DNA of 64,000 nt from Diplonema papillatum (lineage: Eukaryota; Euglenozoa; Diplonemea; Diplonemida; Diplonemidae). Below are positions 1 through 64,000 of the stretch, piece after piece. The stretch is from assembly GCA_030068145.1 (NCBI GenBank), contig JAPJBO010000968.1, positions 1 to 64,000 of the forward strand, given 5' to 3'. The position numbers and the translations under genes were made by a program. Position 1 is the first letter of the stretch. Every line of letters begins with the position of its first letter. Under the pieces are notes generated by a model. The model had not been told where the DNA came from and made no database searches. It saw nothing but the letters and a program-made list of their open reading frames with translations.

Positions 1-1440
1 AAACACTTCCAGACTTAGGGTGACAAACACCGGGCAATGGGTGGGGATGTCATATTGGCCCTTCTTTGCGGTGACCACTGCTACTAGCGCCGGCGCCGCT
101 GTTCGGTTCAGGAAGCACATGTCGATACGCGAGCCACCCTCCCCGGCCCAACAGGTAGCCGGGGCGGCTTGTGAATGCGCCCTCGCCATGACAGCCGCCG
201 AATCAATCCATCCACCGCTTCCGCAGGCCGCTTCGAGAGCTGGGCTATCTCTAGTCTCGGTGTTGAAGTCCCCCATTATGACAACGGGTACCTGCCCCAG
301 CCCCGCCGCCATCTCGAACACACCGGCCAGGAGTTTTTCGCGCTCCCTCACGGCTTCCGAATCTTTCCCGACATGCGCATATACTGATATCACGTGTATA
401 GTCGCACGCGCGTTCCCCGTCGCTACTACTGCGTGCGCGACTCGCGTACTGCGAAAGAGCTCTCTTTCCAGCTCAGTTGAGGGTCGGGCTACCGTCGCTA
501 CCATGTTGCTTTTCGTGGTCACTGCCGCCCCTCCCGGCACGCGCTGCCCAATTCCGCTCGCTCCTACGACCACCGGTACATCCTCCCCCCAGTGGCATCT
601 CACGCCATATGCCCCGAGGTAGAACTCGCTGGTTCGTTTCACTTCCGGCCCAGCTCGAGTTTCCTGTAACGCAATGATGTCCGCTGGCAGTGTCGCCACA
701 CTGTGACACCTTGAGTTCAACGACCCGAGATTTGTTGTCGCCAGGACCACTTCTCCTCGGGGCCCTGCCACTCCCCCCCGCGGGGCTGGCGCGACAGTCT
801 CTGCTCCGAGCTGCCGCAGCGATATCGTCGACGTCCCCACTTCCAGCGCAGAAATCTTCTGCAGCACCCTGTGCGGCAGAGCGAGCGCGTCGTAATGCTC
901 GGGTCGATACGTCAGGACGACGACTCGGGTTGCCCTCGCAGCTCTTCCTTCGCACCGAAGCTGCGTCAAGTTCCGTGTCGATAGAACCCACACGCTCGCC
1001 TTTAAAACTTCTGCGGCAGCTTGGAGAGTATAGTGGTCCCCATACACCCCGTCGCTTGCAGCTTCGAAGAGGTAGTCTGCAAATGATTTCGGGGTCTCAG
1101 GGACAAAAGGCGTTGGTGGGTTCGTTCGGAGTTGCCGGGTGACCTTCTGTCGCAAGGCGGCAGCCGTGAGGTTCAGCCTGCCACCGCGAATCAGTGCCTG
1201 ATACTGGCAATTTCCGTCCTTCCCTACCACTTCACGTCTGGCTCCGAGAACTGCTGCTGCCTTGTCTAGCAACCGGTCGCCGCTTTCCGCTGGCGTCGGG
1301 TTGTTGGTCGCTTCCGCAGTCCAAGAGCATCGCACATTTGAATTGTTTGTAGGTCGTTCGGCGCCCCGGGTTGCCCTGGTGCGTTGATCGCTAGCTGATT
1401 GATTACTAGCCACCGAGCTTTCTCCGGGGCGCCCCGCGAC
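1..1440 (-). CDS. LINE ORF2, N-terminal part: OTU-like protease plus APE-type endonuclease (partial)
   Basis: One frame is open from the window edge to the stop codon of ORF1, about 480 codons. It has two recognisable domains. First, an OTU-like cysteine protease: KDGNCQYQAL (Asp codon 1218-1216, Cys codon 1209-1207) and, about 100 residues later, RPEHYDAL (His codon 897-895), preceded by the GVYGDHYTLQAAAEVL helix typical of OTU folds. Second, an endonuclease/exonuclease/phosphatase domain: TTNLGSLNS, DIIALQE (681-661), VISVYAH, GDFN (273-262), SRIDMCFLN (132) and an H-CPV motif (His 39-37). All the catalytic motifs of a target-nicking LINE endonuclease are kept. The reverse transcriptase should lie beyond the left edge. 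The frame has no ATG until about codon 312, well inside the endonuclease, so the translation start is unresolved. The function is inferred from motifs; the endonuclease call is firm, the OTU call good. Confidence 0.82.
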
Positions 1441-2688
1441 CTAGCTTTCCAGCGGGTTGTACCGGTTCCCCTTGAGCATCCCTTTGAGGGTCTGCTGCTT
1501 GGCCCCTTTCGCTGCTTTTGCTTTCGGCTCGACGTCGGTTGCTTTCGTTTCGGCTCCGTGTGCATTCGGCTCGACACCGCTCGACTCCTGCTCGGTACCA
1601 CTTGATTTCGGCTCGGCCTCCGCTCTGTTAGTGGCTTGGTTGAGCTGTTTGAGCTGCTCTGCGAATTCCTTCTCGGCGGCTTCCTTCTTTGCCTTCGCCT
1701 CGGCTTTCTTTCCCTTCTTGTTCGGGCTTGGCTGCGCTGGTGCTCGCGCATCTGCTGCTGGAGGGGTTGGTGCCCGCCCGGCGTCTGCGGTTACGCTTGG
1801 GAGTAGTGACTCCACCCGGGCACACATCTCTGTTTCGAAGACAGCGAGCTTCCTCTCCACTTCGGCCATCCACTCCATTTGGCGCACGAGCGCTGCTTCC
1901 TCGCGCTGCGTGGCAATACAAACCTGGGCCTCGGCCCAGTTTTGGAGCCGCTTCTCGTACATCGCCTCCCAGGAGGCTCGGGCTTCAGCTCGCGCCTTTT
2001 CCCACGTCACCCGCTGCTGCTGCTGCTGCTGAGCCCATGCTTGCCAAGCGTTTCTGGTCTCGTCTCCGGCGCGGGTGGTTTCCTCTCTGTCCTGCATGTC
2101 GGCGTCGCCCGTTGTTTCGGCCTTCGGCTGCAGCTCACCCAGCAAGGCCCGTAGCCGCGCGAGTTGCTTCTTTCGGCCCTCAGTATGCGCCCTCAGAGCC
2201 ATGCGCCACTCCCTCTCGGCCTCTTTTCTCCCAAACTCTGCGACGAACTCCGCCTTTGAGTAAGTCGGCCCTCTCGGGGCGTTGTTGTCCGGGAGGCGCT
2301 TAGGCGAGTGTGCCGCGGAGAGGCCCTCGATTTGCTGCTCGAGGCTGCGCACCCTCTCCTTCTTCTGCTCTTCGCGCTGCTGCTTCTCCAGCTCTTCGAG
2401 GTCGACGATGTCTGCCTCCTCGTCGCCGACGCGTACTCGCTGCGCCGGTGGTGGTGTCGGAGCCTCGATCATGGCCATGCCGCGCCGCATTCTGACACGC
2501 GCTCCCGTCCACCCGATCTGCTCGATGACAGATTCGTACGCCCCTGCCTTGCCCTTCAGCCCGTCCAACTGCAGCGAGAACTGCTTGAACGTCGGCAGGT
2601 GCACCACACGCACTGTCGCGGACGTTCTGCTTCCCGATGCAGCTGCTTCGGGACCCAGGGGGACCGCGTGGAGGTTGTCCGCGTTCAT
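1441..2688 (-). CDS. LINE ORF1-like protein
   Basis: A 415-residue ORF directly upstream of, and in the same frame as, the endonuclease ORF; a single TAG (1443-1441) separates them. The first ATG is at 2688. The N-terminal third is mixed and globular. Residues about 90-135 (DIVDLEELEKQQREEQ region) and a later Glu/Lys/Arg/Gln-rich stretch look like coiled coils. The C-terminal third is Ala/Lys/Glu-rich with repeated EPK-type motifs and is probably disordered. I see no CCHC knuckle. Position, basic charge and coiled coils fit a LINE ORF1 nucleic-acid-binding chaperone, but I recognise no specific domain. The call rests on its place next to the endonuclease ORF. Confidence 0.65.
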   Translation of the reverse strand: MNADNLHAVPLGPEAAASGSRTSATVRVVHLPTFKQFSLQLDGLKGKAGAYESVIEQIGWTGARVRMRRGMAMIEAPTPPPAQRVRVGDEEADIVDLEELEKQQREEQKKERVRSLEQQIEGLSAAHSPKRLPDNNAPRGPTYSKAEFVAEFGRKEAEREWRMALRAHTEGRKKQLARLRALLGELQPKAETTGDADMQDREETTRAGDETRNAWQAWAQQQQQQRVTWEKARAEARASWEAMYEKRLQNWAEAQVCIATQREEAALVRQMEWMAEVERKLAVFETEMCARVESLLPSVTADAGRAPTPPAADARAPAQPSPNKKGKKAEAKAKKEAAEKEFAEQLKQLNQATNRAEAEPKSSGTEQESSGVEPNAHGAETKATDVEPKAKAAKGAKQQTLKGMLKGNRYNPLES

Positions 2689-2729
2689 CTTTGTCAAGTA
2701 TGAGTTTGTGCTATGTGGCTTTTTTCCCC

Positions 2730-2901
<172 letters not shown>

Positions 2902-3221
2902 AAACTCAGAACTGAGGTTTCATTTTCTTTTTACCAAACATGCAATGTTGGAGGAAATGGGAAGCACGTCGCCGCAAACCGTGGCGTTTTCACTTGCGTC
3001 TTCCAATCCAGCTTTACGTAAAAGCGATCAGGCACTGCGTTCAACGGAAACAACTCTTCTCATCATCAACATTAGGTTTGTATCAGCCGCGGTTGTGCGA
3101 GCGACGAGCTCTTACTTTGCGCTTTAAGAGCCCCGCCGTGGACATAGGTATTGGGAAGCAAATCAAACATGCGACATGGAGATAATGTTATCCACCCCGG
3201 GTTTCCCCTCCCCCCTCGTCC

Positions 3222-3285
3222 CCCGGCGCAGACGGGACCAGTGCGGTGTTGAGCGCATACCCATTCCAAGCACGTTCTTGCAATC
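3222..3285 (-). repeat. Dispersed ~60-bp conserved motif, copy 1
   Basis: The same ~60-bp sequence, containing GACGGGACCAGTGCGG and AGCACGTTCTTGCA, recurs at 46843-46903 and in the opposite orientation at 53558-53618. Flanks differ among the copies apart from C-rich runs after the motif. Confidence 0.75.
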
Positions 3286-3562
3286 CCCCCTCGTCGTGGG
3301 CAGTTGCTTTCGCACCTGCCCGTCTTTTTCTTTTTGTTTTCACCCGTCTGACCGCGATTCTGTGTCGACAAAGGCGAAACAAAAGCACGACGGGGGGGCA
3401 ATTGTCGGAGTAAAGACCAAGTTTTACGGGACGGAATCTGCTGATCTGAAAATAAAATGAGAAGCAATTCCCCGCAAGGAATCGAAATACAAAACAAGAA
3501 AGAAACCACAATCATGCTGTACTTCGGAGGTTTTGTGTCGCTGGAATCATGGCTTGCAAGTT

Positions 3563-3630
3563 TGCAGGTTTCTCGTCAGAGCCATTCGGAAGCAGCCCCT
3601 CTTCCGAATGGCTTTGACGAGAAGCCTGCA
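3563..3630. other. Long perfect-type hairpin (30-bp arms, 8-nt loop)
   Basis: Arms 3563-3592 and 3601-3630 are reverse complements with two mismatches and an 8-nt loop. The arm core CTTCCGAATGGCTT recurs once more at 3777-3803 outside any hairpin. The size and shape resemble a small-RNA precursor, but a MITE remnant or foldback is equally possible. No expression evidence is available. Confidence 0.6.
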
Positions 3631-4059
3631 TTGGAACCTAATCTTCAACTGAGCTGAAATGTCAGATTCTGCGGAACGACATTGCCTCGATTTTTATTGC
3701 ATCAGGCTCGATTTTCATGTGTGCCGTCTTTCGCTGAATTCAGGACTTGCAATGATTACAAGTTAGCAGTCTCCCTCTTCCGAATGGCTTCGACGAGAAA
3801 GGCCGCACAGCCAGGTGTCGCCAAGTCCAGTAGTGACGCTATTTTTTTTTCGCACATAAGGGGGCAGCAGTCAGTTGTGAGACTGGCAGGTGAGCAGCGT
3901 CACCTCCCCTAGCGAGCTCTCGGATCAAGCTGCGTCTGATGCAGCTGTTGTATGGATCGCCTACATACACTCAGCCGCGCGTGCCATCATTGCGAAGGTT
4001 ACTGCTGCGGCCTTCTGGGTGGCAGCTGTGTCAGGTCAAGTAGCGAGATCTGAGGCCCT

Positions 4060-4300
4060 GTGATGGCTGAGTGCACACCTAAGCAGGGCTGCATCCTCGT
4101 GTTGTAGCCGTGTTGTGTATAAGGCTTCGTGGGGGCCTGGTCAACCACCTCATCACTATAGGGCACAAACCTTTCTCGACAGTGATTGGGCAGTCTGGAT
4201 TGCCGGGGGCGGGTCTCCATGAAGAAGAGAATTGTAAAGCAAGACCTGCCCCCTGCGCCTGCTGTCTCCGGCTGCTTCGGCAGACGACACATACTACTAC
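4060..4300. repeat. Diverged dispersed repeat shared with 35.0-35.4 kb
   Basis: Blocks such as GCTGCATCC, AGCCGTGTTGTG and AAGCAAGACCTGCCCC occur in the same order here and at 35035-35370, with indels between them. This suggests old copies of one non-coding element. Confidence 0.6.
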
Positions 4301-4727
4301 TACAACTACTGCCCGTCGCACATAAGGGGAAACGCTTTTTCCCCCTCGAACCTTAAGCGCCCACATGCGGACCACACGTATTTTCTCTGAGACTGCAAAC
4401 GGAGCGTAAGCCCTGGGTGTGTACACGTAAGCTCTTTCATCCCGATGAAGAGATTACTTGCAAGGCACCATTACCACCGTCCATTGATAGAGCACAGGTC
4501 TTGATGCGAGGGGTATATCCCAGCCTTCTGAATACCAGCAACCCCGGATCTAGCTTCGCCAGCCAGTTCCGGGGGGCAGCGTGCGTGTTTTGGCGAGGCA
4601 GATAGAAAAAGGCGAGCTTCGGCCACACCGCAGCCCGCTGCACGGTCAGCGGCTCTCTTTTCAGGAGGCCTGCTGCAGCGTGCCGACGACACGGAGGCCG
4701 AACAGCCGAAGAGAACCCCCCTCCTAG

Positions 4728-4930
4728 GCATAGTGGTCAAACGATTCGCACTCTCGCATATTATCGCATTTTGGGATTCTGGCGCCAATTATCGCATTTT
4801 CACGATTAAAACCTGGACAATTGCAGTCATGGTGGGCGGTCGCATATATTATCGCATGCCGATTGTATGCGATGATTTTGTGCGAAGGTGCGACGATTAT
4901 TATTGCATGCGAATCGTTTGGCAACTATGC
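4728..4930. mobile_element. MITE-like element with 23-bp terminal inverted repeats
   Basis: GCATAGT..CAAACGATTCGCA at 4728-4750 is repeated inverted at 4908-4930 (three mismatches in 23). The 203-bp body is rich in TATCGCA motifs on both strands and has no coding capacity. I saw no clear target-site duplication. A poly-C run starts at about 4939. Confidence 0.7.
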
Positions 4931-4959
4931 GGCGGATTCCCCCCCCCCCCCCCCCCCCA

Positions 4960-5276
4960 TGGTGCTTCCCACTCAGGATCGGCTACCCGACTTGCCTGCA
5001 CCCCCAGGTTCAGCCGGTAATTTGATGAGCCGGCAGTCGGAAGGATCACCTGACTCCTTCTGCCCCTTTGGTAATTCGCCACCCTGCCCGCCCTTGCCGG
5101 ACTCCCAATGTCTGACACCGCATGGTCAGTTGTTTGAACAGCAGTTAACAGGTTCCCCGGTGCTGCGATGTCAACACTGCTCCGTCGAATGCACGAAGGA
5201 TGGCCAGACGTTCCAAGGTCTGAGGGGACTCCGCGCGCATGAGAGACGTTGCCACCTCGCGGGTGTGAGATTCTGA
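4960..5276 (+). pseudogene. Fragment encoding a C2HC zinc-finger peptide
   Basis: The open frame ends with RCQHCSVEC...GLRGLRAHERRC, a C-x2-C-x16-18-H-x3-4-C finger. The same finger type occurs twice in the ORF at 31482-31826. In both places related non-coding sequence follows a few hundred bases downstream (5617-5722 here, 31996 and 32605 there), so this is probably a remnant of the same element. The upstream part of the frame runs through a poly-C tract and the MITE and is not credible coding. Confidence 0.45.
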
Positions 5277-5616
5277 TCCGCGTCGTTTGAGCCTCATCGG
5301 ATTCTTGATTGCTGGCTGGTCTATATTTCACTCCGCACCCGTTTACCCTGACTAACGGGAAAAACTCGAAGTGTCTGTACGAGTGAACGCACACTAACAT
5401 GAGAGGATGAAGGCACGTATATGCCGCCTGGCCCTGTGCTAGGCGTAGTTTGAGGTTGTACTTATTTCCGAACAACCTACCACGAGCTTATCCACCCACA
5501 CCCCCATTTTTCCCCTTTCTTTTTATTTACTTTTTCCCGCCCGATGTCGCTGATGACTAACGGACCGTCGGACCCGTCCCAACGGGGGTGCTTATGGAAG
5601 CTGCAATGAAGGCTTA

Positions 5617-5722
5617 GACCGGTACGGGCTACATGGCAACCCCTGCTCAACATGTAGAACGTGGGGGGCCCTTGATCACATTCATTACGGGTGTGGTCGT
5701 GGTGTCGGTCGCAATAGTCGCT
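5617..5722 (+). repeat. Internal-deletion copy of element sequence from 32.0-32.7 kb
   Basis: The first part, ACCGGTACGGGCTACA to CTGCTCAAC, matches 31997-32031. The second, TGTAGAACGTGGGGGGCCC onward, matches 32612-32670. The ~575 bp that separate them at 32 kb are missing, with the junction at a TGCTCAAC sequence present at both ends of the missing piece. Confidence 0.75.
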
Positions 5723-7235
5723 TCGCTAGCCAAAGAGAGAGATAGAGAGAAAAAGAGCGCCAGAGAGAAAAGAAAAGATAACGTTATCTTCCGGAAAAGA
5801 AGGGTACGCGAACCCCCGAAAAAATAATTACCCCCAAAAAAAATATACAGAAAAAAAAAAAAAAATAAAAACACAACCGACGGTGACCCCCAAAACCTTT
5901 TTCAACCTTTCCAACACCCTTCAAGCTAAACCATTATACAACGACCCCCCCCCCCCTACCACACTTTTGTGACGCCACAAACTTCGTTTCCCGAGACGTT
6001 ACCATACGGCCCAACCCCCGAACACCAAGAGAGGTACAGTTTGGAAGGGACTGCATGTCAAAGCAGGAAAAGGCATATGGAAACGCTCAGAACCGATAAA
6101 GAACAAAAAAAGTCGTAACCCAACACAGGACGAGAAGGAAGGAGCAGCACCACCAGAACCGAGAAAGAACAAAAAAAGAAGAATACTACGCACCAAACCC
6201 ACCACCCTCCCCAACCCGGGCTTCCTTTTTACCCCTGCAAACCCGTGAATAGGTGCTACGGGAGTATCTGGCAACCGCTGCTTAACAGTGCTCACGTGGG
6301 CGGTGTCTTCGGACAGCACCTCGTGATGTTCGCATCACAAAACAAAGAAGACAGTGAAATGGTCGTTACCTGGTCGGGTTTCGCTCGCGACCGTTTCCTG
6401 AACAATCCTTCACTAAATCCGCGGTTAAATAACCTGGCCTCAGTGGTGCAAGCACCACGCGCTCTTCAAACCCAAGAAACATTTTCCCCCCTACCACAAC
6501 TAAGATTTTCCCCCCGGGTGTTGCTGCCGTGTTGTTGGCATGTGCAATTAATCACCCAAAGCGACACTTTTTAAAGGGGAGCTGACCTCCCCCCCTAATC
6601 ACCCCCCTCTCCCCATGACCCCATGACACAGATAGAGGAGTCCGGAGGAAACAAGTACTAGAGGAGAAAGAACTGAAGCAAATAGCGAGCTTTCGTGGCT
6701 TGTTCCTGTTAAGATTTGTATTCATCACCTTCATCAACGCGCCGTGCGCGCCGGGGGGGGAAAAAAAAAGACAACGAAGCAAAAACTTGCACTCCAAAAA
6801 TGAATTGCGGACTGGCGTTTCGGACTGACGTTCGTCGTCGGAAGCACAACAGAAGAGGAACCGTCAGGTGTCCTTCTTTCCGGTGATAAAAGATGCCCCC
6901 CCGCCCACCATCTCCCCCTCAAAAGCGAAATCCAAGACGAAGAACGAGGTGCGCACAAGACTGCGGTGGAAAGAAAGAATACAGCAGGCCAGTCCCTCAA
7001 GGCTTCTCTGAGCAAACTCGTTTGAGCACCTTCGGTGCTCTTGGGGGGTCTTTCGTGGCACAAGTAGTGCAGTCTAGGGGTCCAGCTTAGTTTGCCGTTC
7101 AACCGTTCTTGTTAGCAAGCGCACAAGTCCGAGGTTTGAGGGCAGCACGCGGCCAGTCCAACAATAAGCCCGAGGTAAGAAGTTCAGGGGAGAGAGCGGC
7201 ACCCTTATCCGCTATAGGTCTCACAGGCTAGAAGC
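5723..7235. other. Intergenic, no supported gene
   Basis: Low-complexity A-rich and C-rich runs (5840-5870, 5945-5960, 6575-6615). ORFs are short, overlap on both strands and lack recognisable domains. A stretch near 6930-7010 shares short blocks (GAAGAACGAGGTGCGC, CCCTCAAGG) with 24440-24510. Confidence 0.55.
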
Positions 7236-7239
7236 CTCT

Positions 7240-7870
7240 GGCCACACCCGAGCGCGCTGCATCAAGGTTCATTCAATTCCTGTGTCGGACTCCGATCCAA
7301 ATATTGGATCGTGCTGCATCAATTGCAGTCATTCCATGATCTAAGTCACCAAACCCAAACGCGTCGCATCACAGTGCATTCAATCAGAGGGTACTCTCTA
7401 CCTCTATTTCCATGTGATCCAGACACAGGCATTCCCGTTTTCTTATGCCTGTGCCTGGGTCATGTGACCGCAAGTAAACGCGAGCGAGATGTGCACCCCG
7501 TGCTTTCGACAGCGATCTTGGTTAGCTTACCCGAGCGCGCTGCATCAAAGTTCATTCAGTTCCTGTATCGGGCTCAGATCCAAATATTGGATCGTGCTGC
7601 ATCAATTACAGTAAATCCCTGATCTAAGTTAGCAAACCCAAACGCGTCGCATCAAAGTGCATTCAATCAGAGGGTACTCTCTCGTGTTCCAGGCACAGGC
7701 ATTCCCGTTTTCTGATGCCTGCGCTGTGCCTGGGTCATGTGGCGGCAAGAAAACGGGAGCAAGATCAGATCCAAATATTGTCTCGTGCTGCATCAATTAC
7801 AGTCAATCCATGGTCTAAGTTAGCAAACCCAAATGCGTCGCATCAAAGTGCATTCAATCAGAAGGGTGCG
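7240..7870. repeat. Tandem repeat, ~280-bp unit, about 2.3 copies
   Basis: Landmarks GAGCGCGCTGCATCAA, CCAAATATTG, CAAACCCAAACGCGTCGCAT and CACAGGCATTCCCGTTTTCT recur in order starting near 7248, 7530 and 7770 (the last copy truncated). No reading frame is conserved across copies. Confidence 0.8.
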
Positions 7871-8220
7871 GAAGGAGCGTGCAGCTCAGCGCCGGAGCCA
7901 CCATTATTCCTGCCGTTCCTTCCCGATCTTCCGCTACCCCCCAACACGCACCGCCTTCAGTCTTTTGCTGCTTCCCACCCATGCCGGTACTGGCACCCCG
8001 GGATGTCTTTGGGTGACAACCTCCAAATGCGCTTATCCAGGTGTCGAGCTTACCCGAGTACACACTCAAGTTCTGATGTACCTTCCACCACCCCGGGTTA
8101 GTGTCGCCTTTCCCGATGGATGCCTTTGTCGTATAGGATCGAAGATCATAGAAGATTGATACTATTCCGACGAGAACTAACACTTGTACAAAGGTTCTTA
8201 CCCCGTCGCTCCCGAGAAAA
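7871..8220. other. Intergenic, no supported gene
   Basis: Only overlapping short ORFs on both strands; no repeat or motif recognised. Confidence 0.5.
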
Positions 8221-8371
8221 ACATGGCTAGCCATAACCCATAACGAAAGCGTGCACTAAATATACAACCCGTAACCACATAGCCCTTTCTTGCTCTAAGA
8301 GAACCCATTCATGAACGGTCACACGGAGACCCTAAAACCCCGGAATTTCAAGCGAACTTTAACTCTAAAAA
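8221..8371 (+). repeat. Dispersed repeat, near-identical to 32685-32835
   Basis: About 150 bp from ACATGGCTAGCCATAACCC to GCGAACTTTAACTCTAAAAA match the copy just inside the right end of the 29811-32878 element. The last ~55 bp also recur, diverged, at 35268-35325. It is probably a detached 3' part of that element family. Confidence 0.85.
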
Positions 8372-9033
8372 CACCGTAGTTTTACCCCTCGCTTGCCCAC
8401 CTACGCGGCATACGCACGAGAGTCTCTGCATGACCTTTCTACGTTTGTTACGCACCATCAATCTGGCATCACGCAGCAGCAAGGACGAGAGCAGCGAGAC
8501 GGGCGAGGAGGAAAGTATTATTAGGTAGGTGACACTGACGCGAAGTGGTGAGACCAAGGTCTTTTACTTAAGAAATTCTACGGAACCCTGTTGCGGGCCG
8601 TGTTCCCGTGTCAGTATCGCCTCGCTTTTCCACGCGAAAAGGCGACACTACCGCGGGATGAAAGGATTCACCCTGGATTGAGCTGCAGAGAAATCATTCA
8701 ATAGAGCGTCACACCGGAAATGATCCTCCGGATGAAGAAAAGCACTTCTTCTTCTTCTTCTTTCGCTGTTCTTCTGCAGCCACGAACGAAGTCATGCTGC
8801 GGCGAGACTCTGTCTTGCCTCTCGTTTGTCTTGTCTTGTCTTGTTTTGCGCCTCTAGTGAAGGAAAAGACCCTGCCGCCCCCCCAACAAAAAGCAAAAAG
8901 AGCAATAACAACATCATGCTTCGTGCACTTCTTCAGCACAGGCCCTCCTTACGGCCGCCCCACACAGGCTGTGTGCGTGCAAAGGCAAAAGGCTGCCTTG
9001 CAGCCCGTATTTAACCCTTTACGGACGGGGGTC
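8372..9033. other. Intergenic, no supported gene
   Basis: A simple (TTC)n tract near 8748-8762 and short ORFs without recognisable features. Confidence 0.5.
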
Positions 9034-9299
9034 ATATGAGACGATGCCAAAAAACCCGCCCTTCTCCCCTTTGCACTAATAAAATACTTTTCGACGTCAC
9101 CCCTTACTGGCCCCGAAACCCCATCTGGGCCCGCTTGTGGGCCTTCTGAGGCCCCTTTACCTTCACCAAACCCGCCAAAACCCGTTTAGGGCCCGTTTTG
9201 GGCCGCACAGACAGGGTGTCGGGGCCGGCATACAGTATGGGATGACGTCAAAAAATGTTTTATTATATAGTGCAAAGGGGAGTTGGCATCTTATCATAT
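9034..9299. mobile_element. MITE with ~95-bp inverted arms (copy 1)
   Basis: ATATGAGACGATGCC at the left and GGCATCTTATCATAT at the right start long inverted arms that include CCCCTTTGCACTA, TTTTCGACGTCA and GGCCCCGAAACCCC, so the whole 266-bp element folds back. It contains no gene. A second copy at 26872-27860 is interrupted by another insertion. Confidence 0.85.
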
Positions 9300-9503
9300 T
9301 TTCATGTCGAAAAAGCCAAAACCCGAGCGGGAGTTCGGGCACTGTGCCTTCAGAGCAAAGACACATCGAAAAGGATCAATGTTTGCTGCTGTGAAGTGAT
9401 GTGTTGCGGAACCTTTCCAAAGGAGCGCCAGGTTTCCCATTTTGGAGTCGTAACACTCTCGAGTTCGACCCGTAGACTCTCCGGAAGGCTTTTTTATTAG
9501 GGT

Positions 9504-9544
9504 TTATTCCCTTATAGCCACCACGATTTTTTTTTATTCCCTTA
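9504..9544. repeat. Landing-pad motif TTATTCCCTTATAGCCAC, two copies
   Basis: One full copy lies at 9504-9522. A second begins at about 9535 and is interrupted after CCCTTA by the foldback element. The same motif recurs near 19654-19689 and 21450-21550. Confidence 0.75.
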
Positions 9545-9584
9545 GGGAGCACAGATTTTTTCCTGAGCGGGCCACCTGCCCACC
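9545..9584 (+). repeat. Left terminal inverted repeat of the foldback element
   Basis: Forty bases matching the reverse complement of 17541-17580 with one mismatch, preceded by TTA. Confidence 0.9.
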
Positions 9585-9689
9585 GACTTGGCAGAATGAA
9601 AAGGTGGGTCCCCAGACCCCCCCCCCACCTTGGTATGCGAAAAATATTTCTTGAGCAAAGCTGAGAAAATTTTCCCCCGCCCCAGCATT

Positions 9690-9768
9690 AATATGTGGTC
9701 GAGTTGACAGTGCGGCGTACCTCTACGGTGAGGGGCACAGGTTCGAATCCCGCCACGGTCCATTTTTT
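9690..9768 (+). ncRNA. tRNA-like sequence with pol III A and B boxes
   Basis: TGGTCGAGTTGACAG (9696-9710) resembles an A box of a class II tRNA. GGTTCGAATCC (9740-9750) is a perfect B box and a T6 run follows at 9763-9768. The acceptor arm does not pair, so it is not an intact tRNA. It is a tRNA pseudogene or tRNA-derived promoter. A degraded second copy (ACCTCTACCCCTGAGGGCAC) follows at 9771-9825. Confidence 0.45.
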
Positions 9769-9908
9769 CACCAGTGCAGCGGACCTCTACCCCTGAGGGC
9801 ACAGGTTCCAGGGTCATTTTTTTCACCAGATTTTCCCGCACCATTTTCGAGCACTTACATCGAAATTCTGAAGCCATCGGCGACCGTGGTCCGTGACCGG
9901 TCCGAAAA

Positions 9909-12518
9909 CGTCAGTTTGAGGGTTGTCCCACTTTTTGGGTCACTAAAACTGACGTTTGAGGGTTGTCCCACTCTTTTGGGTCACCAATACTGACGTTTGA
10001 GGGTTGTCCCACATTTTTCGATGACCAATACTGACGTTTGAGGGTTGTCCCACTTTTTTGGGTCACCAATACTGACGTTTGAGGGTTGTCCCACTTTTTT
10101 GGGTCACCAATACTGACGTTTGAGGGTTGTCCCACATTTTTCGATGACCAATACTGACGTTTGAGGGTTGTCCCACATTTTTGGATCACGAAAACTGACG
10201 TTTGAGGGTTGTCCCAAACTTTTGGATCACCAATACTGACGTTTGAGGGTTGTCCCACTTCTTTGGGGCTATAAAACTAACGTTTGAGGGTTGTCCCACT
10301 TTTTTGGGTCACCAATACTGACGTTTGAGGGTTGTCCCACTTTTTTGGATCACCAAAACTGACGTTTGAGGGTTGTCCCACTTTTTTGGATCACCAATAC
10401 TGACGTTTGAGGGTTGTCCCACTTTTTTGGATCACCAATACTGACGTTTGAGGGTTGTCCCACTTTTTTGGATCACCAATACTGACGTTTGAGGGTTGTC
10501 CCACTTTTTTCGATCACCAATACTGACGTTTGAGGGTTGTCCCACTTTTTTGGATCACCAATACTGACGTTTGAGGGTTGTCCCACTTTTTTGGATCACC
10601 AATACTGACGTTTGAGGGTTGTCCCACTTTTTTGGATCACCAATACTGACGTTTGAGGGTTGTCCCACTTTTTTGGATCACCAAAACTGACGTTTGAGGG
10701 TTGTCCCACTTTTTTGGATCACCAATACTGACGTTTGAGGGTTGTCCCACTTTTTTGGATCACCAATACTGACGTTTGAGGGTTGTCCCACTTTTTTGGG
10801 TCACCAATACTGACGTTTGAGGGTTGTCCCACATTTTTGGATCACCAATACTGACGTTTGAGGGTTGTCCCACTTTTTTGGATCACCAATACTGACGTTT
10901 GAGGGTTGTCCCACATTTTTGGATCACCAATACTGACGTTTGAGGGTTGTCCCACTTTTTTGGATCACCAATACTGACGTTTGAGGGTTGTCCCACTTTT
11001 TTGGATCACCAATACTGACGTTTGAGGGTTGTCCCACATTTTTGGATCACCAATACTGACGTTTGAGGGTTGTCCCACTTTTTTGGATCACGAAAACTGA
11101 CGTTTGAGGGTTGTCCCACTTTTTTGGATCACCAATACTGACGTTTGAGGGTTGTCCCACTTTTTTCGATCACCAATACTGACGTTTGAGGGTTGTCCCA
11201 CTTTTTTGGATCACCAATACTGACGTTTGAGGGTTGTCCCACTTTTTTCGATCACCAATACTGACGTTTGAGGGTTGTCCCACTTTTTTGGATCACCAAT
11301 ACTGACGTTTGAGGGTTGTCCCACTTTTTTGGATCACCAATACTGACGTTTGAGGGTTGTCCCACTTTTTTGGATCACCAATACTGACGTTTGAGGGTTG
11401 TCCCACTTTTTTGGATCACCAATACTGACGTTTGAGGGTTGTCCCACTTTTTTGGATCACCAATACTGACGTTTGAGGGTTGTCCCACTTTTTTGGATCA
11501 CCAATACTGACGTTTGAGGGTTGTCCCACTTTTTTGGATCACCAATACTGACGTTTGAGGGTTGTCCCACTTTTTTGGATCACCAATACTGACGTTTGAG
11601 GGTTGTCCCACTTTTTTGGGTCACCAATACTGACGTTTGAGGGTTGTCCCACTTTTTTGGATCACCAATACTGACGTTTGAGGGTTGTCCCACTTTTTTG
11701 GATCACCAATACTGACGTTTGAGGGTTGTCCCACTTTTTTGGATCACCAATACTGACGTTTGAGGGTTGTCCCACTTTTTTGGATCACCAATACTGACGT
11801 TTGAGGGTTGTCCCACTTTTTTGGATCACCAATACTGACGTTTGAGGGTTGTCCCACTTTTTTCGATCACCAATACTGACGTTTGAGGGTTGTCCCACTT
11901 TTTTGGATCACCAATACTGACGTTTGAGGGTTGTCCCACTTTTTTGGATCACCAATACTGACGTTTGAGGGTTGTCCCACTTTTTTGGATCACCAATACT
12001 GACGTTTGAGGGTTGTCCCACTTTTTTGGATCACCAATACTGACGTTTGAGGGTTGTCCCACTTTTTTGGATCACCAATACTGACGTTTGAGGGTTGTCC
12101 CACTTTTTTGGATCACCAATACTGACGTTTGAGGGTTGTCCCACTTTTTTGGATCACCAATACTGACGTTTGAGGGTTGTCCCACTTTTTTGGATCACCA
12201 ATACTGACGTTTGAGGGTTGTCCCACTTTTTTGGATCACCAATACTGACGTTTGAGGGTTGTCCCACTTTTTTGGATCACCAATACTGACGTTTGAGGGT
12301 TGTCCCACTTTTTTGGATCACCAATACTGACGTTTGAGGGTTGTCCCACTTTTTTGGATCACCAATACTGACGTTTGAGGGTTGTCCCACTTTTTTGGGT
12401 CACCAATACTGACGTTTGAGGGTTGTCCCACTTTTTTGGATCACCAATACTGACGTTTGAGGGTTGTCCCACTTTTTTGGGTCACCAATACTGACGTTTG
12501 AGGGTTGTCCCACATTTT
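9909..12518 (-). repeat. 41-bp satellite array, left arm (about 64 units)
   Basis: The unit contains TGACGTTTGAGGGTTGTCCC and TTTTTTGGATCACCAATAC. The inner two thirds are nearly uniform (GGATC variant). Variant units (GGGTC, CGATG, ATTTTT) cluster at the outer end and at the centre. Unit count is length divided by 41. Confidence 0.97.
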
Positions 12519-12519
12519 T

Positions 12520-15500
12520 CAGTATTGGTGATCCAAAAAAGTGGGACAACCCTCAAACGTCAGTTTTCGTGATCGAAAAAGTGGGACAACCCTCAAACGT
12601 CAGTATTGGTGACCCAAAAAAGTGGGACAACCCTCAAACGTCAGTATTGGTGACCCAAAAAAGTGGGACAACCCTCAAACGTCAGTATTGGTCATCGAAA
12701 AAAGTGGGACAACCCTCAAACGTCAGTATTGGTGATCCAAAAAAGTGGGACAACCCTCAAACGTCAGTATTGGTGACCCAAAAAAGTGGGACAACCCTCA
12801 AACGTCAGTATTGGTGATCCAAAAAAGTGGGACAACCCTCAAACGTCAGTATTGGTCATCGAAAAAAGTGGGACAACCCTCAAACGTCAGTATTGGTGAC
12901 CCAAAAAAGTGGGACAACCCTCAAACGTCAGTATTGGTGATCGAAAAAAGTGGGACAACCCTCAAACGTCAGTATTGGTGATCCAAAAAGTGGGACAACC
13001 CTCAAACGTCAGTATTGGTCATCGAAAAAGTGGGACAACCCTCAAACGTCAGTATTGGTGATCCAAAAAAGTGGGACAACCCTCAAACGTCAGTATTGGT
13101 CATCGAAAAAAGTGGGACAACCCTCAAACGTCAGTATTGGTGATCCAAAAAAGTGGGACAACCCTCAAACGTCAGTATTGGTGATCGAAAAAAGTGGGAC
13201 AACCCTCAAACGTCAGTATTGGTGACCCAAAAAAGTGGGACAACCCTCAAACGTCAGTATTGGTGATCGAAAAAAGTGGGACAACCCTCAAACGTCAGTA
13301 TTGGTGATCCAAAAAAGTGGGACAACCCTCAAACGTCAGTATTGGTCATCGAAAAAAGTGGGACAACCCTCAAACGTCAGTATTGGTGACCCAAAAAAGT
13401 GGGACAACCCTCAAACGTCAGTTTTCGTGATCGAAAAAAGTGGGACAACCCTCAAACGTCAGTATTGGTGATCCAAAAATGTGGGACAACCCTCAAACGT
13501 CAGTATTGGTCATCGAAAAAAGTGGGACAACCCTCAAACGTCAGTATTGGTGATCCAAAAAAGTGGGACAACCCTCAAACGTCAGTATTGGTCATCGAAA
13601 AAAGTGGGACAACCCTCAAACGTCAGTATTGGTGATCCAAAAATGTGGGACAACCCTCAAACGTCAGTATTGGTCATCCAAAAAAGTGGGACAACCCTCA
13701 AACGTCAGTATTGGTGATCCAAAAATGTGGGACAACCCTCAAACGTCAGTATTGGTGATCCAAAAAAGTGGGACAACCCTCAAACGTCAGTATTGGTCAT
13801 CCAAAAAAGTGGGACAACCCTCAAACGTCAGTATTGGTGATCCAAAAAAGTGGGACAACCCTCAAACGTCAGTATTGGTGATCCAAAAAAGTGGGACAAC
13901 CCTCAAACGTCAGTATTGGTGATCCAAAAATGTGGGACAACCCTCAAACGTCAGTATTGGTGACCCAAAAAAGTGGGACAACCCTCAAACGTCAGTATTG
14001 GTGATCCAAAAAAGTGGGACAACCCTCAAACGTCAGTATTGGTGATCCAAAAAAGTGGGACAACCCTCAAACGTCAGTATTGGTGATCCAAAAAAGTGGG
14101 ACAACCCTCAAACGTCAGTATTGGTCATCGAAAAAAGTGGGACAACCCTCAAACGTCAGTATTGGTGATCCAAAAAAGTGGGACAACCCTCAAACGTCAG
14201 TATTGGTCATCGAAAAAAGTGGGACAACCCTCAAACGTCAGTATTGGTCATCCAAAAAGTGGGACAACCCTCAAACGTCAGTATTGGTGATCCAAAAAAG
14301 TGGGACAACCCTCAAACGTCAGTATTGGTCAGCGAAAAAAGTGGGACAACCTTCAAACGTGAGTATTGGTCATCGAAAAAAGTGGGACAACCCTCAAACG
14401 TCAGTATTGGTCATCGAAAAAAGTGGGACAACCCTCAAACGTCAGTATTGGTGATCCAAAAATGTGGGACAACCCTCAAACGTCAGTATTGGTCATCGAA
14501 AAAAGTGGGACAACCCTCAAACGTCAGTATTGGTGATCCAAAAATGTGGGACAACCCTCAAACGTCAGTATTGGTCATCGAAAAAAGTGGGACAACCCTC
14601 AAACGTCAGTATTGGTGATCGAAAAAAGTGGGACAACCCTCAAACGTCAGTATTGGTGATCCAAAAAAGTGGGACAACCCTCAAACGTCAGTATTGGTCA
14701 TCCAAAAAAGTGGGACAACCCTCAAACGTCAGTATTGGTGATCCAAAAATGTGGGACAACCCTCAAACGTCAGTATTGGTGACCCAAAAAAGTGGGACAA
14801 CCCTCAAACGTCAGTATTGGTGATCCAAAAAAGTGGGACAACCCTCAAACGTCAGTATTGGTGATCCAAAAAAGTGGGACAACCCTCAAACGTCAGTATT
14901 GGTGATCCAAAAAAGTGGGACAACCCTCAAACGTCAGTATTGGTGATCCAAAAAAGTGGGACAACCCTCAAACGTCAGTATTGGTCATCCAAAAAAGTGG
15001 GACAACCCTCAAACGTCAGTATTGGTGATCCAAAAAAGTGGGACAACCCTCAAACGTCAGTATTGGTGATCCAAAAAAGTGGGACAACCCTCAAACGTCA
15101 GTATTGGTGATCCAAAAAAGTGGGACAACCCTCAAACGTCAGTATTGGTGATCCAAAAATGTGGGACAACCCTCAAACGTCAGTATTGGTGACCCAAAAA
15201 AGTGGGACAACCCTCAAACGTCAGTATTGGTGATCCAAAAAAGTGGGACAACCCTCAAACGTCAGTATTGGTGATCCAAAAAAGTGGGACAACCCTCAAA
15301 CGTCAGTATTGGTGATCCAAAAAAGTGGGACAACCCTCAAACGTCAGTATTGGTGATCGAAAAAAGTGGGACAACCCTCAAACGTCAGTATTGGTCATCC
15401 AAAAAAGTGGGACAACCCTCAAACGTCAGTATTGGTGACCCAAAAAAGTGGGACAACCCTCAAACGTCAGTATTGGTGACCCAAAAAAGTGGGACAACCC

Positions 15501-17262
15501 TCAAACGTCAGTATTGGTGATCCAAAAAAGTGGGACAACCCTCAAACGTCAGTATTGGTGATCCAAAAAAGTGGGACAACCCTCAAACGTCAGTATTGGT
15601 GATCCAAAAAAGTGGGACAACCCTCAAACGTCAGTATTGGTGATCCAAAAAAGTGGGACAACCCTCAAACGTCAGTATTGGTGATCCAAAAAAGTGGGAC
15701 AACCCTCAAACGTCAGTATTGGTGACCCAAAAAAGTGGGACAACCCTCAAACGTCAGTATTGGTGATCCAAAAAAGTGGGACAACCCTCAAACGTCAGTA
15801 TTGGTGATCCAAAAAAGTGGGACAACCCTCAAACGTCAGTATTGGTGATCCAAAAAAGTGGGACAACCCTCAAACGTCAGTATTGGTGACCCAAAAAAGT
15901 GGGACAACCCTCAAACGTCAGTATTGGTCATCCAAAAAAGTGGGACAACCCTCAAACGTCAGTATTGGTGATCCAAAAAAGTGGGACAACCCTCAAACGT
16001 CAGTATTGGTGATCCAAAAAAGTGGGACAACCCTCAAACGTGAGTATTGGTCATCGAAAAAAGTGGGACAACCCTCAAACGTCAGTATTGGTGATCCAAA
16101 AAAGTGGGACAACCCTCAAACGTCAGTATTGGTCAGCCAAAAAAGTGGGACAACCTTCAAACGTGAGTATTGGTCATCGAAAAAAGTGGGACAACCCTCA
16201 AACGTCAGTATTGGTGATCCAAAAAAGTGGGACAACCCTCAAACGTCAGTATTGGTCATCGAAAAAAGTGGGACAACCCTCAAACGTGAGTATTGGTCAT
16301 CGAAAAAAGTGGGACAACCCTCAAACGTCAGTATTGGTCATCGAAAAAAGTGGGACAACCCTCAAACGTCAGTATTGGTGATCCAAAAAAGTGGGACAAC
16401 CCTCAAACGTCAGTATTGGTCATCGAAAAAAGTGGGACAACCCTCAAACGTCAGTATTGGTGATCCAAAAAAGTGGGACAACCCTCAAACGTCAGTATTG
16501 GTGATCCAAAAAAGTGGGACAACCCTCAAACGTCAGTATTGGTCATCGAAAAAAGTGGGACAACCCTCAAACGTCAGTATTGGTGACCCAAAAAAGTGGG
16601 ACAACCCTCAAACGTCAGTATTGGTCATCGAAAAAAGTGGGACAACCCTCAAACGTCAGTATTGGTGACCCAAAAAAGTGGGACAACCCTCAAACGTCAG
16701 TATTGGTGATCCAAAAAAGTGGGACAACCCTCAAACGTCAGTATTGGTCATCGAAAAAAGTGGGACAACCCTCAAACGTCAGTATTGGTGATCCAAAAAA
16801 GTGGGACAACCCTCAAACGTGAGTATTGGTCATCGAAAAAAGTGGGACAACCCTGAAACGTCAGTAATGGTGACCAAAAAAGTGGGACAACCCTCAAACG
16901 TCAGTATTGGTCATCGAAAATAGTGGGACAACCCTGAAACGTCAGTAATGGTGACCAAAAAAAGTGGGACAACCCTCAAACGTCAGTATTGGTGATCCAA
17001 AAATGTGGGACAACCCTCAAACGTGAGTATTGGTCATCGAAAATAGTGGGACAACCCTGAAACGTCAGTATTGGTGACCAAAAAAGTGGGACAACCCTCA
17101 AACGTCAGTATTGGTCATCGAAAAAAGTGGGACAACCCTCAAACGTCAGTATTGGTGATCCAAAAATGTGGGACAACCCTCAAACGTGAGTATTGGTCAT
17201 CGAAAATAGTGGGACAACCCTCAAACGTCAGTATTGGTGACCCAAAAATGTGGGACAACCCC
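12520..17262 (+). repeat. 41-bp satellite array, right arm (about 115 units)
   Basis: The same unit in the opposite orientation. Variants GATCC, GACCC, CATCG, CATCC and GATCG are mixed throughout, and the outer end also has CTGAAACG and GTGAGT variants. Since 41 is not a multiple of 3, each frame reads through three units in turn, giving a 41-residue periodic peptide. ORFs of up to 283 codons occur where CATCG replaces the TGA-containing GTGATC variant. They look like by-products, not genes. Confidence 0.97.
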
Positions 17263-17370
17263 AGTTTTTGTTGTCTGAAAAGTGGTCTAGCTGTAGATTT
17301 CTAAGTGAGAACACCAACAGGATTGTTGAAATGGGGTTGAAAAGTTTATTAGAAAACCCGTACCGTTTGG

Positions 17371-17395
17371 GCGGGGGGCGTAGCCCCCCGCACCC
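17371..17395. other. Short GC hairpin
   Basis: GCGGGGGGCGTAGCCCCCCGC folds into a short perfect stem inside the right part of the foldback element. Confidence 0.6.
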
Positions 17396-17540
17396 CCCTG
17401 TTTTTCATGTTTTTTGGCGGGATATCTGAAAAGTTTCTGAAAAAGTCGCGGAGAACACCAATCCGGAGTGATTCCAGAATTCTGGAAAACCGGACCCTCC
17501 TGGGGGCAAAAGGTGGGTCCCCCACCCCCCCCCTATAAAT

Positions 17541-17580
17541 GGTGGGCTGGTGGCCCGCTCAGGAAAAAATCTGTGCTCCC
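17541..17580 (-). repeat. Right terminal inverted repeat of the foldback element
   Basis: Pairs with 9545-9584. It is followed by TTA, which is also the left flank of the next element. Confidence 0.9.
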
Positions 17581-17583
17581 TTA

Positions 17584-19235
17584 GGGTAGGCGGTTTTTTT
17601 TTTTTGGCCCATGTCCGTCGGCCCACAGAAATTTACGCGCGCGCGCGCAAAAAAAAAACTTTTCAGAAAAAAAAAACTTTTGCCACAAGACTTTCTGCTA
17701 CTGGATGTCACACCATATGTGCCGGCTATACTACTGGCCAGTCCGCTGTTGGCACTTTTGTGCCCGTTGTTGGTAGAATTTCTGGACGATGAGCTCAAAG
17801 GTGAGTGTGAAGATGAACTTGATGTGTCCGAGGGGTTGCGGTGGCAGTCTAGAGTTCAACAGTCCTGAACGCCGCGCGGGGTGCGTTTCGACAAAACCTT
17901 CCATAGTCGGAGGCTGCAGATGATAGACGATGCCACAGGAGAAAAAACACTCGGGTTTGAACTCGAGATCGCGGTTCGCTGGGTACGCTGCGAACAATAA
18001 AGCAGTGACCCAGAGGACTGTCGATTGCGCGGGTGTCCGTCAATCTCTTATCTCTCTTCTGACATGCCCCATTGCGATGTCACGGTACCGTGCGAGAGCC
18101 TACTGACGGCTGGTCGGTGGCATTTCCATCGGCGAGAATAAGCGCCAGCTACCCGCAGATAGTATGGTGAACTTCAACTTCTGCTTTCCTCCACCTTGTG
18201 CAAGGATGGTTGCTCTCGCGGCTTCTGCGGCGGTCTGCTGTTGAAACCCCCAAAGGCGGACGTCGACACCGTCACTTCGGGTGTAGTGGCTTTGTCAATA
18301 TTACCCGAGTACACAAAGATGCCCTGCTTGGTGTAAACGGAGTTTGTCGGTACTCTGCCGACCCTCCTGTCAGCAAGCTTTAGCCAGTGGCCACCTTCTG
18401 ATGCGTAGCAAACGGCGCCGGACTCACAAGATGTACCTCACCCACATCGAAAGAGACCATTGATGTCTCGACATCCGCACGGAGGGCAGGTGCTTCTAGC
18501 ACACGGCAATTGGTTAGACGCCGTGTGCAACGAAGGCAGTTATGCTCAGGGATGTGCGGTCTAGACTGTCAGGCGACGAGTGCCGTTTTCTTCGCAAATA
18601 TACCGCGGCACAAGGCATTGCCGCCGGTCAAGTGCACTAAGTCGCAAGCACCGTGAACGCATCGCTTGCCCCGCGTCCTTTTCATGCCTCCTCAGTCGAG
18701 TCTCAGATACTAGTAGCTGCTTGAGGCGTCGGAAGGCATAGACGCGTGCACTGCCCCGGACTGGTTCTGTGTGATAATCGCACCACAGTGGCAAAACCTC
18801 CCGACATGCCTTGCCGGTAAAACCGCGCACACTTTCGAGGCTGAGGCTGTGCTTGTATCCCGCGTGCTTCGACTGCGTCCAGCAGGAGCTACGCAAATCT
18901 TGCTGTTTAGATTGACACCAACGTCAAAGTAGCACGATATTGCTTGCCCAGCGCACCAACCCAGCACCGGGCATAGTCAGCTTCAAAGTCAATACACACT
19001 GAGGTAAACAAAGTCTACGCGATTTGCATCGCCGTGAAGTATCGGTGTGATGAACAGGTTTTCGACTTTTCGCGAGCCGGACACGCTCGTGACTACGCCT
19101 GCAGTCGCTCTCACGACCGGTTCCAATGCACAGATCCCAAAAGTTTTTTTTTTTGGCAAAAGTTTTTTTTTTCCGGGGGTTCCCAAAAATTTACGCGCGC
19201 GCGGACATGGGCCAAAAAAAAAAAACCGCCTACCC
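17584..19235. mobile_element. 1.65-kb TIR element abutting the foldback element
   Basis: A perfect 34-bp TIR (GGGTAGGCGG, T12, GGCCCATGTCCG) lies at 17584-17617 and 19202-19235, with TTA on both sides (17581-17583 and 19236-19238). The left TTA is shared with the foldback element. A further inverted segment (A10 CTTTT tracts) lies inside each end, and between outer and inner parts a segment ending in AAATTTACGCGCGCGCG has the same orientation at both ends. The interior (17690-19130) has only short ORFs without recognisable domains. TTA plus GGG ends suggest a PIF/Harbinger-type non-autonomous element. Confidence 0.8.
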
Positions 19236-19255
19236 TTATAGCCAGGGATTTTCCC

Positions 19256-19338
19256 CTTTAGTGAAAAAAAAAAAAAAAATTCACTAAAAAAAAAAATTCC
19301 CAAAATGGGCTTGGTGAAAAAACTTTTTTCACTAAAGG
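19256..19338. mobile_element. Tiny inverted-repeat element
   Basis: CCTTTAGTGAAAAA at the left and TTTTTTCACTAAAGG at the right bracket about 50 bp of A-rich sequence that contains another TTCACTAAA. It may be a small MITE or a degraded end of a larger one. Confidence 0.5.
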
Positions 19339-19684
19339 GATTTTGCGTTGCTGGGTGTAGGTGGTAAGGGCGCGGGTTGTGGTGGACAGTGTGGGTGGGC
19401 GTGGGTGGTGGGCGCTGGTGGTGGAGTGGGTGCGTGTTGTGTGTGGTCGGGGCGTGGGTTGTGGGTGAAGGGCCAGAGGGACCCCCGCTTATGGGGCTAC
19501 GAGGTCAACGACGCGTACCACACACAGACAGACACAGGCACGTGTCGACTGGCACCCACACCACACCACACCGGCAGAAAAACTTTTCTGCCGGAGTGAA
19601 ATTTTTTTTCACCACGAGTTTGGCCCGAAGCTGGTGAGTGGAAAAACCCCTGCTTATAGCCACGAAAAAAGAATTTTATTCCCT
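19339..19684. other. G/T-rich spacer with landing-pad motif
   Basis: A GGGTGTGG-like biased tract at 19350-19460, then CACACA-rich sequence, then TTATAGCCACG and TTATTCCCTTATAG at 19654-19689. No gene is supported. Confidence 0.5.
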
Positions 19685-19689
19685 TATAG

Positions 19690-21449
19690 TGGTGTTACCC
19701 ACAATGCTGAATATAGAAGTTTGATAGAAGTTGTATGGAGTAGGGGGTGTCACTTTTTATTGTTATAATGATGGTGCACAACGCTGACGTTTTCTTGAGC
19801 CGAACTCCCGTTTTCTGCGCGCAAGCCCAACTGCGGTTGTGGTTCGCGCTGCACGCGGCCCTCTGGACCCATTTCGGGCGAGGTATAGACACTGGCCTTG
19901 CCAACACCTCCAGTACTTTCTGACCACCTGTGATGTTCATCTTGGCAAGGGGCCAATGTGCAAGCGACCTTGCGTTTCTTGTGCTGATGCACTGGATGGC
20001 TCGCCTCGGCCTTTCCCTGCCACCAGCTCACAAGGGTGTTGTCCTGGCGGCTGGCTGAGCAGCTGGCTGGGCGACTGGCTGGGCGACTGGCTGGGCGACT
20101 GGCTGGGCGACTGGCTGGGCGACTGGCTGGGCGACTGGCTGGGCGACTGGCTCCGTTTTGCATCACAGCCGCGCCAAACCGACGGGCCACCGGCGTTGCT
20201 GACGTGGTCACCGTATTTCAAAACAGCCGCGGCAATCCCGCCATGCACTGCTCGTAAGTGCCCAGTGCTATCTGGGAGAGGACTGGTGCGGTTTCTGCTG
20301 CCATCTTTCCTTGTTTCAGCATAACTTTGTTCACGATCATCGTGAACGTACATGACATTGTTATGTGCAGATTTGTTCCTTCCCTGGTTCATCCATTTAA
20401 CCCCTTAACTCCAGGCTCTCAACTTTTCCCTGGTTATTTGGTCGAAATCCAAGCTTAAAAGTTCGGTCCCCTCCTTAGCGGTCTCGAGGCCCTTCGAGGG
20501 TGCATTTGAAGCTTGTGTGATATTTTTGCAACTGAGCTCTTCGCATTTGAGAGTTTACCGTCTGGTATACACACGACAGGATGTCTGTTGAGCGTCGAGC
20601 CTGTCCTGAGCTTCTGGATTGGTCAGGGCCTTTTGCCCACCCCCGGCCACCCGACCAGCATTTTAGCTAAAGGTGGCCAAATACAACCGCTAGCTCGGTA
20701 AGTCTTTTGAGGGTTGTTCTAAAATAACTCTGGGGGGTGCATAGACAGGAGCGTTCACAACAAGCATCCAATTCGGACAGCTTGAAGACGCTGTCCAAGT
20801 AGTCGTTTTGGAACCTTGCCGTCGTAGTTGTTGCTGCAGTCGTAGTCGTGTGCACTTCCTCCGCGTGGCACCACACTCCTGGAGGCACTTCAAACAGATG
20901 AATCCTCTTGTACCAGTCTCTTCTTCACTTCGGGCTGAGGAAACGAAGCAACCTTTCTCCAGGTTTTCGCACTGCAGATTTTGCAGCATCCCTGTTCTTC
21001 AGTACCTGCCATCCCAGTTCTGAAGTGCGCTCATAGGGGATGGCAATATGCCTGGTGAAGTGAAGTGCAAAAGGAGGGGCCATGGGGGACAACCTTTTTG
21101 GGTCGTATTCTGACGATTTCGTGACCGATCTTTCCATTCCGTGTCTTCTCGGGAGCAACATGCACATATCACACGTACCACACGCGCTCCCGGTATGATC
21201 TAAATATAATTATATCGGGTTGAACGCGTCCAAGGGGGGTCATCTTTTTTTTCTAAACCCTCGGGAACAGAGAGACCGGGGACACCTGCGCGCATAGCAT
21301 CAAAAATTGGTCGATTTAGTGAAACCTTTGGTGACTGTGTGCGCTGCCATAGGGTGGTCATTTTTGACATATCAAAATAAAAAGTGACACACCCCCCCTG
21401 AATATAGAAGTTTGATAGAAGTTGTGTAGGCTCCTAGTGGGTAACACCA
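19690..21449. mobile_element. 1.76-kb TIR element with 5-bp target duplication
   Basis: TGGTGTTACCCA (19690-19701) is repeated inverted at 21438-21449, and TATAG occurs directly outside both ends (19685-19689 and 21450-21454). A second inverted block (GGGGGTGTCACTTTTTATT, 19743-19761 versus 21377-21397) lies further in. Between these blocks a 28-bp core is in direct orientation (19707-19734 and 21398-21425). The interior has a 12-bp minisatellite and short ORFs only; no transposase was recognised. Confidence 0.82.
20063..20152. repeat. 12-bp minisatellite, about 7.5 copies
   Basis: Tandem CTGGCTGGGCGA units inside the 19690-21449 element. They translate as Gly-Asp-Trp-Leu or Ser-Gln-Ser-Pro repeats depending on frame and strand, with no other sign of coding. 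Confidence 0.92.
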
Positions 21450-21560
21450 TATAGCCACGGCAATGTTTTTTATTCCCTTACAGCCACCACATGTTTTTTA
21501 ATATTCTCTTGTAGCCACGAAAAAAGAATTTTATTCCCTTATAGCCACGGATTGTCATTA
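21450..21560. repeat. Cluster of landing-pad motifs
   Basis: TATAGCCACGG (21450), TTATTCCCTTACAGCCACC (about 21469), ATTCTCTTGTAGCCACG (about 21503) and TTATTCCCTTATAGCCACGG (about 21531) form a short irregular tandem of one ~30-bp motif, the same one interrupted by the neighbouring TIR elements. Confidence 0.75.
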
Positions 21561-21648
21561 TCAAAAAGAATGACGGTTGGCAGCGTACTGTGGAAGTTAC
21601 CAAAACAGGTGAAGTAGCACATTCGCACAAACAAACCAACCAATTTTT

Positions 21649-21874
21649 GCATACCATGCAGGGTCAAAACCTTGTGTCTTTTTGGGAATGGCCAAAAAAA
21701 AAAAAAAAAGTTCCGGAAAAAATTTGGGGTTTTTGAATTTTAAAATTTTGGAACAAAAGCTGCGGTAATTTTTGAGGAAGTTGAGCAATTTGTTTTTTCC
21801 AAATTTTTTGTTGGGGGCCATCGGCCCCGCGGCAGCGTTTTAAAAAGACACAAGGTTTTGACCCTGCATGATAC
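21649..21874. mobile_element. MITE-like element with ~32-bp inverted arms
   Basis: ATGCAGGGTCAAAACCTTGT... ending in a T run at about 21658-21683 recurs inverted at 21841-21868. The interior is A/T-rich with poly-A and poly-T tracts and no gene. Confidence 0.75.
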
Positions 21875-22113
21875 CTGGGGACAGTATTTGTTCCAGCTAA
21901 AAAGAGTGTCAGCGGTTTAACCAGAACACATGTAGGTTACATCGCACAAACAAAACGCGCTGGACACCTTCCCCTCCGTCCGAAAGGGGATACCAAGCAA
22001 AGAAGACAACAAAGCAAACCTGCACGGCGGACCGCCCAGCCTTCTGAAGCCGGAGTTAAAGAGGGTGCGCCCGAGGCACCCGCGAACAGCGAATGTGCTG
22101 CGAGCCGAGAGTA

Positions 22114-22639
22114 CCGTAATTGGATTAGGGTAAAACCTGGGACACCCCCCATAAATGGGGCTGGCCCAGGTTACCCGGTTCGGCATTTTTTTTGTATAAG
22201 CACCTGCTTTGTAGGAAATGCTTGAGGAGACTGCCAGTTGCGATGGATCAAAGGAGGTAAATGTGCTGCAGCCCACACGAAACACAGGTAAATCTGGGTT
22301 TTAGTGGCGGGTGTAAGCGTTCAACAAAAAAGACCCACTTTGTAGTTGTATTGTTTTCTCCCCCTCTAGCCTCCTTCGAAATGAGCACAAGGCAGTCCCT
22401 CGAGTATTTTTTCCTGGGGTTTGCGACTTTGCGTACTTTGCAGATCATCGCGAGTGGTGGTTGCTGGCGCCTTGGGGTGCTCAAATACTCAGCTCTTCCT
22501 CATAGGAGGCTGCAGGACCACCACCTGGTGCAGTCACGCAGGAGACTACCTGGGAGACCCCCCGGGTGTCCCAGGTTTTACCCGGTCTGTCATTTACCCG
22601 TTCCAGCTTTAGTCCAGTTCAACATTATTCCAATTACGG
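22114..22639. mobile_element. 526-bp TIR element with TA target site
   Basis: CCGTAATTGG (22114-22123) and CCAATTACGG (22630-22639) are flanked by TA on both sides. A second inverted block, GGGTAAAACCTGGGACACCC versus GGGTGTCCCAGGTTTTACCC (22127-22146 and 22564-22583), strengthens the pairing. It carries one copy of dispersed repeat R1. Its right TA is the left TA of the next MITE. No coding sequence recognised. Confidence 0.78.
22192..22411 (+). repeat. Dispersed repeat R1, copy A
   Basis: About 220 bp from TTGTATAAGCACCTGCTTTG through CAGGTAAATCTGGGTTT to GTCCCTCGAGTATTTT. Other copies: 26712-26853, 35720-35937 and, more diverged, 35410-35600 and 47553-47725. No conserved frame across all copies. 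Confidence 0.85.
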
Positions 22640-22641
22640 TA

Positions 22642-22796
22642 AAGGGGGGGGTCGAATAATAATAGTTATTTGACACACGTCTGGTTGTCAAAAACACTAC
22701 CACTATTTGATCCTGCTACTGTTCGGCTACCCGGAACTATTTTTATTATTTGACAAATCGAATACTAACACAGGTGTTATTATTCGACCCCCCCTT
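22642..22796. mobile_element. 155-bp MITE with TA target site
   Basis: A run of Gs then TCGAATAATAA at the left and TTATTATTCGA then a run of Cs at the right, flanked by TA (22640-22641 and 22797-22798). TTATTTGAC motifs are also inverted inside. A TA duplication suggests Tc1/mariner-type mobilisation. Confidence 0.82.
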
Positions 22797-22903
22797 TATG
22801 TCCTGACCTCATGTTCTTGTTAGAATCCGGAAGATGGTGAACTACCTGGATACGACAACCGGAGGAAATCCTGGCGAAGGTCCGGTGTAGACGTGTGGTC
22901 CGC

Positions 22904-22965
22904 TTCGCCCTCGTGCTCAGCTTTGACGAGCGATTTCGCTCGTCAAAGCTGAGTACAAGGGCGAA
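22904..22965. other. Near-perfect 62-bp palindrome
   Basis: Arms 22904-22932 and 22937-22965 (29 nt, two mismatches) with a 4-nt loop, containing CTCAGCTTTGACGAGCG. Next to it lies a sequence duplicated at 23310-23400. Confidence 0.85.
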
Positions 22966-22969
22966 AGAG

Positions 22970-23400
22970 CCCGAACGCGTGCAGACGATCTTCTGAACTT
23001 TGCGCCGTGATGAGGATCGGCGATTGCAATTCCTCATTCAAGGAGACTGCGCCCCTGGTTGTTGGAGTGATTTGTCAGGTCGACTCCGTTAGCGAACGAG
23101 ATCTCGACCCTGGGCGTGTCGTAGTATAGGGGGTGTCTTTTGGCATCGGCGGCTTGCTGCTTACCCGAGACGCGCACTACTTCTTTAGGGGAGTGCGCGC
23201 GACTTAATGCGCGCGGAAGAGCGAGCCAATAGCAGGTCTGCGATGCTCATAAATGTCCTAGGCTGCACGCGCACTACACTGACGCATTAAACGAATTTGA
23301 GAGCCTTCCGGCTACCTATCTCGAAGAGGATGCGAAGTTTTTTGAACTTGCGTCGTGATGAAGATCGACGATTGCAATTCTTCTCCGTGAATGAGGAATG
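22970..23400. repeat. Local duplication of a ~75-bp block
   Basis: A block with GAACTT(T)GCGYCGTGATGA, GGATCGGCGATTGCAATTC and AATGAGG-like ends appears at 22995-23042 and again, diverged, at 23340-23400. No gene is evident between them. Confidence 0.65.
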
Positions 23401-23764
23401 CCGATTTACGCGCAAGTCCTGCCATTTGTACCCACCGCCCGTCGTTGCCACCGACAGGCTGCACACCCGACAAAGCGGGTGTGGCGCACGGTTTTTTACC
23501 TCCAGCTTCAGCTGCAGCTGATCCGCCTTTTCTCCCTTGATTGCCATTTTGACCGCCAACTCACAACCCGGGTCGCCCACGTTTATTGATTTATCAGGGG
23601 AATTCTACTAGGTAAAACAAACGACCCTTAGGACACCTCGGTGCGCACTTGGTTTGAGTAGGGTTTGGTGGCGTGACCTCCGGGGCTAGCCCGTTCGCTC
23701 ACTTTCTGCGGCTAGCTCGGGAGGTAACCCCATCGTATGTGACCTCTCGTGTGTTCTCCGTTCA

Positions 23765-24079
23765 TTGCTTGCGTCTCAGGAGTGCGTGAACGACGGAGAA
23801 TTCCTCTGTGTAGTGGACCTAGTGTCGGTCACATACGCTAAAAAACGAAGTTACACGGATGCGCAACCACATGTGACAGTAAACAGCAAAGTAAAAGCGA
23901 CACAAACTACGAAAATGAATGAAACCACACTGCCCAGGCCCTGCTCTAACAGCGCTAAAAGGAAACCCCCCCTTACCCCCCTCGCCTCACAAGTCAAACG
24001 GAGACTTCAAAAACCGACCGCTTACTACAAGAAACAGTCTAAAAACGTGTCACGGGATAAGCCGGCAGCGGCTGCTTAA
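23765..24079 (+). CDS. Hypothetical small basic protein (uncertain)
   Basis: Up to about 104 codons, ending in a Lys/Arg-rich region (KRKPPLTPLASQVKRRLQKP) and a poly-Ala tail. It has no recognised domain, and the listed start is a non-ATG codon. It may be a chance ORF; the composition alone is mildly protein-like. Confidence 0.2.
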   Translation: MLASQECVNDGEFLCVVDLVSVTYAKKRSYTDAQPHVTVNSKVKATQTTKMNETTLPRPCSNSAKRKPPLTPLASQVKRRLQKPTAYYKKQSKNVSRDKPAAAA

Positions 24080-24559
24080 CAAAGTAAACGTGCATGCAGA
24101 TACTTAAAAGTTCCCTGAGATTACCCCCTCAGGTGAAATCACTTTATCTTTAGCCATACTTCAACTCCCTTGTGGCACTCCCTCCCGCACACGGCAACCC
24201 CACGTCCACGGAATTTTAATTCGCAGATTGCCACCGAAAAAAAAAGAAGGCGAATCGGTGCGCTCTAGCGAGTCGCAGTCACAAGTCGGGCGGGCGCCCT
24301 GATTCTTTTGACTAATTGCTCAGACACGGTTGTAGGGGCCGTCTCAGACAGTACTGCCCGAACGTTTCACAACAAGGTTTCCCCGTCCCCTGACGAGCTG
24401 TCACTTTGGAATGGTTTGCGTTCGAGAGCGAGCCCCGAGGCGAAGAACGAGGTGCGCGCGGCACCGCGTGCGGTATAAAGAAGAAAAACGGAGGACCGAT
24501 CCCTCAAGGTTGCACTCCCCCTATTTGCCCTGCTTACGGAGTCTTCCGCTCCCTTTCCG

Positions 24560-25440
24560 ACTTTTACGTTTCTTTTCTTGCTTACTTGGCTCGGCTTGGC
24601 TGGTTTGCTCTGGCATGGGTTGACTGGCTTGGCTTGGCTTGCTCTGGCTGGCTTGCTGGCTGCTGCATAGCTGACGTGGCTTGCTGAGTTGACTGGTTTT
24701 GGCAAGGTTGGCTTGGTTTGGCTTGCTCTGGCTGGCTTGCTGGCTGCTGCATAGCTGACGTGGCTTGCTGAGTTGACTGGTTTTGGCAAGGTTGGCTTGG
24801 TTTGGCTTGCTCTGGCTGGTTCTGGCTGGCTGCTGCATAGCTGGCATGAACTTGCTGCGTTGACTGATTTTGGCAAGGCTGGCTTGCTCCGGCTGGCTCT
24901 GGCTGGCTTGCTGGCTGCTGCATAGCTGACGTGGCTTGCTGAGTTGACTGGTTTGGCAAGGTTGGCTTGGTTTGGCTTGCTCTGGCTGGCTTGCTGGCTG
25001 CTGCATAGCTGACGTGGCTTGCTGAGTTGACTGGTTTTGGCAAGGTTGGCTTGGTTTGGCTTGCTCTGGCTGGTTCTGGCTGGCTGCTGCATAGCTGGCA
25101 TGAACTTGCTGCGTTGACTGATTTTGGCAAGGCTGGCTTGCTCCGGCTGGCTCTGGCTGGCTTGCTGGCTGCTGCATAGCTGACGTGGCTTGCTGAGTTG
25201 ACTGGTTTGGCAAGGTTGGCTTGGTTTGGCTTGCTCTGGCTGGTTCTGGCTGGCTGCTGCATGCTGGCATGAACTTGCTGCGTTGACTGATTTTGGCAAG
25301 GCTGGCTTGCTCCGGCTGGCTGTGGCTGGCTCGCTGGCTGCATAGCTGGCGTGGCTTGAGTTGACTGGTTGTGGCTGCTTGGCTTGGCTTGGCTTGGCTT
25401 GGCTTGCTCTGGCTGGCTCACTGGCTGCTGCTGTATCTGA
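24560..25440. repeat. Minisatellite of ~80-145-bp higher-order units
   Basis: Blocks built of GGCTTGCT, GGCTGCTGCATAGCTGACG, CTTGCTGAGTTGACTGG and GGCAAGGTTGGCTTGG repeat about seven times. On the minus strand all three frames are open for 250-410 codons (Ser/Gln/Ala/Lys-rich), which reflects a stop-free repeat and not selection for one protein. A longest-frame protein of 413 residues could exist, but I see no domain. Confidence 0.85.
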
Positions 25441-25573
25441 TAACAAGTAGGTTGTGCCACTACAACGACCCCCCAGGCAAAACACCAAGTGAAGGTCCAT
25501 CCCCCAAATCTCTCTCATCCCCACCCCAGGACCGGAGACTTGTAAAGTACCGGCGTTCCAAACCTTAACATAC

Positions 25574-25755
25574 TTGAGCCGGTCCGTCCCTATCTCTTGA
25601 AACTGCATCGAAGTGCCTGCCGCTGGTTATCACAGTGAATCACGGTCCACCGCGGTCTATCAGGTCCATCTCTAGTCCCTAGAGCTGCATCGAATTGCCC
25701 GGTGCTGTATTCTTCGGTCTATCACGGTCTATCAAGAGGGGATGGACCGGCTCAA
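25574..25755. mobile_element. ~180-bp MITE-like element
   Basis: TTGAGCCGGTCC at the left and GGACCGGCTCAA at the right (then TCTCTTGA/TCAAGAG inside) are inverted and flanked by TAC on both sides. The interior has repeated CGGTCTATCA motifs. Confidence 0.7.
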
Positions 25756-26150
25756 TACTGCAGATGGCCATGCTGCACCCCGCCTAACCCGCGAAGCATC
25801 CGTGGGTTGGGTCGTTCGAACCTTTTAGCCTTCTTTCTAACATCGCATCCTAGCCGACAAAGCAAGAAAAATGAAGGGGTTGGGAGGGGACTTTGCTCCC
25901 GCTTTGATTTTTAAAGTGAAAGTTCGCTGGGTCCGGAGGGAAGGGGAAGCCGAGTATATTCGTCTGTTGCCATACAAGAAGCAATCCGAGATGGAGAGGG
26001 CTTGTACAGGATGAGCACAATCTATTTTTTGATTGGACACGTTTGTCCTTCTCATGTGCAGCCGTAGAGTAGGCTACGAAGAAGGAGAAAGGCAGTGTTC
26101 CCGCGTCCCCCAAGTTCTCCGAATCTTCTTGGTTAATGACCAAAAACTGG
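25756..26150. other. Intergenic, no supported gene
   Basis: Only short overlapping ORFs on both strands, without recognised motifs. Confidence 0.45.
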
Positions 26151-26154
26151 CTGG

Positions 26155-26410
26155 AAGTTTTTGTGTCAAACAAATACAATTTGTCAAGAACAAAAACAGA
26201 TCGATGGCAGCGTACTATCCTCACTCCCGTTAGATGAACAAAACAGGTTTGAAGGAACAACGGAAGCGCCAGATCCGTTTTTGTGTCTAACAAGTGCAAT
26301 TTGTCAAGAACAATAACCGATCGCGGCGTACTATCCTCGCTCCCGTTAGATGAACAAAACAGAGTTGAAGGAAGTGCGCACAAACAAAGGAAGCGCCAGA
26401 TCCGTTTTTA
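26155..26410. repeat. Tandem duplication, ~125-bp unit, two copies
   Basis: CAATTTGTCAAGAACAA, GCGTACTATCCTC, CCCGTTAGATGAACAAAACA and AAGCGCCAGATCCGTTTTT recur in order in both halves. No conserved frame. Confidence 0.85.
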
Positions 26411-26711
26411 TACCCCAATGCCTGTCACGGGCTTACACAAGAGAGAGGCAGCAGTCATACAGTGCATTGAGAGCCATGGCATGTTGGTAAACAATACTTC
26501 AGTGCACTCTCCACCCACGGAAAGTCGCGTTTCGCATTGAGTGCTGTAAAGTGCAGATGCCATGGAGGCAGGCAAGCACTGATCACGGGTTAGTGTTTCG
26601 CAGTCGTACAACTTGCACCCTTCATAAAAATAGCTGCCACCGGATCGCTTCTCAGAAAAAGAGGCTAGCATACTGTGCACCTAGTTTAAACAACCGCGCT
26701 GCCAATGTTTT

Positions 26712-26853
26712 TTGTATAAGCACCTGCTTTGTAGGAAATGCTTGAGGAGACTGCCAGTTGCGATGGATCAAAGGAGGTAAATGCGCTGTAGCCCACACGA
26801 AACACAGGTAAATCTGGGTTTAGTGGCGGGGCGTAAGCGTTCAACAAACTGGC
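26712..26853 (+). repeat. Dispersed repeat R1, copy B (truncated)
   Basis: Matches copy A up to GTAAGCGTTCAACAAA, then breaks off just before the interrupted MITE at 26872. Confidence 0.85.
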
Positions 26854-26871
26854 GTTTTTTGGAAGAAATAC

Positions 26872-27860
26872 ATATGAGACGATGCCAAAAAACCCCCCCT
26901 CCCCTTTGCACTAATAATAAGCATTTTATTGGGAAAACTAAATTCCCGAGGGTGGAAACAAAACATCGTTGCTTGGACGGCGTGAAATTTTGAGAAGTCG
27001 CGGGGAGTTGATGTGGTGTTAGTTTGCAACGCGAGTGCTCGGCCGCTTGCACATGCACAGCAGGCGATCAGCAGATGAACTCAGACAGCTGGAATCCAGT
27101 GTGCTCAGGCAGACCCACAGATGTTCTTGCAACGAGACTCAAGCACACTGAATTGGTACAAGTTTTCTACGCACTTGGACCTGGAATTCAGCATGGGTGA
27201 GTTCGCTGGCGGTGAACTTCATCTGACACTTACTGGGCTGGAGCGTTCACGGGAGGGGTTTTCTTCACAGGCCTTTGAGCACCGAGGATGAGACACCAAT
27301 GAATTCGGCTCAAAACGAGCTCAAAACACGCGATTTCACTCACCGCAGGGAGAAAAAAAATTTTGCGAGGGGCCTCCCCTACAGATTTCTCTGTATAACC
27401 CCCACGCAAAAAGAAACGTTTATTTTTTTCGCGATACAAAATAAATTTCGTTTATTTTTTTCACCTGAAAATGGCTGGCGGCACAAAATAAATGCTGCCA
27501 CACGAAATAAATTCCAAAAATAAACTCGTTTATTTTTCCGGCCTGTGTAAACACAATGGAATCCTGCCAAAAATAAACGAAATTTATCGTCACGCTCCGC
27601 AAGCCATTTCCACCAGAGGGAATTTATTTTTCCCAATAAAATACTTTTCGACGTCACCCCTTACTAGCCCCGAAACCGCATCTGGGCCCCTTCTTGTGGG
27701 CCTTCTGAGGCCCCTTTACCTCCACTCAACCCGCCAAAAACCGTTTAGGGCCCGTTGGCGGCCGCACAGACAGGGTTTTGGGGCCGGCATACAGTATGGG
27801 AGGACGGAAAAAAATGTTTTATTAGTGCAAAGGGGAGGGGGGTTTGGCATCTTATCATAT
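26872..27860. mobile_element. Second copy of the 9034 MITE, split by an insertion
   Basis: The left arm (ATATGAGACGATGCC...CCTTTGCACTAATAA) ends at about 26920. The rest of the element resumes at about 27642 (ATACTTTTCGACGTCACC...) and ends with GGCATCTTATCATAT at 27860. Without the insertion it would match the 9034 copy. Confidence 0.85.
26924..27641. mobile_element. TIR element nested in the MITE
   Basis: The ends TTTTATTGGGAAAA..TAAATTCCC and GGGAATTTATTTTTCCCAATAAAA are inverted, with further pairing through GGTGGAAA/TTTCCACC. The right half holds many short inverted pairs of CGTTTATTTTT and AAAATAAACG. No transposase was recognised in about 720 bp. Confidence 0.72.
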
Positions 27861-28136
27861 ATCCTCTGGCAGAAAAGGCTTCTTACAGGGCGTATCATTT
27901 GAGGTTATTTTCTGACAGGATTTCATTGTGTTTGCACAGGCCCTGTCAAATAACCGAATTTACTGCCTGTGCCAGCCTTCGGATTTCATTCGTGAGGCAA
28001 GCCACTTTCATTTCTCCAGTACGTCATGGCAAATTGACCGAGGCCGTCTTTCGGGGAAAAAGGAAGTTTGCGGTTAATCAGCCAGGAGTCGTGGGAACAC
28101 TGCACCCCGGACTTAAGCAGCCACGTACTAAGTCAA
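27861..28136. other. Intergenic, no supported gene
   Basis: Contains CAGGCCCTGTCAAATAACCG-type sequence but no repeat or ORF I can support. Confidence 0.4.
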
Positions 28137-28231
28137 TGCGGGAGTGGCCACCCCCGCGTTGCAGGAGTGCCACTCCCGCATTGAGGGGGTCCCACTCCCT
28201 CATTGAGGGGGTCCCACTCCCGCATTGAGGA
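28137..28231. repeat. ~30-bp minisatellite, three to four copies
   Basis: Units such as GTCCCACTCCCGCATTGAGG repeat in tandem, and the first is diverged. Confidence 0.85.
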
Positions 28232-28509
28232 TTGAGGCCGACGGCACAAACGACCGCAAAACCACTCCCGCAATCCAGAGCGGGAGTCGGGGGTGTGGAG
28301 AAAGGTGCGAGGGGGGTAGGGTTGGGAAGCGGGAGGAGGAGGCTGGAGACCGGGAGGAGAAACACCCGCTGCCGACCGGCCTTCCGTCCGTCTTTCCCCC
28401 GCCGCAAATTTGTTGCCGTACGTCACAGTTCCGTTCTCCCTCCCCTTCCTTCCTTTTTTTTTCTCTCTCTTTTCATTTCGGCTTCCAGCTCAGCAGCAAC
28501 TCTGAGCGC

Positions 28510-28698
28510 ATGAGCCGAATAACGGTCGACGGCCTGTTCCCCTTCGAGTTTTCCCCTATCGACTCTACGAAACGTGTCCGCGAAGATCACTGGCAGATTC
28601 CATGGCGAGGGATGCTGCCGGTCGTAAGTGCGGAGCCGGTCGTAAGTGGGCCACTTCTGGTAAGCAGGACTGGCGACGCGGGAGGAACCGAGAGCTGA
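28510..28698 (+). CDS. Possible 5' exon of an unrecognised gene
   Basis: ATG at 28510 begins MSRITVDGLFPFEFSPIDST..., preceded by a pyrimidine-rich stretch ending in CCAG. Three splice-donor-like GTAAG motifs lie exactly 18 nt apart (28624, 28642, 28660), all after complete codons. The downstream exon-like block at 28705 would need a different phase, so a link between them is not established. No domain recognised. Confidence 0.25.
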   Translation: MSRITVDGLFPFEFSPIDSTKRVREDHWQIPWRGMLPVVSAEPVVSGPLLVSRTGDAGGTES

Positions 28699-28704
28699 CT
28701 TAAG

Positions 28705-28897
28705 GCGCCGACGCGGGTTTGCGTCCTACGACGCTTTCGTCGACTTCTTCCGCAGCAAGCTCTCCTTCCGCCACTTCACGATCGAAGACGGTATGAACGA
28801 AAAGACGAAGAAGCGCTTCCACGAGCATGAACCGACAGACGGGACAGCGGTATTGACGCAGCCTGTCAAAGCAGACCTCTACGCCAAGAAGGCTTAG
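28705..28897 (+). CDS. Possible 3' exon of an unrecognised gene (copy 1)
   Basis: After a CTTAAG that could act as an acceptor, one frame reads RRGFASYDAFVDFFRSKLS...FTIEDGMNEKTKKRF and ends with DLYAKKA and TAG at 28895-28897. The hydrophobic/aromatic pattern looks like real protein. The first 90 bp are repeated at 28957-29046 with a matching AG at the same place, 4 nt before CGACGCGGG. No family recognised. Confidence 0.35.
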
Positions 28898-28950
28898 AGC
28901 GCAGCTGTGTTCAAGTGTAGCGGACAAAAAGGCGCAGGTGCTTCGGTACA

Positions 28951-29190
28951 GAACCCGACGCGGGTTTGCGTCCTACGACGCTTTCGTCGACTTCTTCCGC
29001 AGCAAGCTCTCCCTCAACCACTTCACGATCGAAGACGTCATGAAAGCTGGCGGCGAAGCATCGGGAGCGGACCCCTCAAAACCGATAATCCAGATTCGGC
29101 TGACACCATTTGCGCACTTAACCATGGTTAAGAAGACGAACGACAACATAGGCACAAATATAGCTCAAAGCATCTGCCGAAAAATTTGAA
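28951..29190 (+). pseudogene. Tandem copy 2 of the FASYDAFVDFF exon
   Basis: Begins after GGTACAG and encodes RRGFASYDAFVDFFRSKLSL then HFTIEDVMKAGGEASGADPSKP before diverging from copy 1. The distance between copies is 251 bp. It leads into sequence that also occurs, inverted, at 32908-32950. Confidence 0.4.
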
Positions 29191-29582
29191 AATCCTCCGT
29201 TTTCACATTTCTTCTTCTTCAGAATAGCCCCCGGGAAAGACAAAAAAGAAAAGAACCCAAGATGCCTGTCGTGTACGAGCTGTTGGACCTGACGAACAAG
29301 GTCTACGTGGTCACCGGAGCCAACGCGGGGCTGGGGCTGGAGAGTTCCACGGTGTTCGCGAGGCAAGGCGCGCACGTTGTGATGGCTTGCCGGAACATGG
29401 AGAAGGCGGGGGCGGCGTTGAAGATCGTGCAGGCGGCGGCGAAGGACGCCGGGAAGGGAAGCGCCGAGATCATGCACCTCGACCTGTCCTCGCTCGACAG
29501 CGTGGCCGCGTTCGCGAAGGAGCTTGCGGCGAAGCATAAAGTCGTGCACTGCTTGCTGAGCAACGTGGGGGTGTCTTCTTAA
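29130..29582 (+). pseudogene. Truncated 5' copy of the SDR gene
   Basis: This copy includes the ~110-bp leader of the SDR gene, with the same pyrimidine tract ending in AG at 29221-29222, and the first ~103 codons from ATG 29262. It is almost identical to 33194-33500, then diverges (LLSNVGVSS and stop, where the intact gene has LLNNAGV). It keeps the TGANAGLG cofactor motif but lacks the catalytic Ser, Tyr and Lys, so it cannot encode an active enzyme. A TIR element at 29811-32878 separates it from the intact gene. Confidence 0.88.
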
Positions 29583-30139
29583 CCACTTAAGGACGAACTA
29601 CTACTATAGGGGTAGTTAATTCAAAAAGGTTCGCGGGCGTCAAGGTCGCGGGTGAGAGGCCAAAGAATGGTCGAAAGTGGTCGCCGTTTGCTTTATTGGA
29701 AATATCTGACACAAATCTTTGAAATGCGTCCTTCGTCGGGCAGAAATCCTGCTCCGAGCTCTCAATGGATACCTGGGGTTTGCTATGGAGCCCGCCCTTT
29801 TCCCAAATTACCGTATGCGGGTTTAATATGAAACGTGTTTAGTATGAAGCGGTTTTATTACGAAACGTGTTAATTAAGAAACACCCCTGACCTGAAGCTA
29901 TGAAACATTAACACGTTTCGTATTAAAAACTGCACTTCCATAGGGGTTTTGAGGGGTTTTGTACTTGGAGTAAACTGGGGCACAGTAAAAAGGGACGCAG
30001 GAAAATTGATAGAAAAATTGAACCCGTCAAAAAAGAAATATGCACCGATTTCTTCGCCCGTGTCAGCCCATCACCCCATGCGAAGCAGATTCGACAGTTC
30101 CCCCAAAATGCGAGAAAACCTTTGCACATTTCTTTGGAT

Positions 30140-30845
30140 ATCCGGGTCTATTTTTCGCGGATCTCTTCATCGGAGCTGATCACGAGCAAAGAATCGCCGA
30201 AAAAGGTCTGCTGCGTGGACCAGCAAAAAAAAAAGGCACCACTCGGGGGATTGATTCCCGTCCTTCTCGATGCACGCCCGGTGGTTTCCGCGCCGGGGCC
30301 CTGTCTCTTACAAAGACCCACAAACCACGCACATGTTTTGTAATCCCCGGGTCTAATTTTCACGGATCTCTTCATCGGAGCTGAATGCGAGCGTAAATTC
30401 GTCGAAAACGATCTGCTACGTGGACCAGCGGGAAAATGCCACCGTTCAGGGGATCGATTCCCGCCCTTTCTCAACACACACCTGGTGGTTTCCACGCCCG
30501 GTGCCCAGCATAACATAAAGACCCGCGAACCACGCACGTACTTTCTGAGCCCAAGGTCTAATTTTCGCGGTTCTCTTCATCGGAGCTGATCGCGAGCAAA
30601 AAGTCGTTGAAAAAGGTCTGCTCCGTGGACAGCGAAAAAAATGGCACCACCCAGGGGATCGATTCCCGTCCTTCCCGTCACAAACCTGGTGGTTTCCATG
30701 TCCGGTGCCCTGCATCTTGTAAAGACCCGCGAACCACGCACATACTTCTTGGTCCCCGGGTCCATTTTTCACGGTTCTCTTCATCGGAGCTTATCGCGAG
30801 CCAAAAAGCGTCAAAAAAGGTCTGCTGCACGCACGAGCAAAATTG
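30140..30845. repeat. ~205-bp tandem repeat, about 3.4 copies
   Basis: CGGATCTCTTCATCGGAGCT starts near 30157, 30363, 30569 and 30775. Each unit also has GGTCTGCT..GTGGACCAGC, GATTCCCGTCCTT and AAAGACCC..AACCACGCAC. Periodic ORFs on both strands are by-products. Confidence 0.92.
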
Positions 30846-31481
30846 TCACCAGAAACCCAGCTCCCGCTGGCTCTTCCCAGCTCCCAAGGAGCTGGTTCTT
30901 CTGGGAGCAGAGCTGGGAGCCACCGCCAACACTGCCTGGGGGCTGTCTTCAACGAAACCTTGGTCGGCTTCATCTCCTGTTGGATCGGAAACTTTCTCTT
31001 CCAGTAAATTCGCGTCACTCAACCCGGTCACCACGAAACTCGCCCGGAATTTTGAGATGGCTTTTTATTGTGCTCCTGCTGGCTCTTTCCAGCTCCCGAG
31101 CTGGCTCCAGCTCCGAGAGCCACCGCCAACACTTCCCCAGGCCACCGGTTGCGGACAACTTTCTCGCCGAACTCCTTCGTAACTTCAACGAATGTCTCGT
31201 ACTGAGTGAATGCGCAGATTGCATCAACGTTCTGACTTCGCTGATTTTGACCAAGAGCTTGCAGAACTGGCAAACGATGAATGCGTTGCTGTGGATCCCA
31301 GAGCCCGCCCACGCCTGTCGTCTTCATGCACAAGTGCCAGAACGCACTTGTCGCTAATACTCTGACCGCGATACGTTTTTCCTGCTCAAAGGCTCGATAA
31401 AACCAAGATTTTTGGGACAAAAATGGGGGATCATCATGGGGTTTCAACAGTTTCCAAACTTCACTAAGTACGTCAGACCCC

Positions 31482-31826
31482 ATGTTTTTAGTACGAAACG
31501 TGTTAATTAAGAAACACTTTGCCCAAAAACGAGAGAGATGTCCCTACTGCCACACACGCACAACAACAACCGGCCTCAAACTGAAGGGAAAACAAGGATT
31601 ACGGACGCACCTACGTTACTGCAAGAAGAAACCAGCCAGAACTAAGCCACAAGCAGAAACAACGCTGCGAAGCACCACCCAGAAACGAGAGAGATGTCCC
31701 TACTGCCACAGCGACGGACGAACCGTGGGGAAACCACTCTTCAAAAGTCTACGACACCATAAGCCCTGGTGCAAAAAGAAGCACTGTAAACAACGCACAG
31801 CAACGACGACTCCATCAGACGAATAA
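31482..31826 (+). CDS. Small protein with two CPYC-H-C zinc fingers
   Basis: The frame is 114 codons. It contains two similar fingers: RCPYCHTRTTTTGLKL..GLRTHLRYC and RCPYCHSDGRTVGKPL..LRHHKPWC, each followed by basic residues. The arrangement C-x2-C-x17-20-H-x3-4-C suggests nucleic-acid binding, as in element-encoded proteins. It lies within the 29811-32878 element and may be its ORF1-like product or the N-terminus of a lost longer protein. A related single finger is at 5193-5260. The start codon is uncertain. Confidence 0.5.
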   Translation: MFLVRNVLIKKHFAQKRERCPYCHTRTTTTGLKLKGKQGLRTHLRYCKKKPARTKPQAETTLRSTTQKRERCPYCHSDGRTVGKPLFKSLRHHKPWCKKKHCKQRTATTTPSDE

Positions 31827-31995
31827 CCACACTAACCACGGGTACCCAGTGTGCCCAGAGTGCCTTAACTGTGGCGAGCAACGAACAGTTTTACCCTGCA
31901 AATCTACCCAAAAAAATTCTTATTTTAGGACGGAAACAACCCGCACCACGTGAAGCACCACACTGCGAGAAAATACATATAAACGCGGACAACAG

Positions 31996-32500
31996 ACCGG
32001 TACGGGCTACAAGGCAACCCCTGCTCAACCCAGGAAGGGGCGGAAGCGTATCCTGCAGGAGACCCCGCGACCGACCACCCACCGGGGGCCGAAGCGCCCG
32101 GCCAAGAAAGCAGCGACGCGGCAACGCACGCGAACGGCGCGGTGCCTCACCAGCTCACCAACCTCCCGCCTTCATCACCGTCATCATCACCGTCGCCCAA
32201 GACGTCATCAACGGGGAACATCATCCCCATACAAACAACCCTTCCGCGCACGCCAACCGGCGAGCCCAAAGACGCGCCTCCCAGAAGGAGGCGGAAGCGA
32301 CCCCTGCAGGAGTCCTCGAAGCTCGCATCCCCGACAGGGAAGCCACGAAGATCGAAGCGATCGCGGCAGGCCGTGAACAACTCTACGCTCGATCACGAAA
32401 TGGAATGCCTAACTTCTTCCCCATCGGCCCGGAAAGTCCGCACCGCGAAAGCGAGCGGGAATTGAACTTGACTTGGAAATGGCTAGTTTGACCACATCCT
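31996..32500 (+). pseudogene. Basic, Ser/Pro-rich element-derived region
   Basis: Overlapping frames encode proline-, serine- and arginine-rich peptides (for example KDAPPRRRRKRPLQES) without a recognised fold. The sequence up to TGCTCAAC and from the next TGCTCAAC (about 32603) is what remains in the short copy at 5617-5722. Confidence 0.35.
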
Positions 32501-32684
32501 CATCATCGTTGACTCTCCCGACGGACGACGTCATAAAGTAACGCTAGCCCGTGAACAGTGCTCGCCTGCCTTGATGGCACTTGCACCTTAAAGAACTCAA
32601 TGCTCAACTTGTAGAACGTGGGGGGCCCAAGACTACACTCCACGAAGGAATGTACTTGGTGTCGGTCACAAACAGTCCCGGACA

Positions 32685-32835
32685 TGGCTAGCCATAACCC
32701 ATAACGAAAGCGTGCACTAAATATACAACCCGTAACCACATAGCCCTTTCTTGCTCTAAGAGAACCCATTCATGAACGGTCACACGGAGACCCTAAAACC
32801 CCGGAATTTCAAGCGAACTTTAACTCTAAAAAAGT
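32685..32835 (+). repeat. Second copy of the 8221 repeat
   Basis: Near-identical to 8221-8371. Here it is joined to the sequence seen at 5617-5722 and lies just inside the right TIR of the 29811 element. Confidence 0.88.
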
Positions 32836-33140
32836 AGCTAAGAAACATTTACACGGTTCGTATTAAACCCGCATACGGTAGCTCTCCCCCCCCTCCGTCC
32901 TTGAGTGGTTAACCATGGTTCAGTGCGCAAATGGTGTCAGCCGAATCTCTGGGTCCGGCTCTATCCGCACTGGTGGACAAACTTACGTTCTCATACAATT
33001 CTGCAGTTTTAAGGCAAGTGCCCGAAGTGGTTCGTTCCCATCTGCATCTCGAACCCGTCCTTCGTGCGCGTCAGTAGGCAGTTCATGAACGACAACATAG
33101 ACACAAATATAGCTCAAAAGCATCAAAATAGCAACCGTTT

Positions 33141-33160
33141 TCACATTTCTTCTTCTTTAG
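33141..33160 (+). promoter_or_regulatory. Putative 3' splice site ahead of the SDR start
   Basis: TTTTCACATTTCTTCTTCTTTAG ends with AG at 33159-33160, and the truncated copy at 29200-29222 keeps it. From AG to the ATG the frame is open and in phase in both copies (33 and 39 nt). It could be the acceptor of a 5' exon or of spliced-leader trans-splicing; the donor is not identified. Confidence 0.4.
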
Positions 33161-33193
33161 AATAGCCCCCGGGAAAGACAAAAAGAACAAAAG

Positions 33194-34114
33194 ATGCCTG
33201 TCGTGTACGAGCTGTTGGACCTGACGAACAAGGTCTACGTGGTCACCGGAGCCAACGCGGGGCTGGGGCTGGAGAGTTCCACGGTGTTCGCGAGGCAAGG
33301 CGCGCACGTTGTGATGGCTTGCCGGAACATGGAGAAGGCGGGGGCGGCGTTGAAGATCGTGCAGGCGGCGGCGAAGGACGCCGGGAAGGGAAGCGCCGAG
33401 ATCATGCACCTCGACCTGTCCTCGCTCGACAGCGTGGCCGCGTTCGCGAAGGAGCTTGCGGCGAAGCATAAAGTCGTGCACTGCTTGCTGAACAACGCGG
33501 GGGTGATGAACTGCCCACTGACGCGCACGAAGGACGGGTTCGAGATGCAGATGGGAACGAACCACTTCGGGCACTTCGCGTTGACCATGCGGCTGCTGCC
33601 GCTGCTCAAGAGGGCGGAGCAGGCCCGGATCGTCAACGTCAGCAGCATTGCCGCGATGTCCCCGGTAGGCATCCACTGGAGCGACATCAACTGCGAACGC
33701 TCGGGCTACAACGGCTGGCTGCGGTACTGCGCCAGCAAGCTCGCGAACCTGATCTTCAGCCACGAGCTGCAGCGCAAGCTGAAAGAGACTGGCGTCGACA
33801 ACATCACGGTGCTGATGGCCCACCCCGGGATGACCAGCACGGAGCTCGAGCGGCACACGTCGTGGATGCCGTACGTCTCGTGGATGATCCTTTCGCCCGT
33901 TTCGAAGGGCGCGAAGTCGCAGATATACGCCGCTGCCGGCGCGAAAGTGGCGCCCCTCGAATACTACGGCCCTTCCATGTACACATCGGGCGAGCCTTCG
34001 CTCACGAACCCGGGGTCTGCCGCCAAATCGGAGGCCAACGGCGAGAAGCTCTGGAAAATCAGCGAAGAGCTCACGAAGGAAACCTTCCCGTCGTTGAAGG
34101 ATTCTGCGCTCTGA
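33194..34114 (+). CDS. Short-chain dehydrogenase/reductase, retinol-dehydrogenase-like
   Basis: 306 residues with a complete classical/RDH-type SDR signature. TGANAGLG (residues 18-25) binds the NAD(P) dinucleotide, DLSSL (about 74-78) follows the adenine pocket, NNAG is at 100-103, TNHFGHF at 122-128, the catalytic Ser is in VNVSS (150-151), and the catalytic Tyr178 and Lys182 are in YCASK. Length and motifs match soluble members near RDH11-14 and WWOX, which act on retinoid, steroid or lipid carbonyls; the substrate here cannot be told. There is no signal peptide, but a hydrophobic patch (WMPYVSWMIL) near residue 225 may associate with membranes. It is apparently intronless. A 5' fragment of the gene lies about 3.9 kb upstream. 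Confidence 0.93.
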   Translation: MPVVYELLDLTNKVYVVTGANAGLGLESSTVFARQGAHVVMACRNMEKAGAALKIVQAAAKDAGKGSAEIMHLDLSSLDSVAAFAKELAAKHKVVHCLLNNAGVMNCPLTRTKDGFEMQMGTNHFGHFALTMRLLPLLKRAEQARIVNVSSIAAMSPVGIHWSDINCERSGYNGWLRYCASKLANLIFSHELQRKLKETGVDNITVLMAHPGMTSTELERHTSWMPYVSWMILSPVSKGAKSQIYAAAGAKVAPLEYYGPSMYTSGEPSLTNPGSAAKSEANGEKLWKISEELTKETFPSLKDSAL

Positions 34115-34129
34115 TCCCGTTGATTCCTC

Positions 34130-34460
34130 TTGCAGCTTGGGTGGTATTGTCCGTTGAAAGAGTGAGCCTCGCATCTCATCGAAAATACACAGTTGTGTCA
34201 CGCATGTTCTTGACAGGCGCTAGCGTCCGGCATAGTGCACGCATGTAACAGTCGGGTGGTATTAGCCAGGGGTTTCATCGGACACTCTACTCTTGCTGCG
34301 ATGGTGGTTTGTCCTTTGATAGAGTGAGCCGATGCCTCTCATCTCACCGATAAGACACAGTTGTCACGCGTGTTCTTGACAGGCGCTAGCGTCCGGCATT
34401 GTGCACGCATGTAACAGTCGTGGGGTAGTAATGACAAGGGGTTTCATCGGTCACTCGACC
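34130..34460. repeat. ~170-bp tandem duplication downstream of the SDR gene
   Basis: Two units share GAGTGAGCC, CATCTCA.CGA, CACAGTTGT, TTCTTGACAGGCGCTAGCGT and GTGCACGCATGTAACAGTCG. It may include the SDR 3' UTR. No coding signal. Confidence 0.85.
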
Positions 34461-35019
34461 CAGCTTCGTTCTTCACCGCCGCATGCTCTCCCCTGTCCTG
34501 GGAGGTTTGCTTAGGTGTTCTCGGGGCGTGCTTCCGTGTCGGTGTTGGTGCATCGCTTTTGGACTCCTTCTTCGACCCGGCCTGCTCTTGGTGCGCTAAT
34601 TCTGCGAAGTGCGTCTCTCATCGTGCACCTCCAGCAGCTTGGGTGGTCCCGGCTGCGAACGAACAGCCTCCTGGCAGAACCAGACACACACTGCTATCCT
34701 GCCTGCAGACACTCAGGTTCCGCGCGTTATGTGTCCGCGGCTATAAAGGTCCCGACCATTTGATCGAGCGCATACGAGTATGCTAACTCGGATCTGGAAC
34801 GAGTCCACGGGAGAGGAACGGTCTTGACTTTTGCGTTTTCATTGGCACATGACCGTTTTCATTTGCATTCCCTCCATGTCTTTCGAGCGTGTGGTATGCC
34901 ATTCATACACATTCTAATCGGCATCCCTCTTCTTGAATAGCAAACGATCCCTTCCGTGGAACGTTAACACCGCCATTTGAGATTATCGAGGCGAGGTCAT
35001 GCCAGCTTAGTTAGCTATG
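34461..35019. other. Intergenic; contains a repeat shared inverted with 53.6 kb
   Basis: 34640-34745 (GAACGAACAGCC, AACCAGACACACACTG, CTGCAGACACTCAGGTTCCG) matches the reverse complement of 53650-53750. No gene supported. Confidence 0.5.
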
Positions 35020-35390
35020 TCACTAGAGGGTGCTGTGTGTGCACACTTAAGCAAGGCTGCATCCCCTCGTTTCGCAGCCGTGTTGTGCATAAGGCGGCTT
35101 GGGTGGCCTGGTCATCTTCATCACTACAGGCACAACCCGTTAGAGGCCGCAAGACAACAGGCCGACGCACATCGTCGGAAACACAAAAAAACCACCGGTC
35201 CTCTTACCTCGTGTAACCACCAGTCGTACGACACTCAGAGCACAACGAATATCTTCCCATATTGACGAAGGTCACCCGGAGACTGTAAAACCCCGGAGTT
35301 TCAAGCGAACTTTCACTCTAAAAAGCGAAGCAAGACCTGCCCCGCACGCCTGTCTGCATCGGCAGGTCGACACTAACGTTTAACTGCTAC
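35020..35390. repeat. Diverged dispersed repeat (partner of 4060-4300)
   Basis: Shares ordered blocks with 4.06-4.30 kb and includes the AACCCCGGAGTTTCAAGCGAAC block related to the 8221 repeat. Confidence 0.6.
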
Positions 35391-35409
35391 TTCTGCTGGA
35401 TTCAAGACG

Positions 35410-35937
35410 CCTAAATAAGCACCCATTACTCGGAAGAGGCCGCCAGTTGCAACTCGCAAACGGAGGAATGTGCTGTAGGCCACGCAAAACACCGGAAACC
35501 CCCGGGGGTTGTGCCCGTAGTAGAGCGCACAAACAAAAACAGACAGCGCCATACTCTATTCTATCTCCCCTCCCTCTAGCCTGCGTCGAAGTAGGCACCG
35601 CGCCGCGCATTTCCCCACCCTCTTTCGCTCTATCTCTCGCGGCTAGGGCTCGCCACGTAGTTGTATTCAAACAGCAGGCGTGCTGAGTCTGCGATGGTCC
35701 GTGCGACTCATATTTCTTTTTGTATAAGCACCTGCTTTGTAGGAAATGCTTGAGGAGACTGCCAGTTGCGATAGATCAAAGGAGGTAAATGTGCTGTAGC
35801 CCACACGAAACACAGGTAAATCTGGGTTTAGTGGCGGGCGTAAGCGTTCAACAAAAAGACCCACTTTGTAGTTGTATTGTTTTCTCCCCCTCTAGCCTCC
35901 TTCGAAATGAGCACAAGGCAGTCCCTCGAGTATTTTG
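35410..35937 (+). repeat. Two copies of repeat R1, one old and one young
   Basis: 35410-35600 is a diverged copy (AAGCACC, GGCCGCCAGTTGCAA, TGTGCTGTAGGCCACGC, TCTAGCCTGCGTCGAA). 35720-35937 is nearly identical to copy A at 22192-22411. Both have the same orientation. Confidence 0.8.
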
Positions 35938-36184
35938 TCGGTGAGTTGCCTCACCCAACTACCAACAGGTTGAATGTCCTGCTTCTAGTGCTCTCGCACC
36001 TAGCCCACGAGATTCTTCCTCTGCCCGAAGCAGGGAACCCAGCCACGGCCATGGATGATCTTCCCGCCGCGCCGAGCCTCGCCCAACGTTGATTGCATTC
36101 TGCCTCCCACGTGAACGGCCCACGTGGCTCGACACTCTTTTTTTTCACCGCCGCTTCAGCATGCTCTTACCGCAAAGTCCGTTC

Positions 36185-36400
36185 GTGGCAAGATAAACGC
36201 GAGGGGATAGCGAACCCAATGACGACCTTCTTGCCGGGCTTGCCGGGCGAAGGAGGGGTCCTCAACGAAGCCACCTGGGTGGAAAGATAAACGCGAGGGG
36301 ATAGCGAGCCCAATGGCGACCTTCTTGCCGGGTGAAGAGAGAAAGGGATCCTCAACGAAGCCATCCGGGTGGGAAGATAAACGTGGGGGGATAGCTTCGG
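36185..36400. repeat. ~93-bp tandem repeat, about 2.2 copies
   Basis: AAGATAAACGCGAGGGGATA, CCAATG.CGACCTTCTTGCCG and TCCTCAACGAAGCCA recur from near 36189, 36283 and 36375. Confidence 0.88.
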
Positions 36401-36594
36401 CGAACAGCAACTTCCAAGTTCACATCCAGATCCTGTGTTTCCAATCGGGTCTATTATACGAGTCAGATTGGACCGGCAGGCGTAACGCACTGAGAAGCCT
36501 TGTTGTCCCAAGTGCCTTATGGCCAGTGTTAGGCAAACAGCAACGGAATCAACGCTTCGGACCTATCATCTTCCCCCACCTCTCACAGTTTCAA

Positions 36595-36668
36595 CGAACT
36601 GGGCTTGAGCCATCGCCAGCGACGAGGACAAACGCACACTTGACTTGACGCTCTCACGGGTCCATCCT
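36595..36668 (+). pseudogene. Degraded copy of an exon segment of the large gene
   Basis: CGAACTGGG, GCCATCGCCAGCGACGAGGA and GACGCTCTC.CGGG match 37050-37122 (encoding PNWDWAIASDEDY and the following residues) in order, about 455 bp upstream of the original, with substitutions that break the coding sense. Confidence 0.75.
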
Positions 36669-36866
36669 CCTTCAGCAGGCACAAGGGAACCAGGGCTGTT
36701 TTGTGTATTCGTGTTCTCAAAAATGAGCAGAACCGGACTCCCACGTAACATACCCACGCAAGACTTATCAAATTCCAAACACAGGAGGGTGAAACGCGAG
36801 AGGAAGACTGCACAACGATGGTGTGACCAAAAATCTCGGACATACCGGAAAGCAGTTGATCGGAAA

Positions 36867-39800
36867 ATGCCGTCGAACACAGAGTCGGCCGAGCCGGCTA
36901 CGCCGGCCCTGGGCCCCAGCGTGAAAAGCCAGCTGCTGGCGTTCTGCAGCTGGATGTTCCCGAAGAAGCTGAAGGAGTTCGAATCCGTCCTCGCGGAGAA
37001 CACCGACGACCAGCTGCGGCAGGTGCTCGAGATGCTGCGCGAGCAGCACCCGAACTGGGACTGGGCCATCGCCAGCGACGAGGACTACTGCGCCCTCGAC
37101 CAGACGCTCTCGCGGGCCCAGTCCTTCAGCGGCACCGTCTCCAGCCCTGCCAGCGGCGCGAAGGGCCGGGTGATGGACCTGTTCTCGACGCAAAAAGCGC
37201 CGTTTTCACCGTCGAGCTCGATGAACGCGAGCACCGCGCGAGCCTCTCCGATGTCGTACCCTTCGAAGTCCCGTCCCCCGTCCTTCCGCACGCAGTCCGT
37301 CCGCAGCCGGCTGAAGCAAGGGGGCGAAGGAAAGCCCGACGACAAGCCGACAAGCTTCCGGCGGCGTTTGGCGTCGGTGTTCAAACGGACTGCGTCCGAG
37401 GAGTCCGGGCGAAGTGCTGAAAGCCGCGCAGACAGGCGAGAGACCCGGGGCGAAAAAGCTGGGTTCGAACGCCTCCGGGGGGGTTGGGTGAGGAGGAAGG
37501 GCGAGGAGGACCCGAGCGCGGACGCCGCGCCGGCTGAGAATGTCGTCGGCTCACCGCTGTGCCTGCCGGCAGCCGACTCTGGCGGTGCATCCGCGGGGGC
37601 CTGCGTCGTGGGGCCCGGGGTGACGCCGCGGAAAGACAGCCGCGCCTCGCCGGGGCTGCCGCACGCGATCCAAAGCGCGTTTCCGGCCGTCCGGAGGCAG
37701 ACGGCCACTGCGCTGGGCGCTCCCCCCGCCGCCCTGACGGGGAAGGGCAGGGAAGGGGGTGCAGGCGGCGGGTTTGCGTCGCCGGTGCCGTCGCTGAATC
37801 CGACCGTCAGCAGCGCGACTCCAACGGAGGCGGTGCTGTCGCCGCCGGTGCCGAAGTCCGCGAGCACGAACGCAACAGTGCCCGTGCAGAGGGGAGCGGC
37901 GGCGGCGCTGCCCTTCCTGGACGAGTCGAGTGGCGTCGTCCCGGATCTCTCCCCGCTTGCTTGGACGAGCATGGAGCCGAAGCTTCCCGGCTACCACGTG
38001 GACAGAGTCGCCGACAGCGCGTCGCTGCTGTCGCAAACCGACGCCTCCGCCCCCGCGCATGTCCTGTTCTTCGCGGACGACAAGGACTCGCAGGCCGGGG
38101 GTTGCGACGTGGCGCGGCTCGAGAGCGAGCAGACGCAGTTCCGCAGCCCCGGGTTCAGCGACTGGGCGGGGCACTCTACGTGCCCGCAGGGCGCAGACGC
38201 GTCGCACCCGAGCGTCGCCACCCTCGCCCTCGACGACGACGACGACGAGCAGCCGCCGCCCCCCGCCGCCGCCGGTGGACTTGCCGCTTCGGACTTCGAC
38301 AACGACCTTCTCCCCTTCGCGGCGGCGTTCTCCGCGGAGCTTCAGACGCCCAGGGGCCGCCACAGCACGGGGGGCGGGTCGTCGACCGCTTGCGACCCGC
38401 CGGCCCTCCGCGGCCGGGGCGCGCGCCTGCCTGGACCCGCGCGTGGCAGCGAGCATTCCGGCGGAAGCACTCCGAGGGGTAGGCAGACTACCCGCGGGAG
38501 TGGAGGTGCTGGGGATCATTCGAGTGCGGGGACGCCTGGCACTGGTAAAGACGGATCGCTTGATCGTCGCGGCGGAAGCGCTTCGAAGGGTAGGCAGATT
38601 ACCCGCGGGAGTGGAGGTGCTTGGGATCATTCGAGCGTGGGGACGCCTGGCACTGGTAAAGACGGATCGCTTGATCGTCGTCGCGGAAGCGCTTCGAAGG
38701 GTAGACCGACGAACCTTGGGAGTGGGGGTGCTGGGGATCATTCGAGCGTGGGGACGCCTGGCACTGGTAAAGACGGATCGCCCGACCATCGCGGTTCGGG
38801 GGCTGGGCCTATCTTCAGGACCCTGACCGGCGGCATCGAAGGCAGCGGCACGCCGAGTGCGCGGCCGGCGGGGCGCAGTTCGAGTGTCCCTGGTCGGAAA
38901 CAGGCGCGCGGCCTTAGTCGTCCAGGATCGTCTGCATCCCAAGAGGCATTTGTGTTGTCGGGTGAACCCAGTGCGACGCCGCAGGAGGGCAGTCTCAGCC
39001 GCGCCAGCTCGACCACTTCTGGTCGGAAACAGGCGCGCGGCAGCCGTGCGGGGCTGTCTGCCTCGCAGAAGGCACTCGTGCCAGGCGAACATCGTGCAAC
39101 GCCGCGCGAAAGCGGCCTCAGCCGCGCCGGCTCGACCACTTCTGGTCGGAAACGGGCGCGCGGCAGCCGTCCGGGATCAGCTGCCTCCCAAGAGGCACTT
39201 GTGCCGGGCGGGCTGCAGAAAAGCAGTCCCAGCCGCGGCAGCGGCACACCGATTGCGCAGCCAGCGGGGCGCAGTTCGAGTGCCCCCGGTCAGAAGCAGG
39301 CGCGCGGCAGCCGTCCGGGATCGCCTGCCTCCCAAGAGGCACCCGTGTCGGGCGAACACAGCGCGACACCAGAACCGGAAAGCAGTCCCCGAGAGGCCAG
39401 CGGCACACTGAGTGCGCGGCCAGCGGGGCGCAACCCGAGCACCCCTGGCAGCCGTCAGGGACCGTCTGCCTCCCAAGAGGCACCCGTCCCCGAACCGCAG
39501 GAAAGCAGCCCCACCCCCACCAGCGGCACGGCGAGTCCTTCCCCGGGGGGCACCGGGCGGCGGTCGACCGTTCCGCAGCGGCCGAGCCCCACGCACACGG
39601 TCGACGACATCATCGAGTGGGTGCACGTGCAGTACGGCCGCAGGGGGAGCACCGGCGTCGACGACCCATCGGAGGATGAGCTGCGGCGGGGGAAGAACCC
39701 CAAGGCGCCTCGGCTCTCGAACGCGGCCGGCTGGAGGAAGCCGGAGCAGGCTGACGCTCGGCGGGATCCGGGCCACCGCAAGGGTGGAAAGAGCTCAGGC

Positions 39801-42800
39801 GAGTCGAGACTGTCGTCAACCACCGGCCGCCGCAACCGGCGCGCGGATTCGAGCGAGGGAAACACCGCGGGCCGCAGACGCCCAGGCACCCAGCGATCCC
39901 ACCGGAGCGGACACAAGACGGGACGGATTCCCCTGGGCAGCGAGTCGGAGTCTTCGAAGACCAGCAGCGACCGGCACTCGCAATCGAGCGAGCCGGAACC
40001 GAGAGAAAGCGGGGGAAGGGCTGCGAGCCGCAAACGCCCGGGCACCCAACGATCGCATCGGAGTGGGCGCAAGACGGGGTGGATTCCCCTGGGCGGCGAG
40101 TCGGAATCGTCGAAAACCAGCAACGACCTGCACACGGAATCGAGCGAGCCGGAACCGAGGCAAAGCGGGGGAAAGGCTGCGAACCGCAAACGCCGAGGCA
40201 CCCATCGGTCGCGCCGGAGTGGACACGAGACCGGACGGTTTCTACCGGGCGGCGGGTCGGAATCGTCGATAGCCGGCGACAGCGCGTGCTCGGAATCGAG
40301 CGAGTCGGAACCGAGACGAAGCGGGGGGAGAGCTGCGACCGGCGAACGCGAGGGCAACCGGATCCCGCCTGGCGCCGACGATTCGAAGGTCGCGTCAGGC
40401 GCCGGCAGCAGGCCCGGGGGCAACCGCAACAGCACGAAGGAAGACGGGGAGTACTGGCGCCTCTGGCACCAGACGAACGAGTCGCGCGCGCGGCTGCGGA
40501 GGGAAGGCGGCCTGGACGGCGTGGGAGAGCAGCCGCCGGGTGAGCTCTCCGAGCTGACCTTGTGGCAGAAGCTGACGGGAGCGCAGACAGCGGGCCCCGG
40601 CGGGGTCCTCGAAGCGGACCGGCTCGCCGCCTTGCGGGGGGAAGCCGAGTCCGGGACGACCCTCTCCGGCACGGCGTCGCACCGCAAACCGGACGAGTTG
40701 CCCAGCGGGGGCTCCGGGGGGTGGTCGGCGGAGTCCAGCTCCCTGCGGGAGGCATCCTCCCGCAAGACTGCCGAAAGCCGACGAACCCCCCGTGGTACCG
40801 GAGGGGCAGCGCGTCAGGGCAAGCCGGACGCGAGCACCGAAAGCGAACCGACCCGCCGGGAAGGGAGGCGGGGGAGGCCCGGCGGCAGCGCCACCACCGG
40901 CGCGCCGCGGCGAGGCCGCAGGACGCACTCGCAGGGGAGCGGGCGCCAGAGTTCGCGGCGGCCCCCCGGCGCCGGCCCGCAGGCGCGCAGCCGGCGGGAG
41001 AAGCCAACGCGGAGCGGGCGCGGGTCCGGCGATAGCCACTCGGGCTTCGACGCCAGCTCGTGCGGTCGTGCGGCTGCTGCCCGGGATGCGCGAGGTCGCG
41101 AAGCCCCGGAGGAGACGAGTCGCGGGCGGCGAAGGAAGCAGCCTTCCTTCAGGCGGTCCTCAAGCGCGGCATCGTGCGGTCGTGGGGCTGTTGCCCGGGG
41201 TGGGCGAGGTCGCGAAGCCCCGGAGGAGACGAGTCGCGGGCGGCGGAGGAAGCAGCCTTCCTTCAGGCGGTCCCCAAGCGCGGCGGAACACCGTCACGCT
41301 GCGGCCGAACCCTTCGGACGGCACCCTGACGGGGGCGGCAGCGAAAGCTACGAGACAGCCGACGAGCTCATCCTCGTCGACGCACCGCCGGCCGCCGCGT
41401 CGCGCTGGCGCACCGTGTCCGAGCTGCCGATCTTCGCGTCCGGGTCGCCGGCCCGTGGCATGCCGCCCGACTTCACGGAGATCCCGCCCGGCTTCCGCGT
41501 GCCGCCGGTCGCCAAACGGGTCGAACTGGCCGTGGTCCGGTCGCACAGCGAGCCCGCGGACGACATCGAAAAGCAGGGAGACGCACCGGCGACGGGCGGC
41601 GCCATCGGCCTGTGGGGCGCGGCGCCCCGCGCCTCCTGCGTGAACGGCGGGTATAAAGGGGTCGAATCCGACGGGGGAGGGGCGGGCGGTGGCGTCTCGG
41701 GGAGGATGGATGGCGAAGGGGCGCCGTTTGTCCCGCGGAAGAGGGGCGGCACGCTGCCGCCGCGGGGGGGCCGCAGGGCGTCTTCTGGGAACGACCGGAA
41801 GAGGAGCCGGCACACCCTCGGCCGCGCCGTCGACGGGATCCGACACCCGTGGGCTCGCGACCCATTGGACGGTCCCACGCACAATTCCACGGCCCAGCCG
41901 TCGCCCCTGGCGGTGCCTCTCGACAGGGAGCAGCCGCCCTTCGCTTCGTCAGACTCCGACTCCGGTACCCACCGCAGTCCCAGCAACCGGAGGCCCCCCT
42001 CTGCGTCCCCGAAGCATCGGTCTGCATCCGGCCCGCAAACAGGGGGGGACGCCCGGGCAGTAGACCCCGGCGGATCTCTGGTTGGCGTGCTGGATGCGTT
42101 GTACTTCCACGACCCCCGGTCCGACGGATACACCATCCCGAAGCCGCCGATCAACACGCCGAACGCCCCGGCCGCCCCTAAAACGTTCACCCACGCCGAC
42201 CGTGCAACCACGGTTCCCCACACCCGCGCGCACGACCCGCCGCTTCCCCGCCGGATCCAGCGCTCCGCTTCCCCGGCTCAGCGGGGCAAACCCGGCACGC
42301 ACCCCCCCCACGTCTACCCGACCGTCCCCGCGTCGGCCGCCCGCCCTGCTGCCGCCGTCCCGAGCTATCTCGAGGCTTCCGCGCAGCGGCAGCCGTCTGC
42401 CGCGCAGAGCAGCAGCTCGCACCGAACCGAGCACCTGCCGCGGGACCGCCACCCGGGGTCCGCTCCTGCGTACGAGGGCAAAGAAGGACAAGCCCTGGCC
42501 TCCTCGCGGTCCTTCGACGTCGTCGCGATGCCCTCGTCGGCCGAATCCCGCAAAAGGCCGACGGCACTCGGGTCCTCGCAACACGTGCAGCGGTCTTCTC
42601 CCATCGCGGAAGGCATGGACGCGATTTGGCGAACGAGCTCGGGCCCCCCGGTGCTGTCTGGACGGAGAGGGTCTGACGGCGGGGCGAAAGGGAAAGGGTT
42701 TGCGAGGAGGATGTCAAGGGAGAAGGCGGGCTGCGAGGGGGAAGAGGTACTAGACGTGGGGTCGCAGAGGAGCAGCGGAGACACGGTCACGTTGATGCAA

Positions 42801-45095
42801 GAGGTTGACAGCCTGCGGAAGGAGCTGGAGAGAGAGCAAGCGAAGACGGTCGGACTGATGAGGGCGCACTCCTTCTCAGCCTCGCGGGGGAGGCCGAGCG
42901 CCAACAAGACCGAAGACACGCAAACGGACGGTCTCTTCAACACCGACGCAGCGCAGTCCCACAACCAGCACCCACGCTTCTCCGACCTGTCAGGAGATCC
43001 GCCCCGGAATCCCGCATCCGACCCACGGAAGTGGTCGTCTAATGCACCAGACGACCCACTGCCCAGCCCTGTTTCCCACCAGCACAACCCCCAGAGCCAC
43101 CCCAGCGCCCGCCCCCGTGTCCCGGGCGCTGCGCCGCGCGGACCGGTCCGGCCGCTGCCGTCGTCCGTCCACACCTCGGCTTCCCCGTCGCCCGCGCACG
43201 GGCGCCCCGGTCAAAAGCGGGCGTCGTACCCGTTCGACGGGCCGCCGCGCGAGGCCGTGCGGCATCGGAACCGCCACAGCGTGCCCGCGTTCTCCGAGCC
43301 GTACGGGGGTGCTGCCGGCGGGAGGCAACCCTTCTCAGACCGCCACAGCGTGCCCGCGTTTTCCAAGCCGTTCGGGGGTGCACCCGGCGGGAGGCAACCC
43401 CTCTCGGACCGCCATAGCGTGCCTGCGTTCTCCGAGCCGTATGGGGATGCTCTCGGTGGGAGGCAACCCCTTTCGGACCGCCACAGTGTACCTGCGTTCT
43501 CCGAGCCTTACGGGGGTGCTGCCGGCGGGAGGCAGCCCCTCTCGGACCGCCATAGCGTGCCTGCTTTCTCCGAGCCGTATGGGGGTGCTCCGGGCGGGAG
43601 GCAACCCGCCGGCGCGCCCTCCTCGCGGGCGTCGTACCCGTTCAACGACCCACCCCCCGACGCCTCCAGCTTCGCCGGGCACCCCGGCGGGTCTTCGCCG
43701 CAGAGGCGCGCCCCTTCCCCGTTCGGCCAGACCCGCAGCGAATCGGCGGCGGCGAGCCTCCCAGGGCACTCCGGCGGGGTGCACGCCGCCGCGTCGCAAA
43801 GGCGCGCTTCGTCGCCGTTCGGTCGGAGCCGCAGCGGATCAGCCGCAGCCGACCTCTCCAGGCACTCCTTCAGAGAGCAGAGGCGGTCGACTGAACAGTC
43901 CGGCGGATACCCTGCGTCCATGCCTTCGGAATCGCAGCAGACGGGCCAGACGGGCCTCGGGTCGTCCGCCTTTGCGAACGACCTGCAGAGATTGTCGTTC
44001 GGCGGCAGCGGAGTGGGGCCGTCCGCCGACGGGACCGGGCTGCCTTCGCACCCTTCGCGGGGGGGAAACCAGCGCGGGGCGGTGCCGGGGGGCTCCGGCG
44101 GTGACGAGGGGGGGCGCCCGGCTTTGTTGAAGCCCCCGTCGCTGGCGGCGGCCCCGGGGACGGGCGGGCCGAGGCAGGGGTCGAACTCGCCTGTGTCCGT
44201 CGAGGACTCGCTCCGGCTGGCGGAGCTGGCGCGGGCGGAGCTGGTGAAGGGGGGGGTTGCCCTTGCGCCGCCGGGCAGCGCGCGCCAAGCGCGGGCCGGC
44301 GGGGCATTCTCGTCCCCGGGCGCAGCCGTCGGCCAGCTGCGGGGGCTCACTCTCCCGCCTCCTGTCCCACCCATGCCCAACCACGAACGAGGCGCCACGT
44401 GGGCGCACCGCCCCCCCCGGCGCTTCCCGATCACCTCCCCTGCAGAATCAACCCCGCACCCTGTTGCGCAACGGGGGGCCGCGCCGGGGCAAGGCGGCGG
44501 CCAGCCGCCGCCGCCGCCGCCCCGCTTTTTCGACGGCCCCGGGCTCGCGGAGACGCAGGGCGCGCCCAGGCAGGAGCCGGGTGGCTCCTCCGGCGAGCCG
44601 CGCGCCGCGTCCGGGTCCCCCGGCGAGCTATCGCGGCAGATGAGCCCGTTTCCGGCGGGGAAGCGCGCGAAGCGGCGCACCGAAATCGCGGGGTCCATCG
44701 GCGCGGGCACACCCAAAAAGTTCGCCGGCGGCGGCGGGGAGCGGCCGCCGCAAGCGTTTCCGCTGGCGGCGGCTCCTTCTCCGCAGGTCAAGAACACCCC
44801 TGCCGCCGCCGCTGCCGCCGCCGACGCCGATCTCTTCCGGCGGCGCCACGTGGAGTCGATTTCGAGGGACAGTCCGTCCGGCAGCGCCGCTGCCGGGTCG
44901 GTCCAGCCGGCGGCGCGTGCGTCCGCCGCGAAGCACGGCAGGCTCATCCCGAGAACGCCGTCGTTCTCGGATTTGAAGGGGGGGTCCTCCCGCCTGTTCA
45001 ACGCGTCTCTGGACGTGATGCCGCCACCCTTTCTCTCGGATCCGTTCATCAGCAGCCGCTTCGCCTCGCCCATGCGGCGATCTGTAGAGCTTTAG
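36867..45095 (+). CDS. Very large low-complexity protein with internal repeats
   Basis: An uninterrupted frame of about 2742 codons from ATG 36867. The frame is open further upstream, and ATG 36723 is an alternative, but GC content rises sharply at 36867. Only the first ~90 residues look folded (SQLLAFCSWMFPKKLKEFES... LREQHPNWDWAIASDEDY), a possible helical domain I do not recognise. The rest is Ser/Pro/Arg/Gly-rich and probably disordered. Internal repeats: a ~37-residue GSGGAGDHSSVGTPGTGKDG block (38470-38800), six ~45-residue blocks with ARPAGRSS.P..KQARGSRPG (38860-39480), four RRPGTQRSHRSGHKTG blocks (39860-40250), two GREAPEETSRGRRRKQ blocks (41080-41290) and five DRHSVPAFSEPYGG blocks (43270-43610). 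A short coiled coil (MQEVDSLRKELEREQAK) lies near 42800. The C-terminus is RTPSFSDLKGG...RFASPMRRSVEL. A scaffold or regulatory role is speculation. No membrane segments seen. Confidence 0.72.
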   Translation: MPSNTESAEPATPALGPSVKSQLLAFCSWMFPKKLKEFESVLAENTDDQLRQVLEMLREQHPNWDWAIASDEDYCALDQTLSRAQSFSGTVSSPASGAKGRVMDLFSTQKAPFSPSSSMNASTARASPMSYPSKSRPPSFRTQSVRSRLKQGGEGKPDDKPTSFRRRLASVFKRTASEESGRSAESRADRRETRGEKAGFERLRGGWVRRKGEEDPSADAAPAENVVGSPLCLPAADSGGASAGACVVGPGVTPRKDSRASPGLPHAIQSAFPAVRRQTATALGAPPAALTGKGREGGAGGGFASPVPSLNPTVSSATPTEAVLSPPVPKSASTNATVPVQRGAAAALPFLDESSGVVPDLSPLAWTSMEPKLPGYHVDRVADSASLLSQTDASAPAHVLFFADDKDSQAGGCDVARLESEQTQFRSPGFSDWAGHSTCPQGADASHPSVATLALDDDDDEQPPPPAAAGGLAASDFDNDLLPFAAAFSAELQTPRGRHSTGGGSSTACDPPALRGRGARLPGPARGSEHSGGSTPRGRQTTRGSGGAGDHSSAGTPGTGKDGSLDRRGGSASKGRQITRGSGGAWDHSSVGTPGTGKDGSLDRRRGSASKGRPTNLGSGGAGDHSSVGTPGTGKDGSPDHRGSGAGPIFRTLTGGIEGSGTPSARPAGRSSSVPGRKQARGLSRPGSSASQEAFVLSGEPSATPQEGSLSRASSTTSGRKQARGSRAGLSASQKALVPGEHRATPRESGLSRAGSTTSGRKRARGSRPGSAASQEALVPGGLQKSSPSRGSGTPIAQPAGRSSSAPGQKQARGSRPGSPASQEAPVSGEHSATPEPESSPREASGTLSARPAGRNPSTPGSRQGPSASQEAPVPEPQESSPTPTSGTASPSPGGTGRRSTVPQRPSPTHTVDDIIEWVHVQYGRRGSTGVDDPSEDELRRGKNPKAPRLSNAAGWRKPEQADARRDPGHRKGGKSSGESRLSSTTGRRNRRADSSEGNTAGRRRPGTQRSHRSGHKTGRIPLGSESESSKTSSDRHSQSSEPEPRESGGRAASRKRPGTQRSHRSGRKTGWIPLGGESESSKTSNDLHTESSEPEPRQSGGKAANRKRRGTHRSRRSGHETGRFLPGGGSESSIAGDSACSESSESEPRRSGGRAATGEREGNRIPPGADDSKVASGAGSRPGGNRNSTKEDGEYWRLWHQTNESRARLRREGGLDGVGEQPPGELSELTLWQKLTGAQTAGPGGVLEADRLAALRGEAESGTTLSGTASHRKPDELPSGGSGGWSAESSSLREASSRKTAESRRTPRGTGGAARQGKPDASTESEPTRREGRRGRPGGSATTGAPRRGRRTHSQGSGRQSSRRPPGAGPQARSRREKPTRSGRGSGDSHSGFDASSCGRAAAARDARGREAPEETSRGRRRKQPSFRRSSSAASCGRGAVARGGRGREAPEETSRGRRRKQPSFRRSPSAAEHRHAAAEPFGRHPDGGGSESYETADELILVDAPPAAASRWRTVSELPIFASGSPARGMPPDFTEIPPGFRVPPVAKRVELAVVRSHSEPADDIEKQGDAPATGGAIGLWGAAPRASCVNGGYKGVESDGGGAGGGVSGRMDGEGAPFVPRKRGGTLPPRGGRRASSGNDRKRSRHTLGRAVDGIRHPWARDPLDGPTHNSTAQPSPLAVPLDREQPPFASSDSDSGTHRSPSNRRPPSASPKHRSASGPQTGGDARAVDPGGSLVGVLDALYFHDPRSDGYTIPKPPINTPNAPAAPKTFTHADRATTVPHTRAHDPPLPRRIQRSASPAQRGKPGTHPPHVYPTVPASAARPAAAVPSYLEASAQRQPSAAQSSSSHRTEHLPRDRHPGSAPAYEGKEGQALASSRSFDVVAMPSSAESRKRPTALGSSQHVQRSSPIAEGMDAIWRTSSGPPVLSGRRGSDGGAKGKGFARRMSREKAGCEGEEVLDVGSQRSSGDTVTLMQEVDSLRKELEREQAKTVGLMRAHSFSASRGRPSANKTEDTQTDGLFNTDAAQSHNQHPRFSDLSGDPPRNPASDPRKWSSNAPDDPLPSPVSHQHNPQSHPSARPRVPGAAPRGPVRPLPSSVHTSASPSPAHGRPGQKRASYPFDGPPREAVRHRNRHSVPAFSEPYGGAAGGRQPFSDRHSVPAFSKPFGGAPGGRQPLSDRHSVPAFSEPYGDALGGRQPLSDRHSVPAFSEPYGGAAGGRQPLSDRHSVPAFSEPYGGAPGGRQPAGAPSSRASYPFNDPPPDASSFAGHPGGSSPQRRAPSPFGQTRSESAAASLPGHSGGVHAAASQRRASSPFGRSRSGSAAADLSRHSFREQRRSTEQSGGYPASMPSESQQTGQTGLGSSAFANDLQRLSFGGSGVGPSADGTGLPSHPSRGGNQRGAVPGGSGGDEGGRPALLKPPSLAAAPGTGGPRQGSNSPVSVEDSLRLAELARAELVKGGVALAPPGSARQARAGGAFSSPGAAVGQLRGLTLPPPVPPMPNHERGATWAHRPPRRFPITSPAESTPHPVAQRGAAPGQGGGQPPPPPPRFFDGPGLAETQGAPRQEPGGSSGEPRAASGSPGELSRQMSPFPAGKRAKRRTEIAGSIGAGTPKKFAGGGGERPPQAFPLAAAPSPQVKNTPAAAAAAADADLFRRRHVESISRDSPSGSAAAGSVQPAARASAAKHGRLIPRTPSFSDLKGGSSRLFNASLDVMPPPFLSDPFISSRFASPMRRSVEL

Positions 45096-46560
45096 CGGGG
45101 CAAGCTCGCCAAACGAACTTCTCTTTTGCGCGAACGTTATGAAGCGAAATGCTGTGGATGAATTAACCAGTCCCCTTGTTCGCAACAGTTCCAAGCTGAC
45201 ACTTCGGAAAAAGACTGTGGAAGCGTTTTTGGGAAACTGTGCAAACGGGACGTCCCCTCCGACGCCGATCTCTTCCGGCGGTGCCACGTGGAATCTATTT
45301 CGAGTGACAGTCCGTCCGGCAGCGCCGCTGCCGGGTCGGTCCAGCCGGCGGCGCGTGCGTCCGCCGCGAAGCACAGCAGGCTCATCCCGAGAACGCCGTC
45401 GTTCTCGGATTTGAAGGGGGCGTCCTCCCGCCTGTTCTCTCGGATCCGTTCATCAGCAGCCGCTTCGCCCCGCCCATGCGGCGGTCTGTCGAGCTTTAGC
45501 TGTGCAAACTCGCCAACACGAGCTTCCCTTGCGCGAACGTCTCGCCACCGCTGTTATGAAGCGAAATTCTGAGGATTTATGAACCGGTCCTCTTGTTCGT
45601 AACAGTTCCAAGCTGACACACTTTGGAAAAAGACAGGCGCTTCGTTTTGCTTGTGCGTGCCGGTTGATCGTTTTCCCACTTGTATTTACCCTGTGTATAT
45701 TCAGGTAAGGAATTCTGATCAACCACCGAAACACGCTGCCTACGTCTTTTTAGCCTGCACAATACATTGAAGGGCAACCCGCAAGATTGTTAGTACTATA
45801 AAGACCATTGGAAGCGTCTTTGGGAAACTGTGCCAATGGGAGAACCGAGGCAGCCGAGTCTCTTTAAAGCGCAGGTTTTGCGCAGGTAATGAGTAATAGG
45901 CCGGGTCGGCTGGAAGCTTCGCTGGCCAGGTTCCCTTGTAAACATGTGCTATGGCAGTGCATCTTTTCCGGCGGTGCCACGTGAATCCATTTGAACGAGG
46001 GACATTCCATCTAGGCGCCGGCTCGGTCCAGCCGGCGTCGCGTGCGTCTGCCGCCAGGCACAGCAGGCTGATCCCGAGAACGCCGTCGTTCTCGGATTTG
46101 AAGGGGGGGTTGGTCCTCTCGTCTGTTCAGCGCGTCTCTGGACGCAATTTCCTCGCCCGTGCGGTGGTCTGTAGAGCTTTAGCGGTTCAAGCTCGACAAC
46201 ACGAGCTTCTCTTTCGCTTTAGCCATACGTCAACTGTCTTGCGCGAACGTCAAAAAAAAGACCGTTGAGGGCGTCTTGGGAACCAACGTAAACGGGAGGA
46301 CCAAGGTAGCTGCGAGGCGAGTTCCTCTAAAACGGTCTTCCCGGTGGTAATGAGGGACGTGCCCAGAAGCAAGCTTCGCTGGCCAGCTTCCCTTGCAGCA
46401 CATGCGCTGGGAGCAGCTATGGCGGCGCCGATGCCGGTCTTTCCTGGAGGTTCCCGTGTGGTACCTATTTCAAGAAGGGCAGTCCTTGAGGAGATGTTGT
46501 TGCCCGTCTCGGTTCTGCCCGCGTCGCGCGAGTCTGTACATAAGTCACTGTCGGAGTGAA
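45096..46560 (+). pseudogene. Three decaying tandem copies of the large gene's 3' end
   Basis: The gene's last ~280 bp recur at 45259-45498 (clear, ends GTCGAGCTTTAG), 45958-46180 (diverged, ends GTAGAGCTTTAGC) and 46405-46545 (highly diverged). The stretch after the stop (CAAGCTCGCCAA...GCGAACGT...GAAGCGAAAT...AACAGTTCCAAGCTGACAC) is repeated too, so the duplicated unit includes 3' flank. The copies carry frameshifts and indels and are graded in age with distance. Confidence 0.88.
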
Positions 46561-47277
46561 CCTGGGCGAGCAGTCGAAGGAGAAGCGAATCAATCGCCTG
46601 AGCGCGACGATCAAGACGAGCTGAAGAGGCGAAAACATGACACATCACGGGCGAAGAGATGACCGCTACGCCGGCGATGCAGATTATCGCCACAGTTTAT
46701 TTGCATTCTAACCCAAACCACTGTCGGAGGATACCAGCCTTTTCGTCTTTCCCGCACCAACAGCCTAGCTCCACCGTAAAGTCCTCTCCCCTCCCAAAAA
46801 GAAGACAAGTTAGTGAGTCGCAGTCACACCGCAACACGGCGTTGACGGGACCAGTGCGGATATTGAGCACATGTCCATTCCGAGCACGTTCTTGCAAGCC
46901 CCTCCCCGAGGCAAGATTCTCTGCCTCAGCACTAAACTAATTCCCCCCGTGGGTCCCCTGCCGCTGCCCCGGAAAGAAAGAAAACGTAGCAAAGCCATAG
47001 ATTGCGGTCGCACTGCGTCCGTTGAGGCACTCTCACACAAAGATGCGCGCTCTGCTGTGCTAAAGAAAATAACAGAGCCTCCTTCAGCGACGATCGATCC
47101 GCGCAACTTGCGAAAGGGGCACTGTCCCCTGTAACCTACGTGAGACGAACGTTAAACCTCTGTATATTACCTACGTACAACCCACTCGAGCCCGTAAGTC
47201 ACCGCTCCTCTCATACCGCGCCCACCACCCCTCGTGGTGCGGCAAAGAATGAATACTATGTAGGGCGCTATTAATAG
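46561..47277. other. Intergenic, with dispersed 60-bp motif copy 2
   Basis: 46843-46903 carries the motif also found at 3222 and, inverted, at 53558. Otherwise no supported feature. Confidence 0.55.
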
Positions 47278-47468
47278 TGTGATCCGGTGGCCTTACTTGG
47301 GTGTACAAGGGGTGAACTCGGGAAGTACTTGGGAAGTTCACGGGAAGTACCAAATGCAAAAAACGCCAGAAATCGCCATTTTACGCTATTTTGGGGTGTA
47401 CTTGGGAAATACTTGGGAAGTTCTCAGTAAGTTCATGGGAAGTTAAGTTTTCTACTTAGGATCACACC
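47278..47468. mobile_element. MITE-like element rich in ACTTGGGAAGT motifs
   Basis: GTGTGATCC at the left and GGATCACAC at the right are inverted. The body contains several ACTTGGGAAGT/CACGGGAAGTA variants and a stretch (AAATGCAAAAA, GCCATTTTAC) that recurs at 51141-51297 with GATCC-type ends. Confidence 0.65.
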
Positions 47469-47552
47469 AACAAAAGGTACACTTTGGTAAGTACGCTGGC
47501 CACTACAAATTTTGAGCACCCTTTGAAACTTTGCAATTCGAGTGTTTTTCAA

Positions 47553-47725
47553 AAAGCACCCGCTTTGTAGGAAGCTCGAGGAGGCCGCCGGGTGCAAATC
47601 GCTAGAGAGGAAACGTGCTGCAGCCCACGCGAAACACAGGTAGATCTGGGTTTGGTGCTGGGGTGCAAGCGTTCAGCGAAGAAGAAACCACCCGGTTTGT
47701 CCCTAGCCTCCGTCGAATCAGCACC
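47553..47725 (+). repeat. Dispersed repeat R1, diverged copy D
   Basis: AAGCACCCGCTTTGTAGGAA, CACGCGAAACACAGGTAGAT and CTAGCCTCCGTCGAA follow the R1 order. Confidence 0.75.
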
Positions 47726-48639
47726 GGGTGGTGCCCCCGAGCATGTATACAGCCTGTACCCGACTGACTAACCCACTGAACCGATCGAAATAAATGCGGA
47801 ATCTTTTCCCTGTCGATTATGGAGAGGCGCTGCCCTTCCCCACCCTCCGTCGTCGTTATATTTCCTCTTGTGAAAAAAAGACCAGTATTACAAAGAGTGC
47901 AAAGAACCGAGACCCCCCCCATTCCTTGAACACGTCCGTTCCTGAAGCGCGCCGCAGCAAGAGGAGAAGAACAGAGGTTGACGGCGTACTGTGCCTTAGG
48001 GAGACAGACAAGAGTACCGACGGACCTTAGCGGTTCACAGCGCATGGCGTGGGTTAGGCCAGCTGTACCAGCTGGCTGGCGGTCAGAGGCTGGCCATCGG
48101 TGGGTCGCCGCTGGGCATGGTGGCTGGCTGGCAGAAGTTTGGGGCTGCTGTGGGTGCCGAGTGAGAGAGTCGAAGCTCACAAGCAGCCCGGAATTATTGA
48201 CAGATTCTCTCCGAGTTGACACAAGTGCCTTGTTCCGTGTGATCTCCGGTCTGCATCTACTCATGCCAATGATTTACCAGCACACAGTATCTGAGTGGTG
48301 GATGAATTTGAAATGGGCTGTTGGCTTCAGGAGTGTGCACCAGGGGGAGCGGGGCGAGGGTCACACAGATGGCAAACAGTGCCACCAGTACGTTGGTCGA
48401 TATGTTTAATTTCTCCACCTGAATGTACCGTACCGTTTGCCGGGCCCCCCCTTTTGGAAGGTTCGGGTGGCCTGGACGGAGGCTTCTCGATTTCAGAGCG
48501 GGGAAAGCAAATTGGCTATTGAGACGGAATTTGGAAAACTGAGGAAAAATGAAGCTAATAGCCTGTGTTAGGAGTCTGTAGTAACTTAGGACTAAAAAAA
48601 CAAAAAAAAACATTGATTAACAAAACAAAAAAAAAAAAA
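47726..48639. other. Intergenic, no supported gene
   Basis: A GGCTGGC-biased stretch (48050-48150) and short ORFs on both strands; an A-rich tract near 48590-48645 precedes the duplicated exon. Confidence 0.45.
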
Positions 48640-49155
48640 AACACGCAAGCAAGGTACAACATTGGAAGGAGCTTCTTGAAGGAGCAGTGGGGGTGGGTGC
48701 TCTGCATGGAGGGGGCCGCGGGTCTGGTTGAGTGGGGATGGACGGCGCTTGTGCAGTCGAACCGGCGGCCGCGGGAAGCCGGCGGCGCAAGAAGCACAGT
48801 TCGAAGGCGCGGGCCGGGCGGGAGAAGGACCACTGCTGCTGCGCAGCCGACTACTGGGACGGCGCGCTGGGCCGGCGGGAGGAGAAGAAGAGCCCCCGCG
48901 GAGCCAGCCGGGCCAAGGCCACCCCTCCCGCGCGGCAAACCGCGCGCTGCTACGTGTGACGGCAACCCGGACAACTGCTCACCCCAACTCGCCCCGGCCC
49001 CGCAGCTGCCCTCGCGTTCGACGCAGCCTGCGAAACTGGTCGGTTCGTCGACCACGTCTTGGATCGTCGTCGCATCCGACACACTCGAACGGTGGAAAGA
49101 CGCCCAGTCTCCGGCTTTTAGGGAGACCGAAGACGACCGGCCAAATACTACGTGA
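48640..49155 (+). pseudogene. Frameshifted upstream copy of exon 1 of the 49551 gene
   Basis: About 430-500 bp nearly identical to 49440-49930, including the ATG region (MDGACAVEPAAAGSRRRKK). It lacks 5 bp present at about 49738-49745, which shifts the frame and stops it early (TPPARQTARCYV and stop). It is therefore a broken tandem copy. Confidence 0.85.
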
Positions 49156-49550
49156 TTACGCAAACCCCCGGTTTAGAGCGTAGCTTTTCGTCCTATGTGT
49201 ATATAATCCCCGGAGCTAATCATCAGTATCTTGAAAACCGTACACCGCGAGAGTAGGAGAAAGTGGGAAGGGATACTGGAATTTCCGTTGACCGCACTAC
49301 CCTGAGTCTAAATCCTGGACGTGGTTTCAGGTGGCAAAATTGGCGAATGATCGTGTTCAAGAAGGTCCTACTTGGGCGGTCCAGTTTCCTCACACATTGC
49401 ATGTGGCTAAAAAGAAAAACAGCAACACAACAACGCAAACCAACACGCAAGGTGCCAACATTGGGAGCAGCTTCTTGAAGGAGGAGGGTGGGCAGTGTCC
49501 CGACGGTGGGCGTGCACTACATGGAGGGCCGCGGGTCTGGTTGAGTGGGG

Positions 49551-50464
49551 ATGGACGGCGCTTGTGCAGTCGAACCGGCGGCCGCGGGAAGCCGGCGGCG
49601 CAAGAAGCACAGTTCGAAGGCGCGGGCCGGGCGGGAGAAGGACCACTGCTGCTGCGCAGCCGACTACTGGGACGGCGCGCTGGGCCGGCGGGAGGAGAAG
49701 AAGAGCCCCCGCGGAGCCAGCCGGGCCAAGGCCACCCCTCCGCGCCCGCGCGGCAAACCGCGCGCTGCTACGTGTGACGGCAACCCGGACAACTGCTCAC
49801 CCCAACTCGCCCCGGCCCCGCAGCTGCCCTCGCGTTCGACGCAGCCTGCGGAACTGGTCGGTTCGTCGACCACGTCTTGGATCGTCGTCGCATCCGACAC
49901 ACTCGAACAATGCAACGACGCCCAGTCTACGCGTCCTCCTGCTTTCGAGGCCGCAGACGACCATCCCAGCGGGAAAAGTGGGGACGAGATGCCCCCCGTC
50001 GACGAGGAGACGTGCGGCACGCCCTTGCACCCGGAAAATGCGGGTGACCTGTCGCCGATTCGCGCGGTTCTCGAGCTTTTTGCCGACGAAGACGGCGAAG
50101 CCGGTGCGCTGGGGGGCCAAGGTGGGCCGGCGAGCGGAGGCGGCTCCGGCGGGGCTCCTTCGGGCCGCGGGTCGTACGGTTTAAACGAAGGGGCGTTCGC
50201 CGCCCTGAAAAGGGAAGGCGGGTACGAACCGTCGAAACCCGGCGAAGAAGAACCGGCGGTCGGCTCCGCGGTCGGGGATGGCGGGAGAAGCGGAAAGGCT
50301 TCCTCCTCACACTTCGAGCAGGACCCAGACGCCGCTGTCTCGGCCGCGGGCCCGTCGATGCCTGGCGTGGAGGTTTTTGCAGCCCGGTCCAGCGTCGCGA
50401 CGGACGTGAATTCCGCCCAGGCCGGCCCGAAGGGCGAGGATAGCGTCAGCGTTGTGCCGTCCAG
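49551..50464 (+). CDS. Hypothetical protein, exon 1 (predicted)
   Basis: ATG 49551 starts MDGACAVEPAAAGSRRRKK, a basic N-terminus, followed by a Cys-containing stretch (KDHCCCAADYWDGALGRR) and then acidic, Gly/Pro/Ser-rich sequence (AVLELFADEDGEAG). At 50464 CCAG is followed by GTGCGC, a good donor leaving 2 nt of a codon. The acceptor CTATCAG at 51454 leaves the third nt, so joining restores Arg and continues in the 51455-52364 frame. The spliced product would be about 607 residues, mostly disordered, with no recognised domain. If unspliced, the frame ends at 50534. Confidence 0.5.
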
Positions 50465-50593
50465 GTGCGCAGAGCTCGTTTTGTGTTGCGCGCGCGTTAT
50501 TTGTAAGTTTTGTTCTGGTTCTTCTCGTTTGTGAAAGATATAAAAAAAGAATTGCTGTTTTCTGATACAAATAATACTGAGCCCCGGGGACAC

Positions 50594-51075
50594 ACTTCCC
50601 GGCGGCGGGTTGGGGCTCCTTCGTGCGGTACAACCGAAGGGGCGTTTGCCGCCCTGAAAAGGGAAGGCGGGTCCGAACCGTCGAAACCCGGCGAAGGGGA
50701 ACCGGCGGGAGAAGCGGGAAAGCTTGTTCCTCACACGCCGAGCAGGACCCAGACGCCGCTGTCTCGGCCGCCGGCCCGTCGATGCCTGGCGTGGAGGTTT
50801 TTGCAGCCCGGTCCAGCGTCGCGACGGACGTGAATTCCGCCCAGGCCGGCCCGAAGGGCGAGGATAGCGTCAGCGTTGTGCCGTCCAGGTGCGCAGAGCT
50901 CGTTTTGTGCTGCGCGCGCGTTATTTGTAAGTTTTGTTCTGGTTATCGTTTGTGGAAGTACAAAAAAAGAATTGCTGTTTTCTGATACAAATAATACTAA
51001 GCCCCTGGGGACACACTCCCGGCGGGTTGGGGCTCCTTCGCGCCACGGGTCGTGCGCAGGGTTCTTTTGTGTTGT
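50594..51075 (+). pseudogene. Partial tandem copies of the exon 1 3' part
   Basis: Copy 2 has GAACCGTCGAAACCCGGCGA, ATGCCTGGCGTGGAGGTTTT and the donor CCAGGTGCGC at 50885-50894, but loses frame between 50690 and 50740. Copy 3 fuses GGCGGGTTGGGGCTCCTTCG to GTGCGCAG..TTTTGTGTTG. All copies end in or near the AGAATTGCTGTTTTCTGATA stretch. Confidence 0.82.
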
Positions 51076-51303
51076 GCGTTATTTAGAGTGCAAGTCCACT
51101 TAGAGATCCGGGGTCTCATAGTCTCCGGGTGAGCATTGCATAAGTTCACGGGAAGTACTAAATGCAAAAAATAGCCAGAAGTTGCCATTTTACCCTAGTT
51201 GGGTACTTGGGAAGTACCTTGGGAAGTTCTTAGTAAGTTCATGGGAAGTTAAGTTTTCAAAACAAACTCGGTTTCACATTTCTACTGTGGATCCCACCAT
51301 AAG

Positions 51304-51368
51304 GTTTTGTTCCCTTGTTATCCTCCCAAGGCCCAAGGCAATCCCATTGGGATACAAGGGAACAAAAT
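51304..51368. other. Hairpin in the predicted intron
   Basis: TTTTGTTCCCTTGTTATCC and GGATACAAGGGAACAAAA are inverted around a ~28-bp loop that itself contains CCCAAGG repeats. Confidence 0.7.
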
Positions 51369-51454
51369 TGCAAGCTGTTGGGATATAAGGGAATTGCACC
51401 CAAAGTTTTTTATAACGGTCAAATCAATAGCACTGCCAAAAAAAAACCTATCAG

Positions 51455-52364
51455 GCGCGATTCGGCGGCCGGACCCCACGCAGACTCGTCGGACGCAGAA
51501 GACAAGGTGAGCCCCCCGCGGCGCACCAGCGAAACCCCGGGCTCCAAGACGCCGGCGTCCGGCGGATCGTCGCACAGCCACGACGTCATGCCCCTGCGCC
51601 CTTGCAGCGACAGCAGCCCTGCCGGGATCTCGCTGCGCGCGGCGCATCCTCGGGTTTCCGCCTTCGGCGGGATCCCCGGCGCCTCGCCGCCGTCGAAGGG
51701 TGGATCTGCAGCGGGCGAGCCCTCGCAGTCAGCACACAACCGCGCCGCCAGGTCGCTTGTCCCGAGTCCGATGGGGGTAGGGGAAGACGGGGTGACAGCA
51801 GATGGTGTTGATGATGACGATGATGATGGTGGTGGTGATGGTGGTGGTGATCTCGGGGAGGTGAAACGGAACCTTGCGTTCGCGCCGCCGGCGCTGGCGT
51901 TCGCAGCGCAGGTGGCGGGGGGGGCTTCGGAGAGGCTTGGGTCACCTAGCCTGCCGGGGGGCAGGCAACCGTCGCCGTCTACCAGCGCTGCGGTGGATCC
52001 GCCGCCGTACAGCTCTCCCTGGTTTGGCGGCAGCAGGCTGCGGCTGCCGACTCGGTCTGAGTGTGACCTGTACGGAAGCGTGACCCCGCCACCCGGGCAC
52101 GGCTCGCGCCGCGTTTCGACCGCCGGCGCGTCGGAGGCTGCCGCTTCGTCTCGAAGCGAAGCGTTTCGGAACAGCAGCCAGGAACCGTCGCCTGCCCACC
52201 GTGGTCCTGTGCGGCTCGATTTCCCCGAAGACCGCTTCGACGCCTTCAAGAAGCAGATTTCGAAGCAGCTTCTCACACAAGAGCGTGACTCGCTTGCGCG
52301 CGAGCTGTCTTGGACGCGTAAGACGAACGAGCTGCTGGAAGCCACGTTGAGGAATGTGAGCTGA
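51455..52364 (+). CDS. Hypothetical protein, exon 2 (predicted)
   Basis: Continues the 49551 frame after the predicted acceptor. It encodes Ser/Pro/Gly-rich disordered sequence, an acidic run (VDDDDDDGGGDGGGD, from a GATGATGGT microsatellite), then a C-terminal charged helix (PEDRFDAFKKQISKQLLTQ..DSLARELSWTRKTNELLEATL) that looks like a short coiled coil, ending at TGA 52362-52364. The coiled coil could mediate dimerisation. No known family recognised. Confidence 0.5.
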
Positions 52365-53289
52365 TGCTTCCACGATTGCATGCAACGTGAAGCCAAACTA
52401 CTGCACGGTTGCGAAAAACCTTCTGAAACAAGACACCTCTTCATCGTCGCTTCCTCTCAAAGCGAACCGTTTCGGGAACCATCTCGAGCGTTGCAAATTA
52501 TTGACACGTGACCGGTTTATGCGCATTGGTATTACGGGACCGTAGAACGTCCTACTATCTTCCTAGGTCCAGTCATACAATCTGGATCGAGTCTACGGGA
52601 TCAACGGTCTCGAGTGTTGCATATTCACAGGCACGTGTTCCATTCATGCGCTTTGCTATTGCGGGACTGCAGGACACCTCAGGGCTTATGTAGAACCCTC
52701 GGTGTAGGCGTTCGACAAGGAACACTCAATTGTGTAATTGTACTGTTTCTACCCTCCCATCCCTTCTAGCCTCGAAAGAGCGCCTGGCGGTGCCTCCGTC
52801 TCCGCCTTGGGGGAAGCTTATCCGCACGGTCCTTCTCCCGTTCTGCAGCTTTCCAGTAGGATATTGCGAGGGGCCTAGGGGCTACGCCGCCGCCAAAACC
52901 CACACCGTGGACACGGAGGGTCGAGCGTGCCACCTCAAAACAAGTGCCAGTACAGGGGCCGCCTACTCGACTTGGAATCCTCCGTCGGCTGCTCACTCTC
53001 CTGCATTAGGAGAATGCTGCGGCTGCGAGCTTAATGGACACAAAGAAAAGGGGAAACTATGGTTTCAAACGTACGACGGGGGTTGCCCCCCGAGATAGCC
53101 ACCGTGTGTGAGGGAGGTCACCCAGTATTTTGTTCTTCAGCGGTTTATGAAACCGTGAAGATTGCGGCGGCGAAGCGCAGAGAAGCGCTTCTGGGCGCAC
53201 TCGGACGTACCGTCTGCATGGTTGCGCGAAATGTTGGTTCCCGCTGGGCTTGCCTTGGGACACCTGCGGGAAATGCGGAGCAGCAGATG
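52365..53289. other. Intergenic, old repeat traces
   Basis: 52690-52790 resembles the 3' part of R1 (GTAGGCGTTCGACAA, TTCTAGCCTCGAAAG). 52490-52660 holds two diverged copies of a ~100-bp block (CGGTYTCGAGYGTTGCA). No gene supported. Confidence 0.5.
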
Positions 53290-53465
53290 AAAACTCCCGG
53301 CCTGACCAAACGAACTAAGTACTAACTAACTTTAATAGGCAGAGAACATAGACAGAAAAAGGTCCAATGCCGACACGACACAAACGAACCGAAGGAGGTG
53401 ATGAAGGAGCAGCCGACGAGTCTGTACACAGCGCCGGAATGCGGCCCGCCCAGCGGATGGTTGAA
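53290..53465 (+). pseudogene. 5' fragment of the potassium-channel gene
   Basis: Reproduces the channel leader (CCTGACCAAACGAAC, ACACAAACGAACCGAAGGAG) and the first ~14 codons (MKEQP.SLYTAP) seen at 56665-56815, then diverges. It lies about 3.4 kb upstream of the intact gene. Confidence 0.88.
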
Positions 53466-53557
53466 GTACCAAAAGGGAAAAGAGTGCGAGGAAGTAATCC
53501 TGCGTGCTGAGGGCAGCAAGTCGCGTTACGCGAAGTACCCTACTGGAATGGGGGGGA

Positions 53558-53618
53558 TGCAAGAACGTGCTTGGAATGGGTATGTGCTCAACACCGCACT
53601 GGTCCCGTCTGCGCCGTG
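53558..53618 (-). repeat. Dispersed ~60-bp conserved motif, copy 3
   Basis: Same motif as at 3222 and 46843 in the orientation opposite to those copies. Confidence 0.75.
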
Positions 53619-53639
53619 TTTCGGTCCTTTAAGCCACTG

Positions 53640-53760
53640 ACAAATAAGGCGGACCATCATCAGCGCGGAACCTGAGTGTCTGCAGACAGGACTGCGGTGT
53701 GAGTCTGGTTTGTTAGGCGGCTGTTCGTAGCTCGTCACACCAGGACCACCCGTGCTACTA
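53640..53760 (-). repeat. Dispersed repeat, inverted relative to 34640-34745
   Basis: CGGAACCTGAGTGTCTGCAG, GTGAGTCTGGTT and GGCTGTTCGTAGC match the reverse complement of the copy downstream of the SDR gene. Confidence 0.7.
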
Positions 53761-54082
53761 GAGCACAGGCGAATGCCCCCAACAACCGTGTCTGAGCAAT
53801 CAGTTAAAAAACTCAGGGCACTCGCCCTGATTGTGACTGCGACTCGCTAGGCAGCACTGACTTGTCTTCTTTTTACGGGGAGGGGGTGTTTCTCCGCTAT
53901 ATATGCGGGCAAGTGTCCGCCAAAGTCTAACTGATACGTTCCCAATGCAGGCATAATCTGCGTCGTCGGCATCACGGTTATCTCTTCGTACATGATGTAT
54001 CATGCTTTCGTGTATAGATGGTGTGATCCATATAGTACGGTGAAACCATGGTAGGACTACGGAAGAACTACGGAAAACTCGA

Positions 54083-56511
54083 AAGGGGTGTCCAAAAATT
54101 ATTTTTCCGGCGCTCGGGATTTTTCCAGGAGCCCGGGTTTCGGCTAAGGGGTAATGCATTTCAGACGGGGTTTCCGCACCTTTTCATGCAGCCTTTTGAT
54201 GACATTTGAGCACTGGGAGCGAAAGAAATGTGAAAACGGGGATTTGCCAAGAGGAAAGGAGAAGTGATGGAGGCTGACGATGTTGTTCGACCAGACTCGA
54301 GTGCAATGTCACTTCGTTTTCCTTTGGCATCCCACGCATCCTAGACGTAACTGTTCTGGTAGAGTGCGAGTGACGTTATGCCGCTGGCAGCCAGGACGAC
54401 ATGGTTGCGCACCGTCGTAGGTATTCCCATGCACGAGCGGTAAGCAAAGGTGTCTCGTCGGCGCGTCGAAGAGATCTGGGCTTGAACCTAGTCTCGCGAG
54501 ATATGGAGTTCCTGAAGAAAACCCAAAACTGCAATGTCGCCCTGCAGTTCGATACTGGGTCACGAAACCCGGCTTCGCAATGGGCCGGTGGCCACTTTAC
54601 AGCGACATGGAAAAACGATGAAGGGAGAATCCTGTGGCACCACCTCGACGTCCACATCACATGCCGTCAATGGTATCATCCAGAAGATGGTTCAGTACTT
54701 CGCGAAGTTGACAGACGAACTGATTGCGTTGAATGAGGAAGCCTCATTGGGCAAGACCGTTTTTGTGTCGTGTATGTCGACAGGGGTGCTGCTCTAGGTG
54801 GATTCGCGTGCACGCGGGGCTTTGTCCACCGCATGCACCGGGTTGCCACAGCAGCGATCTCGTCGCTTCACTTTGAGAAGGAGACAAAGGCTGTCCAGAG
54901 TTTCAGGAATGGCTTGCCGCCGAATACAGCATTCAAGAGGTCAAGGGGTTCTTGTGGCAGTGCGCCACACTCGGCCCATGCAGGTTTGGCCCTGCATGGG
55001 CTGCTGCGTTCTGCATGAGTGCCCATGTTGGAAACTCGGGAAAGTCGGTACTTGAGTTGCTACTCGTGTTCTTCGGTAAGTTCCCTGAGATGGTATCGCA
55101 GTCATCTGCAAAGACGAACGTCCTGCACCGCTTAGGGAAGCAAGATGCTCAGACTACAGATCGCAGGTTGGGTCTAGGCTTCGCTCTTGTTGTGTACCCT
55201 TTCTTCAGAGCTCTGTGGGGGTTTGCTGATGGTAATCACACAAACCTCACATTCACGGTTGGCATCGTGAAATCGCTGTTCTCAAGTTTGTCCATCGTTG
55301 CAATGAAGATGCGACGTAGGGAAACTGTGCAGGGTGTTCCTCAGGAATGTCGGATCACACCTGAGACGCTGTCGTGGAAGACAACCGTACCCCAATCCCG
55401 AAGCAGTGCCACAAGTGAACGCCAACCTTCCCGACGGTGTTGTACGTCACGGAATTGGAAAGTACTATGGAGCAAAGGCACTTCGTCTCGGGCGATCACC
55501 CCACTGTCCGGCCGAAACACAAGTGACGCTGCTTTTCTGAAAGGCCTGCTGCACCACGCAGCCTGCGGGTTCATCTTGGAAGTACAAAGGTTTTGCACTC
55601 AGGAAGACCCCTCTGTTCCGCGTCCTGTAACGCTTGGCCCATCCCTGGTCGAAGGCACTGTCGGAAAGCTCAAGCGAGAAATAGCGGATCAGGGAAACCG
55701 GCGGATTCGACATTTGCTGTCGCGCCAAGTTGTGCACCGCGGCACCTCCCCGTCCACGGTACGCCGCCACTTCGGGTGCAAAGATGCCTCGAAAATACGG
55801 TGGCGTCAGCAATCGAAAGCATCCAGGATCGCAAAGTACGCCTGGGGCGCTTGAAGCTGGACTACCTCGCCAAGAAAGAGAAGATAGCCGGTAAAGCTCG
55901 CGGAGAAAGCAACGGCGGGAGGCGTACCGCCAGAACGTGGAACTGCGGTTCGATTATGACACCAACTGGCCGAAGGAGCTCCTCATGAAGCAAGCTGACG
56001 CTCGTCGCTTCACCGCGTCACAGAAGTTGAACAAGAAGGACTTGGTCTCCCGCATCCAAGGGTGCGATGCAGGAAGTACGAACGCGGCGCTTCTTGCTTT
56101 GGCAAAGAAGCGCAGCATCAGTAGGGTCCTTCGAGCACAACACCCACCCTGCTCAAAAAACTGCAAGAGTATGACGACAAGTTGCCGTTGCCATCATCGG
56201 TGAAAGACTCCATGTTAGCTGTTGATGATGGCAACGAGTCTGTGTCGGAGGATGATATTGAAGACGGACACTTTGAGAGCGGTGGAGACAGCGACACCAG
56301 CGACGAAGACGTCAAACATGACATGATGCAGATACAGATATTCTGTGACATAACCAGTAGAATCTAGCGGTCGATTTTCTGCCTCGTTTTTTTTCTTTTT
56401 TGGTTGCAGAATTTGGTGCTCCAGGCATGCAGAGACCAAACTGACAGCCCTGCGCAAGTAGTTGGGTAAAAAACGAACTTTCACTGTAAAAATGATTTTT
56501 GGACACCCCTT
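54083..56511. mobile_element. 2.43-kb TIR element with unrecognised coding remains
   Basis: AAGGGGTGTCCAAAAAT..ATTTTT at 54083-54106 is inverted at 56488-56511 (one mismatch in 24). The flanks 54034-54082 and 56512-56550 are themselves imperfect direct repeats (TAGTACGG, ACTACGGAAGAA.TACGGAAA). If the right TA is original, this would be a Tc1/mariner-like end, but the left flank is GA. The interior has several plus-strand ORFs in different frames. Confidence 0.75.
54376..56367 (+). pseudogene. Frameshifted coding region of the TIR element, family unknown
   Basis: Successive plus-strand frames read like parts of one protein: LNLVSRDMEFLKKTQNCNVA near 54480-54540; KTNVLHRLGKQDAQTTDRRL and FALVVYPFFRALWGFADGN (55115-55250); LDYLAKKEKIAGKA near 55860; VELRFDYDTNWPKELLMKQA and SQKLNKKDLVSRIQG (55940-56070); then an acidic tail (NESVSEDDIEDGHFESGGDS) ending near 56367. 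At least four frame changes separate them. I cannot assign a transposase family and see no DDE/D triad with confidence. Confidence 0.45.
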
Positions 56512-56773
56512 AGTACGGCAAGACTACGGAAGAAGTACGGAAAACTGGAGGGCGGACCACACCAATAGAGCAAAGCGTTTACCCACATCCTGCCCAGCTT
56601 GCCTTAGAGCACCTGCGTGTATGTATAACACACAGATGTGCCGCCCCAGCCAAACCCCCCCCACCTGACCAAACGAACAGGGTAAATAAGCAAATCCCAC
56701 AGACAGAAGAAAGGTCCACCCGGACTGCCGGCGAGCGATCGTCGCGCGCGACACAAACGAACCGAAGGAGGCG

Positions 56774-59700
56774 ATGAAGGAGCAGCCGGCGAGTCTGTAC
56801 ACGGCGCCGGATGCGGTGTTGCCCGACCAGCGGGGCTTCGCCGTCGAAACGCTGAAGTCGCGGCTGCAGAAGAAGTGGACAGACGGGTTCAGCCGGCCGT
56901 GGGACAACTGGGTCCTCGTCTTCAGCCTGGTCAGCGCCGTCGTATACGTGGTCGAGACTTACTCCGAGGACACCACCACGCCGCTTTGGTCACAGGTCGT
57001 CGAGTTCACGGTGGCGTCGTTCTTCATTTGCGATTACGCGATCCGGTTTTACTTGGCAGAGAACCGATGCAAGTTCTGCATGCGGCCGTCGTCGGTGCTC
57101 GATATGCTTTGCATCCTGCCCGTCCTGTTCATCTTCACGATGGAGCGCGAGGATGATGCGCAGCAGTTCATCTTCTTCCTGCAGTTCCTTCGGGTCGTAC
57201 GCCTCGTCCGGATCCTGAGGGGTTACCGGGCCGTGACCGTGAGCAAGAGGGGGGACCCGGACAACCTGAAGCGGCAGCTGAACATCTTGATCTACACCCT
57301 GCTGACGCTGATTTTCATCACAGCGGCGCTGCTGCACCTCGTGGAGAAGTACGCGCGGGTGTCGTGGTGGGACGACGCGGGCGGGGTGAACGAGTTGGGG
57401 AGCTTCCACGATGCTGTGTACTTCGTGGTGATAACCTTGACGACGGTCGGATACGGTGACATCACGCCGAAGACGGCGATCGGGCGGGGGCTGGTGATGG
57501 TGTTCGTGACGGCGTCGGTGGTCATCATCCCCCGGGAGAGCGGGAAGCTGTCGGAGCTCATGGCGCTGACGTCACCGTATGCGGGGGCCTTCACCAACGA
57601 GGAGAAGCAGGCGCACATCCTCGTCGGCGGCCACGTCGAGTTTTTGAACCTGCGGTCGTTTTTGATGGAGTTCTTCCACTCGGCCCACGGGCATCACCAA
57701 ATGCAGGTCCTCGTCATGTCGCCGTCACCCCCTTCAAAAACGGTTAAGCTGCTCTTCGGACAGAACGGGCTATTCGGAGATCGCGTGCAGTTCTTCGAAG
57801 GATCGGCGCTCGACGAGGCCGACTTGACGAGGATGCGGTACCGCAGTGCGTCGGCCTGCTTCTTCCTCGCGGACAAACTCAGCAACGACCCCCACCTCGC
57901 GGACTGCGAGACGATCATGCGCGTGCTGTCGGCGAAGAACTGCTCCGCCCACGTCCCCGTGTTCGCGCAGCTGCTGCTTTCGGAGTCCAAGGAGCAGGTA
58001 GTAACCGCCGGGGCCGACTACGTGGTGTGCCTCCGGGAGCTGAAGATGCACATCCTCGCGACGAGCTCTCTCGTGCATGGGTTTTCGACGCTCTTCTGCA
58101 ACCTTTTCCGCAACGAGGACTACATCTTCGACAAGCCGGGCCACTGGCTTTCCGAGTACTGCCACGGGATCAGCTACGAAGTGTACACCCTCACCCGGTT
58201 CCCCTCGTGCATGGTCGGGAAGAAGTTCAGCGTCGTGGCGTGCTTCATTTACCAGAAGTGGGGCAGCCTGCTCTTCGGGGTCCAGGCCACCGCACCAGGC
58301 GGTGGCCGGCAGCCGATGCTCAACCCCATCTCCACCGTCGGAGCGTCGTACTACATACAACAGTCGGACAGCGGGTTCATCTTCGCGGTCGACAGCTCGA
58401 TCACCGAAGAGATCGAGCGATTCGACGGAGAAGTCGCCTTTTTGGACGCGAACACCTCCCCTCCGCAATCGCGGGGCCCGAGCCTGCGGAACATGTCGAA
58501 GGTATCGAAGGACTCGTCCGTCCTAGACCGGCGGTCCTTTTCCAAGCCGCTGGGGTCACCTACGGACTCCTCGAGGGCGAGGGCCAGGGATTCACGGGCG
58601 GAGCCCCCGCAGCTGACCTTCGAAGAGGAGGTGGGCACTCCTAACCGGACGGTCGGCTTCTCGGATTTGATGCCGGCCGACAGCCCGCCCCCGCGCTTCG
58701 GGTTCGCTGACTCGGAGATACCGACGTTCATGAGCGAGGGGTCGCTGGTGAGTCACCGACAGAACCCGCTGCGGTTTTCGTCGCGGCACACTGCGAAGGG
58801 GTGCGTGGTCGTGGCGGATTCTCCGGCGGAGAAGGACATCCTCGACGCTTCCGGGACGCTGTCGTCGGGGACAGCGAAGCACCACCGGTCCATCATCAAG
58901 AACCCCCCGCCGCTGATCCCGGCGATGAAGCGGCCGAAGCACAAGGTGATGGCCAGCTGCGGCGAGCTGCCGCCGCTCATCCCGCTCGGCGGCGTCGAGG
59001 ACTGCGAGGACCGCCTGCGGCACGAGAAGATCATCGACCACGTCCCCGCCGACATCGGCGGGCACATCGTCGCCGTCACGCACGACATGTCGTCGCTGCT
59101 GCACTTCGTCGCCCTCTTCCGGGTCGACGTATCTCGCTCCGCGCGGACGTTCCCCATCGTCTGCGTGGTGCCCAGAGTACCCGAACCCGACCTGCTTCGG
59201 ACCTGCCTGCGGTACCCTGAAGTCTTCTTCATCATTGGCAGCGGCAAGGAGAAGAGCGACTTCGTCAAGTGCGGCTGCGTGCGCGCGCGGACGTGCGTGA
59301 TCCTGTTTTCCGGTACCATCGGGAAAACGAATCTGCAGTACCCTTCCGAGTACGACGGGTCCGGGGAGGAGATGATGGCGGATTTCGACGCGATTAGCAC
59401 CCTCGCGTGCGTGAGGGCCGTGTGCCAGACCCCGTGCCAGGCGGAGCCGCAGCGCCCGTTCACGATCGTCGAGCTGGTGCACAAGCAGAACGCCCGGTTC
59501 CTCCACCCGAAGCACTCGGACGAGAACGGGAAGATCACCGAGTCGAACGACTACATCGTGCCGTCGTACGCGGGGGGCAACGTGTACTCGGACGCGGTCA
59601 TGGACTCGCTCTTGTGCCAGGTCTTTTACAACCACGACCTGCTGCTCATCCTGCGGCTGTTCCTCAACCCGGGCCCGCTGGGGGACGGCGCCGCGGAGGA

Positions 59701-59965
59701 GTTCTTCTCGTCGAAGGTGTTCTCTCTGTCGACGCCGCCCGAGCTTGCCGGGTCGACCTTCGGCGAGCTGCTCATCCGCCTCCTCATCAACGAGTCGGTC
59801 CTTCCCATCGGGCTCTTCCGGGCCCCGGCGGCGGCCGCCCCGCCGCCTCTGGCATCTTGCATCCCGTACGTCTTCCTTTGCCCCAGCGAGGACACCATAG
59901 TGCACGCGCACGACGTCCTGTTCGTTCTTGCGGAGCGTGACCCGCAACTTCATGCAAAAGGGTGA
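56774..59965 (+). CDS. Slo/BK-type potassium channel with two RCK domains
   Basis: 1063 residues. S1 (about 46-62), S2 (74-95), S3 (107-122), an arginine-rich S4 (RVVRLVRILRGYR, 140-152), S5 (169-191), a pore loop with the K+ selectivity filter TVGYGD (224-229) and S6 (236-252). RCK1 begins at HILVGGHVEFLNLRSFL (281) and RCK2 near GGHIVAVTHDMSSLL (762). PSYAGGNVYSDAVMDSLL (about 929) matches the conserved stretch late in RCK2 of Slo channels. A Ser/Pro-rich linker (about 560-700) joins the RCK domains. It should form a tetrameric plasma- or endomembrane K+ channel gated by voltage and/or intracellular ligands; I see no clear acidic calcium bowl, and no extra S0 helix. Apparently intronless. 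A 5' fragment lies upstream and the 3' end is amplified downstream. Confidence 0.94.
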   Translation: MKEQPASLYTAPDAVLPDQRGFAVETLKSRLQKKWTDGFSRPWDNWVLVFSLVSAVVYVVETYSEDTTTPLWSQVVEFTVASFFICDYAIRFYLAENRCKFCMRPSSVLDMLCILPVLFIFTMEREDDAQQFIFFLQFLRVVRLVRILRGYRAVTVSKRGDPDNLKRQLNILIYTLLTLIFITAALLHLVEKYARVSWWDDAGGVNELGSFHDAVYFVVITLTTVGYGDITPKTAIGRGLVMVFVTASVVIIPRESGKLSELMALTSPYAGAFTNEEKQAHILVGGHVEFLNLRSFLMEFFHSAHGHHQMQVLVMSPSPPSKTVKLLFGQNGLFGDRVQFFEGSALDEADLTRMRYRSASACFFLADKLSNDPHLADCETIMRVLSAKNCSAHVPVFAQLLLSESKEQVVTAGADYVVCLRELKMHILATSSLVHGFSTLFCNLFRNEDYIFDKPGHWLSEYCHGISYEVYTLTRFPSCMVGKKFSVVACFIYQKWGSLLFGVQATAPGGGRQPMLNPISTVGASYYIQQSDSGFIFAVDSSITEEIERFDGEVAFLDANTSPPQSRGPSLRNMSKVSKDSSVLDRRSFSKPLGSPTDSSRARARDSRAEPPQLTFEEEVGTPNRTVGFSDLMPADSPPPRFGFADSEIPTFMSEGSLVSHRQNPLRFSSRHTAKGCVVVADSPAEKDILDASGTLSSGTAKHHRSIIKNPPPLIPAMKRPKHKVMASCGELPPLIPLGGVEDCEDRLRHEKIIDHVPADIGGHIVAVTHDMSSLLHFVALFRVDVSRSARTFPIVCVVPRVPEPDLLRTCLRYPEVFFIIGSGKEKSDFVKCGCVRARTCVILFSGTIGKTNLQYPSEYDGSGEEMMADFDAISTLACVRAVCQTPCQAEPQRPFTIVELVHKQNARFLHPKHSDENGKITESNDYIVPSYAGGNVYSDAVMDSLLCQVFYNHDLLLILRLFLNPGPLGDGAAEEFFSSKVFSLSTPPELAGSTFGELLIRLLINESVLPIGLFRAPAAAAPPPLASCIPYVFLCPSEDTIVHAHDVLFVLAERDPQLHAKG

Positions 59966-61800
59966 AATGGGTTGCGAGGTCTTGTCGTGGCCAGTCCCAT
60001 CGGGTCTTCCTTTTGCCTGCCGTCCTGTGCGCTTCCTTTGCCTCAGCGAGGACACCATAGTGCACGCGCACGACGTCCTGTTCGTTCTTGCGGAGCGTGA
60101 CCCGCAACTTCATGCAAAAGGGTGAAATGGGTTGCAAGGTCTTGTCGTGGGGGGCTAGTCCCATCGGGTCTTCCTTTTGCCTGCCGTCCTGTGCGCTTCC
60201 TTTGCCTCAGCGAGGACACCATAGTGCACGCGCACGACGTCCTGTTCGTTCTTGCGGAGCGTGACCCGCAACTTCATGCAAAAGGGTGAAATGGGTTGCA
60301 AGGTCTTGTCGTGGGGGGCTAGTCCCATCGGGTCTTCCTTTTGCCTGCCGTCCTGTGCGCTTCCTTTGCCTCAGCGAGGACACCATAGTGCACGCGCACG
60401 ACGTCCTGTTCGTTCTTGCGGAGCGTGACCCGCAACTTCACGCAAAGGGGTGAAATGGGGCGGATGGTCTTGTCGTGGCCAGTCCCATCGGATCTTCCTT
60501 TTGCCTGCCGTCCTGTGCGCTTCCTTTGCCTCAGCGAGGACACCATTGTTCACGCGCACGACGTCCTGTTCGTTCTTGCGGAGCGTGACCCGCAACTTCA
60601 CGCAAAAGGGTGAAATGGGGCGGATGGTCTTGTCATGGCCAGTCCCATCGGATCTTCCTTTTGCCTGCCGTCCTGTGCGCTTCCTTTGCCTCAGCGAGGA
60701 CACCATTGTTCACGCGCACGACGTCCTGTTCGTTCTTGCGGAGCGTGACCCGCAACTTCACGCAAAAGGGTGAAATGGGGCGGATGGTCTTGTCATGGCC
60801 AGTCCCATCGGATCTTCCTTTTGCCTGCCGTCCTGTGCGCTTCCTTTGCCTCAGCGAGGACACCATTGTTCACGCGCACGACGTCCTGTTCGTTCTTGCT
60901 GAGCGTGACCCGCAGCTTCATGCAAAGGGGTGAAATGGGGCGGATGATCTTGTCGTGGCCAGTCCCATCGGATCTTCCTTTTGCCTGCCGTCCTGTGCGC
61001 TTCCTTTGCCTCAGCGAGGACACCATAGTGCACGCGCACGACGTCCTGTTCGTTCTTGCGGAGCGTGACCCGCAACTTCATGCAAAAGGGTGAAATGGGT
61101 TGCAAGGTCTTGTCGTGGGGGGCTAGTCCCATCGGGTCTTCCTTTTGCCTGCCGTCCTGTGCGCTTCCTTTGCCTCAGCGAGGACACCATAGTGCACGCG
61201 CACGACGTCCTGTTCGTTCTTGCGGAGCGTGACCCGCAACTTCACGCAAAGGGGTGAAATGGGGCGGATGGTCTTGTCGTGGCCAGTCCCATCGGATCTT
61301 CCTTTTGCCTGCCGTCCTGTGCGCTTCCTTTGCCTCAGCGAGGACACCATTGTTCACGCGCACGACGTCCTGTTCGTTCTTGCGGAGCGTGACCCGCAAC
61401 TTCACGCAAAAGGGTGAAATGGGGCGGATGGTCTTGTCATGGCCAGTCCCATCGGATCTTCCTTTTGCCTGCCGTCCTGTGCGCTTCCTTTGCCTCAGCG
61501 AGGACACCATTGTTCACGCGCACGACGTCCTGTTCGTTCTTGCGGAGCGTGACCCGCAACTTCACGCAAAAGGGTGAAATGGGGCGGATGGTCTTGTCAT
61601 GGCCAGTCCCATCGGATCTTCCTTTTGCCTGCCGTCCTGTGCGCTTCCTTTGCCTCAGCGAGGACACCATTGTTCACGCGCACGACGTCCTGTTCGTTCT
61701 TGCTGAGCGTGACCCGCAGCTTCATGCAAAAGGGTGAAATGGGTTGCAAGGTCTTGTCGTGGCTAGTCCCATCGGGTCTTCCTTTGCCCTAACGAGGACA
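59867..61800 (+). repeat. Tandem array of the channel gene's 3' end (12 copies plus a partial)
   Basis: A ~160-164-bp unit carrying the last ~35 codons (FLC.SEDTIVHAHDVLFVLA..DPQLHAKG and stop) is present 12 times including the gene's own, with a partial copy at about 61788. Landmark GTTCTTGCGGAGCGTGACCC lies near 59928, 60090, 60252, 60414 and so on to 61698 (two copies have GCTGAGCG). The block 60371-61010 recurs at 61175-61760, offset exactly 804 bp, so a five-unit higher-order duplication occurred. The peptide frame and stop are kept in every full copy. Confidence 0.95.
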
Positions 61801-63009
61801 CCACCGTTTCACTGCGTGGAGAAGCCACCCACCGCTCCCACGACGTCCTGTACGTTCTTGCCGTCTCTCAACGCGCACACTTGGCAGTCTAATCCAATAA
61901 TTTGCAGTGCCCTGATCCTCTTATTTGTATGCACGGGTGGTTTCCAGGGGTGACACCGGCTTTTTTCATTCAGCATTTGTTTCTCGTTTGCGAGCTTCTC
62001 CACAAGTATACGGGACGTGCCTGCACGACTTTCCAGTTGCGCAGCGAGCACCGACCTAATCATGTCTTGTTTCAACGCGTTCTTGGCAGCAACAGCCTTC
62101 CGTTTCTGTCTTCAATGCCTACGAAGCTGTCTAAAAACAGTCGGCGTGCATGGTTGTTCCCGCAAAGCATTGCTCTTGCACGCAGGGATGAGATCCTTCA
62201 GGAGCAGCAGTTGTCAGTTGTCAATTGCTTCGCTGGGCGACAGGTCATTCGCCACTTCCCCGTGCGAGTCTCGGAAGAGACTTAACACTATGACCCAGGT
62301 GACGACTGCCGACCATGGTGAGTGCTTGCACCAGGAGTTTGGAATAGCTTGCCATTGCAAAGAGAGAGCTTGCCACATCATCGGGTTAGGTGTGCCGCCT
62401 GTGTAAAAGTATTCAGTTGTTGCACAAGGCCGAAGCCCCAGGCAGTTTACACCGCACATTGAAAGGAAAACCGAGCCGAATGCCGGATGGAGAAGCTGAC
62501 AACCACCCACGCTTTATCCGTCCCCCCAAGGATCCCACCCCTTCGGAGGAGAGTCATCAGGACCCAAAAACAGCGTGCCAGCAACTCAAACGCGACTTGT
62601 GAAAAGCGACATGTGAACCATACTTCGCTCCTGACGTTTAATCAACTCTACGCCATACGCTTTTGACGCACACACACACTCACACCCACGCAAACATCTC
62701 ACACTTACTTAGGGCTGTGGGAGATACGTCGGTGTTGTCTCCCCTCTCCACTCCTCTTTCTCTCTCTCGCGGTTACCCGAGATCTGCGGAAGAGAGAAGA
62801 AGGAAGAAGAACAGGGGCTTATATATGAATAGCAAACTTGGGCCGTCTCCCAAGTTTACTGTTTACTCGAAAAAAAACTTGGGCGGGCGCAGCCTACTAG
62901 CTTGGGGGGGGTCAGCTGGTCGCCAGACCAGAGTTGGTCTGGAAACTGGTCTGGGTCAAAAAAAATAAAAAATCTAGCTATTATTATTTTCCCGGAGGAA
63001 CCGGCTACC
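61801..63009. other. Intergenic, no clear gene
   Basis: On the minus strand, 62075-61809 could encode a charged helical peptide (DMIRSVLAAQLESRAGTSRI...VEKLANEKQMLNEK) interrupted upstream by stops; it may be a decayed coding fragment of unknown origin. A (CA)-rich tract lies at 62660-62695, and CCAGACCAG/CTGGTCTGG inversions at 62920-62955. Confidence 0.35.
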
Positions 63010-63130
63010 CACAGTGTACTACACACTGTGTACTACAGTGTGTACAGGGTACCACAGTGTACTACCACCGTGCACCACGGGGTACCACAGTGTGCTACCA
63101 CGGGGTACCACAGTGTACTACCACCGTGTT
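63010..63130. repeat. Short tandem/palindromic GTACCACAGTGTACTACCAC repeats
   Basis: Irregular repeats of TACCACAGTGTACTACCAC and CACGGGGTACCACAGTG, including the palindrome GTACTACACACTGTGTAC. They lead directly into the hAT-like frame. Confidence 0.85.
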
Positions 63131-63139
63131 CAACCACCG

Positions 63140-63550
63140 GGTGCATTGGAAGACGTCATGCTGGGGCTGCTGAAGTCATCGAACCTTTCGACGGCATTTC
63201 CAGAGACAAACAAGCTGTTTGTCATTGCTGTTGTCCTGCCAATGGGGACAGCATCGGTCGAGCGTGTCTTTTCAAACATGAAAAGGGTGTTGACAAAAGC
63301 CAGGAAGAGGCTTCACGAGCAGACGCTGACCGACGTGCTAATGCTCGGGCTCAATGGCCCGTATGAACGTGGCAGCGGCATCCCGAGGAGCGCTATGGCG
63401 TCCCTCAATGCGTGGATTGCGAGCCCAAGAACACTGAACTTCGCCACGTTCGCCACGTGGCCGGAGTATGAAGCGTGCGTCGACAAAGTGGGGGTCATGC
63501 GCAAAAATATGATGACTAACCCAAGGCTGCTGCAATCGGCCCTATACTGA
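63140..63550 (+). pseudogene. hAT transposase C-terminal dimerisation domain
   Basis: The frame encodes TNKLFVIAVVLPMGTASVER then VFSNMKRVLTKARKRLHEQT and LTDVLMLGLNGP, the hAT family C-terminal (hATC) signature with the invariant SxER-x-FS-x-MK pattern, followed by about 60 more residues to a stop at 63550. The catalytic and BED zinc-finger parts are absent from the window upstream; the simple repeat at 63010-63130 replaces them. It is a 5'-truncated remnant, or possibly a last exon of a longer copy. Confidence 0.85.
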
Positions 63551-64000
63551 CGCTGTTGTTGGCCCATTGCACTCGTCCCTTTGTTTCCCGTAGCAGGCGT
63601 ATGGCTTTCTTCGTCCTTTGTCCACCATCCCACCGCTATCCGGTACGACTTCGCTCTGCAGGCATTCGTTGCCGAACGGGGGTGGCTGCCCTCCTGCAAC
63701 ACCCCCTGTGCACAAAAGTTTGGATACAGACCAGTTTACCAGTTCTGGGCTCGGGGGTTCTTCGGTGGCATGGTGCCCTGACTGACCCTGGCCAACACCC
63801 AAAAAAAGAACTGCCTGTTCAGAACTATCTTTTTTTTTTTTTTTTTTTTCCCGCCCGCCCAGCATACTAGCTCTGACTTCGAGCGGGCGAGATTCGATGG
63901 CACACTCGCTGGCTTTTTAGCTCCAAATGCAGAACCTGCTGGGCATGCTCGAGTGCGCCCAGGAAGGAGAAGTGTCAGCAGCTCAAGTCGAAAGCGCAAC
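63551..64000. other. Intergenic to window end
   Basis: A T-run of about 20 at 63830-63849 and short ORFs. It may include the 3' end of the hAT element; no terminal repeat can be paired within the window. Confidence 0.45.

Follow-up and report, generated by a model that had tools for sequence, protein, structure and literature searches.

Three neighbouring families of TIR elements in the genome of Diplonema papillatum carry, inside their inverted outer repeats, a subterminal core whose orientation is identical at the left and right ends. The three elements, here termed E1, E2, and E3, lie in the window, which is the whole stretch of 64,000 nucleotides analysed (assembly GCA_030068145.1, contig JAPJBO010000968.1, positions 1 to 64,000 of the forward strand), and their direct cores exceed chance. 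On our best reading, the cores are asymmetric subterminal sequences that were fixed once per family, and their closest likeness is to asymmetric ends already described for other transposons rather than to a new rule shared among families. The features of the three elements, with window coordinates and strand, are as follows.

9545–17580, no strand: E1, foldback-type TIR element of 8,036 bp, TTA on both sides (9542–9544 and 17581–17583)
9545–9584, plus: E1 left TIR, beginning GGGAGCACAGATTTTTTCC (search of the window)
9599–9613, plus: E1 left core, AAAAGGTGGGTCCCC (exact search, both strands)
9914–12519, plus: E1 left-arm array of 41-bp units, about 64 copies
12519–17261, minus: E1 inverted-arm array of the same 41-bp unit, about 116 copies
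17508–17522, plus: E1 right core, oriented like the left core (exact search)
17541–17580, minus: E1 right TIR (search of the window)
17584–19235, no strand: E2, TIR element of 1,652 bp, TTA on both sides (17581–17583 and 19236–19238)
17584–17617, plus: E2 left TIR, consisting of GGGTAGGCGG, a T-run, and GGCCCATGTCCG
17629–17645, plus: E2 left core, AAATTTACGCGCGCGCG (exact search)
17649–17681, plus: E2 inner motif, two copies of A10-CTTTT, with offsets of 66 and 84 from the end
19139–19172, minus: E2 right-end inner motif, at offsets 64 and 82
19187–19203, plus: E2 right core, oriented like the left core and overlapping the TIR by 2 bp
19202–19235, minus: E2 right TIR
19690–21449, no strand: E3, TIR element of 1,760 bp, 5-bp TATAG on both sides (19685–19689 and 21450–21454)
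19690–19702, plus: E3 left TIR, TGGTGTTACCCAC
19707–19734, plus: E3 left core, 28 bp, with 266 exact genomic copies
19747–19760, plus: E3 inner motif, GTGTCACTTTTTAT, at offset 58
21377–21390, minus: E3 right-end inner motif, at offset 60
21398–21425, plus: E3 right core, identical to the left core and oriented alike
21437–21449, minus: E3 right TIR

In exact searches of both strands of the window, each core occurs only at its two listed positions (9599 and 17508, 17629 and 19187, 19707 and 21398), always on the plus strand, which confirms the preliminary description of three direct cores inside inverted outer repeats. The outer repeats are inverted over 40 bp with one mismatch in E1, over 34 bp in E2, and over 13 bp in E3. 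The inner repeats of E2 and E3 are inverted as well, as had been described, over 20 and 15 bp, respectively. The foldback element, E1, starts at 9545 rather than at 9585. Its opposed arrays are unequal and join at 12519, and such long inverted arms of tandem repeats, which mark foldback elements, are found in E1 only. E1 shares long, internally repetitive inverted arms with Galileo-type foldback elements (PMC3573991, PMC4168063), but differs in its 3-bp duplications and in having its arrays inside short unique ends.

E1, E2, and E3 represent multi-copy TIR families in a genome of 271 Mb. At many loci, their TIRs are accompanied by target duplications of constant length, as is general for cut-and-paste TIR elements. 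The duplication is 3 bp in all 11 E1 copies read and in all 10 E2 copies parsed (11 tried), and it reads TWA in 7 and 9 of these, respectively. For E3, 27 rows were tried and 23 parsed, of which 22 show a duplication of 5 bp; three rows represent loci already counted.

Core orientation looks fixed within each family, being direct in 11 of 11 E1 copies read, in 10 of 10 parsed E2 copies out of 11, and in 18 of 18 complete E3 elements from 20 fetched regions. Copies with the core inverted like the TIR, which had been named in advance as evidence against the proposal, were absent among the copies examined. Among the first 100 of the 266 genomic E3 cores, neighbouring cores lie on the same strand in 21 of 22 pairs, and in the lone opposite-strand pair the entire right end is turned round, TIR included. 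An E3 left core flipped relative to its TIR has no genomic match at up to 3 mismatches, and the earlier suggestion of core inversion, taken as a present-day process, is rejected for the E3 left end. The genome contains 158 exact E3 left TIRs, and 25 left TIRs among the matches listed lack an exact core; eight of these were read, and seven have a mutated core at unchanged position and orientation, while one is truncated. Each family may derive from one founding event.

In 11 copies of E1, the TIR, spacer, and core of both ends are free of substitutions, and a single left core has lost 1 base. Over the leftmost 100 bp of E1, there is 1 substitution in 1,096 cells versus 61 in 2,861 farther inward, and the right end shows no excess conservation (5 in 1,099 versus 12 in 2,448). 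The E2 copies, with 98–100% identity among 40 scored of 679 candidates, are too similar to reveal constraint, and most E3 copies were picked for having both cores exact, so that their conservation is inflated.

Agreement with chance was assessed from the longest direct match within 80 bp inward of the TIR, which is 15 bp in E1, 15 bp in E2 (overlap trimmed), and 28 bp in E3. Mismatched left and right pairings of the 12 window pairs (n = 132) yield at most 9 bp, and among 15,402 random pairs of 80-bp segments of the window, genuine window repeats included, 15 bp is reached in about 0.1%. It is very improbable that the cores are chance or low-complexity matches. The low-complexity objection raised beforehand does apply in part to the E2 core, which is built of AAATTT and (CG)n; because each of these is self-complementary, the direction of this core lies only in the order of its halves, and a 10-base stretch of it also occurs in its own reverse complement. 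The 15-bp E1 match, moreover, is continued by a C-run, giving 27 bp at 93%. Against this, the E3 core consists of 28 complex bases, for which a chance reading is disfavoured, the cross-pair controls stay short, and both ends carry cores in the copies read.

We favour an explanation by recognition sites and give it, taken whole with composite ends, oriented core, end discrimination, and single founder, an even chance of being correct. Each end would be a composite recognition region made up of the outer TIR and the core, plus the inverted inner motif in E2 and E3. The core, a putative subterminal site, is oriented alike at both ends, which makes the left end unlike the right. Most likely, by analogy with Hermes, a transposase or accessory protein would bind the core and tell the ends apart through this asymmetry. 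The layout would have arisen once per family and then spread with the founder. In favour of this reading are the many copies with clean target duplications, the uniform core orientation, the conserved left end of E1, the spacing of the inner motifs, and the published precedents of Hermes and the P element. Against it stand the absence of a transposase match, the unremarkable right end of E1, the high similarity of the E2 copies and their variable outer-to-inner distance, the choice of E3 copies by exact cores, and the poor alignment of the core flanks.

The spacing of the parts around the core is nearly constant in E3. The inner motif starts 57–60 bp from the left end and 58–61 bp from the right, and the two offsets are 0–3 bp apart in 21 of 21 rows. 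Within this frame, the core, which is reversed at one end, starts after 17 bp at the left and 24 bp at the right, with TIR-to-core spacers of 4 and 11 bp, and lies 12 and 7 bp from the GTGTCAC inner repeat. In all 10 of 10 E2 copies, the stretch separating the inner edge of the TIR from the first inner motif has one constant length on the left side, and its right-hand counterpart is 2 bp shorter. The whole outer-to-inner distance of E2 is not kept because of T-run slippage in the TIR, being 70 bp at the left and 63 bp at the right in one copy (L061), and 63 and 70 bp in another (L062).

Hermes and other hAT elements produce target duplications of 8 bp, the binding sites of the P element are inverted between its ends, and CACTA elements have many subterminal repeats per end. 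The preliminary description held that no described class has the layout seen here; this is not supported, since published accounts report oriented asymmetric sites inside inverted ends in Hermes, subterminal repeats in both orientations in CACTA elements, and 23-bp direct repeats around an inner TIR element in CMITE-IN. Hermes has short TIRs and five oriented subterminal repeats within the outermost 55 bp at either end in an asymmetric arrangement, with left-end STR2–STR7 termed antisense and right-end STR1–STR5 sense by the authors, and its left/left symmetrised ends are inactive (PMC10368747). E1, E2, and E3 likewise have one subterminal sequence at both ends in a non-mirror arrangement. They differ from Hermes in having one core of 15–28 bp per end, a putative binding site, instead of many 4-bp sites, as well as in their 3-bp or 5-bp duplications.

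In the Drosophila P element, an outer TIR is combined with inner subterminal inverted repeats and 8-bp target duplications, and the internal binding site lies 9 and 21 bp away at the two ends (PMC7776569), an inequality comparable to that between the 4-bp and 11-bp spacers of E3. CACTA elements (En/Spm) have TIRs starting with CACTA and TnpA-bound subterminal repeats of 10–20 bp, both direct and inverted, and their relatives may retain subterminal regions around unrelated interiors (PMC8195511). CMITE-IN of corals is described as an apparently mobile inner TIR element between 23-bp direct repeats, with TTAA targets and without outer TIRs, which arose by insertion between pre-existing direct repeats (PMC2872659); E1, E2, and E3 differ in having outer TIRs. 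A paper with the exact layout of their ends was not among the matches listed in searches covering open PMC text.

The direct core plausibly originated when, at one end, a segment lying between the outer and inner motifs was inverted in place. The alignments do not establish that more than the core was turned round, because the core flanks align unconvincingly in direct orientation: upstream, 2,000 (E3), 1,143 (E2), and 1,894 (E1) of 2,000 shuffles reach the observed score, and downstream, 77 (E3) and 41 (E1) do so. A 5-bp homology, GTAGG, after both E3 cores was rejected as weak, as it is this downstream score that 77 of 2,000 shuffles reach.

Such a flip could also have been functionless. Template switching or hairpin repair may have turned the core round at one end of a longer perfect TIR, after which the accident was merely amplified; we consider this unlikely, though it has some points in its favour. 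In the copies of the window, the two frames are of nearly the same length, measuring 44 and 46 bp for E3 and 31 and 29 bp for E2. The copies read are uniform within each family, and the E3 left arrangement of 4 bp, core, and 12 bp would flip to 12 bp, core, and 4 bp, which is close to the observed 11 bp, core, and 7 bp. This neutral account is opposed by the lack of clear direct homology past the core, by the E1 core being free of substitutions in 11 copies, and by the coincidence of three such events in three neighbouring families. If only a founder accident occurred, the families still suggest that a reversed core at one end is compatible with amplification.

Another origin, which we judge improbable, is that the core is a long duplication resulting from the insertion of an inner element, or of filler DNA, into the middle of a short outer TIR element. 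The predicted order of outer TIR, core, inner repeat, interior, inner repeat, core, and outer TIR agrees with the order observed. Counting against it, a duplication of 15–28 bp is longer than those known from eukaryotic TIR elements, and the inner repeats do not adjoin the core on both sides, as the 12 and 7 bp to GTGTCAC in E3 illustrate. Joined-flank patterns for the three families were used to search for single-core forms, and one real case was recovered, an E3 locus (L071, C697) in which TIR, single core, and TIR form a 69-bp element with a 5-bp ACAAA duplication. This favours nested insertion, but it is a single case, compared with 158 exact left TIRs of E3, and may represent deletion between the 28-bp cores. 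In the same search, no single-core E2 was recognised, the one 3-mismatch match resembling a right-end variant, and no single-core E1 was recognised, all 63 matches listed reading as normal left ends. The direct repeats around the inner TIR element of CMITE-IN provide a precedent (PMC2872659).

The earlier proposal of a rule shared by the three elements is not supported, and a directional binding, nicking, or resolution site acting across unrelated families of this genome appears decidedly doubtful. Three neighbouring families with two duplication lengths do have the same layout, and every direct match exceeds the chance controls. The cores, however, have no common motif by eye, the E2 core is partly low-complexity, the duplications are 3 bp in some and 5 bp in another, and each family may go back to one founding event. 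Among nine other inverted-repeat pairs of the window, moreover, none shows a direct match longer than 10 bp within 80 bp inward of its repeat, although several of them lack a target duplication and may not be transposons. Within 300 bp, these nine pairs yield one self-complementary 12-mer and one 11-mer.

A small random survey of six 10-kb stretches (L065–L070) revealed no other TIR family that clearly carries a core. One stretch (L065) has a 16-bp self-complementary pair that is also a direct match over 20 bp, L066 has a repeat array with matches both ways, and L067 has a foldback array with only inverted matches. A short local duplication in L068, without target duplication, gives direct matches of 17 and 14 bp and an inverted match of 18 bp. 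L069 and L070 have no match above thresholds.

A more far-reaching idea is that, in at least two unrelated families with 3-bp and 5-bp duplications, a core in a near-constant frame between inverted sites must point one way and serves as a mark of left or right identity, with a logic like the 12/23 spacing rule; we regard this as a long shot. Should the core be such a directional mark, ends as compact as these would suit tests of how transposases pair left and right ends, a question already raised for Hermes and P.

On the favoured reading, the three are ordinary TIR transposon families of the cut-and-paste type. Their TIRs start with GGGAGC, GGGTAG, and TGGTGT rather than CACTA, and their duplications of 3 or 5 bp are not the 8 bp of hAT and P elements. 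PIF/Harbinger elements have a 3-bp TWA target duplication, which E3 lacks because it duplicates 5 bp. E1 and E2 resemble PIF/Harbinger MITEs in beginning with GGG and in mostly duplicating TTA or TAA, but some of their targets are GTA, AAA, TTT, or TGA, and a six-frame genome search ignoring introns gave no match to PF13359 (DDE_Tnp_4). For one reading frame of E2 and one of the E3 family, no Pfam family was hit at E 0.1. No transposase was found in these searches. All three elements are most likely non-autonomous and would be mobilised in trans by transposases.

The E3 core also has an internal period of 11 bp, with 9 of 17 positions matching at a lag of 11, a pattern suggestive of two tandem half-sites.

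The genome of Diplonema papillatum comprises 271 Mb in 2,910 contigs, and the window comes from contig C968. It contains three transposon-like elements in a nearly end-to-end arrangement:

E1, 9545-17580: foldback-type element; a single 41-bp unit makes up its interior, in two arrays that face opposite ways.
E2, 17584-19235: starts directly after a single TTA common to E1 and E2.
E3, 19690-21449: lies about 450 bp beyond E2.

Each element carries a short subterminal core in direct orientation inside inverted ends. The cores named in the preliminary description match exactly where it placed them and nowhere else in the window, and its inverted outer repeats (all three elements) and additional inner inverted repeats (E2 and E3) are borne out by the sequence. 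Because E1 and E2 adjoin with one common TTA, one of them probably inserted into the target duplication of the other. Copies of a repeat with TTATTCCCTTATAGCCAC hold or flank all three elements (9500-9545, 17578-17590, 19233-19250, 19650-19690 and 21450-21550), and the window has 3 occurrences of TTATAGCCAC, compared to 0.04 expected.

All three elements have further copies. E2 copies are 98-100% identical (40 scored of 679 candidates), while the left and right ends of E1 occur in at least 40 places each among those scored. For E3, the genome contains 266 exact cores (148 + 118), 158 exact left terminal inverted repeats (TIRs) with the next four bases (79 + 79), and 88 + 72 matches to the inner-left pattern with at most one mismatch. 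Among the matches listed, this pattern is scattered, with at least four on C1181 and at least five on C1260; thirteen more at 77-bp spacing form an array at C852:83938-84893. The target duplication is 3 bp in 11/11 E1 copies (TTA, TAA, AAA, TTT, GTA) and in 10/10 parsed E2 copies (TTA, TAA, TGA; L063, which gave no parse, is left out). Of 23 E3 rows, 22 have a 5-bp duplication, the sole miss being L005; 27 rows were tried, L033, L038, L039 and L042 remained unparsed, and three rows are loci counted already. This means that at least two duplication lengths are involved.

The direction of the core is kept in the complete copies read, a check that the preliminary description had proposed. A complete E3 is present in 18 of 20 fetched regions, and all 18 have inverted TIRs and direct cores; the two without one are L038 and L042, both described below. 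The fetched regions were mostly selected by two exact cores, and are thus informative on orientation and uninformative on conservation. The first 100 of the 266 cores form 22 neighbouring pairs 0.5-8 kb apart, of which 21 are on the same strand. The lone opposite-strand pair is L038, whose entire right end, including the TIR, is turned round. L038 and another E3 copy, L007, have near-identical left flanks, and L007 has short deletions between TIR and core at both ends. Up to contig C527, 64 exact left TIRs were listed: 39 lead into an exact core that points the same way as the TIR, and of the remaining 25, eight were read, seven having a mutated core with place and direction kept and one being truncated. 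Core inversion, also raised earlier, finds no instance at the left E3 end, where a flipped core gave 0 matches in the whole genome at up to three mismatches. Cores are likewise direct at both ends in 11/11 E1 copies, one of which (L049) has a 1-base deletion in the left core, and in 10/10 E2 copies.

Within 80 bp inside the TIRs, the longest direct match is 15 bp in E1, 15 bp in E2 (after trimming 2 bp of TIR overlap) and 28 bp in E3. Mismatched left and right ends from 12 window pairs (132 pairings) give at most 9 bp, and approximately 0.1% of 15,402 random 80 x 80 bp window pairs reach 15 bp. In nine other inverted-repeat pairs, hand-picked from a scan of the window, the direct match is 0 to 10 bp long. 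As a control for the frequency of the layout these pairs are weak, because several lack a target duplication and are possibly not transposons. When the range is widened to 300 bp, one of the nine shows a self-complementary 12-mer and another an 11-mer.

In 11 E1 copies chosen by end homology, TIR, spacer and core are free of substitutions on both sides. On the left, the outermost 100 bp have 1/1,096 substitution cells compared to 61/2,861 further in; on the right the figures are 5/1,099 and 12/2,448, with no conservation gradient in these 11 copies. E2 is too young for conservation to be judged, and the E3 sample is biased.

In E2 and E3, outer and inner motifs frame the core. In the E3 copy of the window, each end has its outer motif from base 2 on, and the inner motif GTGTCACTTTTTAT begins at 58 on the left and at 60 on the right. 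Across 21 rows, the inner start ranges over 57-60 and 58-61, respectively, a difference of 0-3 bp. The core of these rows is invariably preceded by 17 bp on the left and, where exact, by 24 bp on the right. Inside the outer-to-inner frame of both E2 and E3, one end carries the core in reverse. The E3 geometry (left 4-core-12, right 11-core-7) nearly matches what an in-place flip would give. Direct-orientation alignment of the core-flanking bases is not convincing and gives no support for an inversion that extends beyond the core. In the window copy of E2, A10-CTTTT motifs begin at 66 and 84 (left) and 64 and 82 (right). Its outer-to-inner distance varies (70 versus 63 in L061, 63 versus 70 in L062) because a T-run in the TIR slips, while the distance from the TIR inner edge to the first inner motif is constant, and 2 bp shorter on the right, in 10/10 copies; this constancy says little because the copies are young. 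No such inner motif is present in E1, where the best 14-mer matches at 11/14.

An origin of the cores as target duplications, made when inner elements inserted, predicts that single-core elements exist. A coral element of nested form, CMITE-IN, is described as an inner TIR element between direct repeats (PMC2872659). The joined TIR-core-TIR pattern of E3 occurs at exactly one locus, L071 on C697, a 69-bp solo element with a perfect 5-bp target duplication (ACAAA). With 158 exact left TIRs, a single such form speaks against recent nesting, and L071 may equally be a deletion between two 28-bp cores. Among listed matches, the sole E2 match, with 3 mismatches, resembles a variant of the right end, and all 63 E1 matches read as ordinary left ends.

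The favoured reading is that the ends are asymmetric recognition regions. Each would consist of outer TIR, core and inner motif, and the core would make the left end distinct from the right. The closest worked example is Hermes, whose subterminal repeats are described as asymmetrically arranged and whose symmetrised left/left ends are reported inactive (PMC10368747). In P elements, a binding site is described at distances of 9 and 21 bp to the TIR (PMC7776569); CACTA elements are reported to have both direct and inverted subterminal repeats (PMC8195511). Neither hAT nor P fits the 3- or 5-bp duplications, CACTA does not fit the TIR starts, and the Harbinger transposase family PF13359 has 0 matches in the genome; for these reasons E1, E2 and E3 are assigned to none of the four. 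The layout has precedent in known asymmetric transposon ends, and the shared rule proposed earlier for three unrelated elements comes down to probably three founder events, one partly low-complexity. The part worth carrying forward is the near-equal frame with reversed core in E3 and, more weakly, E2.

Several other features were noted. At L042 (C446:116000-118200), units of 228 bp derived from the right end of E3 are repeated in tandem, a transposon end turned satellite; the 77-bp array on C852 is a second array and originates from the opposite end. E3 contains a 12-bp minisatellite, GGCGACTGGCTG, of about 9 copies in the window (20046-20152); in L037 (C201) it exceeds 3 kb, with frames open on both strands. 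A second foldback array, with a unit of about 31 bp (AAGTTGTCTTATATGTCCGACATAGTTTCA), occupies approximately 5100-8120 of L067. The inverted repeat at 33016-33576 has 71-bp arms, one inside a short-chain dehydrogenase frame (33194-34114) and the other just upstream of it. Finally, a BK-type potassium channel is encoded in one long frame at 56774-59965, and its 3′ end continues into about 12 copies of a 160-bp unit (59872-61785).
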